Source of the DNA: a virus
Length of the DNA: 37,838 nucleotides
Strand: one strand, 5' to 3'
Virus record (IMG/VR): IMGVR_UViG_3300032311_000111
Location: 1-37,838 of that record
Shown: one piece after another, positions 1-37,838 of the stretch
Position numbering within the stretch: the first letter of the stretch is position 1
How the letters are laid out: each line of letters begins with the position of its first letter
Notes under the pieces: generated by a model
What the model was told of the DNA's origin: nothing
Seen by the model: the letters and a program-made list of their open reading frames with translations, nothing else
Databases searched by the model: none
Translations under genes and position numbers: made by a program

Positions 1-123
1 CTCCACATAGTCAGAGAGACTATTTTTTAATTTATTGAGGAGGTTCTCATTCGGGAGGAGGATCTCGGCCACACCTCGTGGACTGTACCAACCGCCACCA
101 GTAACTTCATAAGGGAAATCTAC
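1..123. repeat. Left copy of terminal direct repeat (circular overlap)
   Basis: These bases are identical to 37716-37838. The portal reading frame passes through both copies in the same frame, so the repeat is best explained as the overlap left when a circular or circularly permuted genome is assembled as a linear contig. A true 123-bp packaged terminal repeat would look the same here and cannot be excluded, but it would lie inside a coding sequence. Confidence 0.95.
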
Positions 124-924
124 GAAAGGTGGTTCACCGTGACGATAAGGCAATGTGAAAGGCTTGCGGACATCTTCAGTTACGACAAGCGGGCTATACG
201 TCTCGACCTTCCATCCGTCTTCAGAAGGCGTGTACATTTCCCAAAGAATGATGCGATCATTTTCAGCTTCTTGAGTAATTCCCTCGCGTCGATAAATCTC
301 GTCTTGAATCTCACTTCGTAAGCCCACTGATTTCGAGGGTTTACCTGAAATTGTTTTGATAAATTCCTCATCCTGTTTGTACAGGGGATTTGCCTTATAG
401 GAATCGACGCTTGTTGAGACGATGTGAACGATAAAATCTGCATCCTTAAACTCCTTTGTGTAGGCGGGAACAATAATATGGAAGGGATCAATAGCCTCAA
501 AGTCAATGCGCTTCTTGTCCTCGTTCCAAACAATCTTGGCAACTCCACGTCCATAGAGGAGGATGTTGTCAATTACTGAAACAATCTCTTTCTGGAAGTT
601 GGTACGCTCGCGCATATTGTAATCAAACCAACGCTCGGCTGATACGGTCAGCGGGGTTAGCTGCTGGCGCATCGGTACAAAGCTGGAGAGAATGTCGTTG
701 CCGATTGCGCTATTGACGAAAGAAGGTTTTAACTTCTCAATGGCTGTGTCAATCAACTGAACGTGCAGATCGGCGGCTGTGGGCCAAGGCTTGACCTTAC
801 GGCGAACACCAAAGTAACGAGCTTGATAAAACAGGCGTTGGCGATTTTCCCAAGTCTCGCGCTGATTGAGCGAGTCGATGATTCGAGAATAATATTCTGT
901 CCTGCGACTATCTTTAGCGTTCAT
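1..924 (-). CDS. Portal protein, N-terminal part (gene crosses the contig ends)
   Basis: This is the 5' part of the head-tail connector (portal) gene, the dodecameric ring through which DNA is packaged. The ATG at 924-922 overlaps the stop of the upstream lipoprotein gene as ATGA. The frame stays open to base 1 and continues from 37715 to the stop at 36774, giving 622 codons (621 aa). The N-terminal part reads NAKDSRRTEYYSRIIDSL, then PWPTAADLHVQLIDTAIEKL and a segment around NILLYGRGVAKIVWN, a pattern I associate with podovirus-type portals. Position between terminase and scaffold fits. Automatic callers will split this gene in two because of the contig break. The assignment rests on pattern and gene order, not on a single catalytic motif. 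Confidence 0.78.
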   Translation of the reverse strand, partial: MNAKDSRRTEYYSRIIDSLNQRETWENRQRLFYQARYFGVRRKVKPWPTAADLHVQLIDTAIEKLKPSFVNSAIGNDILSSFVPMRQQLTPLTVSAERWFDYNMRERTNFQKEIVSVIDNILLYGRGVAKIVWNEDKKRIDFEAIDPFHIIVPAYTKEFKDADFIVHIVSTSVDSYKANPLYKQDEEFIKTISGKPSKSVGLRSEIQDEIYRREGITQEAENDRIILWEMYTPSEDGWKVETYSPLVVTEDVRKPFTLPYRHGEPPFVDFPYEVTGGGWYSPRGVAEILLPNENLLNKLKNSLSDYVE

Positions 925-1133
925 TTGTTGCGCTCCACTTTAAGTTCATAAGAAAGATCGTTGACTGCATTCAAGGCTTTCCTCGCCCACTCACGAGTGC
1001 CAGGTGTGCCTCTGCGGATTTCGGTATAGGTAGGATCTTTCATCAACTCCTCAACTATCCCCGTTGTGTGTGTTACTGGTGTCGTTGTTGCGCAACCACC
1101 AAGACTCACCACGCAGATCACGCTCAATAGCAT
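921..1133 (-). CDS. Small outer-membrane lipoprotein, o-spanin (Rz1-like) candidate
   Basis: A 70-aa protein begins MLLSVICVVSLGGCATTTPV: a short hydrophobic signal followed by a lipobox (LGGC, Cys14) and a Thr/Pro-rich mature start. Such proteins are acylated and anchored in the outer membrane; phage Rz1-type o-spanins fuse inner and outer membranes at lysis. The ATG at 1133 lies inside another short frame (1051-1239) that starts with a hydrophobic helix, resembling the nested Rz/Rz1 arrangement. The frame could be extended upstream from TTG at 1241, but that would bury the signal peptide. Its stop overlaps the portal ATG (ATGA). The position next to a holin-like gene supports a lysis role; function is inferred. 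Confidence 0.65.
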   Translation of the reverse strand: MLLSVICVVSLGGCATTTPVTHTTGIVEELMKDPTYTEIRRGTPGTREWARKALNAVNDLSYELKVERNK

Positions 1134-1239
1134 CGCGGTTATGTTTCCACTCACCTTCGATGTTCTGTACTCGCTTCTCTTTCCAACCTGGAATGAGGCG
1201 AAATATGGCTGCGATGATCTCAAGGATTGCACGCAGCAC
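1051..1239 (-). CDS. Possible i-spanin-like membrane protein overlapping the lipoprotein gene
   Basis: A 62-codon frame from GTG at 1239 encodes an amphipathic/hydrophobic N-terminus (LRAILEIIAAIFRLIPGW) followed by a charged Lys/Glu/Arg-rich segment that could form a short helix. The last 83 bases overlap the lipoprotein gene in another frame. This geometry resembles Rz (inner-membrane spanin) with Rz1 nested in it. Against it: no clear Shine-Dalgarno sequence precedes the GTG, the hydrophobic stretch contains an Arg and a Pro, and the protein is much shorter than classical Rz. It could be a non-coding shadow of the lipoprotein gene, though the region 1134-1245 would then hold nothing else. 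Confidence 0.35.
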   Translation of the reverse strand: MLRAILEIIAAIFRLIPGWKEKRVQNIEGEWKHNRDAIERDLRGESWWLRNNDTSNTHNGDS

Positions 1240-1245
1240 AAAAGA

Positions 1246-1416
1246 TTATTTAATATTAAGTCCGACTGTCTTTAGGAAGTTTACGATCTTTTCCAAGAAC
1301 GAATCATCCGCTGGTGTCGGTGTGAGTTTAACAATAATGCGAGCAGCAAGAACGATGCCACCAACAGCGGCTACGATCTCTTGCCAATTTGAAGTAATCC
1401 AATTCCAGATGTTCAT
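1246..1416 (-). CDS. Small one-helix membrane protein, holin-like
   Basis: A 56-aa protein (MNIWNWITSNWQEIVAAV...) has one predicted membrane helix at about residues 13-31 (EIVAAVGGIVLAARIIV), followed by the sequence KLTPTPADD and a short amphipathic C-terminal helix. Small phage proteins with a single helix followed by a TPTP-Asp-rich linker are common near lysis genes and are often labelled holin-like. The start is well supported: GGAGG lies about 8 nt upstream of the ATG, inside the end of the terminase gene region. It sits directly between terminase and the spanin-like genes, which favours a lysis role, but no experiment-backed motif is visible. Confidence 0.6.
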   Translation of the reverse strand: MNIWNWITSNWQEIVAAVGGIVLAARIIVKLTPTPADDSFLEKIVNFLKTVGLNIK

Positions 1417-1421
1417 AGTGT

Positions 1422-2849
1422 TTATCCTCCTGCGTCAAATCCAGACATGACAGGGTCGTGTGCCACCATCATTTCCTGAAGTGACTTCCAAGTTGGACGT
1501 TCTATTTGGAAAGTCAAGTCCAAGCCGACATTAGCACCACTTACGCACAATGCCAACGCATCAGCCCTGTCGGGCGAGGCTATGCCTCTGGCACGCATTG
1601 AGTCCTTGGACTCCACGCCAAGCTTACCCTTGCTGTTGGTAATTGTTCGCCTGCAGGTCAGTTGGGCAGTCAAGTCCTCGTCGTCTTCAGGTAGGATGAT
1701 TTCGGCATCCTCAATCTTCTTGGCCATGTTGTACCACATCTCGGCTGACCTGTTGGTATAGGCATTGTTGTCGTACGCAGTAGCCCCAAAGTTCACCCTA
1801 TTGACAGCCCAGCCAGACTCGGCCAAGGCATCGCACATAACCATGCCCATCCCGCTTGCGTCAGCGTAGATGTTGTTAGCCTCCAGCCCAGCCTTCTTAA
1901 ACTCAACGATAAACCTGCCTACCGCTGCCATCGTGTCTTTCTCACGCCATGCGATCATGGGCAGGATCTTGTTGCCATCACTTATGCAGATCACGTTTTG
2001 ATCGCCACCTGCCGCAAAATCCACGCCTGCTGTCCTTACACCTGGCTTGAATCTTGGTGGTGCGTTGTAGCAGTTTTGGAGTTGGTTTAGGTTGATGACT
2101 AGGCTTTCCGCACCTATGTCAACAAATTCGCCGTAGATCATGGATCGGGTCAGTGGGTGCTTCTCTCCGTAACGCTGGGTTATTTCGTCAATCTGCTTCT
2201 GCGTTATGTGCGGGCAGTCAAACGCTGTGACTGCGTGCTTAGACCACATATTGGCTTCCTTGGTAAACGCTCGATAGAACGCACCGCTAGTCCCGCCTGG
2301 GCTGGATGCGATTAGCAAGCGGGTTGGTTGACATCGGCTGATAGCCTCAAACAGCGGGTCGGCTACGGTCTTGGCTTCGTCCACCACCATCAGCAATGGA
2401 TGGTATTCGTGGTCTTCAGCGTGCCAGCCTTCAGCACGCCCAGGATCAGTCGCTGAGTAGCCTATAATGCGTGATGTGTTGCCGTTGGAATGGAGGTAGC
2501 GGATCTCGCCAGATGTGACCTCCCAAGCACCGCCAAGCTTGGCAATGTGATTGCGCAGGCTAGGCCAGAGTTGGCTTTCGACTTGGCGGAAAACGCCTGC
2601 CGTGGTTACGGCGATTGAGCGCGGGTAAACGAGCGCGTGCCATATTAAAATAGCCGAAATGACAGTGCTGGTTTTGCCAGAGCCGTTGGCTGCACGCAAG
2701 GCTACGCGACAGTCCTTTGCCTCCAAATCACGCAGTACCTTGCGTTGCCAATCGTATAGATTGATGCCAAGCACATTAGATGCGAATGCGGCTGGTTTAG
2801 AGAGGTCTAGCAGAATCTCTTCTTGGCTACGCTTGGGAGGCTTTGGCAT
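1422..2849 (-). CDS. terL: Terminase large subunit
   Basis: The 475-aa ATPase-nuclease drives DNA packaging into the prohead and cuts the concatemer. The N-terminal ATPase domain shows a Walker A-like loop AANGSGKT (residues 53-60), Walker B LLMVVDE (152-158) and a coupling motif LLIASSPGG (178-186). The C-terminal RNase H-like nuclease has GVDFAAGGD with Asp277, a second acidic site IYADASG (Asp330), and SPDRAD (Asp427/Asp430). All key elements are present and the length is normal for the family. The ATG at 2849 follows an AAGAGG sequence at somewhat long spacing. It lies just downstream of the small terminase gene and directly upstream of the lysis genes and portal. Confidence 0.95.
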   Translation of the reverse strand: MPKPPKRSQEEILLDLSKPAAFASNVLGINLYDWQRKVLRDLEAKDCRVALRAANGSGKTSTVISAILIWHALVYPRSIAVTTAGVFRQVESQLWPSLRNHIAKLGGAWEVTSGEIRYLHSNGNTSRIIGYSATDPGRAEGWHAEDHEYHPLLMVVDEAKTVADPLFEAISRCQPTRLLIASSPGGTSGAFYRAFTKEANMWSKHAVTAFDCPHITQKQIDEITQRYGEKHPLTRSMIYGEFVDIGAESLVINLNQLQNCYNAPPRFKPGVRTAGVDFAAGGDQNVICISDGNKILPMIAWREKDTMAAVGRFIVEFKKAGLEANNIYADASGMGMVMCDALAESGWAVNRVNFGATAYDNNAYTNRSAEMWYNMAKKIEDAEIILPEDDEDLTAQLTCRRTITNSKGKLGVESKDSMRARGIASPDRADALALCVSGANVGLDLTFQIERPTWKSLQEMMVAHDPVMSGFDAGG

Positions 2850-2893
2850 TGCTAATGTTTAAGACCTCTTTTTATTTTGAGCCAGAATAATTT

Positions 2894-2940
2894 GGGGGGG
2901 TTTATGCGTATTAAATGGGGGCTGGGGGAGTGGCAGGGGG
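2894..2940 (+). other. Cluster of G-runs at the terS/terL junction
   Basis: Four runs of five or more G occur in 47 bases on the plus strand: 2894-2900 (seven G), 2917-2921, 2924-2928 and 2936-2940. The last three are separated by only 2 and 7 bases. They span the 61-bp gap between the terminase genes and the proline-rich end of the small terminase. The spacing is compatible with a G-quadruplex on the plus strand. A role in packaging-site recognition or in transcription of the operon is speculative. Confidence 0.4.
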
Positions 2941-3534
2941 CGTCGTGGTGTACTTGGCCAGTGATTCTTTCCTTGGCTTGCGTCTTCTCATGCTAAATTT
3001 TTTAGGCCTAGGAATTTTACTAGGCGTTGGAGTGACAATAGTTTGTGTGCCATCTGTCGCACAATAGCTATTGTCTCGAATTGTAGGCAGAGTTTTGGGA
3101 GTAACATCTTTACAGTCAATTACTTGTGCCTTCTTTCTCCCCGCAATCCCCGCCAAGAGTGAGGCGAGGTTGGAGCTTATTCCGTGAGTATGTTCTTGCG
3201 TAACTGCCAGCCTAGCACTTGGTTGTGCATATTGAAAGATTCGCTCGGCCATCCAAGCTCTCGCTTGCCAACTTTTTTCACCCGCAAGATTGATTGAGTC
3301 GAGCAGAGAAGCCTCTAGGTCACGCCTTGCTTTTTTTAGAGCATTGTTGAACTGCTTGTTCCTTGCTTGCCAATTCTGAATAGTGGCGGGCGAAATGCCA
3401 AGAGCCTCTCCAGCTCTCTCGTAAGTTAATCCTTTGCGAACATAGGCCAAGAGCTTCTCTTGGATTTCGGGAGTGAGTGTCGAGTGTCTTCCTCCCTTGC
3501 TTGGTGCGGTGGAGTCCGCTGCCGATTCATCCAT
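2911..3534 (-). CDS. terS: Terminase small subunit
   Basis: The 207-aa protein starts with an acidic leader and then a helix-turn-helix domain of the kind used by small terminases to bind packaging sites: TPEIQEKLLAYVRKGLTYER followed by AGEALGISPATIQNWQARN (about residues 22-60), then a helical segment around AWMAERIFQYAQP. The tail is basic (RPKKFSMRRRKPRKES) and ends in Thr/Pro repeats (TTTPPATPPAPI) encoded by the G-run cluster. It is the first gene of the leftward late operon, immediately upstream of terL, and diverges from the plus-strand early cassette. No strong ribosome binding site is visible before the ATG. Assignment rests on the helix-turn-helix plus gene order. Confidence 0.8.
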   Translation of the reverse strand: MDESAADSTAPSKGGRHSTLTPEIQEKLLAYVRKGLTYERAGEALGISPATIQNWQARNKQFNNALKKARRDLEASLLDSINLAGEKSWQARAWMAERIFQYAQPSARLAVTQEHTHGISSNLASLLAGIAGRKKAQVIDCKDVTPKTLPTIRDNSYCATDGTQTIVTPTPSKIPRPKKFSMRRRKPRKESLAKYTTTPPATPPAPI

Positions 3535-3571
3535 CCGTTAAAATTACCATATTCCAGCCAGAAAAAAAGTG

Positions 3572-3600
3572 TTGACCTAATAGGCAAGCGGATATAGTAT
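3572..3600 (+). promoter_or_regulatory. Sigma70-like promoter of the plus-strand early cassette
   Basis: TTGACC at 3572-3577 is separated by 17 bases from TAGTAT at 3595-3600 (TATAGT at 3593-3598 is an alternative -10 at 15 bases). This is the only well-formed promoter I see in the 129-bp gap between the divergent terS and plus-strand genes, and it points into the first plus-strand gene. A short TATCG/CGATA inverted repeat lies in the leader downstream. Confidence 0.65.
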
Positions 3601-3663
3601 GCATCTTATCGAGGGAGATCCGATAGGAACTCTCAAGATGAAAATAAAAGAAAGGAAATACAA

Positions 3664-3927
3664 ATGAAAAACACTTACTCAAAAATACGGCACACATTCA
3701 CAGAAGATGGAAAGCCATTAAACGCTATCGTTTATGGTGGGTTGGTTAAGCCAGACGAAGCTATGGCGAATTGCATCATTGAGGATCTTGGAGAAGGATT
3801 CCAGCTTGGTAGATATATGCTGACAATCTCGAACGATGGGTGGATCTCTGATGATTTGGAAGAGCTGGAAACCCGCTTGTTTGATTGGATGCAAAGACAA
3901 GGTTACGAATACGATTCAGAAAAATAA
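3664..3927 (+). CDS. Hypothetical early protein, 87 aa
   Basis: Not recognised. This is the first gene of the plus-strand cassette, preceded by AAAGGAA about 8 nt from the ATG, the same ribosome-binding pattern used by the genes after it. The product is soluble and acidic at its C-terminus (DDLEELETRLFDWMQRQGYE), with a basic N-terminus (KNTYSKIRHTFTEDGK) and no membrane segment or cysteine pair. Placement directly behind a strong promoter and opposite to the late genes suggests an early, host-takeover or regulatory role, which is inference from position only. Confidence 0.75.
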   Translation: MKNTYSKIRHTFTEDGKPLNAIVYGGLVKPDEAMANCIIEDLGEGFQLGRYMLTISNDGWISDDLEELETRLFDWMQRQGYEYDSEK

Positions 3928-3946
3928 ACCAAGGAAAGGAACACAA

Positions 3947-4285
3947 ATGAAATACAAATTGAGCAAAAACTATTGGGAGTCCCATAACATAGGGAAACAA
4001 ATTGGAGAGTATGCAGACAAGCTTGGTTTGGTTTGCATCGCAACTGGAGGCAACTGCGATTTCATTGTGAAATCATTAAGTGAAGAAAATGAAATGATCG
4101 CAGTTTTAGTTTCAGAGTTTTCCGAGTGTCCAGATACTCTGAATGAAGTTGCTTGGGTATCAATTAAGCTTAACTCGTCTTGGGTTGAGTCTGTGGAGTT
4201 AAAGTTTGAGTCAGCCCGAAAGGCAATGCAGTTTATGGCAAGCCTTAAAGATGCTAGTTCAATCAATCTGCGAAATTTTAGCTAG
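3947..4285 (+). CDS. Hypothetical early protein, 112 aa
   Basis: Not recognised. The ATG at 3947 is chosen because AAGGAAAGGAA stands just upstream and because an upstream in-frame start would overlap the previous gene by over 90 bases. The product (MKYKLSKNYWESHNIGKQIG...) is a small soluble protein with a mixed alpha/beta look: an N-terminal helix, a strand-rich middle (LVCIATGGNCDFIVKSL) and a C-terminal helix (ESARKAMQFMASLKDASS). It has a single short cysteine pair (CIATGGNC) that could be structural. Confidence 0.75.
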   Translation: MKYKLSKNYWESHNIGKQIGEYADKLGLVCIATGGNCDFIVKSLSEENEMIAVLVSEFSECPDTLNEVAWVSIKLNSSWVESVELKFESARKAMQFMASLKDASSINLRNFS

Positions 4286-4290
4286 GCGAT

Positions 4291-4327
4291 CAGACCCCGA
4301 ACACATCGCAAGGTGTGTTTCGGTCTG
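4291..4327 (+). other. Intergenic hairpin in the early cassette
   Basis: CAGACC pairs with GGTCTG and the flanking CGAACACA with TGTGTTTCG, giving an imperfect stem of about 13 pairs with small bulges and an eight-base loop. No U-run follows, so it does not look like an intrinsic terminator. It sits in the 91-bp gap between two genes and may stabilise mRNA or control downstream translation. Confidence 0.5.
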
Positions 4328-4376
4328 GCCGATAGGCTGGAACAAAAGAAACCAAAACGAAAGGAAACGACACACA

Positions 4377-4793
4377 ATGACAACAGAAAAAGAAAAAATG
4401 ATGGACGCTCTTAGCGTCTTTATTCGCCAGCGTGCTGGTTTAGAGTTCGGAAACTATGGCGATCTACAATCTTATCGCCAAGAGCAGAGGAGCATAACAA
4501 AAGACAGACACCAAGCTTTTGAGTTGTTCCGTTTTATTTGTCGCTCTGAATCTATAACCGCCGAAAGAATCAAAGCAGAGGCTAACAATCGGTTGGAATG
4601 GAAAAACGACAAGTGGGAATATACGACTGGGCAATACTTCCCGACTGAGTACAGGCGGGCGGTTTGCAATATGCTCTCAGCGGTCTTGTGGAATTGGTTT
4701 CGGGAGGAGTGCCAATGCGAGACGAGAGAAAAAATCCAAGCGTCAGCAAAACGCGAGTTTAGCAGAGCAGTAGCTAAGAGGTGGTTTCGGTGA
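4377..4793 (+). CDS. Hypothetical early protein, 138 aa
   Basis: Not recognised. The ATG at 4377 follows AAAGGAAACGACACACA, the cassette's usual ribosome-binding pattern. The protein is highly charged and helical, rich in Arg, Glu and aromatic residues, with two Trp-rich stretches (NRLEWKNDKWEYTTGQYFP and AVLWNWFREECQCE). There is no membrane helix. The C-terminus is basic (KREFSRAVAKRWFR), so nucleic-acid binding is possible but unproven. The stop overlaps the next gene's GTG (GTGA), indicating coupled translation. Confidence 0.75.
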   Translation: MTTEKEKMMDALSVFIRQRAGLEFGNYGDLQSYRQEQRSITKDRHQAFELFRFICRSESITAERIKAEANNRLEWKNDKWEYTTGQYFPTEYRRAVCNMLSAVLWNWFREECQCETREKIQASAKREFSRAVAKRWFR

Positions 4794-4921
4794 TCTGCTT
4801 CTCCATCTACTCACGGAACGGCTCTTTTGTCTGCCGTTTTGATGACCGCAGCAAAGCCGAAATGTGGAGGAAGTTTCACGGCATTCAAAACTTTGTTATC
4901 AGAAAGGAGGTATGGCGATGA
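4790..4921 (+). CDS. Small hypothetical protein, 43 aa
   Basis: The GTG start at 4790 overlaps the previous stop (GTGA), and its own stop overlaps the following ATG (ATGA). This tight double coupling is the main support for a real gene. The product (MICFSIYSRNGSFVCRFDDR...) is a short basic/aromatic protein ending QNFVIRKEVWR. I do not recognise it. Its 3' end contains AGAAAGGAGG, the ribosome binding site of the next gene. Confidence 0.55.
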   Translation: MICFSIYSRNGSFVCRFDDRSKAEMWRKFHGIQNFVIRKEVWR

Positions 4922-5007
4922 ACTGCCCACAAGTCTACTCGCTCGGACTATTGCACGGAGGACTCTTGCTTGGATTCGTCTGGCTGGTCTGGCCGAAACG
5001 GAAATAA
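4918..5007 (+). CDS. 29-aa membrane micropeptide
   Basis: The ATG at 4918 is preceded by a strong AGAAAGGAGG site eight bases upstream and overlaps the previous stop as ATGA. The product is almost entirely one hydrophobic helix (LGLLHGGLLLGFVWLVW) closed by a basic tail (PKRK), so it should insert in the inner membrane with the C-terminus in the cytoplasm. Early phage micropeptides of this type can act in superinfection exclusion or inhibit host membrane proteins; that role is a guess. Confidence 0.65.
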   Translation: MNCPQVYSLGLLHGGLLLGFVWLVWPKRK

Positions 5008-5019
5008 GTTTTCCCTCGT

Positions 5020-5046
5020 CTCTCCTCGTTACTGAGGGGAGGAGAG
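5020..5046 (+). other. Perfect 8-bp hairpin after the micropeptide gene
   Basis: CTCTCCTC (5020-5027) pairs exactly with GAGGAGAG (5039-5046) around an 11-base loop. No U-run follows. A related CTCTCCTC-containing hairpin follows the next gene at 5378, so the cassette carries two versions of the same element, each followed by a CTAACAAA sequence. Confidence 0.55.
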
Positions 5047-5097
5047 GTCAAACTCGATAGAGATGACCTAACAAACATAAAAGAAAGGAAACATAAT

Positions 5098-5367
5098 ATG
5101 AACGCAAAAGAAAGAGCAGTTGAGACATTCAAGAAACTTGGCTTGATGCCTTATCACCTAGTAAATGGAAACTTGGCTGGAGATGGTAGAAAGGAATTAA
5201 GGCGTGCGATAGTTTGGGGAATTACTGGAAGCAAGCCAACACTTGCTCAGTCTCGCCTTGGTATTGTGGAGGATCTTCTGGTGAAAACATTTGAAGTTCC
5301 AGATGGCACTTATCACGATAGGGAGGAAAGATTGCTGGAAGTGGTTAGGGAGTGCGGATTGTCTTAA
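5098..5367 (+). CDS. Hypothetical early protein, 89 aa
   Basis: Not recognised. AAAGAAAGGAAA stands about 9 nt upstream of the ATG, supporting the start. The product is a small soluble protein, mostly helical, with a basic middle (GDGRKELRRAIVWGITGSKP) and an acidic C-terminal helix (DREERLLEVVRECGL). It lies between two related hairpins, so its mRNA segment is bracketed by structures. Confidence 0.75.
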   Translation: MNAKERAVETFKKLGLMPYHLVNGNLAGDGRKELRRAIVWGITGSKPTLAQSRLGIVEDLLVKTFEVPDGTYHDREERLLEVVRECGLS

Positions 5368-5377
5368 TAAAAGTCTC

Positions 5378-5422
5378 TCCTCGTTTCCCCTCGTAACGGA
5401 GGGGAACGGAGGATGGATTTTT
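5378..5422 (+). terminator. Terminator-like hairpin after the 89-aa gene
   Basis: TTCCCCTC (5385-5392) pairs with GAGGGGAA (5399-5406) around a six-base loop. The stem extends outward, with bulges, through CCTCG and CGGAGG. A run of five T follows at 5418-5422, about 12 bases past the inner stem and 5 past the outer one. This fits an intrinsic terminator, perhaps partial, because another plus-strand gene follows at 5509. Confidence 0.55.
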
Positions 5423-5447
5423 GCTCTCGCCAGGACATCCTAACAAA

Positions 5448-5736
5448 CGGCAGCGCAGGCATTCCGTCTTTACAAACGGAGGCTTGGCCTATAAGGACAA
5501 TATAAAATATGACAGAAGACGAAATTATTAAGGCTTACCTTTCGCGCCTAGGCAAGAAGGGCGGGAGCGTCAAAGGTCCACAGAAGGTGCGACCAAAAGA
5601 ACACTATCAGAAGGCGGTAGGTATACGCTGGGCTAAATATCGGGAGCGTCAAACGGAAGCGCAGGCATCCAAGCGGTAGCGTAGCCTTTCGCGGGAGCGT
5701 TAGCCCTATAAGTGTGCTATAAACGGCAGCCTAGCG
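5448..5736 (+). repeat. Degenerate CGGNAGCG repeat cluster
   Basis: The unit CGG-N-AGCG, often followed by C/T and an AGGC or AGCC tail, starts at 5448, 5562, 5641, 5654, 5674 and 5692, with a variant CGGCAGCC at 5724. Two copies share a longer core (CGGCAGCGCAGGCATTCC at 5448, CGGAAGCGCAGGCATCC at 5654). Units lie both inside and outside the 56-aa gene. Within it the same unit is read in two frames (GGS-V and RERQ), so repetition is at DNA level, not protein level. Confidence 0.6.
5509..5679 (+). CDS. Small basic protein, 56 aa, KGG-type
   Basis: A 56-aa basic protein: MTEDEIIKAYLSRLGKKGGS, then VKGPQKVRPKEHYQKAVGIR and WAKYRERQTEAQASKR. The layout (LGKKGG..., then Lys/Arg residues, then A..RWAKYR) resembles small plasmid and phage proteins with a Gly-Gly turn and a C-terminal A-x-x-RW motif that I have seen described as KGG or stress-induced-like; this is a loose match. 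No good Shine-Dalgarno is visible (ATAAGGACAATATAAAAT). It is the last plus-strand gene and faces the leftward genes. Confidence 0.6.
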   Translation: MTEDEIIKAYLSRLGKKGGSVKGPQKVRPKEHYQKAVGIRWAKYRERQTEAQASKR

Positions 5737-5895
5737 TCCAATACGGCAACAGCAGGCTCGGTTTCCTAGCTCCTCAACCTTAAATTTGACTACTGGAAGG
5801 TCTCGGGCATCAGCCTTCGCACGAAGACGCTTAGAAACACGGTTTAAACTCGATTGTGATAGGTTGTAGCGTGTTTTTTTGGCTACCTTTGGCAT
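5731..5895 (-). CDS. Small basic hypothetical protein, 54 aa
   Basis: The start at 5895 is chosen because it lies two bases after the stop of the upstream gene; a longer frame would overlap that gene by 60 bases. The product begins MPKVAKKTRYNLSQSSLNRV and is strongly basic through KRLRAKADARD, then ends with a Cys triplet (GNRACCCRIGR). It is not recognised. It is the last gene of the leftward block, and its 3' end meets the plus-strand cassette inside the CGGNAGCG repeat cluster. Confidence 0.55.
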   Translation of the reverse strand: MPKVAKKTRYNLSQSSLNRVSKRLRAKADARDLPVVKFKVEELGNRACCCRIGR

Positions 5896-5897
5896 AT

Positions 5898-6134
5898 TTA
5901 CCAGTTCTTGCAGCTCCACGCACGGGCTGTTAGCTTGCTCGGAGGGTTGCTGTCGCACTTGTGCCTAGCCCTAAAGCTACGCCTACGCTCTGGATTGCTC
6001 TTCTTAATGGTCATTTTGGGGTCGCCATAGCGGATAATCTTGCTTTCACCGCCTTGGCAGGCTCTAACAACGAACTTTTTAGGTCCACCTGGAGTCCTGC
6101 GTGGCGAGTTACATGGTAAGTCTCTAGGATTCAC
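5898..6134 (-). CDS. Small conserved phage protein with SFRARHxC...WSCKxW signature
   Basis: The 78-aa product carries PKKFVVRACQGGESKIIRYG, then DPKMTIKKSNPERRRSFRAR, then HKCDSNPPSKLTARAWSCKN and W. The pattern K-K-F-x-V-R..., GDPxM-x-I-(K/R), RRxSFRARHxC, KxxARxWSCKxW is one I recognise as recurring in many phage genomes as a separate small protein or as the tail of a larger one. The Cys/His pairs could bind zinc (Cys27, His57, Cys59, Cys75). The biochemical role is unknown to me. The ATG overlaps the previous stop (ATGA). Confidence 0.75.
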   Translation of the reverse strand: MNPRDLPCNSPRRTPGGPKKFVVRACQGGESKIIRYGDPKMTIKKSNPERRRSFRARHKCDSNPPSKLTARAWSCKNW

Positions 6135-6442
6135 GAATCATCCACCTCATCAGCGTCAAAAGCCTCAGGACAGGCATCGTGGAGCGATTGGAGTGCCTTC
6201 TGGTGGCTTTCAAAGAAGCCTGACAGCCTATTAACCTCATCAGTCAGCCCTTCCCACTGATGCTCGAACACTTCAAAAGAGCAGTTTGCGTCCATATCAT
6301 CGACTAATTGACCCAAGAGCCTGAGAACGCCGTGTAGTTGAGCGTTCTCCTTTTGAAGCAGGCTAATAAACCTATTTGCCAGCTTCAACTGCTCTCGGTC
6401 TTGGTTCAGAACCCGCCCTTCTTGGCCTTCATCATCCGCCAC
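6131..6442 (-). CDS. Coiled-coil hypothetical protein, about 103 aa
   Basis: The frame encodes an acidic helical protein with a leucine/glutamine-rich heptad segment (REQLKLANRFISLLQKENAQ) and an acidic C-terminus (FDADEVDDS). The GTG start at 6442 overlaps the upstream small gene by 37 bases; a later internal start may be the true one, since no ribosome binding site stands out. I do not recognise the family. The stop overlaps the ATG of the SFRARH protein gene. Confidence 0.6.
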   Translation of the reverse strand: MADDEGQEGRVLNQDREQLKLANRFISLLQKENAQLHGVLRLLGQLVDDMDANCSFEVFEHQWEGLTDEVNRLSGFFESHQKALQSLHDACPEAFDADEVDDS

Positions 6443-6540
6443 ACCTTGGGGCTAATGGTGCTTTTAGACTTAGGACGGCTAGTGCCAGCCCTACGGCGAG
6501 AGTTGATGTTGGCGTATAAACCAGGTTTAGCTTTGTTCAT
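6406..6540 (-). CDS. Small basic GLYANIN-type protein, copy 1 (44 aa)
   Basis: The 44-aa product reads MNKAKPGLYANINSRRRAGT, then SRPKSKSTISPKVWRMMKAK, then KGGF. It is closely similar to the 43-aa protein at 35059-35190: both share GLYANIN, (S/A)RR(R/K)AGTSR, a Ser/Thr-Lys linker, PK(V/I)WRMMKAKKGGF. The GLYANIN/H-(A/S)-(R/K)-(R/K) start is common in very small phage proteins near packaging and head genes. Here it lies downstream of the iteron region. A basic, Gly-containing peptide of this kind could bind nucleic acid; function is unknown. Confidence 0.7.
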   Translation of the reverse strand: MNKAKPGLYANINSRRRAGTSRPKSKSTISPKVWRMMKAKKGGF

Positions 6541-6621
6541 TTCGGTATTGTACCACACCCTCCACCTGATCACCAACTTCGTTGTTCAGCAGGTGTAGTG
6601 GCCGTTTTCATTTTCAAAACA

Positions 6622-6848
6622 CTTACGCAAGATTTGCTGAACCCATTTTTACCCAACTACCGCAGAAAAGATTTTGAACTGCCGCAGCAATACCGCAGAA
6701 ATACCCCTATAAGGGGTATTTCTTGCGGTAGTTGCGGTAGCGAGCAAAAAGCGAATTGTTGCGGTACCGCAGAAATAATTGTTGCGGTATGTCATTTTCT
6801 TACGTAAGTCGCATTTCTGCAAAAACCATTATCAACGACTTACGTAAG
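6622..6848. promoter_or_regulatory. Iteron and palindrome region: candidate replication origin or control region
   Basis: Between the primase-helicase gene and the next gene lie seven copies of the heptamer TACCGCA/TGCGGTA (6658, 6691, 6724, 6733, 6760, 6765, 6783) plus a TGCCGCA variant at 6680. Two of them form the perfect palindrome TGCGGTACCGCA at 6760-6771. The perfect palindrome CTTACGTAAG occurs at 6799-6808 and 6839-6848, the latter overlapping the primase stop codon, with a one-base variant CTTACGCAAG at 6622-6631. Repeated binding sites beside a replication gene are typical of origins; binding sites for a phage repressor are the alternative. Confidence 0.6.
6691..6730. other. Long near-perfect hairpin inside the iteron region
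   Basis: TACCGCAGAAATACCCCT (6691-6708) pairs with AGGGGTATTTCTTGCGGTA (6712-6730) around a 3-base loop, with one bulged base in 18 pairs. Each arm ends in one TACCGCA heptamer. It could be extruded as a cruciform or act as a bidirectional terminator, although only short T-runs flank it. Confidence 0.65.
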
Positions 6849-8765
6849 CTGAGTGATCTCCCAACCCTGCCCATTTTTGCTTATAGTTCCGTCAGCTTTT
6901 GCGGAAGCAAACAACTCCTGAGCCTTGCGTTTTGAACATCCAGTTGACTCAATAATATGGTCAATACAATCGTTATAACCATGTCCCTTCGGCCAGTCTG
7001 GAATGGCTTGTTCTATGGTCAATTCTGGCCTTCCCCTACCCTTATTCTCTGGACCATTTGACTCCTCCCATGCCATCCACTCCTCTGCGTGTCGCAGCCA
7101 CACATGAGTCGCGTACTTGCTTTCATGCAAATCAGTATCCCCTTGAGGCCATGGTATAGCAGCCCTGCCTCCGCGCTTCGGGAAGGACAGCTTAAAATGC
7201 CCTTCCTTAACCGCCTGAAGGTACACCACGGCTCTTGCCCAGTTGGTAAGCTCACTTGACCCTATCCCAGCGTATGCCAAGTCGTACAGCACTTGTGAAT
7301 GCTGCCCCTCCTTGGGTGGCTTGGGGGTGTGATGCATTACCATCCACGTCACACCAGTCGCCACACTGATCGGATTTAGGCAGTGTCGCAGGAACATCGT
7401 CATGTTCTCTTGAGCTAGGGCATCTCCACCCATGAACGATAGAAGCGGATCAATCCAGCATAAGTCAGGTCTATGGACTCCAATCAGTGCGGCTGCCATC
7501 TTTGCGAAGTCTGGTCCTGTCTTTGTTGAATCTCTGACAATAATCACGTTGGCCAGCATCATTGCGGATTGCTCATCCGACAAAGTCAGCTTGGCTTTAA
7601 GATGTCGCAGCACGCCTTGAGCCATCTCAGCAACGTCACCAAGATCATTCTCGGCTTGGATGAGCAGACTGCGCATCGGCTTCTTCGGTGTTATGCCAAG
7701 GAACGGCAAGCCAATCGCCCAGGTCATCATCGCTTGAAGACATAGAGTTGACTTACCTAGTCCAGACCCACCGACCCAAACGCAACTACCACCTTTGCAC
7801 AGCCAGCGATTACCGAGAAGACAATCGTTGTCATCTTCAGCCTTGAATCCAAGGATGTCTGGCCAAGGTGTTTGTTGCGGGAGATTCATGGCCTCCATGT
7901 GTGCCTTCCACTCGCTCCAACTACTGCGACCAGTGTTTGTGGCGAGCAAGGATTGATAGGAGTTTGCCAGCTTTCTTGGCGCACCTGGGAGTCTGGATAG
8001 CCTCGACGCATCCTTGTTCTTGGGATCTATATCGAACTGAGCCATCTTGGAATACAGATACGCAACTCGCTCCTGATGCTCCTTGATGTCCTTGGCATCT
8101 ACTTTGACCCAAGCATGGACTGACCTCGATCCAGAATGAATGACAACCGAGCAAGGCAGCTCAAGCGCGTTGATAATCGACCACTGCTCGTCCATCGTTC
8201 CACTATCAAACTCAATTAGGGCATGGCGAAAGCTTGTAACGTCATCTGACTTCCTCGAATCTCCGCAGGGATTGATGCAGACGTACGCACCAACGTACGA
8301 GTCTGGAAGCTCCACTCCAGAATGAAACTGATCCAGCCACTCCTCGCGGGTCTTTATTGTTCCCTTACCAGATGGTCTTTCTGAGTCGTCCTGATGAATA
8401 GCCCCGACAATGCAAACCCGATCCCCTTCATTGAATGCGGTGAGCAGGAATCTCCTTACATCATCGGCATGATGGCTAGGCTTCGGGCATGGTGATAGCT
8501 CGATTTTGACTGGCTCATTCGACTTAAAAGGACTGAAGCTCAACGGCTGTCTTGCCGACCTTCTGTATGCCGACTTAACCGCTGCCTCTATTTCCCTTTC
8601 TCGCAGGCCAGACGCGAGTGCTGATGGGTACAGCTTGTCAATTGCCGCCGACTCATCTAGTCCAGCATCTCGCAGTTGCTGTGCAGCTAGGAATAACTCC
8701 TCGTTGCGTTGCCCCTCATGCGCTCCGTTTGTTATGAATTGCTGTGTTCGTGTTGGTAATTTCAT
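6840..8765 (-). CDS. Primase-helicase (AEP-like primase plus RepA/DnaB-like ATPase)
   Basis: The 641-aa protein appears to join a priming domain to a hexameric-helicase-type ATPase. The N-terminal half contains ALIEFDSG (Glu185, Asp187), CSVVIHSGSRSVHAWV (205-220) and DPKNKDASRLSRLPG (247-261), a spacing typical of archaeo-eukaryotic primase relatives in phages and plasmids. The ATPase half has Walker A GGSGLGKST (332-340), an AEND motif (371-374) as in RepA-like enzymes, Walker B LCWIDP (435-440) and MVMHHTPK (476-482). The C-terminus looks like a winged helix (DHIIESTGCSKRKAQELFAS). AAAGGA precedes the ATG. It borders the iteron region and probably loads the host polymerase, since no phage polymerase is encoded. 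Confidence 0.85.
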   Translation of the reverse strand: MKLPTRTQQFITNGAHEGQRNEELFLAAQQLRDAGLDESAAIDKLYPSALASGLREREIEAAVKSAYRRSARQPLSFSPFKSNEPVKIELSPCPKPSHHADDVRRFLLTAFNEGDRVCIVGAIHQDDSERPSGKGTIKTREEWLDQFHSGVELPDSYVGAYVCINPCGDSRKSDDVTSFRHALIEFDSGTMDEQWSIINALELPCSVVIHSGSRSVHAWVKVDAKDIKEHQERVAYLYSKMAQFDIDPKNKDASRLSRLPGAPRKLANSYQSLLATNTGRSSWSEWKAHMEAMNLPQQTPWPDILGFKAEDDNDCLLGNRWLCKGGSCVWVGGSGLGKSTLCLQAMMTWAIGLPFLGITPKKPMRSLLIQAENDLGDVAEMAQGVLRHLKAKLTLSDEQSAMMLANVIIVRDSTKTGPDFAKMAAALIGVHRPDLCWIDPLLSFMGGDALAQENMTMFLRHCLNPISVATGVTWMVMHHTPKPPKEGQHSQVLYDLAYAGIGSSELTNWARAVVYLQAVKEGHFKLSFPKRGGRAAIPWPQGDTDLHESKYATHVWLRHAEEWMAWEESNGPENKGRGRPELTIEQAIPDWPKGHGYNDCIDHIIESTGCSKRKAQELFASAKADGTISKNGQGWEITQLT

Positions 8766-8777
8766 GTTGTTCCTTTC

Positions 8778-9110
8778 TCATGGCAAATCCACCTCGTAAC
8801 CTTTCTTTGTCCTATATATCCAAACCTTGCAAGATGTTCCACAATCTCCATTTTCCGCTAAAAGCATATTGGCATTAACATAACGCCACAATCCGTCAAT
8901 CAGAGTTTTATCAGTAGGAATTTTGTATCTCTTAATATGTGAAAAATCATAAGTGTCGCACCACACATAAGAATAATTTTCGCCCCAGTTATCGCATGGA
9001 TGCACACCCATGGCGACTGGATATGAAAATCTTAATTCATCTCCAACCTCCATTTTCGGGAAGTCAATTACGTCCAAATCGTATGAAGCTATTCTTTTTA
9101 TTTTTCTCAT
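8778..9110 (-). CDS. Hypothetical protein, 110 aa
   Basis: Not recognised. The ATG at 9110 (MRKIKRIASYDLDVIDFPKM) is preferred over an in-frame TTG two codons upstream. The product is a mixed, aromatic-rich protein with several Trp/Tyr residues (YSYVWCDTYDFSHIKRYKIP) and three cysteines (Cys40, Cys52 and a CGTSC pair near residue 90). No membrane helix. The 98 bp upstream (9111-9208) contain only a small CGCAGG/CCTGCG hairpin at 9175-9190 and a GAGGGG sequence too far from the start to be a good ribosome binding site; a promoter may lie there but none is convincing. Confidence 0.65.
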   Translation of the reverse strand: MRKIKRIASYDLDVIDFPKMEVGDELRFSYPVAMGVHPCDNWGENYSYVWCDTYDFSHIKRYKIPTDKTLIDGLWRYVNANMLLAENGDCGTSCKVWIYRTKKGYEVDLP

Positions 9111-9208
9111 AATCAAAAATCAAACTGGCTACTGATTCAAGAGGGGAACAACACACTATGCATCCAGCCCCGCCGCAGGATCTCCCTGCGTACCACATCG
9201 CCAGTTAG

Positions 9209-9358
9209 TTATTTGCTTTCGTTAAATTTCCTGAGTTGTTCTTCCATTGTTGCGATTGCTTCACGCATCTGCATCTGCACCTGTTCGGAGCGATTATAAA
9301 CAGTTCTTGCGTGTTCAATGTTCTTCTCAAATTCATTTATCAATTCAGCCTTTGTCAC
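9209..9358 (-). CDS. Small coiled-coil protein, 49 aa
   Basis: A GTG at 9358 overlaps the stop of the glycosyltransferase gene (GTGA), the same coupling seen elsewhere in the block. The product (MTKAELINEFEKNIEHARTV..., then YNRSEQVQMQMREAIATMEE) is a single charged helix with heptad-like spacing of Leu, Ile and Met, likely an oligomerising coiled coil. No family is recognised. Confidence 0.6.
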   Translation of the reverse strand: MTKAELINEFEKNIEHARTVYNRSEQVQMQMREAIATMEEQLRKFNESK

Positions 9359-10476
9359 TTGTTCGCTCCATTGCTAAAGTCTAAATCAACAGCCTTCTTG
9401 CTGGCCTCAATAATATCCTCGGCCTTGATGTTCCTCAGTGCATTGCACCACATCTGCGTCTTCGGTGTCTTGTTGGTCGCATCCTTACACTTGGCCTGTG
9501 GCAACCCAGCGTGCGGACGACAAGGTGCGTGCGGGCAGGTATCGGGCTTGAACACCGATACGTTCTTAGGATAAAACGTCATTCTGTCGGCGGGCGAGTA
9601 GCTGCCCCACAACGACACACACGGAGTATCCAACCCAGCAGCCATGTGGTTGACTGAGCTATCTGGCGCGACAACAAAGTCAGCCCCGCTAATAATCGGG
9701 AACAGCGAGCGCACAGCCTTGGTGCAGTTGAACAAGTCAATCACTCTCGGATGATCCACCTTAAAGTTGTTGCTGTTATCCAGCCCGATAATAACAGCGT
9801 GATGTTTTGGGTAGGCTTCAAGCAACGCCAGCACCGCCTCCTGCCCCATCGTTGGCGGGTAGGTGCGGGTCGGACCAGAACTGCTAACATGATAAGCAAA
9901 GAACGGACTAGGCAACGGCCACTTGCCCATCGCCTTCAACTCTTCGTGGTCTGGCTCAATGAGATGCAGAACTGGCTTACAATACTTTGCCATCTTCTTC
10001 TCATCCCAAACACCCATCCACTCGTAGATCCGCTGGTAGCAATTGCCAGGACCAGTGCCTAGCTTCGTGTTGCCAACCTGTCCGCTGAACAGATCGTCAG
10101 TAGGCAGGTGCGCATCGAAAGAATCCCAAGCCTCCAGCGATGCAGGCAACGGCCACAGCCTTGCACCCAGCCCAGCGTAGAGAGGCAGGTTGCGAGCAGG
10201 CGCGTAAACCTCCACAACCCCACCCGACTCTTGCACCAAGTAGTTGACGAAGGCAGTAGCGATGATTGCGTCACCGATTGCACCAGCGCGGTAGACGGCT
10301 GTTGCACCACCAGCAGCACGACCAGGCCAATACGGCTTGATTTTATGTGGGCAAGGGATTGAATCGTCCCAGGTTGGTCCAGTTAGCTCATCTGGCAACA
10401 CATAGGTAGTGCGTGGGTAGAGCATATTGTCATCGACTTTGTGAATTGCGTTAGTGTTATTTGTCCATAGTTTCAT
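9355..10476 (-). CDS. Glycosyltransferase family 9-like (heptosyltransferase-like) protein
   Basis: The 373-aa protein has a GT-B, heptosyltransferase-like build. The N-terminal domain contains a Gly-rich loop RAGAIGDAIIATAFV (63-77), the usual GD-x-(I/L)-x-(A/T) motif. The C-terminal nucleotide-sugar site contains FVVAPDSSVNHMAAGLDTPC followed by VSLWG (D-S-S-x-x-H-x-A-x-x-x-x-x-P), typical of GT9. Bacterial GT9 enzymes add heptose to the LPS core. A Cys-rich tail (DTCPHAPCRPHAGLPQAKC...MWC) is unusual and may bind zinc. In a phage it could modify host LPS, virion proteins or DNA. It lies directly downstream of the cytosine methyltransferase with a 4-base overlap. Confidence 0.75.
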   Translation of the reverse strand: MKLWTNNTNAIHKVDDNMLYPRTTYVLPDELTGPTWDDSIPCPHKIKPYWPGRAAGGATAVYRAGAIGDAIIATAFVNYLVQESGGVVEVYAPARNLPLYAGLGARLWPLPASLEAWDSFDAHLPTDDLFSGQVGNTKLGTGPGNCYQRIYEWMGVWDEKKMAKYCKPVLHLIEPDHEELKAMGKWPLPSPFFAYHVSSSGPTRTYPPTMGQEAVLALLEAYPKHHAVIIGLDNSNNFKVDHPRVIDLFNCTKAVRSLFPIISGADFVVAPDSSVNHMAAGLDTPCVSLWGSYSPADRMTFYPKNVSVFKPDTCPHAPCRPHAGLPQAKCKDATNKTPKTQMWCNALRNIKAEDIIEASKKAVDLDFSNGANK

Positions 10477-11465
10477 TTGTTATCCTCCATTATTTTGTTG
10501 ATACATCTGATGATTTCTGACGCGACTTGCGGGACAATGGCGTTACCCAATCCTTTAAGTCGGTGTGACCTATTGGGTATCCCATTAGCCACTCGACCCA
10601 CGTTGGGTTCAGCGAGCCACGTTGCCACTCCTCTGGAGTTGTCCCTCGAATGTCTGGATGATTCCCAAACATCTTCTGCATATTCCCCTTCGGAGTTCCA
10701 GCAGCATCCTCGTTTGCTGACGGAGTCGGCCACATTCTCACTGCTGTCTGAAGAGTTGCTCCCCATCTCGTTCCGTTGGCTGATGTCCTCGTCTTGCCGT
10801 CCTCGGACACAGCCCCACTCCTTGCTCCCGTGTGCGCCCCTCTCGGACAGGCTGATGGAGTCGGCCACATCTGCGGATGCACAACTTGCTCCCGAAGATT
10901 CCCACTCCTTGACCCTCCCTCCCTGTTCTTCTGATTTGTCGAGCAATCCTCCGCTTGTCTTGGAGGCAGTGAGTCCATCGAGTTTGGAGTGGCCCACAAT
11001 CCAAACCCTGTCTCTTCTGTGTGGCGCGTCAACGGCGCAAGCTGGAACAATGATCGGTTCGACTTCGTAACCTTGACCTTCCAGATCAGCGCACACCTGG
11101 TCGAGTGCCAAGTTGACGATCCCAGCAACATTCTCACCAATGATCCAAGCGGGCTTTGCTTCCTGTATAACTCGCAACATTTCAGGCCAGAGGTAACGGT
11201 TGTCATCCTTGCCTCGTTGCTTCCCTGCGACTGAGAATGGTTGGCATGGAAATCCACCTGTGAGAAGAGTGACTCCTGCGTATAGCTCGCCTCGTACTTC
11301 GCGGATGTCTTTGTGGCACGGGACTTCTGGCCAATGCTTTTTGAGGACTGCTTGGGCGTAGGGTTCGTTGTCACAGAAGCCAACGGTTCTATATCCATTC
11401 CACTTGGCTGCCAAGGCAAATCCTCCGATCCCACTAAATAAGTCAAGGTGGGTTTTTTCATTCAT
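10473..11465 (-). CDS. DNA (cytosine-5) methyltransferase
   Basis: The 330-aa enzyme transfers a methyl group from SAM to C5 of cytosine. Visible motifs: I LDLFSGIGGFALAA (7-20), IV GGFPCQPFS with catalytic Cys74, VI ENV (111-113), VIII DAPHRRDRVWIVG (146-158), and IX/X NRSHRLKGLGNAIVPQVA (298-315). The target-recognition region (about 160-290) is Ser/Gly/Glu-rich and carries the repeated tetrapeptide VADS (200-203 and 245-248), as many relatives do. No restriction partner is visible, so the likely roles are protection from host restriction or regulation. A second frame (10490-11461) lies completely inside this gene. The start overlaps the upstream gene by 8 bases; AGAGG lies 9 nt upstream. 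Confidence 0.93.
   Translation of the reverse strand: MNEKTHLDLFSGIGGFALAAKWNGYRTVGFCDNEPYAQAVLKKHWPEVPCHKDIREVRGELYAGVTLLTGGFPCQPFSVAGKQRGKDDNRYLWPEMLRVIQEAKPAWIIGENVAGIVNLALDQVCADLEGQGYEVEPIIVPACAVDAPHRRDRVWIVGHSKLDGLTASKTSGGLLDKSEEQGGRVKEWESSGASCASADVADSISLSERGAHGSKEWGCVRGRQDEDISQRNEMGSNSSDSSENVADSVSKRGCCWNSEGEYAEDVWESSRHSRDNSRGVATWLAEPNVGRVANGIPNRSHRLKGLGNAIVPQVASEIIRCINKIMEDNK
10490..11461 (-). CDS. Overprinted 323-aa frame inside the cytosine methyltransferase gene
   Basis: A 323-codon frame without stops runs almost the length of the methyltransferase gene, on the same strand, shifted by one base. Its ATG (11461) forms an ATGA overlap with the upstream gene's stop, the operon's usual coupling, and lies 4 bases after the methyltransferase ATG. 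The predicted protein contains STRCALIWKVKVTKSNRSLF (120-139), ETGFGLWATPNS (150-161), two MWPTPSA motifs (198-204, 243-249) and SLNPTWVEWLMGYPIGHT (283-300). I recall this WPTPxA / LNPxWVEWLMG pattern from predicted proteins next to or within Dcm genes. The WPTPSA repeats are the same DNA that encodes VADS in the enzyme. Whether it is translated is unknown. Confidence 0.5.
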   Translation of the reverse strand: MKKPTLTYLVGSEDLPWQPSGMDIEPLASVTTNPTPKQSSKSIGQKSRATKTSAKYEASYTQESLFSQVDFHANHSQSQGSNEARMTTVTSGLKCCELYRKQSPLGSLVRMLLGSSTWHSTRCALIWKVKVTKSNRSLFQLAPLTRHTEETGFGLWATPNSMDSLPPRQAEDCSTNQKNREGGSRSGNLREQVVHPQMWPTPSACPRGAHTGARSGAVSEDGKTRTSANGTRWGATLQTAVRMWPTPSANEDAAGTPKGNMQKMFGNHPDIRGTTPEEWQRGSLNPTWVEWLMGYPIGHTDLKDWVTPLSRKSRQKSSDVSTK

Positions 11466-11637
11466 CCCCCGCTACCTCTTTGCACACCAAGCTCGCCGCA
11501 TCCACCATCGTTATAATCTGGATCATATCTATCGCGTGTCCGTGAGTCGCGCGATCCCTCTCAACTACAAGCTTATTGCGTGCAATTGAAAGGATTTCGC
11601 GCGCCCACTTGAGGCGATCTTTAGCCTCGACTTGCAT
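11458..11637 (-). CDS. Small hypothetical protein, 59 aa
   Basis: The ATG at 11637 overlaps the previous stop (TAATG), and the stop at 11458 overlaps both the overprinted frame's ATG (ATGA) and the methyltransferase start. The product (MQVEAKDRLKWAREILSIAR..., then NKLVVERDRATHGHAIDMIQ) is a single amphipathic helical protein. Not recognised. Its position suggests coupled translation with the methyltransferase. Confidence 0.6.
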   Translation of the reverse strand: MQVEAKDRLKWAREILSIARNKLVVERDRATHGHAIDMIQIITMVDAASLVCKEVAGDE

Positions 11638-11816
11638 TACGAACCAGACCGCATCCGAAACTTGCGTGGCTTACTCTTGCCTGCTGCGGATAACGCAATG
11701 GCAATCATCTGCTCGCGTGAGCGCGGCTTACCGCCTGCTCCACGCTCGCTGCCCTTCTTGCGGTTATCCCTAGCCAACTCACTCATATTCTTCGATACGT
11801 TTTTACCTAGTGGCAT
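11637..11816 (-). CDS. Small basic protein, 59 aa, DUF6496-like
   Basis: The product reads MPLGKNVSKNMSELARDNRK, then KGSERGAGGKPRSREQMIAI, then ALSAAGKSKPRKFRMRSGS. The core (KG...G..V/K...RxQAIAIALSxAGKSK) matches a small family I know as DUF6496, frequent in phages and bacteria and of unknown function. It is strongly basic, so nucleic-acid contact is plausible. GGAGGTCACA precedes the ATG, a good ribosome binding site. Confidence 0.72.
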   Translation of the reverse strand: MPLGKNVSKNMSELARDNRKKGSERGAGGKPRSREQMIAIALSAAGKSKPRKFRMRSGS

Positions 11817-11825
11817 TGTGACCTC

Positions 11826-12416
11826 CTATGCTGTCTCTTCACCGACCACATCATCCCATGTGGCTTCTTCTCCATTCCAAACCTGCGATTGCGTCCGCAA
11901 CCACTTAGGCTTTTCGGATTGAGTGGTGAAGCTTGATTCGCGCCAAAGCACATTATTACCTGGGACCGCCGTAATGCGTCCATTGTTAAGTGCTATGAAA
12001 TGGTGTGACTTGGTTTGGCTTGGAGACATAGAGAACCCATCTCCGTAAGGCTCGGCTGTGAATAGATAGCGACCAACTTCCCAAGTCTTTCTGTTGGCAA
12101 TCCAAACCTTGCAGGACAACCCCATCAGATAATCGTATTCAATCGTTGTGAAGTTCCAGCCAAAACAATCCCATCGTTGAGCATCGTTAATGTCCCAATC
12201 CATAATTGCAATCTCGCCATGAGCCAAGGCGTGCAATGGCAAGCCTCGGTACAGCGCGCCACACTTGAGCATAATTGTGCAACCCCAGGCTCGCCCAGGT
12301 ACTGCGGTTAAGCCGAACCAAACAGCGTCTTCCAGACCTTGCTTCTGCCCATCAGACACAAACTCCATGTCGCACTTGACGTACAAGTGGCGGGGAAGAT
12401 TCGCAACGTGGGTCAT
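11826..12416 (-). CDS. Hypothetical protein, 196 aa
   Basis: Not recognised. The ATG overlaps the stop of the 27-aa membrane peptide gene (ATGA). The product is soluble and unusually rich in Trp (about ten), with a beta-rich look: LYVKCDMEFVSDGQKQGLED, a Trp/Gly stretch AVPGRAWGCTIMLKCGALYR and a later AVPGNNVLWRESSF that repeats the AVPG turn. A His-rich segment (PLHALAHGE, KSHHFIALN) is present but no catalytic motif is clear. Confidence 0.7.
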   Translation of the reverse strand: MTHVANLPRHLYVKCDMEFVSDGQKQGLEDAVWFGLTAVPGRAWGCTIMLKCGALYRGLPLHALAHGEIAIMDWDINDAQRWDCFGWNFTTIEYDYLMGLSCKVWIANRKTWEVGRYLFTAEPYGDGFSMSPSQTKSHHFIALNNGRITAVPGNNVLWRESSFTTQSEKPKWLRTQSQVWNGEEATWDDVVGEETA

Positions 12417-12496
12417 TTACTTTTCCAAAGCAATGTCATCATGCCAAAGCATATTGCAATGACTCCAAGCAATCTGATTTGATCGTCAATCGTCAT
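12413..12496 (-). CDS. 27-aa membrane micropeptide
   Basis: The ATG at 12496 overlaps the oxygenase stop (ATGA) and the stop overlaps the next ATG (ATGA). The product (MTIDDQIRLLGVIAICFGMM then TLLWKSK) is one hydrophobic helix with a short polar N-terminus and a basic C-terminal end. Coupling on both sides is the main support. Function unknown. Confidence 0.6.
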   Translation of the reverse strand: MTIDDQIRLLGVIAICFGMMTLLWKSK

Positions 12497-13065
12497 CGCC
12501 AGCTAGGTCCAGTCAGCCAAGCCACCAACACCCAGCGAGTACCCCAGATTGGAGCACGCGCCCTGTGTTCAATGTAGGATGGGAACCAGCAACCTGCCCC
12601 CTGCTCGCGGATAAACCTTGCGTTGTCTATATCTGCCTTGACTTGCAATCCTCCACCAAGGTATTCGTGTGGAGCAGATAAGTTGACTACTGCGGTCAGT
12701 TTGCGCACTGGAGCTTCGGCTGTGTAGGTATCAAAGTGCCAGCTAAACTTCTGCAATGGTCGATACCGAAGGATCTGCAACTGCTGCATACCAGTAACAT
12801 CAAATCTCCAATGCTCTGCGTTGATTGAGTCGGTAATCTCCCGCATAATGTTGTATATCCAATTGTGATGCTGGCTGAATGGTATCCAACACGACGAGCA
12901 TGTGCGATTACGCGATACTTTGTTTGAACCATCCTTGGCCAGCACTGGAGCACGCTTCATGCCAATGATCTCTGCGTCTTGGCGCAGCATCATGCACTGG
13001 CTTGGGGTCAGCACATAGCGATCTACTGATGCGGTTAATACTTTTTGTTTGAATGTTTCGATCAT
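12493..13065 (-). CDS. 2-oxoglutarate/Fe(II)-dependent oxygenase (prolyl-hydroxylase type)
   Basis: The 190-aa protein has the facial-triad motifs of the 2OG-Fe(II) oxygenase superfamily: WHFDTYT with His110-x-Asp112, a distal His167 in YIEHRARAPIWGTRW and the 2OG-binding Arg177 exactly ten residues later. The strand between them (KLTAVVNLSAPHEYLGGGLQ) matches the prolyl-4-hydroxylase/PKHD branch. Such enzymes hydroxylate protein residues or, in other branches, nucleobases; phage PKHD-type proteins usually have unknown substrates. It lies 1 kb upstream of the cytosine methyltransferase block and between the two glycosyltransferases. AAAGGAGC precedes the ATG. Confidence 0.85.
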   Translation of the reverse strand: MIETFKQKVLTASVDRYVLTPSQCMMLRQDAEIIGMKRAPVLAKDGSNKVSRNRTCSSCWIPFSQHHNWIYNIMREITDSINAEHWRFDVTGMQQLQILRYRPLQKFSWHFDTYTAEAPVRKLTAVVNLSAPHEYLGGGLQVKADIDNARFIREQGAGCWFPSYIEHRARAPIWGTRWVLVAWLTGPSWR

Positions 13066-13205
13066 AGTATGTGCTCCTTTAAGTATTCAATTAACTTGGC
13101 TACAATAAAAATCCCAGCGCATACGATGGATGCCATGACAGCAAACAGGAATGCTAGCCAAGTTACAATCCAAATCATGTCACCGATTGTTTCAAGCAAT
13201 TGCAT
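13062..13205 (-). CDS. Small membrane protein, 47 aa
   Basis: GGAGG lies nine bases upstream of the ATG at 13205, which makes that start better than the ATG two codons earlier. The product has a long hydrophobic stretch (MIWIVTWLAFLFAVMASIVC then AGIFIVAKLIEYL), enough for one long or two short membrane helices. The gene overlaps the upstream stop by 14 bases and its own stop overlaps the oxygenase ATG (ATGA). Function unknown. Confidence 0.65.
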   Translation of the reverse strand: MQLLETIGDMIWIVTWLAFLFAVMASIVCAGIFIVAKLIEYLKEHIL

Positions 13206-13509
13206 AATCATTGTCCTCCAATTTTCGTAGCAGCGTCCGATTGTCGATCCTTATTCCTGAAGCCCTGCACCACCAGGCAACTGTTCCGTTCTTAAAGTCT
13301 TTAAGTAAATTCTGCACCTCGTGCATATTCTTATACTCAAGAGCATCGTTAAGAGGAACGCCGTGATGATCTCGCACAATCTTCATTCCCTTAACCATCC
13401 CACGCTTGCGCAACAACCTCAGGTCACGGATCGCCTGCAACGCAACCTCGCCAGCCAACTGCTGTAGTCTTTCATCGTAGTCTCCCTTGGTTAAATGCGT
13501 TGATCTCAT
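13192..13509 (-). CDS. Hypothetical protein, 105 aa
   Basis: Not recognised. The ATG overlaps the previous gene's stop. The product is basic and helical at the N-terminus (GDYDERLQQLAGEVALQAIR, DLRLLRKRGMVKGMKIVRD), followed by a segment with Trp-Trp-Cys (GTVAWWCRASGIRIDNRTLL). No membrane helix or known catalytic motif. Confidence 0.7.
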   Translation of the reverse strand: MRSTHLTKGDYDERLQQLAGEVALQAIRDLRLLRKRGMVKGMKIVRDHHGVPLNDALEYKNMHEVQNLLKDFKNGTVAWWCRASGIRIDNRTLLRKLEDNDYAIA

Positions 13510-13718
13510 TTACGTTTGCGTTGTGCCTTATGCCATTTCGCATAATCGTTCCATTCCTGACAAGCTAAATCTGCCTCTTCTTGTGAATCGAATAAATCAG
13601 TGAGTGGCGGGAATCCTTTTGGCGGCCTAGATCCCCACAGGCGAGGACCAATCACGTTACCAGCCATCGTGTGAAGTCGGAACTTTCCGCACTCCTCGAC
13701 GACCTTAATCTCGGTCAT
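13506..13718 (-). CDS. Hypothetical protein, 70 aa
   Basis: Not recognised. The product starts MTEIKVVEECGKFRLHTMAG and ends in an acidic/aromatic helix and a basic tail (EADLACQEWNDYAKWHKAQR then KRK). It resembles small phage proteins that hold a two-stranded sheet plus a helix. Overlaps of four bases link it to both neighbours, supporting its reality. Confidence 0.7.
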   Translation of the reverse strand: MTEIKVVEECGKFRLHTMAGNVIGPRLWGSRPPKGFPPLTDLFDSQEEADLACQEWNDYAKWHKAQRKRK

Positions 13719-14380
13719 CGTCCTAGCTCGACTAGCTTTGCATCGTCAGCTTTGATCTGCTCGGCAAGCTTTGTAAGATCACCAGACTGCCCAGCGTAGT
13801 GAATGCAGAATGCGTCCTTGTACCGATCCAGCCCAAAGTGCGACTCCACGCTGGTCATGCAGTTGTAGGCTGGGTCAAGATTATCAATCGGGACATTCCA
13901 CAGATAAATCATAATGTTCATCCAGGTCTGCTCGGCAAAGTGGTTAGGCAGCAAACCAAGCGGAGGCATTGACAACACGCCAACAGCCTTGGATGAAATT
14001 ACAAACACGCCAGTGTTGACATAGAATCTTGGATCAATCCTAGCCCCGAACGCACTGGCAAGCTTGCCCATCTCATACTTGCGATCAAGGAAAGCACCCT
14101 CATCGAATGCTGAAAACATCTCTACTTCAGCACCAATCTCATCGCAGTCGTGTGCAATCAGAACATCGCAGTCAACAAACGTAATCTGATCATAGCCCTT
14201 TGTGGCCATGATGTTCCCGATTGCTGATTTGCTGTACTGCACTGGCTCTACAAGAGGCTTCTCTAATGCCATGAAATCAATCTTGTGACGCTTGCAGTAA
14301 GCTTCCATCCTTGGCTGTGTAAGCTCTAGAATCTTCTTCCAGTCATCGCCGAACGCCTGCGTTACCAATCCCTTTTTCAT
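13715..14380 (-). CDS. GT-A fold glycosyltransferase (GT8-like)
   Basis: The 221-aa protein looks like a small GT-A glycosyltransferase. A strand ending in the metal-binding DxD, FVDCDVLI (68-75, Asp70-Cys-Asp72), is followed by NTGVFVISS, FAEQTWMNI and a late CIHYAGQSGD, the order seen in GT8/glycogenin-like enzymes (DxD, NxG, DQ/EQ, HxxG). It is shorter than typical members. Substrate is unknown: LPS, a virion protein or modified DNA are all possible. It overlaps its neighbours by four bases on each side. Confidence 0.7.
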   Translation of the reverse strand: MKKGLVTQAFGDDWKKILELTQPRMEAYCKRHKIDFMALEKPLVEPVQYSKSAIGNIMATKGYDQITFVDCDVLIAHDCDEIGAEVEMFSAFDEGAFLDRKYEMGKLASAFGARIDPRFYVNTGVFVISSKAVGVLSMPPLGLLPNHFAEQTWMNIMIYLWNVPIDNLDPAYNCMTSVESHFGLDRYKDAFCIHYAGQSGDLTKLAEQIKADDAKLVELGR

Positions 14381-14541
14381 TCTTGTGGATACCTATTGTT
14401 CCCGCTGTTATCGCAGAACTTTTGAAAGCTTTCCGTATTGTCATCTTCGCTTGACGATTTATCTCCGTAATTCGAATAAAGCCAAGGACGAGGTTTGCTG
14501 AAAAACTCATCCCAATCTTTGTCAATTTCTTCTTGGTTCAT
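14377..14541 (-). CDS. Small acidic hypothetical protein, 54 aa
   Basis: The ATG at 14541 and stop at 14377 overlap both neighbours as ATGA, filling exactly the gap between two genes. The product (MNQEEIDKDWDEFFSKPRPW then LYSNYGDKSSSEDDNTESFQ) is acidic and probably disordered in its second half. A shifted 60-codon frame over the same bases is less likely because it would overlap the glycosyltransferase start by 38 bases. Confidence 0.65.
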   Translation of the reverse strand: MNQEEIDKDWDEFFSKPRPWLYSNYGDKSSSEDDNTESFQKFCDNSGNNRYPQE

Positions 14542-14834
14542 AATCTTGGTACCTCTTTCTTTATTTGAGCTAACACAAATAGCGACCTTACCAGCGCACG
14601 CTCTAAGTGGTCAATACTTGTTTCTCCGTTGACATCTGGACATGGCGTTGACTTGTGCAACTGCATCTGCGCTGTGGCTAGGTGACGGATTGCCCTTGCA
14701 ATATGGTAGTCGTGGGTAGGGCGATCTTTCTCCAGCCAATCGCCGTAAGCAGACTTGTCCGATCCTTTACCCATCACGCGCCAGACTATCTCCTGCGCCG
14801 CGTTGCCCATCTCTTGGATTGTAGGTGCGGTCAT
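14538..14834 (-). CDS. Hypothetical protein, 98 aa, possibly DUF5664-like
   Basis: The ATG at 14834 overlaps the upstream stop (ATGA); a longer frame would run 100 bases into the nuclease gene. The core HIARAIRHLATAQMQLHKST and GETSIDHLERALVRSLFVLA resembles the helical pattern of DUF5664 (a dATP/dGTP diphosphohydrolase N-terminal-like domain), where RHL and a GxxHLxxAxxxxxFL segment are conserved. The match is by eye and weak. If correct it would hint at nucleotide metabolism; otherwise it is an unassigned helical protein. Confidence 0.6.
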   Translation of the reverse strand: MTAPTIQEMGNAAQEIVWRVMGKGSDKSAYGDWLEKDRPTHDYHIARAIRHLATAQMQLHKSTPCPDVNGETSIDHLERALVRSLFVLAQIKKEVPRL

Positions 14835-15664
14835 AACTTCATCCCAGGAGGCGTGTAGTTTTTGACCCAAGCCCAGACTTTCTGCATCGCGCAGAAGGCA
14901 ATGCCAGCTTGGTAGAGTTCGTCTTCGTCCCACTGATGATGCTCTATGTATTCTGGATCATTGGATGCCAGAACAACTGAGACGCAAGCTGCTTTAGGAT
15001 TCTCGCAGGCGTTTCTATATGCCCAAAGCTGTTGTGCATCGGTTGGATACCAGGGTGGGGCGTTGTACTTCTTGTTAACCTTACGATTCTTTAGGTCGAT
15101 GATAGCGTCACCAATACCGCGTAGCTTGACGTAGGCATCACACCTTCCCGCATAGCCTGCGCCGACAAGACCTTTTTCGCACCAGTAGGTTTTCTCAATG
15201 TTTGCATCGGCCCACTTCTTAAAGGTTTCGATGTACGGAGCAAGTGCTTCATCTCTGGATACAGGTCTTCCAAGTAGGATGTTCTCCAACTCAACGTGCA
15301 TGGCTGTCCCGTGCAACGCTGCTTTGGTTGTTTGTTCTTTGCTATCTTTGACGACTCTTTTCGCATATTCACCTAGATCCTCTCCTTCCTCTCTTGGAAG
15401 AGTTAATGCAGACATTATGGCCTGCTCAATTCTCCAAGATACAAGTTGCTCTTTATGTAAAATTCCTTGGATACTAGTTACCGATGGAAGCAATCCAAGC
15501 TTCCTTGCATCTGCCACCGTAGTATTACGCTCATTGCCATTCTTTCCTAGAATAACGTGGGCAGATCGCCCCTCGGCATCGTACCAATGACCGCTGCTTT
15601 CAACAGCGACAAGTTTGGAACTAGCCGAGGGGCTATCAAACTTACTTGTAATAGTAAGTGCCAT
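14831..15664 (-). CDS. PD-(D/E)XK exonuclease (RecB/Cas4-like)
   Basis: The 277-aa protein shows the motifs of phage RecB-type nucleases: ALHGTAMHVELENIL (116-130, motif I region with His and Glu), YAGRCDAYVKL (Asp176) and AIIDLKNRK (Asp190-Leu-Lys192), followed by DAQQLWAYRNAC, the QxxxY motif. These residues coordinate metal and cut DNA, probably as a 5' or 3' exonuclease in recombination or DNA end processing. The neighbours, an SSB-like protein and a resolvase-like protein, form a recombination set with it. Confidence 0.82.
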   Translation of the reverse strand: MALTITSKFDSPSASSKLVAVESSGHWYDAEGRSAHVILGKNGNERNTTVADARKLGLLPSVTSIQGILHKEQLVSWRIEQAIMSALTLPREEGEDLGEYAKRVVKDSKEQTTKAALHGTAMHVELENILLGRPVSRDEALAPYIETFKKWADANIEKTYWCEKGLVGAGYAGRCDAYVKLRGIGDAIIDLKNRKVNKKYNAPPWYPTDAQQLWAYRNACENPKAACVSVVLASNDPEYIEHHQWDEDELYQAGIAFCAMQKVWAWVKNYTPPGMKL

Positions 15665-15669
15665 ATAAC

Positions 15670-16311
15670 CTAGAACGGAACTTGGTTGCCGTCTGCGTCA
15701 AGTTCGACCTTAGTGGCCGTGGACTTGCCAGCAGCGGTAGCAAACTCCTTGGAAGCGCGGATCTTTTCCTGCAACCAGTCGGGCATATCATTGAACTGAC
15801 CAGCCTCACCCTGTTCGATCTCGTAGTACAACTGATCGTTGGTGGTGGTAGCTGGTGCTTTCATGCCCTTGGGTAGCTTGGATGCACCCGCAATGGCGCA
15901 GTATTGCCGACCCTGCTGGCTGGTCTTGTGGATCAAGGTCAGCATGGCTGGCTTGCCCAATAGGTTCTTTAGGCTGAACGATTGCAGTTCCTTGGCCGTG
16001 AAGGTTTGACCCCTCCATTGCTCAAGTAGTTTCCGCAAGCTGGCTTTCTCGCCAAGGCTGCGGGTTTGCTCAATGCTGACGACCATAGGTTTTTGCACCT
16101 TGGTAACTTTGCCTTTCTCTTCTACCTCGTACTCATCAGTCTGATCTGGCAACTCGAAGGTTAGGCGAACTTTTGGGGTCCACTTCTCCTGGTTATCCCA
16201 GTTGGTCTTCTGGTGTCCCAGATCGACCAATGAGTAAAGAACGCCAACAGTCGCTCCAGCTTCGGGCAACTTGCGTTCTGATTTCTGCGATTCACTTAAT
16301 GTTAGTGCCAT
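15670..16311 (-). CDS. Single-stranded DNA-binding-like protein
   Basis: The 213-aa protein resembles a recurrent phage family that sits beside RecB-type nucleases and is generally treated as SSB-like: VGVLYSLVDLGHQKTNWDNQ, EKWTPKVRLTFELPDQ, SLGEKASLRKLLEQWRGQTF, LKNLLGKPAMLTLIHK and LPKGMKAP occur in the family order. The first 130 residues look like an OB-fold barrel; the C-terminal part is charged. It should coat single-stranded DNA during replication and recombination. A GGAGAT site lies upstream of the ATG. The assignment is from remembered motifs, not from structure. Confidence 0.65.
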   Translation of the reverse strand: MALTLSESQKSERKLPEAGATVGVLYSLVDLGHQKTNWDNQEKWTPKVRLTFELPDQTDEYEVEEKGKVTKVQKPMVVSIEQTRSLGEKASLRKLLEQWRGQTFTAKELQSFSLKNLLGKPAMLTLIHKTSQQGRQYCAIAGASKLPKGMKAPATTTNDQLYYEIEQGEAGQFNDMPDWLQEKIRASKEFATAAGKSTATKVELDADGNQVPF

Positions 16312-16324
16312 TGTAGTATCTCCT

Positions 16325-16789
16325 TTATTTATTGGGGTTTATTATTGGTTGTATGTATTTGGGGGTAAGTTGGTCTGGGCTATGTACCCAAAATCCAGCA
16401 CCGACTGTAGTTGCCATCGGATTGTTTGGCACATATTCAATCTTCACATTTGCAGGCGCAATCTGTCGAGCTAATTCACATACGCTGTCGGCGGTCAGTA
16501 TGACCAGCCATTCTTTGCGTCCGTTACGCCGAAAGAATACTGCTGGGATCTTGCCTTCTGGACAATCCCGCTTCGCCTGCTCCATCCATTCCTCAGGCTT
16601 TAATGCTTGGCAACGCTTGCCTTCGATGTGGAAAGGAAAGTTCTCGCAAACTACATCCCCGCTGCCACCCTCTGGATTACCTGCGAACTGCTGCGTCCTT
16701 CTGGCCTTCTGCCAGCCCTGTTCCCGCAGGTAATTTGCTAGTTCGCGCTCGCCTGCTGCACCCTTCGCCCGACTATTGATTTTGCCCAT
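16325..16789 (-). CDS. Holliday junction resolvase-like PD-(D/E)XK nuclease
   Basis: The 154-aa protein has an N-terminal SRAKGAAGERELANYLREQG with Glu14, then GGSGDVVCENFPFHIEGKRC with Asp45 and Glu56-Gly-Lys58: the E...D...ExK layout of Hjc/phage resolvases. After that an EWMEQAKRDCPEGKIPAVFF stretch matches the usual helix-strand following the catalytic core. It probably resolves branched DNA before packaging. The C-terminal 50 residues are extra compared with the minimal domain. It sits directly upstream of the SSB-like gene. Confidence 0.8.
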   Translation of the reverse strand: MGKINSRAKGAAGERELANYLREQGWQKARRTQQFAGNPEGGSGDVVCENFPFHIEGKRCQALKPEEWMEQAKRDCPEGKIPAVFFRRNGRKEWLVILTADSVCELARQIAPANVKIEYVPNNPMATTVGAGFWVHSPDQLTPKYIQPIINPNK

Positions 16790-16843
16790 TCATCGGGTTT
16801 AGCTGTCAACCCATGATGGTGTCGATATATATTTTAATCTATT

Positions 16844-17023
16844 TTAGTTACGCCAAGTCTTATTAGCTTTGCTAATATCCTCATTAAATCGCCTAATCAT
16901 TGCTATCATGGTCAGTTTCTCGACGATCTTCTTGTTCTTCTTGACCCAAGCCACGGCTTCGTCGAAGGATTGTGTATCCTTCAGTCCATCCTCAAACTTC
17001 GCCCACGCCTCCTTCTCGGTCAT
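16844..17023 (-). CDS. Small hypothetical helical protein, 59 aa
   Basis: The ATG at 17023 overlaps the upstream stop (ATGA), which is why it is preferred to the start 14 codons earlier. The product (MTEKEAWAKFEDGLKDTQSF, then DEAVAWVKKNKKIVEKLTMI) is charged and helical, ending NEDISKANKTWRN. Not recognised. Confidence 0.6.
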   Translation of the reverse strand: MTEKEAWAKFEDGLKDTQSFDEAVAWVKKNKKIVEKLTMIAMIRRFNEDISKANKTWRN

Positions 17024-17409
17024 AGATTCTGAAATACACGCCAGCTTTGGCCTGTCGATGGACAAAGCAAAGTTGTGACGCTCTTACAGCGTGCAATTGG
17101 TAACAGCCAGAAAAGATCGTCGTGCATACCCCAACAAGCGACATAATCAACACCAGTAATTACCTTTTTTGGAGCATTGTATCCAGACCCGCAGGAGGTG
17201 GTGAAACGATACCTACTCCTCCCAGGCTCGACGTTCTGTGCCGCCTTGACCTGAATGCGGTGGAACTTACCATGCTTTTCAGCTACCAAATCGTAGCCAG
17301 AAAAATCCTCCAATGGAGCAAGCACATTGTAGCCACACCGCAAAAGTGAGCTTACAACCCTTGAAACTCCTACCGCACCGATCTGTCTTGGTGATAATTT
17401 AATTTTCAT
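17020..17409 (-). CDS. Small PD-(D/E)XK nuclease-like protein
   Basis: The 129-aa protein contains YNVLAPLEDFSGYDLVAE with Asp40 and FHRIQVKAAQNV with Gln53-Val-Lys55, the (D...QxK) version of the PD-(D/E)XK signature found in group I intron-associated endonucleases (PDDEXK_5 type) and in some phage proteins. The first helix (RQIGAVGVSRVVSSLLRCG) and the later SRYRFTTSCGS match that fold. It is the first gene of the leftward replication block and faces the divergent secreted-protein gene across 37 bases. It may be a nicking enzyme, a resolvase or a degenerate homing nuclease. Confidence 0.68.
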   Translation of the reverse strand: MKIKLSPRQIGAVGVSRVVSSLLRCGYNVLAPLEDFSGYDLVAEKHGKFHRIQVKAAQNVEPGRSRYRFTTSCGSGYNAPKKVITGVDYVACWGMHDDLFWLLPIARCKSVTTLLCPSTGQSWRVFQNL

Positions 17410-17411
17410 GC

Positions 17412-17438
17412 TTGACTGATCTAGGTTTGTCCTAGAGA
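17412..17438 (+). promoter_or_regulatory. Promoter/operator-like sequence for the secreted-protein gene
   Basis: TTGACT (17412-17417) is followed by the inverted repeat TCTAGG-TTTGT-CCTAGA (17420-17436). A weak -10 such as TAGAGA at 17433-17438 is 15 bases from the -35. The palindrome falls between -35 and -10 where a repressor could bind. All of this fits in the 37-bp gap between divergent genes. The -10 is poor, so confidence is limited. Confidence 0.4.
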
Positions 17439-17446
17439 CTTTTTAC

Positions 17447-17812
17447 ATGAAAGCAATAACAACTATAATTGTGACGGCGATGCTGATGGCATCGGTAATG
17501 GCGGATGATGATGAAGATGAAGTAAGTATTGGTGATTTTGCTGGAGGCGTATTAGGCAAGTCAGCAATCATTACGGGTAGAAACACCGCAGTAACATCAG
17601 ATGGTAAATTCATTTGCTCTAATGGCAGAGGGTTTGCGACATCTGGTGGTTATTATGGTGCGAATGGGAAACAGGTATTTGGTAATGGCAAGCTAGTCGT
17701 TAAATCTGGTAGTTTTTTTTATGGAGGCTCCTCCTCTTGGAAGAATGGAAATTCTTATTTTGACGGGGAGAAAGGCTCTTGGATTACCAGCAAGCCCAAG
17801 ATTGTTGACTAA
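17447..17812 (+). CDS. Secreted glycine/serine-rich protein (moron candidate)
   Basis: The 121-aa protein starts with a classical signal peptide, MKAITTIIVTAMLMASVMA, with cleavage expected after Ala19, then an acidic stretch (DDDEDEVSIGD) and a Gly/Ser/Tyr-rich body of short repeating strands (SDGKFICSNGRGFATSGGYY, GANGKQVFGNGKLVVKSGSF). This looks like a small beta-solenoid or beta-roll exported to the periplasm or surface. It is the only plus-strand gene between 5679 and the right end of the window and overlaps the lysozyme stop tail-to-tail by 3 bases. Isolation, own control sequence and secretion signal suggest a moron gene altering the host envelope; no family is recognised. Confidence 0.75.
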   Translation: MKAITTIIVTAMLMASVMADDDEDEVSIGDFAGGVLGKSAIITGRNTAVTSDGKFICSNGRGFATSGGYYGANGKQVFGNGKLVVKSGSFFYGGSSSWKNGNSYFDGEKGSWITSKPKIVD

Positions 17813-18951
17813 CTAAGCCCAAGCCCCAGGGGTCTTGGCGAGTAGTCCTCAACCTCCTCCTCTTTGCGCGGAGGCTTAACCTCTGGCTCTAGTGGGCCAA
17901 TGTAAGGCAAGTCTGCCATTGCATATCTTGGAGAAGAATCCTCAACATTTTCTTTGGGTGGTGGCTTAACCTCTGGTTCTAATGGTCCAGTGTATGGCAA
18001 GTTGGCCTTGGCATACATTGTTGCAGATTGCCTTCTTTTGTTTGAGCGATTCACTATGCCTTGATATAGTTTCGCTCTGTTGGGGTCTGCCTCTGCCATC
18101 GCTCGCTCTCTCTGGAGGTAGGCATCTTCAGTTGCGTTGATTAACTCGACTGGATCAACTTGCTCCATAGCCGCCAATGTCTTTTTCCCAAAGGCTCCGT
18201 CAACTCGCACTGGGACACCCAAGGAATTTAGCCCTCGCTGAATTAAGGTGGTGTACCCGCCAGGACCGCGATTAAATCCTAAGTCAACGGCTTGAGCCTT
18301 CAATGGTTCTGGCACAAGATTTGCAATTGGAGCCGTGTAATCTAAAACATAGTCTGCGCTCGCCTTCTCTCTTTGTGCTGGAGGTAATGCAGATATACGC
18401 TTAAACGCTTCTGGATGGTACTTATCCGTAATTCCAGCCACTTCTCTTGTGCCTCCGTAGTCTCCAGATGGAATATCGTATACAGCTATATTGCCTTGCT
18501 TATCCCTTCTCGCCTCCCAGTTAATGGTGTTATTGGCAACCCAATCATTGAGCGCATTCCCATTCCCTGCTCTAGTCCCGCGAGGTTGTACTGGTCTTGA
18601 TGTGGCTGGCCCTTGGTATGGCATCGCGCTGGCTGGCACACCGCCAGCACCATCATTAAACTTGCCCTCTATTTGTTGCCTTAAATCCGCATCCATCATT
18701 GCCCTTGTATTTGGCGCGCCACCTATTGTAGTGCCGACTTCACCAGCACCAGCAGGCTCAAGCAATAGGCGAGAAGACTCTCCGCGAATATCCTCTGGAA
18801 CTGGTACATACGGCCTGTTGGTTAAATCTTCAGCAATAGAACGATTAGTCATATCTTTCTCCATATTTCCTCCTTCTAAAATCCTATTCATTGATTCTCG
18901 CATTTGGGGCGTGAGAACATCTTTACTTGGGTTTACATTGAATTTTGCCAT
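17809..18951 (-). CDS. Peptidoglycan hydrolase, GH108-like lysozyme with repeated tail
   Basis: The 380-aa protein (start MAKFNVNPSK at 18951, four bases after the previous gene) has a disordered N-terminus, then a domain resembling GH108 N-acetylmuramidases plus PG_binding_3: NDWVANNTINWEARR (candidate catalytic Glu), GDYGGTREVAGITDKYHPEA, LKAQAVDLGFNRGPGGYTTL and VPVRVDGAFGKKTLAAM (DGxFGxxT). Such enzymes cut the glycan strand. The C-terminus carries two copies of a Pro/Glu-rich unit (LPYTGPLEPEVKPP / LPYIGPLEPEVKPP). It is the last gene of the late operon, after the internal virion proteins, so it may be virion-associated or be the endolysin; no other lysozyme is seen. Confidence 0.68.
   Translation of the reverse strand: MAKFNVNPSKDVLTPQMRESMNRILEGGNMEKDMTNRSIAEDLTNRPYVPVPEDIRGESSRLLLEPAGAGEVGTTIGGAPNTRAMMDADLRQQIEGKFNDGAGGVPASAMPYQGPATSRPVQPRGTRAGNGNALNDWVANNTINWEARRDKQGNIAVYDIPSGDYGGTREVAGITDKYHPEAFKRISALPPAQREKASADYVLDYTAPIANLVPEPLKAQAVDLGFNRGPGGYTTLIQRGLNSLGVPVRVDGAFGKKTLAAMEQVDPVELINATEDAYLQRERAMAEADPNRAKLYQGIVNRSNKRRQSATMYAKANLPYTGPLEPEVKPPPKENVEDSSPRYAMADLPYIGPLEPEVKPPRKEEEVEDYSPRPLGLGLS
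17871..18016 (-). repeat. Tandem repeat in the lysozyme C-terminus
   Basis: Two copies of a unit of about 56 bases (17871-17926 and 17961-18016) encode the LPYxGPLEPEVKPP peptides, with a diverged spacer between them. The copies differ at several silent and non-silent positions, so the duplication is not recent. Confidence 0.7.
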
Positions 18952-18952
18952 A

Positions 18953-21900
18953 TTATAACTCCTGTCCAAACTCTATACTTCTTTGGTTCTTTCTGATGAA
19001 GTTTTCTCTCGCTGTCTTGCTTGCTTTGTTGTAAGCATTTGACAGCGTTTTGACTTGTTCTTCTGGAATAAGCCTTCTAAATCTTTTATCACCTAAAAGT
19101 TGTTCCGCAACTTGCCTGTTTGCCTTGCCAACCGCGCTTGCGTATTCCTCATAAAGCGTTGGGTCAAGTCTAAATCTTGCCCTCTGACCAGTCCTTCTTT
19201 TAAAGACCTGCAAATCTCGATCTGGAACTTGTGGTATGCCGTCAGTTTTGCCAGTCTTTTTATACAAATCATAGACAGCAAGAGTCACATCATCATAGGT
19301 GACTTTTCTTGGTCGGGTTGGATCTACAAAATTATAGATAAATGGATCAACGCCTTCTGGTGTTTGAGGCACTGGTTCGCCCCATACGTTTATTTTTGAA
19401 GGCAAATCTTCAGCACTTCCAGGCCACTTTCTCTTGACCACTTCCTTGAATATGTTGTAGGACTTGGTTGCAAAATCGTTACCTTCTATGTCCTTGACTT
19501 GAATCTTGTCTGGCATATTTTCGCTTAAATATCTTGAGACCGCAGTTAGCTGATTAGGCAATACTACTGCCGACAGCGCGCTGTAGTAATTTGCAAGCCA
19601 CCCATCCACATCCTTTGCTTCACCCCTAGATACAGCCCCAAGAAGACTATTCATGTTGCGTGCGAAACTTTGTTGAAACGCAAATTTTAGTGTTTGTGGA
19701 AGGATTGCGCCCCACGCTTCACCCAATGATCCTGTCCCGCCTTCAGTTGCTTGGTTGGCTGCGTGGCGCGTTGACATTATTGCTCCAACGACTCCAAGCT
19801 TTTCAAGCGACCTTAAAGAATCTCCAGGCTCCATCTCTTGCCTAGATCCAGTTTGCAAAAACCTTTCTGTGCCATCAATGTTTATCATTCTGGATGGGGC
19901 GGCCTGTAATTGTATGTCCCGCGCCTTGTCTGATTTTGGCATTTCGTCTGTTATTACGCCAGCCCTAGACAATATGTCTGCCACATTGCCTATTGCGTAG
20001 CCAATAATAGATTTTGCGAAGTGTAGTTTTGCTTCCCTAAAGTTTCCTTGTCCTTGTTCCGCAAGCCCACGAATAAAAGAGTACTCTGGAATTGAGTATT
20101 GCAGAATTTCGTCTACTATATTAGTTGGTGTTTTTTGGTATGGAAGAACAGCAGTTGTGGCTATTCTAGCTGCCCCTGCCATTGGCTTTCCTATGATTGG
20201 TGTTTTGCCTAAATACTTTGGGGCTAGTTCTGTTAAATACTTTACGCCCCTAGACAGCTTTGTGTCTTGCTGATATACGGCTTCAAGAGTCTCGTACGCA
20301 ACCCTATCAACCTCCTCTTGTGTTGGGTATCTTACTGCCCTTTGCAGGGCCTTGCCCTTCAGTCCCTCCAATTGCCTAGCCTCGGTAAGTAGCCTAGCTT
20401 GAGCCATTCTTAGTGGAGGCGCATCGCCAAGTTGCAAGAGTCTAAAATTAACTTCAGGTGAAATCCCAAGCGTACCTTCCGCAAGAAGTCTTACCCGATC
20501 CATTGCCTTTGCAGCAGTTCCCGCTATGCCCTCGGCAATAGGCTCGGCCAATCCCTCGCCAGTAAAGGCTTGTTTTAAAGCCCTCATAGGTTTAAATCCT
20601 TGTATGTTTTCTCCAGCTAAAAGCCGCTCTGGAGATACGCCCTTTACTAACCCCACTAATCCTTCCCTTAACCCCCTACCACCAGCCTTGCCAACCTCAA
20701 TAAACCTTTCCAGCGTGCCTCGCCCCAATGGGGACATAAACTGCTTTTGTTCTGCCAGATAATTTCCCGCAGCACCCTTTGTTCCAGGTATTCTTGTAGC
20801 AACTGGCCTTACTATGATTCTTTCAATTTGGTCTAACAGCGATGCCACCTGCCTAGTCGCAGCCCGAATTGGCATATTGACTGTATTGCCCATTATGTTT
20901 GCCGCTTGGGATAGCGTTGTTAAAAGATTGCCCCTAATATGATCTGAAAGTTGTACTCCCAATTCTTTTGGTAGTAATTTTCCTTCAAATTCAGCTAGCT
21001 CTCCGCTTGCCAGCAAAGCCTTGTCTTCTAGTTCTTGGGCAAGCTTATCTGCTTTCTTGGAAAAATCAGTTCTTGCTTTATTCCAAGCCTCGCGCATTGC
21101 GTCTTCTGCGGCTTGTTTTTTTGTAAATAATTCTATTGCCCTCTGTCTTAACGCTGGAGTTATTTTTGCTCCACTCTCAATAAGATCCTTTTCTTTTTGT
21201 GTGGCAAATTGTCTCGTAGCCTTTAGCAGGGTTTTATTTAATATATACGCATAACCTTCTGGAGATGTATTGATAAGTTTTCCTAGATTCATCATTTGGG
21301 CTGCATTGGTCAGCTTGCCATAGATGGTGTCAAAAAAAGAATCTGCTGCCTGAACATCGCCAGCCAATCTAGCGTCTTCCATCGAAACAAATTTTGCAGT
21401 TTCTCCAGTTAAGTCATCATTTGCTGCAATTGCTGCTCTTGCCTCTGGAGTCAATTGCCTTAATTCTTTTGCCAGCGTCTTTGGGGAAAATGTATTCAAT
21501 AAAGCCCTATTTCTTTTGTCGGCAAATTTGGCGGCCAATTCGTCTGACGTTCTTGGATCTGCTATCATTCGTTCTGCCGTTGCTCGCACTTTTTGTCCTG
21601 GACCTGCTCTTTGTTTCAGTTCTTGAATTAGCTTCTCCCTGTCTATGGAAGGAGTTTTTGAGCCAGCACCAACTGGCTTTCTTATTACTCCCTGCACAAC
21701 CATTGTTTCTGTGCCTTCCTTACTATGCGGAAGCGTAATTCCCTCTATCCCTTGTTTTTTTAGGGAATCAAAAAATGGTTTGTCTAGGAATCTTGACTGC
21801 GGTGGTATTTTATTAAAAATTGCATTCTGAACAATGTTGCCAAGCCTTTTTTCATCTTTTGCGTATAAATCATCTCTTACTTTTTTGAGTGTTTCATAAA

Positions 21901-22900
21901 ACATATTTCCTTCTCGGTAATCAATAAGCTTGCTTGTTGGTATACTTATCTCATACACTCTGCCCTGCGAGGCAAGAACGCGCTCGTATTGGTCAAGCTT
22001 TTCTAATGCTGAACTTGCCTCATCAAATTGTTTCCCGCTCAATAATCCTTGAGGGTCAATTTCTGGCTGATTTGCAATTGCGTTCTTATATGCCCTATAT
22101 GATTTTATTTCATCATCAGTCAATCCAGCTTTTGACAAATCAACATTCTTTGTTCTTGATGCCTTGTATGATGATGCCACGTCTTTTGATTCGGACATAA
22201 ACACAAGACCTCTTGTGTCTGGCTTTAATTCTTCGATTTGTGATGATGGCGAGCCATGATAAAATGTTTTTACTGGCACTTCTTCCGCAGAACTAATTGC
22301 TATCTCTGCAGCTGCTTCAACCTTTGGCGCAACAGCTTCCTCAACCCTCGGCGCAACAGCCTCAGCCCTTGTGAATGCACCACGAACAGCTTGCCCTGCT
22401 GCCGTCAATCCTTTTCTACCCACGCCAATAATTGCACCAGCAGTTGGCGTTAAGGCTGATGCAGCAAAAGTAGATACTGGATATTCCGCTATGTCGCGCT
22501 GTCTTTGTGCCTTAAACTCTTCTACTGCCTTATCCCCAGCAATCTTCCTTGCAGCTTGTTCTTGCAACCTTCCAGCCGCGCCATAAGAAAGAATTGCGCC
22601 TGTTGCTCCTAGTAGAAACTTTGGAACTGCTGGCACTGGTAGCGTGCCTAAACCTCTGGCTGTAAGCCCAGCAACTGTGGTTGGTACAAACTCTTCAGCA
22701 ACTGATCTGCCAACAGCACCTATTCTTGATGGCTTTTCCTCTACCGACTCAAGCAATCCTTCTGAATCTTGCACCGCTTGTTGTGGTGCTTGTTGTGGTG
22801 CTTGAGTTGGTGACTCAAGAAGACCCTCTGGATCTTGCTGTTCTTGCGCTTGTTGCTCGATAGGCTCAAGCAACCCCTCGGGATCTGCAACCTGAGCCAT
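18953..22900 (-). CDS. Large internal virion protein with ADP-ribosyltransferase-like domain
   Basis: The 1315-aa protein has the length and place of a T7 gp16-type ejection protein. The N-terminus holds three copies of D-(P/S)-EGLLE (about residues 6, 23 and 46) separated by Gln-rich spacers, then a hydrophobic stretch (FLLGATGAILSYGAAG, 95-110). Residues 211-410 look like an ADP-ribosyltransferase fold of the type found in polyvalent phage proteins: FYHGSPSS (213-220), GLVFMSESKDVASSY (231-245), RVYEISIP (314-321), GIEGITLP (384-391) and Glu398. The rest is long and helical, with hydrophobic helices such as FAKSIIGYAIGNVADIL. It presumably enters the host with DNA; the ART assignment is by motif only. 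Confidence 0.7.
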   Translation of the reverse strand: MAQVADPEGLLEPIEQQAQEQQDPEGLLESPTQAPQQAPQQAVQDSEGLLESVEEKPSRIGAVGRSVAEEFVPTTVAGLTARGLGTLPVPAVPKFLLGATGAILSYGAAGRLQEQAARKIAGDKAVEEFKAQRQRDIAEYPVSTFAASALTPTAGAIIGVGRKGLTAAGQAVRGAFTRAEAVAPRVEEAVAPKVEAAAEIAISSAEEVPVKTFYHGSPSSQIEELKPDTRGLVFMSESKDVASSYKASRTKNVDLSKAGLTDDEIKSYRAYKNAIANQPEIDPQGLLSGKQFDEASSALEKLDQYERVLASQGRVYEISIPTSKLIDYREGNMFYETLKKVRDDLYAKDEKRLGNIVQNAIFNKIPPQSRFLDKPFFDSLKKQGIEGITLPHSKEGTETMVVQGVIRKPVGAGSKTPSIDREKLIQELKQRAGPGQKVRATAERMIADPRTSDELAAKFADKRNRALLNTFSPKTLAKELRQLTPEARAAIAANDDLTGETAKFVSMEDARLAGDVQAADSFFDTIYGKLTNAAQMMNLGKLINTSPEGYAYILNKTLLKATRQFATQKEKDLIESGAKITPALRQRAIELFTKKQAAEDAMREAWNKARTDFSKKADKLAQELEDKALLASGELAEFEGKLLPKELGVQLSDHIRGNLLTTLSQAANIMGNTVNMPIRAATRQVASLLDQIERIIVRPVATRIPGTKGAAGNYLAEQKQFMSPLGRGTLERFIEVGKAGGRGLREGLVGLVKGVSPERLLAGENIQGFKPMRALKQAFTGEGLAEPIAEGIAGTAAKAMDRVRLLAEGTLGISPEVNFRLLQLGDAPPLRMAQARLLTEARQLEGLKGKALQRAVRYPTQEEVDRVAYETLEAVYQQDTKLSRGVKYLTELAPKYLGKTPIIGKPMAGAARIATTAVLPYQKTPTNIVDEILQYSIPEYSFIRGLAEQGQGNFREAKLHFAKSIIGYAIGNVADILSRAGVITDEMPKSDKARDIQLQAAPSRMINIDGTERFLQTGSRQEMEPGDSLRSLEKLGVVGAIMSTRHAANQATEGGTGSLGEAWGAILPQTLKFAFQQSFARNMNSLLGAVSRGEAKDVDGWLANYYSALSAVVLPNQLTAVSRYLSENMPDKIQVKDIEGNDFATKSYNIFKEVVKRKWPGSAEDLPSKINVWGEPVPQTPEGVDPFIYNFVDPTRPRKVTYDDVTLAVYDLYKKTGKTDGIPQVPDRDLQVFKRRTGQRARFRLDPTLYEEYASAVGKANRQVAEQLLGDKRFRRLIPEEQVKTLSNAYNKASKTARENFIRKNQRSIEFGQEL

Positions 22901-22904
22901 TGAG

Positions 22905-23543
22905 TTAAGGGACGATTGAATATCCCGAATCTAAATATACTTCAGAAACTTTCTTCCCAGGCTTAGTTTTTGACTGACCACTCCATGCGCTTTTCTTTAT
23001 TCTCTGAACACTTCCATTCGGAGATCTCAAATTTATATATTCATTCTGAGTTGACGGAGCTTGCGCAACAGGAGCAGCACTCTCCATGGGAGCAGAAATT
23101 TCTGGAGTACCCATGTATCCAGATCGTTCTTCAAGCAATTTCCTTAGCTCTTCTTGGCGAGATGTTGCCTTCTCTGTAAAAGTTTTACGCAACCCACCAA
23201 TGCTACCCAAAAAGTCTGGGCCAGTATACACATTTCCCTCTGCTTGCGCTTCTCTCGCCTCTGTTTCGGCCTTAATTGTTTCTTGCCTTTTTGCCTTAAT
23301 TCTTTTCTCAACATTTTCAATTTTTGCTTCGTTCATTTCATCTGCAAAAGCATCTTGTGCTGTTTGCATATTTCTGCCAGCACCATTAAGAAATGGCTCA
23401 AAGTCTGGGTTGGATTTTACCGTATCATATTCATCAGCATAAACCCGTGCCTTGGGTCTTCCGTCTGCGTCAATATCAATATAAGACCGCATTGGTTTTG
23501 CGACTTCTTTTTGCCCATCAAGATTAAAATTAAACATTGCCAT
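22905..23543 (-). CDS. Putative internal/tail virion protein, 212 aa
   Basis: Not recognised as a family. The gene lies four bases before the large internal protein gene and in the run of ejection-protein genes. The product is hydrophilic with a long charged helix (MNEAKIENVEKRIKAKRQET, IKAETEAREAQAEG) and ends in a short ordered segment (NEYINLRSPNGSVQRIKKSA). There is no membrane helix. A role as a small internal virion protein is inferred from position only. MAMFNFNLDG and MFNFNLDG are alternative starts two codons apart. Confidence 0.7.
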   Translation of the reverse strand: MAMFNFNLDGQKEVAKPMRSYIDIDADGRPKARVYADEYDTVKSNPDFEPFLNGAGRNMQTAQDAFADEMNEAKIENVEKRIKAKRQETIKAETEAREAQAEGNVYTGPDFLGSIGGLRKTFTEKATSRQEELRKLLEERSGYMGTPEISAPMESAAPVAQAPSTQNEYINLRSPNGSVQRIKKSAWSGQSKTKPGKKVSEVYLDSGYSIVP

Positions 23544-23566
23544 ATTATTGCTCCAATTATATTCGG

Positions 23567-25534
23567 TTAAAATGCCTTGTTAAAGCTAAATAGATTCCCA
23601 AGACCAGAGGCAATATTTCCAAATGCTTGCGATCCAGTTTCCTGCCTAGACAATGCACCAACCTGCGCTCCGTAAGTTTGCGAAGCATAATCCGCCAACG
23701 TATTATAAATACCAGCCGCATTCTGCGCGCCAGCAAAACCAGCGTTCGGGTTGACGTATCCGTAAGGATTAGCTGCGGAAGAAGCACCTTGGAACTGTCC
23801 AGTCTGTAGCGGTTGTGAAGCCGCAAGGTAGTTGTTAAGCATCCCTTGCTGTGTTCCCAAGCGCTGTGAGGCTAGGTTGTACATCGTCGGACCGCTTGCA
23901 ATAAATCCTTGAGCCGCACCAAGGCGAGATTGAGTAAGTGCGTTGCGCAAGCCAACGTCACGCGCAGTTGCATCCGACATCGTTTGTCCAGAAGCCAGAA
24001 ATCCTTGGGCTGCGCCAAGTCTAGCCTGTAACCTTTGCTCTCCAGCCAATCCAGTTGTCACTGCTTCCTCTACGGCTGGAGCAACTCCAAAGATATTTCC
24101 TCTGGCAGCTTGTGCGGCTCTTGCAGCCTGCTGATATTGCCTCTGCTCTTCCGCACCAAGTTGTGAGCCTAGTGCAACTTGACTGGCGATCCGCTGTTCA
24201 ACATCGCGCCTAAAGGCTTCTGTCTCTGGATTTGTTGTTGCCTCAAGCGGAGTCTCAGCCATCGTCTGGTACTGCTTGGCAAGTCCACGGACGGTTGCCC
24301 CAATTGTTGGGTCAATTGTCTCAATTTGAGCCAATGTGCGCTCTTCAGGAAGACGAAGAGATTCCCTGAATTTGGATAAAGCTGATGTGGCCTGCTCGCC
24401 ACTGATTGGTTGGTATCCTTCGTAAAGGTTTTTAGCCTCCAGCGTATCTTTTTGAGCTTGGGCAAGTTCGCTGGTAAGGCTATCAATTGACTTTTGAGTT
24501 TCAACCCTGCGCCTGTCATTTGCAGGAAGATCGGCAAGGAATTGATTGGCTTGCGTAATCTGACTTTGTAGATCAGTCGTTGCCGCCGTTCCAATATCGT
24601 AAAGACTTTTGTACTGATTCTTCTTTTGTGTATTGATGTCGTTAAGAATCTGTTCGTCTGTTACCTGTACATTTAGTTTCCCCGCAAGACCACTCTTGTT
24701 TACGTCAAAAAAGTTATCACCACGAAGAGCTTCAAGTCCTGCAGTAACCTTACCAACATTTGGAGTTGTCGTTCCAATTCCTGACACCAAATCTGATAAT
24801 CCAAATCTTGAAAATGATTCAATATATTTTGGTGTAGACTGATTTGCTGTGCTAATTAAACGCGCTAATTTGTCTTGCTCTACAAATAATTTCCCAAACT
24901 CGCTTTGTCTTTGCGAGCCTTCACCCATATTATTTACTCTTTTTTGCTGTCTTTGTACAATAGATTTTTGATTTCTTATTTCGTCAATTGCATCAATTGC
25001 TTGTTTTGAATTTGCAATAATTTGCTTGGCATCTGCGCCAAGAGTTTTTGAGTCAAAATCTCGCAATGTTTTTGCGGCTTGATTTAACGATGCATAATCT
25101 AATGCATTTATATTTTCAGCACCAACATTTTTAATTGCGCTTAATGCGTTTGAATAATTATTTACAGCTTGAGTAAAATTTTGAGGCTCTGTTTGTTTTG
25201 GAATTTTCGGCAATTCAAATTGATATTTTTGTGTGGCAGCGTTAAAATTAAGAATACCATTTTTCGTGTATGCGGCTGGATCAAGTTTGTAGATATTCTT
25301 TACAACATCAACTTGAGCATTTGCTTCATTAAATTTACCATTTGAAACATATTTGTTTAAATTTGTAAGCCCAAGAGCACCATACTTTTCCTTGCTTGAC
25401 TTGACATCACTAGCCACTGGTTTTTGAGCTTGGAAAACTAATACGCCATTTTTGTCTGCTACATAAACTTTCCCATCTGGCTCAGTAATAACTGTTCCTT
25501 CTGGATATTTTTTTGTTTCTTGTCGAAATGGCAT
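23567..25534 (-). CDS. Putative internal virion protein (gp15-like position), 655 aa
   Basis: The long protein is dominated by helices rich in Gln, Ala, Asn and Lys (for example QIIANSKQAIDAIDEIRNQK), with a C-terminal region of repeated RLGAAQGF(L/I)ASG(Q/P)TM segments near residues 505-555 (two clear copies), a Tyr/Gly-rich part (ANPYGYVNPNAGF) and a helical end. The composition and place, before the 1315-aa protein and after a gp14-like protein, fit T7 gp15-type ejection proteins. It begins MPFRQETKKYPEGTVITEPD, which may be a small beta domain (DGKVYVADKNGVLVFQ). I see no enzymatic motif. Confidence 0.68.
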   Translation of the reverse strand: MPFRQETKKYPEGTVITEPDGKVYVADKNGVLVFQAQKPVASDVKSSKEKYGALGLTNLNKYVSNGKFNEANAQVDVVKNIYKLDPAAYTKNGILNFNAATQKYQFELPKIPKQTEPQNFTQAVNNYSNALSAIKNVGAENINALDYASLNQAAKTLRDFDSKTLGADAKQIIANSKQAIDAIDEIRNQKSIVQRQQKRVNNMGEGSQRQSEFGKLFVEQDKLARLISTANQSTPKYIESFSRFGLSDLVSGIGTTTPNVGKVTAGLEALRGDNFFDVNKSGLAGKLNVQVTDEQILNDINTQKKNQYKSLYDIGTAATTDLQSQITQANQFLADLPANDRRRVETQKSIDSLTSELAQAQKDTLEAKNLYEGYQPISGEQATSALSKFRESLRLPEERTLAQIETIDPTIGATVRGLAKQYQTMAETPLEATTNPETEAFRRDVEQRIASQVALGSQLGAEEQRQYQQAARAAQAARGNIFGVAPAVEEAVTTGLAGEQRLQARLGAAQGFLASGQTMSDATARDVGLRNALTQSRLGAAQGFIASGPTMYNLASQRLGTQQGMLNNYLAASQPLQTGQFQGASSAANPYGYVNPNAGFAGAQNAAGIYNTLADYASQTYGAQVGALSRQETGSQAFGNIASGLGNLFSFNKAF

Positions 25535-25535
25535 A

Positions 25536-25997
25536 TTAAACTATTCCTGTCCTTGGCAATCCTTTTAAATAATCAACAGGAGCAATTCCCTGGCTTTGCT
25601 GTACTTCCTGTGGAACTGCACCCATAGGTGACTGGCCGTAAAGTCTGGCAAATTGAAGTGCTGCTTGCTGCCCCAACCCGCGCTGAGTAGCAAAAGCTTC
25701 TGGAGCAGTTTCGAATTGTCGACGCATAGCTTCAACAGACCGCTGTGGGCCAAGCTCTCGCTCAATCTGTAATCCAGCTTGAGCTGATCTTTGTAGATCC
25801 AATGCCGACATCTGGCGTTCCAGTTCACGCTGGCGAGGCATATACTTCTCTCGCAAATTTTGTTCAAGTTTTACAACTTCAGGTTGTGTTGCAATATATG
25901 TTTCAAGGGACGATCTGTAGAAAAGATCATTAGCCCTAGCCGCATCGTTCGGATCGGGCGGAGGCGGCGGTGCAGGAATAGAAGGACCGCCACCCAT
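25536..25997 (-). CDS. Putative internal virion protein (gp14-like), 153 aa
   Basis: The protein starts with MGGGPSIPAPPPPPDPND, a glycine/proline leader common in gp14-like internal proteins of podoviruses, then a long charged helix (KLEQNLREKYMPRQRELERQ) and Gln/Ala-rich helices (EAFATQRGLGQQAALQFARL). It lies upstream of the two larger ejection-protein genes. Its ATG overlaps the stop of the GNAT-like gene (TAATG). The family assignment is by leader, size and gene order. Confidence 0.65.
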   Translation of the reverse strand: MGGGPSIPAPPPPPDPNDAARANDLFYRSSLETYIATQPEVVKLEQNLREKYMPRQRELERQMSALDLQRSAQAGLQIERELGPQRSVEAMRRQFETAPEAFATQRGLGQQAALQFARLYGQSPMGAVPQEVQQSQGIAPVDYLKGLPRTGIV

Positions 25998-26386
25998 TAG
26001 AGTAAAGCCTTTCGCATAAATTTCATATAATCGTATTTTTTCCTTATTCCGTTGCGGTTAAAAATTAGGCTCCTGCGAGGGCCAAGTTCATCCCAAAGGA
26101 TAGACAGCAGGCATTTCATAGCCAAACGACTACGAGCCGTAGATTTACCATCAATTGATGTCACAGTCAAGTCCACAAAAGCTGTATCTCCATTTGGTAT
26201 ATGCACATAATGGGCAGGATCTTGCGATCCGTCAATAGCCCTCGCAACTGCAACGCCAACCACTTCTTCTCCATCTTTAACCACCCCAACCAAGTTATTG
26301 CGTTCATACCAAGAAAACCATTCCTTAAAATTAGGCCACCGTGTTTCGGGTACGCCAGAAGCTTCCACATACTCAACAGCCGTCAT
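25997..26386 (-). CDS. Small GNAT-like acetyltransferase-fold protein, 129 aa
   Basis: The ATG at 26386 overlaps the stop of the nozzle gene (ATGA); a start 35 codons earlier would overlap it by 109 bases. The product has a GNAT-like order: an N-terminal helix (NFKEWFSWYERNNLVGVVKD), a strand pair GEEVVGVAVARAID, then TAFVDLTVTSIDGKSTARSR and LAMKCLLSILWDELGPRRSL followed by FNRNGIRKKYDY. The usual acetyl-CoA loop (Q/RxxGxG/A) is not visible, so it may have lost catalysis. Proteins of this look occupy the T7 gp13 position. Role in virion assembly is inferred. Confidence 0.6.
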   Translation of the reverse strand: MTAVEYVEASGVPETRWPNFKEWFSWYERNNLVGVVKDGEEVVGVAVARAIDGSQDPAHYVHIPNGDTAFVDLTVTSIDGKSTARSRLAMKCLLSILWDELGPRRSLIFNRNGIRKKYDYMKFMRKALL

Positions 26387-28215
26387 ATATTCTTTTGCAC
26401 CTCGATGGTGTCTGGGTTGGCTGCGAGCATAATTCCACGGATGGAAAGCTTTTTGGATGGCGCGGAAACAATCATACGCATATTGCGCCATTTTTGGTAG
26501 GATCGAAGGCTGTTAGCAATGCGTTTTACGGTTTGTGCTGAAAGGGTAGCTGGTAGTGTAAATGGAAGAGTGATACCGCCAGAAGACCTAGTATCTACGC
26601 TCGATGCAATTCCAACAATCGTTCCGTCCGTATCGCGCCTCATGCTGATGCTGGCGTTGGTAGAACCAGAATTATAGAACTCAATCTCATAGTGCGAGCC
26701 AAACTTCTGCGCGATCCGATCATCAAACTCATAAGCCTTGGATGCCACCGAACTTGTGTAGCTTCCAGTAGAAGTGTAATCCACATAGTCTGTTGTGGCA
26801 TCGGCTGAGTCTGCATCCTTGTATCCAAGATAATGTCCAACCTTGCTTGTTGGGCTTCCAATTGCAAGTTTTAGCGCATTTGTTGCAAATCCGCTTGAAA
26901 AGTTTGTAATCACCATTTTAGATGCCGCAATACTCCATAAACCCTCAAACGCATTAAATAAGGCATTATATACTAAAATATAATTTGGCGTTGTTGATGT
27001 ATCTAATGGGATTGCAAGATAATATCGGTTATTATAGAAAGCCGCATTGCATAGGCTGACATAATTCTTATTGATTCTTGAAATGATATTCTTCACAGGT
27101 TCGCTGATCGGCGTTCCTACAATATAAAAGTCATCGGCAATAGACCTGGCCACAGACCTAATTCCGTCATTGGCCAAGAAGAAAACATCCTTATTAACAA
27201 AATTAACCGACCTTCCAGAAGCACATCCAATCTTGTCGTTAAGCAAGCGCACCGTCCATCCAGCCGCAGTTGTTTGGGTTGGGTCGGCAGTTACCAGGTA
27301 AATCTTATTTGGCTTAAAGACAAGTATCTCGTAATCATAGAAAGGTTGGATGGCAACAATGTCCTCGCCATCATCACCGCCAACAATGATGCTGTTGGTT
27401 GCCTTCCAAATCTCTGCATCAAGAATGTCGGATGCGTAAAGAGTGTTTCGATTATCTCCAGTTCCAATAGCAAACAAGCGATTAGTAAACTGGCGAATTA
27501 GGCGAAGACCAGATGGGGCTGAAGAAGTTGACAGGACTCCATTTGCTGTGGCTGCCGTTCCAGATGCTGGTGGTGCTATAGTTATGGTTGGTGCAGATGT
27601 ATATCCAGAACCACCATTGGTAACTGTTATTCCAGTAACAATACCACCTTGTGATGGAGCATAAGATGCAACTGCTGTTGCTGTTGTGCCATAAGCCTGT
27701 GGAGCAGACACTGTTACTGCTGGTGCTGATGTGTACCCAGTGCCTGGATTTGTAACTGATACTGATCCTAGTGTTGTGCCTTGCCGATACGTTGTTGTGC
27801 CATTTGAAAAATGAAGGTTGCTGCTTCCATCGGTAAAATACATTCGGTTGTTAAACTGAGAGAAGTCAACCTCGGCACTCTGGTTAATCACAGTCCCGCC
27901 AGTAGTGGAAAAGGTGGATGAGGCAGTAGATCGAAAGACAGTCCCGTTGGAAGCTACAAACAAGGACTCAATTGATGGAGCATCAAAATAGTGCATTCCT
28001 TGCACTGTTGAGCCTGCCGACAAATTGGCAGACATCTGCTCAATACCAAGGCGGGATTCAAGATTCCCGCTTGGGCTAATCGTCATGTTGGCAATATCGC
28101 TGGCTTGGTTGTTTGCGATAAGGTTGGGCGTAATCCCAGAAACTTGCCCACCCTCAAAACTTTGTGATCCTGCTATGGCAAGCAGGTCGTCCAAATTGTC
28201 AGAATAATAAGGCAC
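26383..28215 (-). CDS. Tail tube/nozzle protein (gp12-like beta-propeller)
   Basis: The 610-aa protein is rich in beta-strands and has propeller-like repeats: LFVASNGTVFRSTAS, RMYFTDGSSNLHFSNGTTTY, NRLFAIGTGDNRNTLYASDI, LVFKPNKIYLVTADPTQ, DVFFLANDGIRSVARSI. Inserted near residues 145-225 are two copies of a (T/G)GYTSAP-(A/T)-(V/I)-T-(V/I) module seen in many tail proteins. The N-terminus (GSQSFEGGQVSGITPNLIAN) is typical of podovirus nozzle proteins, where a short peptide precedes the propeller. Position after the tail adaptor gene fits T7 gp12-type proteins. Confidence 0.7.
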   Translation of the reverse strand: MPYYSDNLDDLLAIAGSQSFEGGQVSGITPNLIANNQASDIANMTISPSGNLESRLGIEQMSANLSAGSTVQGMHYFDAPSIESLFVASNGTVFRSTASSTFSTTGGTVINQSAEVDFSQFNNRMYFTDGSSNLHFSNGTTTYRQGTTLGSVSVTNPGTGYTSAPAVTVSAPQAYGTTATAVASYAPSQGGIVTGITVTNGGSGYTSAPTITIAPPASGTAATANGVLSTSSAPSGLRLIRQFTNRLFAIGTGDNRNTLYASDILDAEIWKATNSIIVGGDDGEDIVAIQPFYDYEILVFKPNKIYLVTADPTQTTAAGWTVRLLNDKIGCASGRSVNFVNKDVFFLANDGIRSVARSIADDFYIVGTPISEPVKNIISRINKNYVSLCNAAFYNNRYYLAIPLDTSTTPNYILVYNALFNAFEGLWSIAASKMVITNFSSGFATNALKLAIGSPTSKVGHYLGYKDADSADATTDYVDYTSTGSYTSSVASKAYEFDDRIAQKFGSHYEIEFYNSGSTNASISMRRDTDGTIVGIASSVDTRSSGGITLPFTLPATLSAQTVKRIANSLRSYQKWRNMRMIVSAPSKKLSIRGIMLAANPDTIEVQKNI

Positions 28216-28230
28216 GCTTGAATGCCTCCA

Positions 28231-28929
28231 TTAAGCTGAGAACATTTCTTCTATAGTTAGCTCGCCAAGACTCTGCGGTGTGATCTGTTTAATTCCACCA
28301 ACCTGGCTCAACTCATAGTTAGCCATAGCCGCAAGATCAGAGTTTGCTCCCTGCGTAATTGCCTGTGCCTTGGCATACTGCCGTTCACGCTCCAGTGCGT
28401 CTGCGTGAGTCAAGGCAAGAACCAAGTGATGAACGTGGGGCAAACGAAGTTCATCACCAAGAGCGTCTGTGGAAGGAGGAAAGTCAACGATGTAGTTCGT
28501 TCTGGTCAGGCACTTCAGCTTCTCAACAACACGCAAAGGAATCGTGCCAGATGTGGCAAGCCTTGGGTAAAGGTTAAGCTGTGCAACTCCACTGCTGTTT
28601 CGGCCTGTAAAATGGTAAGTATCTGGATCGCCAGTGCGGTCATCGGATAGCAAACCTGGGTCTTGGCTTACAATCGTTGCCAAGTCAATCGGGTCAACCT
28701 CGGCATCGTTGTAGGCAACAGAAAGAGGAGTTTCAACATTTGTGCCAAGCGTGATTGTTCGGCTCGTTCCAACTGAATAGGTGGAGTTGGTTACAGTCTC
28801 ACGCCAAGGTGCAAAATCCCATACTCGGCGGTAGGCCAAGCTTGCTGCCTTCTGCAAGAAGGTAAGCGTGTCCGAGTCGGTCTTGCCAACCTTCTCGCCT
28901 GCGTACTGAGCGATCTCGGTTAGGGTCAA
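28231..28929 (-). CDS. Head-tail adaptor / tail tubular protein A-like, 232 aa
   Basis: The protein opens with a helix that is typical of T7 gp11-like adaptors (MTLTEIAQYAGEKVGKTDSD, then TLTFLQKAASLAYRRVWDFA), a beta-rich middle with short loops (TITLGTNVETPLSVAYNDAE) and two helices at the end (HHLVLALTHADALERERQYA). The pattern of N-terminal helix, beta-barrel and C-terminal helices is that of tail adaptor proteins bridging portal and nozzle. It overlaps the fibre gene stop by four bases and is upstream of the nozzle gene. Confidence 0.68.
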   Translation of the reverse strand: MTLTEIAQYAGEKVGKTDSDTLTFLQKAASLAYRRVWDFAPWRETVTNSTYSVGTSRTITLGTNVETPLSVAYNDAEVDPIDLATIVSQDPGLLSDDRTGDPDTYHFTGRNSSGVAQLNLYPRLATSGTIPLRVVEKLKCLTRTNYIVDFPPSTDALGDELRLPHVHHLVLALTHADALERERQYAKAQAITQGANSDLAAMANYELSQVGGIKQITPQSLGELTIEEMFSA

Positions 28930-30317
28930 GCTGCCTCCAGAGCTGCTATTTTGGATTCTAGTGACTCCACTTTCTCAATCAACTTTTGAATTGTTCCATA
29001 CATAGCCGCATAAATCTGGTCTGAGTTAAGGTCTTTGCAATCCTCAATAACATCCTCGCTAACCAACCTCTTCTCTGTCTTTGTTTTGGCTATACCATTC
29101 TCATCAAGCACAGCATTACCATCAGAATCCAATTCTGGTGTGACCACGTCATCAAATACCTGATTGTAGGCAAATCTGCTAGTTCCAACAGCTTTGGGGA
29201 ATACTTCCTCTACGTCTTGTGCAATCCAACCCAATTTGCTCCTGTCTTTTACTTTTTCTTGAGAATAAACTTCGCTTTTCCAAGTGTAGCGTTTTAGTGG
29301 AACTTGCTTAACAATTTCATAACACCGATCATTATCAGCGTTTGTAATGTTGGTTTTTAACCTTTGGTCAGATGCAATTGTCCAAGTGTTAGTTGACGGC
29401 TTCTTTGCGCTGTCTGTGGAAAGTTCAAGTTGTGCAGAAGGATTAGCGGTCCCAATCCCAACATTGCCCCCGCTTTCAGCAAGAGTTATATTTCTCCAAG
29501 CAACACCTTGTTCTACAACACCGATTGTAATCCTTCTGTTTGCGGCAGTTGCGCTTGTTTGTAGAGTAATTCCTCCCTCAAGCCTATTGCTAGAATCATT
29601 AGAAACAATTTCAATGGCGTTCTGACCTCCTGTTGGTGATGAATTTTTTGCAACACCACCAAGAAGAATTCCGTTGTGACTTGTTAATGTTGTGTTTGAA
29701 GTGTTGCCTCCATTCAAAACTAGACTTCCAACAACTTGCAATGTAGATACAGGACTCGCAGTCCCAATCCCAACACCGCCACTCGAATCAATGCGGAGGC
29801 GTTCGGATGCGCCCACATTAAAAGAAGTAAACCCTGATGAGCTTGTTTCGTTGTTGGCTATAGTAAATCCACCTGCTTTATATTTAACTAAATCTACAAT
29901 AGCAGTTCCTGTTCCTGCCGAATCTGATGTAATTAATCTTATGTCCACTCCAGAGCTTGCGGATGCTGTTGTGTTTTGAACGTCAACATAGCGCAATGTG
30001 TTTCCTGCTGCTGATACCGTTCCAATATTAAGATTTCCGTTCGCATCAATCCTCATCGCCTCCGCACCGCCCTCACTAAACGCAATTGTGTCAGCGGCTG
30101 GGAAAAAGATGCCTGTGTTTGTATCGCCTATAGGCTGGATAGCTGGTGTTGCAGCCGTTCCAGTTCCAGAGCTAAATAGGCTAATAGTCCCGCTAGTGCT
30201 GGCCAGGGCGAGGCTGGAAGTAGGTACGGCTTTCTCCACCAAATCTCGCAATTTCTCCGCCGTTACGTCATTGGTTACGCCGTCTGTAAATGAAGTTCCT
30301 GCTGTGAAATTTGCCAT
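28926..30317 (-). CDS. Tail fibre protein with S74 intramolecular chaperone
   Basis: The 463-aa protein has a fibrous body of short beta repeats (several VGIGT or NIGT turns at 98, 183 and 287) and a C-terminal Peptidase_S74/endosialidase chaperone. The junction ASDQRLKTNI (315-324) holds the auto-cleavage Ser316 and Lys321 of the conserved SDxRLK motif, and LGWIAQDVEEVFPKAV follows. The chaperone trimerises the fibre and then cleaves itself off. The N-terminus (MANFTAGTSFTDGVTNDVTA) probably docks to the tail. Several Thr/Gly-rich segments suggest a host-range region at residues 105-300. Confidence 0.88.
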   Translation of the reverse strand: MANFTAGTSFTDGVTNDVTAEKLRDLVEKAVPTSSLALASTSGTISLFSSGTGTAATPAIQPIGDTNTGIFFPAADTIAFSEGGAEAMRIDANGNLNIGTVSAAGNTLRYVDVQNTTASASSGVDIRLITSDSAGTGTAIVDLVKYKAGGFTIANNETSSSGFTSFNVGASERLRIDSSGGVGIGTASPVSTLQVVGSLVLNGGNTSNTTLTSHNGILLGGVAKNSSPTGGQNAIEIVSNDSSNRLEGGITLQTSATAANRRITIGVVEQGVAWRNITLAESGGNVGIGTANPSAQLELSTDSAKKPSTNTWTIASDQRLKTNITNADNDRCYEIVKQVPLKRYTWKSEVYSQEKVKDRSKLGWIAQDVEEVFPKAVGTSRFAYNQVFDDVVTPELDSDGNAVLDENGIAKTKTEKRLVSEDVIEDCKDLNSDQIYAAMYGTIQKLIEKVESLESKIAALEAA

Positions 30318-30328
30318 TGTCTTGTCTC

Positions 30329-30556
30329 CTAGCTGTTAAAGCGATTTTTAAGTACGTCCCAGGCCATTGAGCATATTAGACCAACAACACCCGCAATAGC
30401 CAGAGCCTTCGTCCGAAGATGTTCCAGCGCACCTAATCTATTAGCAACATCCCCGTGAAAAGCAAGTGACCTTTCTACCATAGCGTAAAGCTGGAGCTGA
30501 CGTTCCTCCATCCTGGCGAGCCTAACTTCCATGTTCCAGATTTGTTCTTCACTCAT
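30329..30556 (-). CDS. Coiled-coil membrane protein, XhlA/holin-like
   Basis: The 75-aa product has an N-terminal coiled coil (MEVRLARMEERQLQLYAMVE, then RSLAFHGDVANRLGALEHLR) and a C-terminal membrane helix (ALAIAGVVGLICSMAWDVL), the layout of the XhlA (hemolysin-type) family that helps holins. The ATG overlaps the lipoprotein stop (ATGA), so the two genes form a pair. In this arrangement it could also be an inverted i-spanin partner. Membrane topology is clear; function is inferred. Confidence 0.6.
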   Translation of the reverse strand: MSEEQIWNMEVRLARMEERQLQLYAMVERSLAFHGDVANRLGALEHLRTKALAIAGVVGLICSMAWDVLKNRFNS

Positions 30557-30684
30557 GGCTTAGTTGCCCCCAAGTCAGATGCTGCACCCATGTCCGAATA
30601 TACAGGAAGCGGGTTGTTGTCAACCTTGCGTGGCGAGCAGGATGCGATGGCAAGGAAGAAAATGGATATGGCGAGAAAGTTCAT
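30553..30684 (-). CDS. 43-aa lipoprotein, second spanin/o-spanin-like candidate
   Basis: The product is MNFLAISIFFLAIASC (signal and lipobox, Cys16) followed by SPRKVDNNPLPVYSDMGAAS, a short Pro-containing mature part. A lipid-anchored, periplasmic small peptide is expected. It is coupled (ATGA) to the XhlA-like coiled-coil membrane gene, giving a second lipoprotein/membrane protein pair in this genome besides the one at 921-1239. No strong ribosome binding site is seen. Confidence 0.6.
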   Translation of the reverse strand: MNFLAISIFFLAIASCSPRKVDNNPLPVYSDMGAASDLGATKP

Positions 30685-30705
30685 TGTGTAAATTAAATAA
30701 TAATT

Positions 30706-31032
30706 TTAAGAATAAGACAATGTTCCAGTTGGATTTGGTTCTTCAGAACCATTTATTGATGTCCAAGCAATTAAATCAGGAGATGAATATGTAGTTGCCT
30801 CAAAAGCAATATCTTCTATTTCCCAATGCCCGACTCCATCCCAAAAAATTGTATTGACATCAGAGAAATAATGTCGCTTCCCATTCAAAAAAGCAATCCC
30901 ATTCCAAACATAATTACCATTAGATGAAGCTGTCCCAGCACCAGAAATAAGAACAGCCGTTGGTTCTGGTGAGCCACCACCACCAACCTTGCGGATAGTC
31001 TGCGCTCCTAGTCCTAAAGATAGTCTTGGCAT
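30706..31032 (-). CDS. Putative receptor-binding tail protein, 108 aa
   Basis: The start at 31032 is chosen because MPRLSLGLGAQTIRKV matches the N-terminus of the gene upstream (MPRLSLGLGVQAVSKV). The body reads like a small beta-sandwich seen in phage tail tips: GAGTASSNGNYVWNGIAFLN (about residues 31-50), then GKRHYFSDVNTIFWDGVGHW and a strand pair with YSSPDLIAW. This domain occurs in many tail fibres and probably binds sugar. A shared 16-residue leader plus different bodies suggests interchangeable adhesins. Confidence 0.65.
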   Translation of the reverse strand: MPRLSLGLGAQTIRKVGGGGSPEPTAVLISGAGTASSNGNYVWNGIAFLNGKRHYFSDVNTIFWDGVGHWEIEDIAFEATTYSSPDLIAWTSINGSEEPNPTGTLSYS

Positions 31033-31036
31033 AAAA

Positions 31037-31519
31037 TCAAGCAGCGGTGATGGTGATGGCGTAGTCCCAGCCAGATGTGGGGATGATTGTTGCATCTGTT
31101 GATGAATTATTGTTTGGATTTGTAAATTGAAAATCATCTGTATCGCCTGAAAGACCATAAACCTTACCAGCCCTCCAAAATGTTTCAGATGGAAGTGGAC
31201 TAAAAAATGTTGCCGTAAATGTTGTGTTTGGAGGAATTAAAATATATCCGTATGGTGCGGTCGGATAAACGCCATCTCCATAGCCAGCTTCTTTTAGATA
31301 AACCAAGCCAGTATCTATAAACATTTTATCGCTAATAAGAGATCCAGCGACTCTTGTTATTATTGAGGTAACTTTTGTATATGTTCCAGTTGGAACAACT
31401 CCATTATTTCCAGATATATTAACTGCGTTTGTAGTGGCTACAACAAGAGGTCCTGCTGATGCGCCACTCTTAACCTTACTAACGGCTTGCACGCCCAAGC
31501 CTAAAGATAGTCTTGGCAT
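31037..31519 (-). CDS. Putative tail/baseplate protein, 160 aa
   Basis: The start at 31519 gives the MPRLSLGLGVQAVSKV leader shared with the downstream gene. The body is strand-rich with several Gly/Thr/Asn turns (NISGNNGVVPTGTYTKVTSI) and ends in GWDYAITITAA. The middle part (GYILIPPNTTFTATFFSPLP) suggests a beta-sandwich. I interpret it as a second tail-tip or receptor-binding protein assembled through the shared leader; no family name is offered. Confidence 0.6.
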   Translation of the reverse strand: MPRLSLGLGVQAVSKVKSGASAGPLVVATTNAVNISGNNGVVPTGTYTKVTSIITRVAGSLISDKMFIDTGLVYLKEAGYGDGVYPTAPYGYILIPPNTTFTATFFSPLPSETFWRAGKVYGLSGDTDDFQFTNPNNNSSTDATIIPTSGWDYAITITAA

Positions 31520-31535
31520 AAAATTACAATGCAAT

Positions 31536-31568
31536 CACACGCCAAGGGATTGAACCTTTGGCGGTGTG
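31536..31568 (-). other. Imperfect hairpin between head and tail-tip genes
   Basis: CACAC-GCCAA-GG (31536-31547) pairs with CC-TTTGGC-GGTGTG (31555-31568) with two bulges and a seven-base loop. On the minus strand the stem is followed by ATTGCATTGTAATTTT. It lies in the 62-bp untranslated gap before the tail-tip gene and could be a partial terminator separating head and tail expression. The loop resembles a tRNA T-arm (GGTTCAATCC). Confidence 0.5.
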
Positions 31569-31581
31569 GTTGCTTGAATCA

Positions 31582-31821
31582 TTAACCAGCTATGTAGCCG
31601 ATCACCTTGCCAGTTCCAGCCGTGTAGCTGTCGAACTCGCCGTAGATGATGTTGCCAGAGCCAATCGTAACGCCAGTCAGAGTACCATCATATTTACCGC
31701 TAATCGCGCTAAACGTGGTATCTGCAAGCATCTGGATCGCCCAGTAGCCAGCAGTAGCTGTTCCTTGCGTCCCTACGGAAAATCCGTATTGACCTTGGAA
31801 TTTATCTAATGCGCGTGACAT
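31582..31821 (-). CDS. Small head/virion-associated protein, 79 aa
   Basis: The protein (MSRALDKFQGQYGFSVGTQG, then a beta-rich part with TLTGVTIGSGNIIYGEFDSY) is Gly/Thr-rich with a fold expected to be a small beta-sheet. Proteins of this look recur in phage genomes between capsid and tail genes and are usually left hypothetical. The ATG overlaps the previous stop (TAATG). A role as head decoration or neck protein is inferred from position. Confidence 0.68.
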   Translation of the reverse strand: MSRALDKFQGQYGFSVGTQGTATAGYWAIQMLADTTFSAISGKYDGTLTGVTIGSGNIIYGEFDSYTAGTGKVIGYIAG

Positions 31822-32015
31822 TAGCTATGCAAGGCAATCCGATAGGATGTGCCGTTAAGAGTCACGTTCAAGGACGCAGGGGATGTTGCAACGGTATTAA
31901 CCGTTCCACCGCTGGAGCTTGCCGTAAACTCAATTACGTTTGTGAAGCCTTGGGTGTCAAAGCGGATAGCCTTGTTCTTGGCCTTACGCGTGCTACGTAC
32001 AAATTCATTCGCCAT
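31821..32015 (-). CDS. Small hypothetical virion-region protein, 64 aa
   Basis: AAGGAG lies about nine bases upstream of the ATG at 32015, inside the end of the previous gene, which supports the start. The product has a basic N-terminus (MANEFVRSTRKAKNKAIRFD) and a Ser/Thr-rich beta part. Not recognised. Confidence 0.65.
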   Translation of the reverse strand: MANEFVRSTRKAKNKAIRFDTQGFTNVIEFTASSSGGTVNTVATSPASLNVTLNGTSYRIALHS

Positions 32016-32295
32016 ATTTTTTTCTCCTTAAAGCCGCACGTTTGATGCTATCTGGCGTGAACTGGCTTTTGAATCTACTGCCAAGCTTTTGTTCTTGGCG
32101 GTAGTACCCCTTCATTAAGTTTGTTTGATTTACCCCAAGCGGATTGTCGAGGGGTTCGCCAACCCCCACTAGGGATAATCTTTGCGGGACGGTGAATCGT
32201 TTAAGGTAACGAGGGACAGAATCCCTTTCGGCCACAGCCTTTTCCAGTTCGACAACTTTCCCATTTCTGGTGTCCTCGTACTGGTAAACAGGCAT
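32005..32295 (-). CDS. Small basic hypothetical protein, 96 aa
   Basis: The start (MPVYQYEDTRNGKVVELEKA) resembles the beginning of FmdB-type small proteins, but the four zinc-binding cysteines are missing, so it is only a superficial likeness. The rest is basic (GYYRQEQKLGSRFKSQFTPD) with a lysine/arginine-rich tail (RAALRRKKYGE). It overlaps both neighbours and probably is a head-associated protein by position. Confidence 0.65.
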   Translation of the reverse strand: MPVYQYEDTRNGKVVELEKAVAERDSVPRYLKRFTVPQRLSLVGVGEPLDNPLGVNQTNLMKGYYRQEQKLGSRFKSQFTPDSIKRAALRRKKYGE

Positions 32296-32666
32296 TAGCT
32301 ATAGTTTTCCTTATCCGACTCCTCGGCCAACTTCATCATCTTTTCCTCTTCGGACATTGAGTTTTCACCCTCGGACATGTCTTCCGACTTGTCCTTGGAT
32401 TCACTCTCGCTCATGGCGTGTTCCACATTAACGTGGGCAATGCCATTTTCGATCATGTCAATTGTTCCAGAGAGTTCTACAGAATCACCTACTTCTGGAG
32501 ATACATCTTCAGTTCCATCGTTCATTTCAAACTTTGAAACTGGTAGCATCACCATTCCAGCTTTCGCCATTTTTTTCATAGGTTTTTCAGATGAGGAAGT
32601 GGCTGGGGAGGTTTTATCCTCCCCAGCTTTCCGAGGTCCCATACCAATAACTAGCATGGTTCCCAT
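32295..32666 (-). CDS. Acidic Ser/Glu-rich protein, 123 aa
   Basis: The gene directly follows the major capsid gene. The protein has a Met/Lys-rich start, a beta-rich central part (VGDSVELSGTIDMIENGIAH) and an acidic, Ser-rich disordered tail (SESESKDKSEDMSEGENSMS). It could be a head decoration or assembly factor; not recognised. The DNA for the tail is locally repetitive (GAG/TCC-type codons). Confidence 0.65.
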   Translation of the reverse strand: MGTMLVIGMGPRKAGEDKTSPATSSSEKPMKKMAKAGMVMLPVSKFEMNDGTEDVSPEVGDSVELSGTIDMIENGIAHVNVEHAMSESESKDKSEDMSEGENSMSEEEKMMKLAEESDKENYS

Positions 32667-32673
32667 TTAATTA

Positions 32674-33702
32674 TTAGCTGTAGTTGGACTTCGCAACGAT
32701 AACTCGGAAGAACCGAGTATCGAGTTGCTTGGCCGCGTAGAACGTCTTGAAGGACGCTACGATGCGCTGTCCATAAGGATCGCTCTTGTCAGCAGCATCA
32801 AGGATCGTTACCTTCGGAGCGAAGGGCGAGCCAGAAGCCGCGATTGAGGACAAGCTGGGAACGCCAAACGCGCCACCACCGAGGAGGACGTTTGCATAAC
32901 CAGTGTTAACACCAGTTGTTCCTACGCTGTTTTCAGCGATACCAGAGGCAGAGGTATTGAAGGTCTGTACGTTGGTCGAAGAAATGACCGAAACGCCAAA
33001 CAACTTGCCGATTTCACCTTTGAAGATGGCATCGGGATTCGAGTAGCTCGAAACCTTCAACCAATCATCGTCCTGCTGTAGATCACGGATAACGGCAGGG
33101 TGCGCGACGAGCGCGTAGCCATCCTTGATCTTAGGAGCACGGGCGATAAACAGCGAAGTCGCACCATCGAGCAAGTCGGTGGAGGTCATTGCGCCGTTAG
33201 CAACTGAACCAGTAGCCCAGGTCGTTCCGTTAGTCGTATTCTGAGCATAACGGTTGTACGATTTGGTGGCTACGCCAGTACCAGTGCTGGTCGAGGAGTC
33301 CTGCACCAACGCGCGGTGACAGAGGGTGTCAGCGTGGAGGGCGGCATCTTCGCCGAGTTGTTTAGTGGCCTGGGCAAGATGAGAAAATAGCTCTGTAGCG
33401 AGCACGACATCCGTGAGGATGATTTTGCTTCCATATTGCACCAAGGTTGCTTCAACCGAGGACAACGTGAGATCACGTTCGTCGCCAGTAGAAGGAGTCG
33501 TTCCTTCCGACAGCGCTGAAATTGCGCTGATGCTTGGGTCCCCGAACCTAAAAAACCTTATGGTTTTATTCCCGCCAGTTTTTGTCGGGTAGGGGGTTTT
33601 CATTGCGAATTGCTCCATCTGGAGCAATGGGATTGCGCGTTCTAGCAATGCTTTTGAAAAGTATGCCTGGAACTGCGCGCTGACTGAGCCAGTAGTTACC
33701 AT
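32674..33702 (-). CDS. Major capsid protein, N4-gp56 family-like
   Basis: The 342-aa protein starts MVTTGSVSAQFQAYFSKALL then ERAIPLLQMEQFAMKTPYPT and GGNKTIRFFRFGDPSI, a pattern I recognise from N4-gp56-type capsid proteins (HK97-like fold): the long N-terminal helix, then P-x-x-x-G-x-(K/N)-T-(I/V)-x-F-x-R, then LSEGTTPSTGDE and YGSKIILTDV. Asn/Ala/Gly-rich surface loops and a beta-rich C-terminal part follow (GKLFGVSVISSTNVQTF). It is the expected product between scaffold and small head genes. An AAGGA site lies about 11 bases upstream of the start. Confidence 0.85.
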   Translation of the reverse strand: MVTTGSVSAQFQAYFSKALLERAIPLLQMEQFAMKTPYPTKTGGNKTIRFFRFGDPSISAISALSEGTTPSTGDERDLTLSSVEATLVQYGSKIILTDVVLATELFSHLAQATKQLGEDAALHADTLCHRALVQDSSTSTGTGVATKSYNRYAQNTTNGTTWATGSVANGAMTSTDLLDGATSLFIARAPKIKDGYALVAHPAVIRDLQQDDDWLKVSSYSNPDAIFKGEIGKLFGVSVISSTNVQTFNTSASGIAENSVGTTGVNTGYANVLLGGGAFGVPSLSSIAASGSPFAPKVTILDAADKSDPYGQRIVASFKTFYAAKQLDTRFFRVIVAKSNYS

Positions 33703-33733
33703 ATAATTAAGTATCCTTGTTTGTTATGACAAC

Positions 33734-34690
33734 TCAACCTCTGTCAACTTCGGATGCCATTTTCATCAATTCACGTTCCTGCTCATCGAGCGTTAGTTCG
33801 TGAAAAGCTTTAGTCTTGGCAGGACCTTTAGGTTGACTTGACGCTGGAGTAGTCGCTTTTCTGAGTTGAGAAAGTTCTTTCTCATACTCTGCAACCTTTT
33901 TCGACAAATCGGAGGCGGACTCCGCCTTAAGCTTAACCTTTGCAATTCCAACCGCATCCTTGATACCCGCTGGATAATTACGCAGGATAGCGTGGTTTTG
34001 CAACATTTCCGTTACGGCTTTATACAGAGGAGTAGTTGAGTCTTTGAGTTCGGGGTTTGCGTCAACCTCTTCCATCAGATTCTTGTCCCACGCAGACTTT
34101 AGCTCTGCTTGGGTTTTCTGCTGGAACTCTTTCCTGTCCTCAACTTCAATGTCGTTGGCCTTTTGTTCAGCGAGTTTTGCAAGATCGTCACGGCCTTCAT
34201 CACGGTAGCTTTTTGCCGCTTCCCGGTAATCGTCCGAACTAAACTTGCGACTGCTCGCTTTTGTCTCTTCTTGAGAAGCTTCTGAAGTCTTCCTTGCTCT
34301 TTCGGCCTCGATCTGCTCTCTTTCAGCTTTGATTCTGGCTTTCTCTGCTCGGACATCTTCCCATTCTTTCTCAAGTCGCGACTTAGCCTTCTCGTAGCGA
34401 GTAGGCTTCTTTTCGGAAGCCGACTCCGACTTGTCTTCTGAAGATTGCGTTGTTAAAGAACTTTTATCTTCCTCGGATTTCTCCTTGGTAGACGAAACCT
34501 CATCCGAGGCTTCTGTTTGTTTTTCGGCTTCTTCTGCAGGCGCGGGTGTCTGCTCGTTATCTCCGCTTGAAGTTACCTCAGTTTCCGTATCTGCCTCCGG
34601 CTCGTCTTTTGGGATTGTTTCCAATCCCGCATCAACCGCTGCCGCAAGTTTCAACATATCCAGTTCAGTAACTTCCGTTGAATCTGCCAT
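33734..34690 (-). CDS. Scaffolding protein, 318 aa
   Basis: The protein is very acidic and Glu/Lys/Ser/Ala-rich with an unstructured N-terminus (about residues 20-95) and a long charged helix (SRLEKEWEDVRAEKARIKAE, then REQIEAERARKTSEASQEET). It ends with another helical part (SASDLSKKVAEYEKELSQLR, then a basic/Pro segment). This composition and its place just upstream of the major capsid gene are what a scaffold would show. No protease domain is fused. Scaffold function is inferred from composition and order. Confidence 0.78.
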   Translation of the reverse strand: MADSTEVTELDMLKLAAAVDAGLETIPKDEPEADTETEVTSSGDNEQTPAPAEEAEKQTEASDEVSSTKEKSEEDKSSLTTQSSEDKSESASEKKPTRYEKAKSRLEKEWEDVRAEKARIKAEREQIEAERARKTSEASQEETKASSRKFSSDDYREAAKSYRDEGRDDLAKLAEQKANDIEVEDRKEFQQKTQAELKSAWDKNLMEEVDANPELKDSTTPLYKAVTEMLQNHAILRNYPAGIKDAVGIAKVKLKAESASDLSKKVAEYEKELSQLRKATTPASSQPKGPAKTKAFHELTLDEQERELMKMASEVDRG

Positions 34691-34738
34691 TTGACCCTTT
34701 CTTACACTTGTTGGCAGGGAGTCATTCTGCCTAAAGGT

Positions 34739-35062
34739 TTAGTTGGCTATTGCTTCATCCGATCCGTCCTCATAGCCAAGAACAGCGGAGTTTAGTTTTT
34801 GGGTTGCAAGCGATTCTAAGGTCGCTACACAACCACGGAAACCTTTAGCATACCCACAAGCGTCTGCAAGTGCCTCGGATTTTTTCATTACAGCAGAGCT
34901 ATTTTGTCGCAAGGTTAGGTTCAAAAGAATGAGACTAAGACGCTTCCCAGTAGGCGTAGAAAGAAATCCAGTCCACGCCTTTTCGTCCTCATCTTCCCAT
35001 TTAGGCTCATGAACCCATTCCTGTTCACGAATGAACGCTAAGGCTGCTTTTAGTTTTCTCAC
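34739..35062 (-). CDS. Hypothetical helical protein, 107 aa
   Basis: The GTG at 35062 overlaps the preceding stop (GTGA). The product is helical: MRKLKAALAFIREQEWVHEP, then TGKRLSLILLNLTLRQNSSA and ADACGYAKGFRGCVATLESL. Its position is after a small basic protein and before the scaffold. Some phages encode a protein of this size in the same position, often unannotated. Not recognised. Confidence 0.7.
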   Translation of the reverse strand: MRKLKAALAFIREQEWVHEPKWEDEDEKAWTGFLSTPTGKRLSLILLNLTLRQNSSAVMKKSEALADACGYAKGFRGCVATLESLATQKLNSAVLGYEDGSDEAIAN

Positions 35063-35190
35063 TCTGAAAAGCCACCTTTTTTAGCCTTCATCATTCGCCA
35101 GATTTTAGGCTTGATTGTTGACTCTTTCTTGCTTCGGCTTGTGCCAGCCTTACGGCGAGCGTTAATGTTTGCGTATAAACCTTTTTTCAT
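35059..35190 (-). CDS. Small basic GLYANIN-type protein, copy 2 (43 aa)
   Basis: The product reads MKKGLYANINARRKAGTSRS, KKESTIKPKIWRMMKAKKGG, then FSE, a close paralogue of the 44-aa protein at 6406-6540. The DNA shares long stretches too (for example GGCTGGCAC and ATGATGAAGGC). The start overlaps the methyltransferase stop (ATGA), the stop overlaps the next gene's GTG. It lies in the head gene cluster, unlike copy 1, so the two are probably used at different times. Confidence 0.72.
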   Translation of the reverse strand: MKKGLYANINARRKAGTSRSKKESTIKPKIWRMMKAKKGGFSE

Positions 35191-35717
35191 AGTTTTATTC
35201 CCCAAGAATCACCTTGGAATAGCATATAGTCCTTTTGTCCTATTTCTTCAAGTAAAGCTTTCTTGACTGATTCCCAACTCCAGTCGTGGCCAGCCATAAT
35301 CCCGCCTTCTTTAAGCTTCTTACGCCAGCCCTTTAGGTCTGCCAGAACTCCTTCGTACCTATGGTCGCCGTCGATATAAACAAAATCACATGATCCATCA
35401 GCCACAAATTCAAGTGCGTCTAGGCTCTTTCCACGGCTAAACATAATGTTCACAATCCCATTTGTTCGTTCTTCAAATGCCTCAAATACAAACTTCATGG
35501 GGCATTGTTGACTCGCCCTATCGTTAATGTCGTATCCGTTCAGCCAAGGATCAACCGCCAACACCTCTTTGAAATATTTAGCAATAACCACCGTACCTTC
35601 CCCGCTGTAAGAACCAATCTCAACCGCCTTGCCAGTCGCGCCTTGTTCATTTGCCCATTCACACAGTTTAGCCAATCCTTCCTGCTGAAAGGCATCGCGC
35701 ATTACCGGAACCTTCAT
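35187..35717 (-). CDS. Class I SAM-dependent methyltransferase (Methyltransf_24-like)
   Basis: The 176-aa protein (start ATG 35717; an in-frame TTG lies one codon upstream) has AVEIGSYSGEGTVVIAKYF (31-49, SAM-binding glycine loop), EVLAVDPW (51-58, acidic residue for the ribose) and DFVYIDGDHRYEGVLADLKG followed by KEGGIMAGHDW. This order matches Methyltransf_24 enzymes (IDGDH, D, GG, HD), which act on sugars or other small acceptors. It lies in the structural cluster between a proline-rich protein and small head genes, an unusual place for a methyltransferase. Substrate is unknown. Confidence 0.78.
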   Translation of the reverse strand: MKVPVMRDAFQQEGLAKLCEWANEQGATGKAVEIGSYSGEGTVVIAKYFKEVLAVDPWLNGYDINDRASQQCPMKFVFEAFEERTNGIVNIMFSRGKSLDALEFVADGSCDFVYIDGDHRYEGVLADLKGWRKKLKEGGIMAGHDWSWESVKKALLEEIGQKDYMLFQGDSWGIKL

Positions 35718-36772
35718 CAAACAAATCTGGCTGGAGAATTACGAACTGTCGAGAACTTTCTTGGTGCTGGAAGTGGCCTGCGTTGTTGAGTTGCCATATT
35801 TGGCCTTTGAGGCTTGGCTATTGTTGGCTGGGGAATCTGCGCCCCTGCTTGTGGAACTTGCGCCCCTGCTTGTGGAACTTGCGGAACTTGCATTCCAGGT
35901 TGCGTATTGGCAAAGCTTGCCATCGCACCTTGGTTTAAGGTATTGCTGTTCTGAATACCTTGCTGGAGGAGGTTGTTGTAAGCTGCCATCGCGGCTTGCG
36001 CACCTTGGGGGTTTTGATATTGAGATGCCATTGCACCTTGTGGGGCTTCTGGGATTAGGGTAGGTATTCCTCCACCCATGCCTCTATTCGCTAGGTCTTG
36101 ATTTAATGCATTTGATCCTGGTGTCTGGATTGGCATTAGGCTTGGTGCATTTTGGTCGAATTGCTGTTGATATGGAAGTTGTCCAGATTGTTGTAATCTG
36201 CGAGCAATATCACCAAAACCGCCTTGATCTGCTGGAATTGCGCCCATGCCACCGCTTTGAGTTATCCCCCGTAAAGACATTCGCTCTTGTTCTGAAAGTG
36301 CTGAATTTGGATTATTGATGTAATTGGTTTCAAACCATTTGTCAAACCCACTTCCAATTGAACTGCCAAATTCGCCACCGTATTTTGTTTTCGTCATTAC
36401 GGCACTGTATGCACGATTCTTGGGCTGACTTGCATAATACTCATCTCTAGCCTTCTTAATTGTTTCAGGATTGATCATTGGCTCTGTCGATGGTCGGCTA
36501 AATTCTGGAGGTCGACCCGCCTCAATCCTTGCGCGTTGTTCTGCAATGAAATTGTCATAATTCCGTTGCGCCATAGCTGCATCAAAATTAGGATTGCGCA
36601 CCAAGTCAAGCGGTGATTGAGCAGGTGCTGGCGTTGGAGCAGGAGCTGGGGCTGGGGCTGGCTTAGGTGTTGGCTTAGGTGTTGGCTTCGGAGCTGGCTT
36701 CGGTGCTGGCTTGGGAGCTGGTTTAGGAGCTTGCTTGGGAACTATTTTAGGATTTGGTTTTCTGATTGCCAT
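35717..36772 (-). CDS. Proline/glutamine-rich putative virion protein, 351 aa
   Basis: The gene lies directly downstream of the portal gene and has a highly repetitive N-terminus: about residues 12-52 are (K/A)-P-(A/T)-P repeats (KPAPKPAPKPTPKP then APAPAPTPAPA). A predicted helical stretch (NFDAAMAQRNYDNFIAEQRA) follows and then a Gly/Gln/Met-rich region, ending in three near-repeats of (V/I)PQAGAQ and a basic tail. The composition suggests an extended, disordered virion protein tied to the head or portal. No family is recognised; a role in head assembly is inferred from position. Confidence 0.65.
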   Translation of the reverse strand: MAIRKPNPKIVPKQAPKPAPKPAPKPAPKPTPKPTPKPAPAPAPAPTPAPAQSPLDLVRNPNFDAAMAQRNYDNFIAEQRARIEAGRPPEFSRPSTEPMINPETIKKARDEYYASQPKNRAYSAVMTKTKYGGEFGSSIGSGFDKWFETNYINNPNSALSEQERMSLRGITQSGGMGAIPADQGGFGDIARRLQQSGQLPYQQQFDQNAPSLMPIQTPGSNALNQDLANRGMGGGIPTLIPEAPQGAMASQYQNPQGAQAAMAAYNNLLQQGIQNSNTLNQGAMASFANTQPGMQVPQVPQAGAQVPQAGAQIPQPTIAKPQRPNMATQQRRPLPAPRKFSTVRNSPARFV

Positions 36773-36773
36773 A

Positions 36774-37838
36774 TTAAATTACCTGTGGTTGGGGTTGCAT
36801 CTGTTGCGCCATTTGTTCCTGCTGTTGCATCTGAGCCTTACCTGCATCACGAAGCTGTTTCTGGATAGCGCGGGATGTGTTGGGATCAACTTGTTCCAAC
36901 GCCTGCAAGTGCTGTTGTAAGTGTGCCATCAGAACTTGCATTGCGCTCTGATCGACCTGCTGTTGTCGCTGTTGAGCCGCTTGGTTAAACGCGAAGAGAA
37001 CGGATATATGCGCTTTGTGATCGTCGCTAGGCTTGATTGCGACTGGGAATCCAGTTGCAAGCATAGTCGCGATTTCAGTCGCTTGATCTTCAGCTTGATC
37101 GCCAGAGGCTGCGTTCGGATCTTGGAAGAGTCTGCGGACCAGCGATGGATCGTCTTGTTCAAGCACTGACTTTACCAGTTCGCCTTGGTTCACGAAAGGA
37201 TTATTTTGGAACATCTGCATCCTCGATACAGATTTCTGCAATGCAAACTGGCGGTTGATGAAATCCAATCCACCCTTTGGCTCAATTGAATACTCGTCGT
37301 GGATACCATCTGGAGGCATCGAGCCAGTTTCTTCCGCATAGCGATACATCAAGTCTTTCTTGTTGTACTGCGTGTAAAGCGACCAGCACTGTTTGAAGAG
37401 ATGGGCTAGACCCATTCGGAACATACGATTGCGTAAATCGCCAGAGGCTGCTGCCTGCGACTGCAACGCCTGAATCTCGGTGGCAGTCTTGCGATCCGAC
37501 ACTTGGAACTGCGAGCCAGCACCAAAGTCTGGATTGCCCATCCGTTGTTCGGAAAGCAGACGCTCTTCGAGCATCAGTTTCTGAAAGTCAAATGGAGGCT
37601 GGCTGAACTGAACTGGCTTTAAGCCTTGAGGCAGAATCTGCCCAGGCTGCATCTTCAAGTTCGATGTGTTTAGCGAGATCGGATTCTGTGCTTCGAAAAC
37701 TGGGCGGTTGGCAAGCTCCACATAGTCAGAGAGACTATTTTTTAATTTATTGAGGAGGTTCTCATTCGGGAGGAGGATCTCGGCCACACCTCGTGGACTG
37801 TACCAACCGCCACCAGTAACTTCATAAGGGAAATCTAC
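36774..37838 (-). CDS. Portal protein, C-terminal part (gene crosses the contig ends)
   Basis: Continuation of the portal gene whose ATG is at 924; 36774-37715 are new codons and 37716-37838 repeat bases 1-123. The C-terminal part includes PGQILPQGLKPVQFSQPP, TATEIQALQSQAAASGDLRN (a typical portal segment near the crown) and a long Gln-rich helical barrel end (QQRQQQVDQSAMQVLMAHLQ, then Q-rich to the end). A GTG at 37787 is not a true start. The stop TAA is two bases before the next ATG. Full length 621 aa is normal for podovirus portals. Confidence 0.78.
   Translation of the reverse strand, partial: VDFPYEVTGGGWYSPRGVAEILLPNENLLNKLKNSLSDYVELANRPVFEAQNPISLNTSNLKMQPGQILPQGLKPVQFSQPPFDFQKLMLEERLLSEQRMGNPDFGAGSQFQVSDRKTATEIQALQSQAAASGDLRNRMFRMGLAHLFKQCWSLYTQYNKKDLMYRYAEETGSMPPDGIHDEYSIEPKGGLDFINRQFALQKSVSRMQMFQNNPFVNQGELVKSVLEQDDPSLVRRLFQDPNAASGDQAEDQATEIATMLATGFPVAIKPSDDHKAHISVLFAFNQAAQQRQQQVDQSAMQVLMAHLQQHLQALEQVDPNTSRAIQKQLRDAGKAQMQQQEQMAQQMQPQPQVI
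37716..37838. repeat. Right copy of terminal direct repeat
   Basis: Identical to bases 1-123. Its presence means the unique genome is 37,715 bp and the portal gene should be joined across the ends. Confidence 0.95.

Follow-up and report, generated by a model that had tools for sequence, protein, structure and literature searches.

The primase-helicase gene of the phage genome studied here is followed by a 300-bp gap in which positions 6622-6848 are crowded with short repeats and palindromes. Does the phage begin to copy its DNA there, and if so, which protein reads the repeats? We analyzed the whole 37,838-nt record (the window). Because a 123-bp direct terminal repeat stands at its ends, we take this 37.8-kb record to be a complete, circularly closed genome. 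The genes recognized on it encode terminase, major head and tail proteins, a RusA-type resolvase, an exonuclease and the primase-helicase, and a search of its larger open reading frames recognized no DNA polymerase. The initial annotation had called 6622-6848 the only sizeable non-coding stretch in the leftward replication block, a reasonable description since the other gaps of the block, 9117-9354 and 11466-11825, contain plausible small open reading frames. Accessory genes within the block (9355-10476 and 11826-13065, minus strand) encode a glycosyltransferase family 9 protein, a 2OG-Fe(II) oxygenase and a match to a phrog annotated as ferredoxin. On the same strand, two long open reading frames in different frames, 10473-11465 and 10490-11461, share about 970 bases, and both match DNA methyltransferase phrogs (phrog_363, 2.4e-77, and phrog_1008, 1.1e-29); they probably form a dual-coding locus.

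Seven exact copies of TACCGCA/TGCGGTA and one variant are packed into 132 bp of the gap, the exact copies all within 6658-6789 (Table 1). Outside the array, a single further copy occurs in 37,838 bases, at 17371, so the heptamer is not found at similar density elsewhere in the genome; a similar density elsewhere is what the initial annotation had named as evidence against its reading. The expectation for the whole window is 2.9 copies, and 0 of 100 shuffled sequences reached 8. No other 7-mer of the window is as densely clustered in 227 bp; some 7-mer with 7-8 copies appeared in 4 of 100 shuffles, a count that includes self-overlapping words, whereas TACCGCA does not overlap itself. Two heptamers overlap in the perfect palindrome TGCGGTACCGCA, and two others close the arms of the central hairpin. 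The 66-nt stretch with this hairpin folds as DNA with z = -7.4 relative to shuffles. All of these elements had been described in the initial annotation and were found in their places. A long AT-rich block is not evident in the array of the window.

The three copies of a second motif, CTTNCGNAAG, that had been reported for the stretch are also present (CTTACGCAAG or CTTACGTAAG, starting at 6622, 6799 and 6839), and the genome has one other, at 20476. The copy at 6839-6848 does overlap the stop codon of the primase-helicase gene (6840-6842), as claimed, but as a perfect palindrome it is peculiar to this genome. In most relatives the sequence there is CTTTCGTAAG, and it is the half-site pair CGTAAGTCG / CGACTTACG that is conserved at the stop codon. 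In our survey of relatives, described below, the CTTNCGNAAG sites and this inverted pair are kept in the group that shares the TACCGCA repeat (type A) and were not noticed in the other types (B-E). In scans of the region, no sigma-70-type promoter scored, no intrinsic terminator was found and an RNA family search gave nothing near a gathering score. Throughout the type-A group, a -10-like box (TACAAT/TATACT) stands only a few bases ahead of the start codon of the small basic gene that follows the array, suggesting that the transcript of this gene is leaderless.

Table 1. Coordinates of the repeats, palindromes and coding features in and around 6622-6848
Feature	Position	Strand	Evidence
Next gene, 44-aa basic protein	6406..6540	-	phrog_25774 2.5e-15
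-10-like box TACAAT upstream of 44-aa basic gene	6547-6552	-	sequence
Third CTTNCGNAAG site, CTTACGCAAG	6622..6631	.	sequence, relatives
Heptamer TACCGCA	6658..6664	+	sequence count
Variant heptamer TGCCGCA	6680..6686	+	sequence
Central hairpin, 18 pairs, one bulge	6691..6730	.	energy folding
Heptamer TACCGCA, base of one hairpin arm	6691..6697	+	sequence count, folding
Heptamer TACCGCA, base of opposite hairpin arm	6724..6730	-	sequence count, folding
Heptamer TACCGCA	6733..6739	-	sequence count
Perfect 12-bp palindrome TGCGGTACCGCA, two overlapping heptamers (6760-6766 -, 6765-6771 +)	6760..6771	.	sequence
Heptamer TACCGCA	6783..6789	-	sequence count
13-bp inverted repeat with two CTTACGTAAG sites, overlapping stop codon	6799..6848	.	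sequence; conserved core CGTAAGTCG/CGACTTACG
641-aa primase-helicase, proposed initiator	6840..8765	-	AAA_25 9.5e-24, PriCT_1 (Pfam); phrog_2597 DNA primase
C-terminal winged-helix domain, about residues 583-641, proposed heptamer reader	6843..7019	-	H-H-H-E-E model, winged-helix matches, co-exchange with repeats
RepA-like helicase domain, residues 308-483	7317..7844	-	Pfam AAA_25; weak match to RSF1010 RepA 1olo/1g8y
AEP primase domain, residues 98-294	7884..8474	-	model vs 6zp9 Z 14.3, RSF1010 RepB' 3h20/3h25 Z 14.1

A sequence search of solved structures with the 641-aa protein gave no match, so we compared folds instead, using a model built from 26 sequences that is confident over residues 98-294. 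This primase domain (residues ~98-294) matches the AEP primases of phage S-2L (6zp9) and RSF1010 RepB', the latter over residues 97-294. Residues 330-510, which are modeled with low confidence, match RSF1010 RepA weakly (1olo, Z 6.8), and Pfam assigns the protein AAA_25 and no D5/SF3 family. Modeled alone, the tail is a winged helix of three helices and two strands that resembles, at Z 5-6, a large number of winged helices unrelated to it. Among the matches listed for the tail fold the origin-binding domain of P4 is absent, which carries no weight either way. According to these models, a single chain would join a primase like RSF1010 RepB', a helicase like RepA and, at the C terminus, a winged helix, that is, the activities of RSF1010 in one protein.

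Relatives of the protein, 78-99% identical and ranging from short fragments to full length, are encoded on 41 viral contigs. Wherever these contigs extend far enough, the TACCGCA array follows the stop codon. The search for the same heptamer array in relatives that the initial annotation had proposed thus succeeded: array and spacing are kept in 24 distinct genomes (window included), with the spacing 18, 5, 27, 9, 33, 33 in 13 of them and a near-identical one in the rest. The repeats are also oriented: 100 of the 121 before the hairpin and all 60 on its other side face it. Searching with a pattern of the hairpin core matched contigs of this type-A group; a search of cultured-phage DNA with the array gave no match, and genome contigs searched for the primase yielded no relative.

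Proteins about 43% identical to that of the window (L083-L085, then many more) are followed by another array at this position. We sorted 119 distinct related proteins by their last 60-80 residues and obtained six types: A (25, window included), B (42), C1 (6), C2 (2), D (37) and E (7). Type A goes with TACCGCA, B with TACTGCAC, C1 with CTTGAGGG, C2 with CTTGGGGG, D with CTATCACC/CTATTGAT and E with CTTGAAGG. When each array was scored for the six repeats, its repeat matched its own tail type in all 113 proteins with enough downstream sequence, a count of consistency rather than a blind test, as each consensus was chosen after the types had been seen. Similar tails tend to go with similar repeats (permutation p = 0.047, for six types only); the groups with similar repeats are C1/C2/E (CTTGAGGG, CTTGGGGG, CTTGAAGG) and A/B (TACCGCA, TACTGCA). 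Energy folding found a strong stem-loop within the array in six of six types, its arms carrying the repeat units of that type in completely different sequences.

Three natural swaps illustrate how tail and array change together. In the pairs L114/L207, L221/L229 and L167/L183, the protein cores are 98.8-99.2% identical, the tails 22-37% identical, and the repeats differ. Between types, the DNA is about 90% identical up to some 260 nt before the stop codon, where identity sinks to background, and it stays low through tail and array; in L114/L207 it drops from about 90% to 35-47% over this segment and is back to 95% at +156, in the next gene. On a tree of the cores, in which many branches are weakly supported, the types require at least 12 changes, compared with a minimum of 5. 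Tail and array are exchanged as one cassette. Because cores that are 99% identical can differ in both tail and repeats, the tail is most likely what reads and binds the repeats. Our literature search, in a collection with few subscription journals, found no report of a tail-plus-origin exchange like that of these phages.

More distant proteins, 28-30% identical, occur in five cultured phages: Faecalibacterium Aster and Lugh, Enterococcus EFC-1, Streptococcus Javan249 and Flavonifractor Castelnaud. A strong hairpin follows the primase-helicase gene in all five. The next annotated gene lies 230-410 bp downstream in four; that of Castelnaud overlaps. In Aster, Lugh, EFC-1 and Javan249 the repeats are enriched over shuffles; they are not clearly so in Castelnaud, where 34 of 200 shuffles scored as high. 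Several of these post-gene gaps contain TATATATAAT-like elements. In Aster, Lugh and Castelnaud (L230, L231 and L234), a TATATATAA-like element, which could be a melting region, sits between repeats and hairpin.

The stretch has the makings of an iteron origin: clustered short repeats in non-coding DNA beside the gene of a proposed initiator. Because the repeats and the DNA-recognition tail of the protein are always exchanged together in relatives, DNA copying in this phage very probably begins here. We put the probability at roughly 0.84 that 6622-6848 is an origin whose heptamers are iterons read by the winged-helix tail of the 641-aa protein. The iteron-origin interpretation in the initial annotation thus gains strong support, at the level of sequence comparison, from the conserved array and spacing, the agreement of tail and repeat types, the cassette exchange and the RSF1010-like domains. 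The cumulative GC skew that had been suggested as a check does not add to it: its maximum, at 5702, follows gene direction, which confounds the test. Skew at fourfold sites is mixed and shows no clean origin signature, with a local sign opposite to that of a simple bidirectional origin, making the skew test uninformative or mildly unfavorable.

In the mechanism we propose, several 641-aa molecules would dock by their winged-helix tails on the heptamers flanking the central hairpin. The RepA-like helicase domain would then assemble and open the center of the array, where the long inverted repeat could form a hairpin on each single strand and the RepB'-like primase domain would lay the first primer. 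Since no phage polymerase was found, we propose that the host DNA polymerase extends it. From tail-DNA binding and melting to the priming site, the direction of replication and origin firing, these are steps that we infer.

The array, its conservation and the co-exchange of tail and repeats are direct observations, and the primase fold is shown by a model. What co-exchange points to is recognition and not the function of an origin, since covariation would also be expected of an operator that this tail reads. The heptamers might then be operators through which the tail or another phage regulator controls the downstream gene or the primase operon, with replication starting elsewhere. Covariation with the tail would fit any binding-dependent function, but what covaries here is a primase-helicase and no dedicated repressor, and comparable arrays beside comparable enzymes are origins. 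There is a conserved promoter-like box ahead of the next small gene, and the arrays of types B-E extend nearly to the next start codon; in the window, however, more than 100 bp separate the heptamers from this box, the only one of its kind, in a region where no sigma-70-type promoter scored. The CTTNCGNAAG palindromes resemble dimer sites, yet operators have no need of a long central hairpin that survives complete replacement of its sequence. Given position, hairpin and enzyme domains, an origin is much more likely, and we consider a purely regulatory role improbable.

Origin and control functions often share sites, so the stretch might serve as both origin and autoregulatory operator. A second protein would then bind the CTTNCGNAAG sites and adjust how the origin fires. 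The conserved palindromic pair over the end of the primase gene and the third site between the array and the next promoter-like box are placed as such a dual role would have them, although no candidate for the second protein was identified and the sites are seen only in the type-A group. We regard this dual role, which extends the origin reading rather than excluding it, as possible and on the unlikely side. Far less probable is a packaging site, a recombination site or a mere terminator that ends transcription of the primase operon. Such elements would suit an inverted repeat in non-coding DNA behind a gene, with terminase genes about 3 kb away, but they do not account for repeats that covary with the tail of a primase-helicase, and a terminator, of which the region shows no intrinsic example, does not need seven spaced heptamers.

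Taken as an origin with its initiator, the locus belongs to a kind already known. The Rep protein of SaPIs reads, through its C-terminal domain, iterons just downstream of its own gene (PMC7581432). The position of the iterons is the same here, and tail recognition in the phage is suggested by covariation. SaPI and SCC helicases belong to a different group (Cch2 of SCCmec is discussed with the D5 family) from the RepA-like AAA_25 helicase of the phage, which, unlike SaPI Rep and Cch2, is joined to a RepB'-like primase; the phage array also has a hairpin with repeat arms inside it. RSF1010 (IncQ) offers parallels in its RepB'-type primase fold, in its iterons with hairpin initiation sites that RepB' recognizes (PMC4434180, PMC4234260) and, by the weak match, in its RepA-type helicase. 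It uses three proteins, RepA, RepB' and RepC, and separate ssiA and ssiB sites, whereas the phage has one 641-aa reading frame, 7-bp repeats and one central hairpin. Like the phage protein, P4 alpha is a single primase-helicase with a winged helix, and its winged-helix domain binds origin repeats; its primase is of the bacterial Toprim type (PMC4234260) and that of the phage AEP-like, so the enzymes differ in type. ORF904 of pRN1 (and Bordetella phage BIP-1) would, by our model, share with the phage protein the combination of an AEP primase with a helicase and a winged helix at the C-terminal end of a single chain. Replication of pRN1 needs a stem-loop downstream of the replication gene (PMC4234260), but its helicase is SF3 and it has no iterons. 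Streptococcus thermophilus phage Sfi21 is similar by description, with a short non-coding element with origin features in its replication module (PMC6356513). Against SaPI Rep, P4 alpha, pRN1 and RSF1010, the phage would represent a fused-enzyme variant with an exchangeable tail-plus-origin cassette.

What began as a guess from sequence alone has become a testable initiator-origin pair. The six naturally matched sets of tail and repeat, several on an almost identical enzyme core, let the origin specificity of a primase-helicase be mapped directly and could yield mutually independent replication systems for laboratory plasmids. As a speculative picture, held with low confidence, a large group of uncultured phages may carry the recognition tail of an initiator of the fused RepB'-RepA type together with the matching origin as one cassette, repeatedly traded between otherwise near-identical phages; such exchange may persist because phages that live in one host compete for the origin repeats of the others or are blocked by them. 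The findings also suggest that, for many uncultured phages, inspecting the sequence just after the primase-helicase gene can reveal the origin.

Follow-up and report, generated by a model that had tools for sequence, protein, structure and literature searches.

The window, by which we mean the whole 37,838-base virus record analysed here, is taken to be that of a phage, because primase-like, exonuclease and tail-fibre matches occur near the locus among the 10 neighbouring ORFs scanned. Its minus strand carries alpha, a C5-cytosine methyltransferase (MTase) gene, and beta, a second frame nested within it (Table 1). A first-pass annotation had described the nested frame as 323 codons long, on the same strand as the methyltransferase gene and shifted by one base, with an ATG overlapping an upstream stop as ATGA and a product containing repeated WPTPSA motifs and SLNPTWVEWLMGYPIGHT. 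These descriptions are accurate. The beta ATG (11461-11459), 4 nt after that of alpha, overlaps the stop codon of a 59-codon open frame upstream, which has no PHROG match, and the beta product contains WPTPSA twice, WATPN once and SLNPTWVEWLMGYPIGHT. An opposite-strand open frame of 197 codons (10477..11070, plus strand) also overlaps the gene. Directly downstream of alpha is a 373-codon ORF (9355..10476, minus strand) without a PHROG match, whose ATG overlaps the alpha stop.

Table 1. Coordinates of the two overlapping frames and their features in the window
Feature	Coordinates	Strand	Description	Basis
Alpha gene, C5-cytosine methyltransferase	10473..11465	-	330 aa, motifs I-VIII and X	PF00145, phrog_363, TIGR00675, M.HhaI fold
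Beta gene, nested in alpha at +1	10490..11461	-	323 aa, ATG start	phrog_1008, substitution pattern
Alpha motifs I-VIII	10986..11456	-	residues 4-160; PCQ 73-75, ENV 111-113	M.HhaI profile match
Alpha variable stretch	10593..10976	-	residues 164-291	low pLDDT, neutral frame-0 omega
Alpha C-terminal helices with motif X (GNAIVPQ)	10479..10571	-		predicted helices
Beta hairpin ALIWKVKVTKSNRSLFQLA	11033..11089	-	beta residues 125-143, encoded by the DNA that in alpha leads up to motif VIII	predicted strands
Beta module 1, WATPNSMDS...LREQVVHPQM	10868..10996	-	residues 156-198	module cluster 1
Beta module 2, WPTPSACPRG...LQTAVRM	10733..10867	-	residues 199-243	module cluster 0
Beta module 3, WPTPSANEDA...QRGS	10613..10732	-	residues 244-283	module cluster 2
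Beta LNPTWVEWLMGYP, proposed motif IX	10574..10612	-	residues 284-296	match to L198
ATGAATGA	11458..11465	-	alpha ATG, TGA stop in beta frame, beta ATG, upstream frame's TGA	
Upstream open frame	11458..11637	-	59 codons from ATG; its stop overlaps the beta ATG	

The alpha product matches phrog_363 (E 2.4e-77), PF00145 over residues 7-187 only (E 4.4e-44) and, by profile, residues 12-174 of M.HhaI (E 3.7e-36). It has motifs I-VIII of a C5-MTase with PCQ and ENV, and P73 C74 Q75 and E111 N112 V113 are invariant in 56 aligned sequences. M.HhaI is also the nearest solved fold to its AF2 model (Foldseek E 1.1e-14), the core of which is mostly above pLDDT 90. The C-terminal helices (residues 299-307 and 310-329) are predicted with a mean pLDDT of 93 for residues 311-320 and 90 for residues 321-330; taken alone, the alignment of alpha's motif X to that of M.HhaI is below significance. 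Residues 164-177 and 183-291 have pLDDT values below 50 (about 40 over 183-291), to which a poor alignment may contribute. Between its motifs VIII and X, a C5-MTase requires both a region for target recognition and motif IX (PMC3404938). Neither is apparent in the alpha chain, where the PF00145 match ends at residue 187, pLDDT is low and omega is 1.10, but the match to the dcm profile TIGR00675 (E 1.1e-35) spans residues 7-320 and counts against their being missing. In alpha, residues 164-291 probably form an unstructured linker; over this stretch, the recognition region is probably encoded in the beta frame.

A protein-database search with beta, as the first-pass annotation had proposed, was productive in part. 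Beta matches phrog_1008, labelled 'DNA methyltransferase' (E 1.1e-29; residues 41-302 against profile positions 14-281 of 329), in line with the annotation's statement that its motif pattern goes with Dcm genes; but there was no significant match in Pfam or NCBIfam, no PDB match by profile search, and no PDB match at E 0.001 or better in a Foldseek search with the predicted model. That model is poor (mean pLDDT 58.6, pTM 0.25). Within it, a hairpin is formed by predicted strands at residues 125-131 and 137-143, with a mean pLDDT of 77 over residues 121-130 and 91 over residues 131-140, and similar residues are found at the hairpin across A1.

The case for motif IX in beta is made through related genes. 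Over the proposed motif IX segment, the window's beta aligns with L198, a gene from a Rickettsiales genome bin, with a score of 86, and L198 aligns with the C-terminus of a canonical MTase with a score of 58; 0 of 2000 shuffles were as good in either comparison. The window's beta also aligns with gp72 of mycobacteriophage Dorothy (score 52, 2 of 2000 shuffles as good), which in turn aligns more weakly with a canonical C-terminus (46 of 2000 shuffles as good). Compared directly with a canonical MTase, beta gives no significant alignment (462 of 2000 shuffles as good), and with a second canonical MTase the alignment is in another register (46 of 2000 as good). Comparison by way of L198 and Dorothy gp72 supports a connection, in sequence, between the beta C-terminus and motif IX.

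A key question is which of the two frames is under selection, and this was addressed with 50 sister pairs of nearest relatives, rates being classed by their effect in both frames. Counted by frame-0 codon position (1/2/3), the differences over motifs I-VIII number 455/221/1138. In the variable region they number 1095/550/549, the fast position being the first of alpha, which is the third of beta. Pairs that are at least 95% identical have corresponding counts of 43/8/182 for motifs I-VIII and 166/12/10 for the variable region, and 48 well-aligned variable segments give 543/119/82. Across the 124 codons of the variable region (residues 159-282), frame 0 has an omega of 1.10 (CI 0.97-1.24) and beta an omega of 0.35 (CI 0.24-0.43), with values of 0.05-0.07 for beta in close pairs; a second estimator, which has few sites here, gives 0.64 for beta (CI 0.39-1.05) and alone would not exclude 1. 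The variable region of 30 pairs of canonical MTases, used as a control, shows 694/509/1154 differences, a frame-0 omega of 0.41 and a +1 omega of 0.83. Because the control has no frame switch, the switch in the variable region separates the nested family from canonical MTases.

The flanking parts behave differently. Near motif X, omega is 0.34 in frame 0 and 0.49 in beta (CI 0.37-0.61; 0.38, CI 0.27-0.53, by the second estimator with few sites), and the +1 omega of the canonical control between IX and X is 1.00. Over codons 111-158, before motif VIII, omega is 0.17 in frame 0 and 0.33 in beta (CI 0.22-0.44; 0.32, CI 0.24-0.43, by the second estimator, again with few sites), with a control value of 0.53 (CI 0.40-0.73) for the stretch before that motif. 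For motifs I-VIII taken together, the +1 omega does not count as evidence for beta, since the canonical control is equal (0.58-0.64, against 0.53-0.63 in the family). The first ~55 codons of beta contain almost no stops in the window's clade, but there is no measurable constraint on them (omega 0.75, CI 0.48-1.36; 8.08, CI 2.24-10.36, by the second estimator). The 41 sequences that start ATGAATG have no +1 stop in codons 20-158; in the 11 non-redundant ones, ~10 stops would be expected over codons 0-60, and there are shuffles without a stop in either half. As an internal control, 19 pairs without an ATGAATG or GTGAATG start, most of which have an internal beta start, show no +1 constraint over codons 3-55 (1.09, CI 0.83-1.43).

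These substitution patterns indicate that constraint is mainly on alpha in motifs I-VIII and on beta only in the variable region, where alpha evolves as if neutral. The signs that both frames are constrained are clear near motif X, and weaker, though suggestive, over codons 111-158. The test of selection on the second frame that the first-pass annotation had called for therefore points to a constrained beta between motifs VIII and X. Its proposal of dual coding stands insofar as the second frame appears to be conserved coding sequence; it does not stand as two equally constrained products over most of the stretch.

The arrangement itself is widely conserved. We compared 256 loci, of which 80 were found through alpha and 175 through beta, the other being that of the window; some contigs were fetched twice, and there are 232 distinct beta ORFs, the window's included. 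Both parts are present in 250 loci (78 of the 80 found through alpha), and beta is at +1 in every one of the 250. Four of the remaining six, which lack the N-terminal part of alpha, start at a contig end, and the other two (L194 and L195) are remnants. L194 and L195 were considered as free-standing betas and rejected, because alpha C-terminal sequence is still present in the overlapping frame; no free-standing beta was found in these two or in the 250 two-part loci. A segment resembling motif IX at +1 together with motif X in frame 0 occurs in 230 of the 256 loci, the window's record among them. By comparison, then, the beta frame is shown to bear the marks of selection between VIII and X, in a +1 arrangement that is conserved. 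In L177 (308-716 and 1221-1605), the best beta match is ~500 nt beyond the match to the alpha N-part, still at +1, and the gap can be read as a long insertion or array.

The matching sequences belong to phages, plasmids and genome bins from several phyla. At E 1e-5, 71 phage records match beta and 1,585 match alpha, so most of the phage C5-MTases that alpha reaches lie beyond the reach of beta. Phage annotators have called alpha, beta or both, depending on the record: among the matches listed, 40 phage records have two features (25) or one (15) under the match. In a bacterial setting, an E. coli chromosome record (L379, 1111-2139) has only alpha annotated, with beta open at +1 and matching the family profile. 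Plasmid records from Enterobacter (L380, 1122-2147) and Citrobacter (L381, 1122-2132) list alpha alone in an incomplete gene table, and each has a nested beta that is open at +1 and matches the family profile. A related phage gene, L259, is matched in 68 of 5,426 E. coli genomes, none over 80% of the gene; the nested beta was checked in one E. coli genome.

Two related loci are arranged differently. In Dorothy, gp71 (L260, 1186-1746) contains motifs I-VIII, and gp72 (L260, 1724-2275), at +1 to gp71 with a 23-nt overlap, contains module, IX-like and X segments. Dorothy gp72 matches phrog_1008 (2.4e-63) and part of phrog_116 (2.6e-12), and a canonical MTase, the L262 protein, matches phrog_116 over residues 1-302. 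In L198 (1634-2656), motifs IX and X are both in the alpha frame and module-like sequence is still at +1; its protein matches PF00145 over residues 3-334 (E 4.8e-50). This arrangement could be a frameshift error. Taken together, the loci fit a series from a single chain through a tandem split to a nested split in which motif X has returned to frame 0, although the direction of the series is conjectural.

Of 216 distinct variable regions, 10 have motifs IX and X elsewhere than at +1 and 0, respectively, a count that includes L198, which lacks an X match. A run of at least eight of one base or of at least five dinucleotides is found in 8 of these 10 out-of-phase regions and in 7 of the 206 in-phase ones (Fisher p 2.6e-9, related loci included). 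The alpha N-part has 0.009 such tracts per kb, the flanks 0.12 and the variable region 0.27, repeated contigs included. The tracts in out-of-phase copies may reflect phase variation by slippage, decay or assembly error. Tracts of (AG)10-19 or G8-10 were noted in the variable region of out-of-phase copies at L065 1044, L066 3025, L074 3025, L067, L069, L072 3049, L163 2963 and L178 3205.

We consider it probable that the phage encodes a naturally split C5-cytosine methyltransferase with alpha and beta as its subunits, beta contributing motif IX and the region for target recognition. In the mechanism that we infer, alpha would fold into the catalytic domain, built from motifs I-VIII together with the motif X helix at its C-terminus, and the part of alpha between VIII and X, where the DNA also encodes beta, would be a non-conserved and unstructured linker that is only kept open. 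Beta would be translated from its own start and would bring motif IX and a target-recognition region of three WPTP-type modules, by which DNA would be recognized. The two would associate into one active enzyme that methylates phage DNA, presumably protecting it against host restriction.

The first-pass annotation had suggested that the second protein modulates the enzyme. A beta that is an independent regulator or partner, and not the enzyme's recognition part, would be in keeping with its lack of a recognised fold and the indirect nature of its motif IX match. Such a role is nevertheless unlikely, given that alpha has no selected, confidently folded recognition region of its own, that beta never occurs apart from alpha sequence in the 250 two-part loci and two remnants, and that Dorothy gp72 and L198 place a similar C-terminal segment just before motif X. 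Beta is better described as supplying the recognition region and motif IX, and the annotation's interpretation as a whole is partly supported.

There is also the question of how beta would be produced. The start ATGAATG is found in 41 of 131 family ORFs, and further ones read GTGAATG. In distant relatives, a possible beta start is located inside alpha (at codons 55-66 in 21 of 25 listed cases) and closely follows a stop in the +1 frame. An SD-like motif precedes the internal start in 20 of 31 non-redundant relatives, compared with a mean of 8.6 and a maximum of 14 in 500 codon shuffles. In the window, translation of the upstream 59-codon frame could possibly be coupled to that of beta. Alternatively, ribosomes might shift frame after motif VIII to give a fused alpha-beta chain and no separate beta: the 23-nt overlap at +1 of the Dorothy genes is a layout also known with frameshifting, and the frame of IX and X has changed at the DNA level in 11 loci and L198. 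We regard this as very unlikely, because beta has its own start in the window, with ATGA at the upstream stop, the relatives start internally after a +1-frame stop with the SD-like motif in 20 of 31, and a single shift would lose motif X in the 230 of 256 loci that have IX at +1 and X in frame 0. Separate initiation of beta thus appears to be the better reading.

The length of the open frame is a poor guide to its significance. The first-pass annotation had put the probability of such a run at about 2 in 10 million, which is not a fair null because a +1 stop is possible only where frame 0 has an L, I, M or V codon, and because canonical MTases also carry long +1 open runs. Among 76 canonical phage C5-MTase ORFs, the runs have a median of 162 and a maximum of 207 codons, compared with a median of 282 and a minimum of 192 in 131 distinct complete ORFs of the nested family. 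(The canonical control comprises those of L262, L263, L266-L272 and L300-L377 with a complete, distinct ORF; L273-L299 and L378 were left out.) In the window alone, 500 rounds of synonymous-codon shuffling give a P of 0.098 in the variable region, compared with 0.004 in motifs I-VIII. In a set of 62 sequences, consisting of the window and relatives found through alpha, +1 stops are depleted rather than frequent, with 64 against 344 expected in motifs I-VIII and 20 against 135 expected in the variable region, counts below every one of 500 shuffles. Because these sequences are related and do not amount to 62 independent tests, it is the substitution tests that carry weight. That beta is a chance open frame, seemingly conserved only through conservation of the methyltransferase, is extremely unlikely: canonical MTases do reach runs of 207 codons and the window-only test of the variable region is weak, but +1 stops are depleted, and the codon-position and rate tests reject this reading, the variable region having frame 0 free and +1 constrained where the canonical control has the opposite. 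The observation of a second frame inside the methyltransferase is thus confirmed, on sequence evidence, as real and as more than chance, by comparison rather than by length.

Split C5-MTases are already known as a kind. In M.EcoHK31I, the small gene is nested in another frame of the large gene, and beta is similarly nested at +1 in 250 of 250 two-part loci. As described in PMC3404938, M.EcoHK31I (YGGCCR) is a two-polypeptide C5-MTase with motifs I-VIII and X in the large subunit, which alpha resembles in this respect, and motif IX in the small one. The nested pair would operate in a comparable way, except that the same paper places the predicted TRD of M.EcoHK31I in the large subunit (PMC3404938), whereas here selection puts the variable region in beta. 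A 'Mte8-like' label on L259 is a lead, and only that, to kinship between beta and M.EcoHK31I. M.AquI is likewise a naturally split C5-MTase, divided within the variable region into separate catalytic and C-terminal parts; however, its small subunit has both IX and X, whereas here X stays with alpha. The layout of Dorothy gp71/gp72 is nearer to that of M.AquI than the nested pair is.

Nested +1 pairs of the same families are already in databases, as phrog_363 with phrog_1008 and as Rani gp50 with 'g50 Internal gene', and a 'putative Mte8-like protein' of E. coli phage fKuEco01 belongs to the same nested family, the name being a label only. No statement of a role for these database-labelled pairs was found in the literature searched. 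Nor was a description of the frame switch or of the modules found in that literature, which was mostly without subscription journals and is weak evidence of novelty. We consider the location of the recognition region in an overlapped frame, the module array and the switch of selection between frames to be new.

The modules of beta were delimited by pattern in the 197 of 232 distinct beta ORFs that have a motif IX pattern, the other 35 being left out. The units start with W(P/A/R)TP or similar and are located before motif IX, and the window's beta has three. There are 526 units in the 197 proteins, 0 to 6 in each and 2 or 3 in 147, with a median length of 41.5 residues. Turnover was assessed by an alignment-based comparison in which the clusters are coarse and the pairs not independent. 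Alpha N-parts are at least 93% identical in 314 pairs (108 loci), and module make-up differs in 262 of these pairs; 52 of 61 loci in those pairs have a neighbour with a near-identical alpha and different modules. Because module make-up differs among near-identical alphas, the array turns over faster than alpha.

Multispecific phage C5-MTases of the SP-beta type have several recognition units of ~40 residues, which share a chain with the catalytic motifs. The beta arrays are similar in having several units of about that size in one variable region, and differ in that the units are in the +1 frame and not in the catalytic chain. By analogy with these enzymes, and from their turnover and position, the modules may be recognition units. 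It is conceivable, although we would not presume it, that each ~40-residue WPTP module reads its own DNA sequence, that modules are swapped, added or dropped beside a nearly constant alpha, and that in some lineages G or AG tracts within the array slip and so switch the part of it that is combined with the catalytic half. If this were so, the unselected but tolerated linker of alpha would let the module array vary freely.

Finally, the locus provides a natural example of a single gene along which the selected reading frame switches and later switches back, with the neighbouring regions serving as controls. The split-enzyme reading predicts that many 'DNA cytosine methyltransferase' genes of phages and prophages are half-annotated. 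Alpha alone would then be no guide to specificity, and anyone recoding the annotated gene with synonymous codons should expect beta to be destroyed. Should the modules prove to be recognition units, the restriction pressure on phages could be read from their beta arrays.
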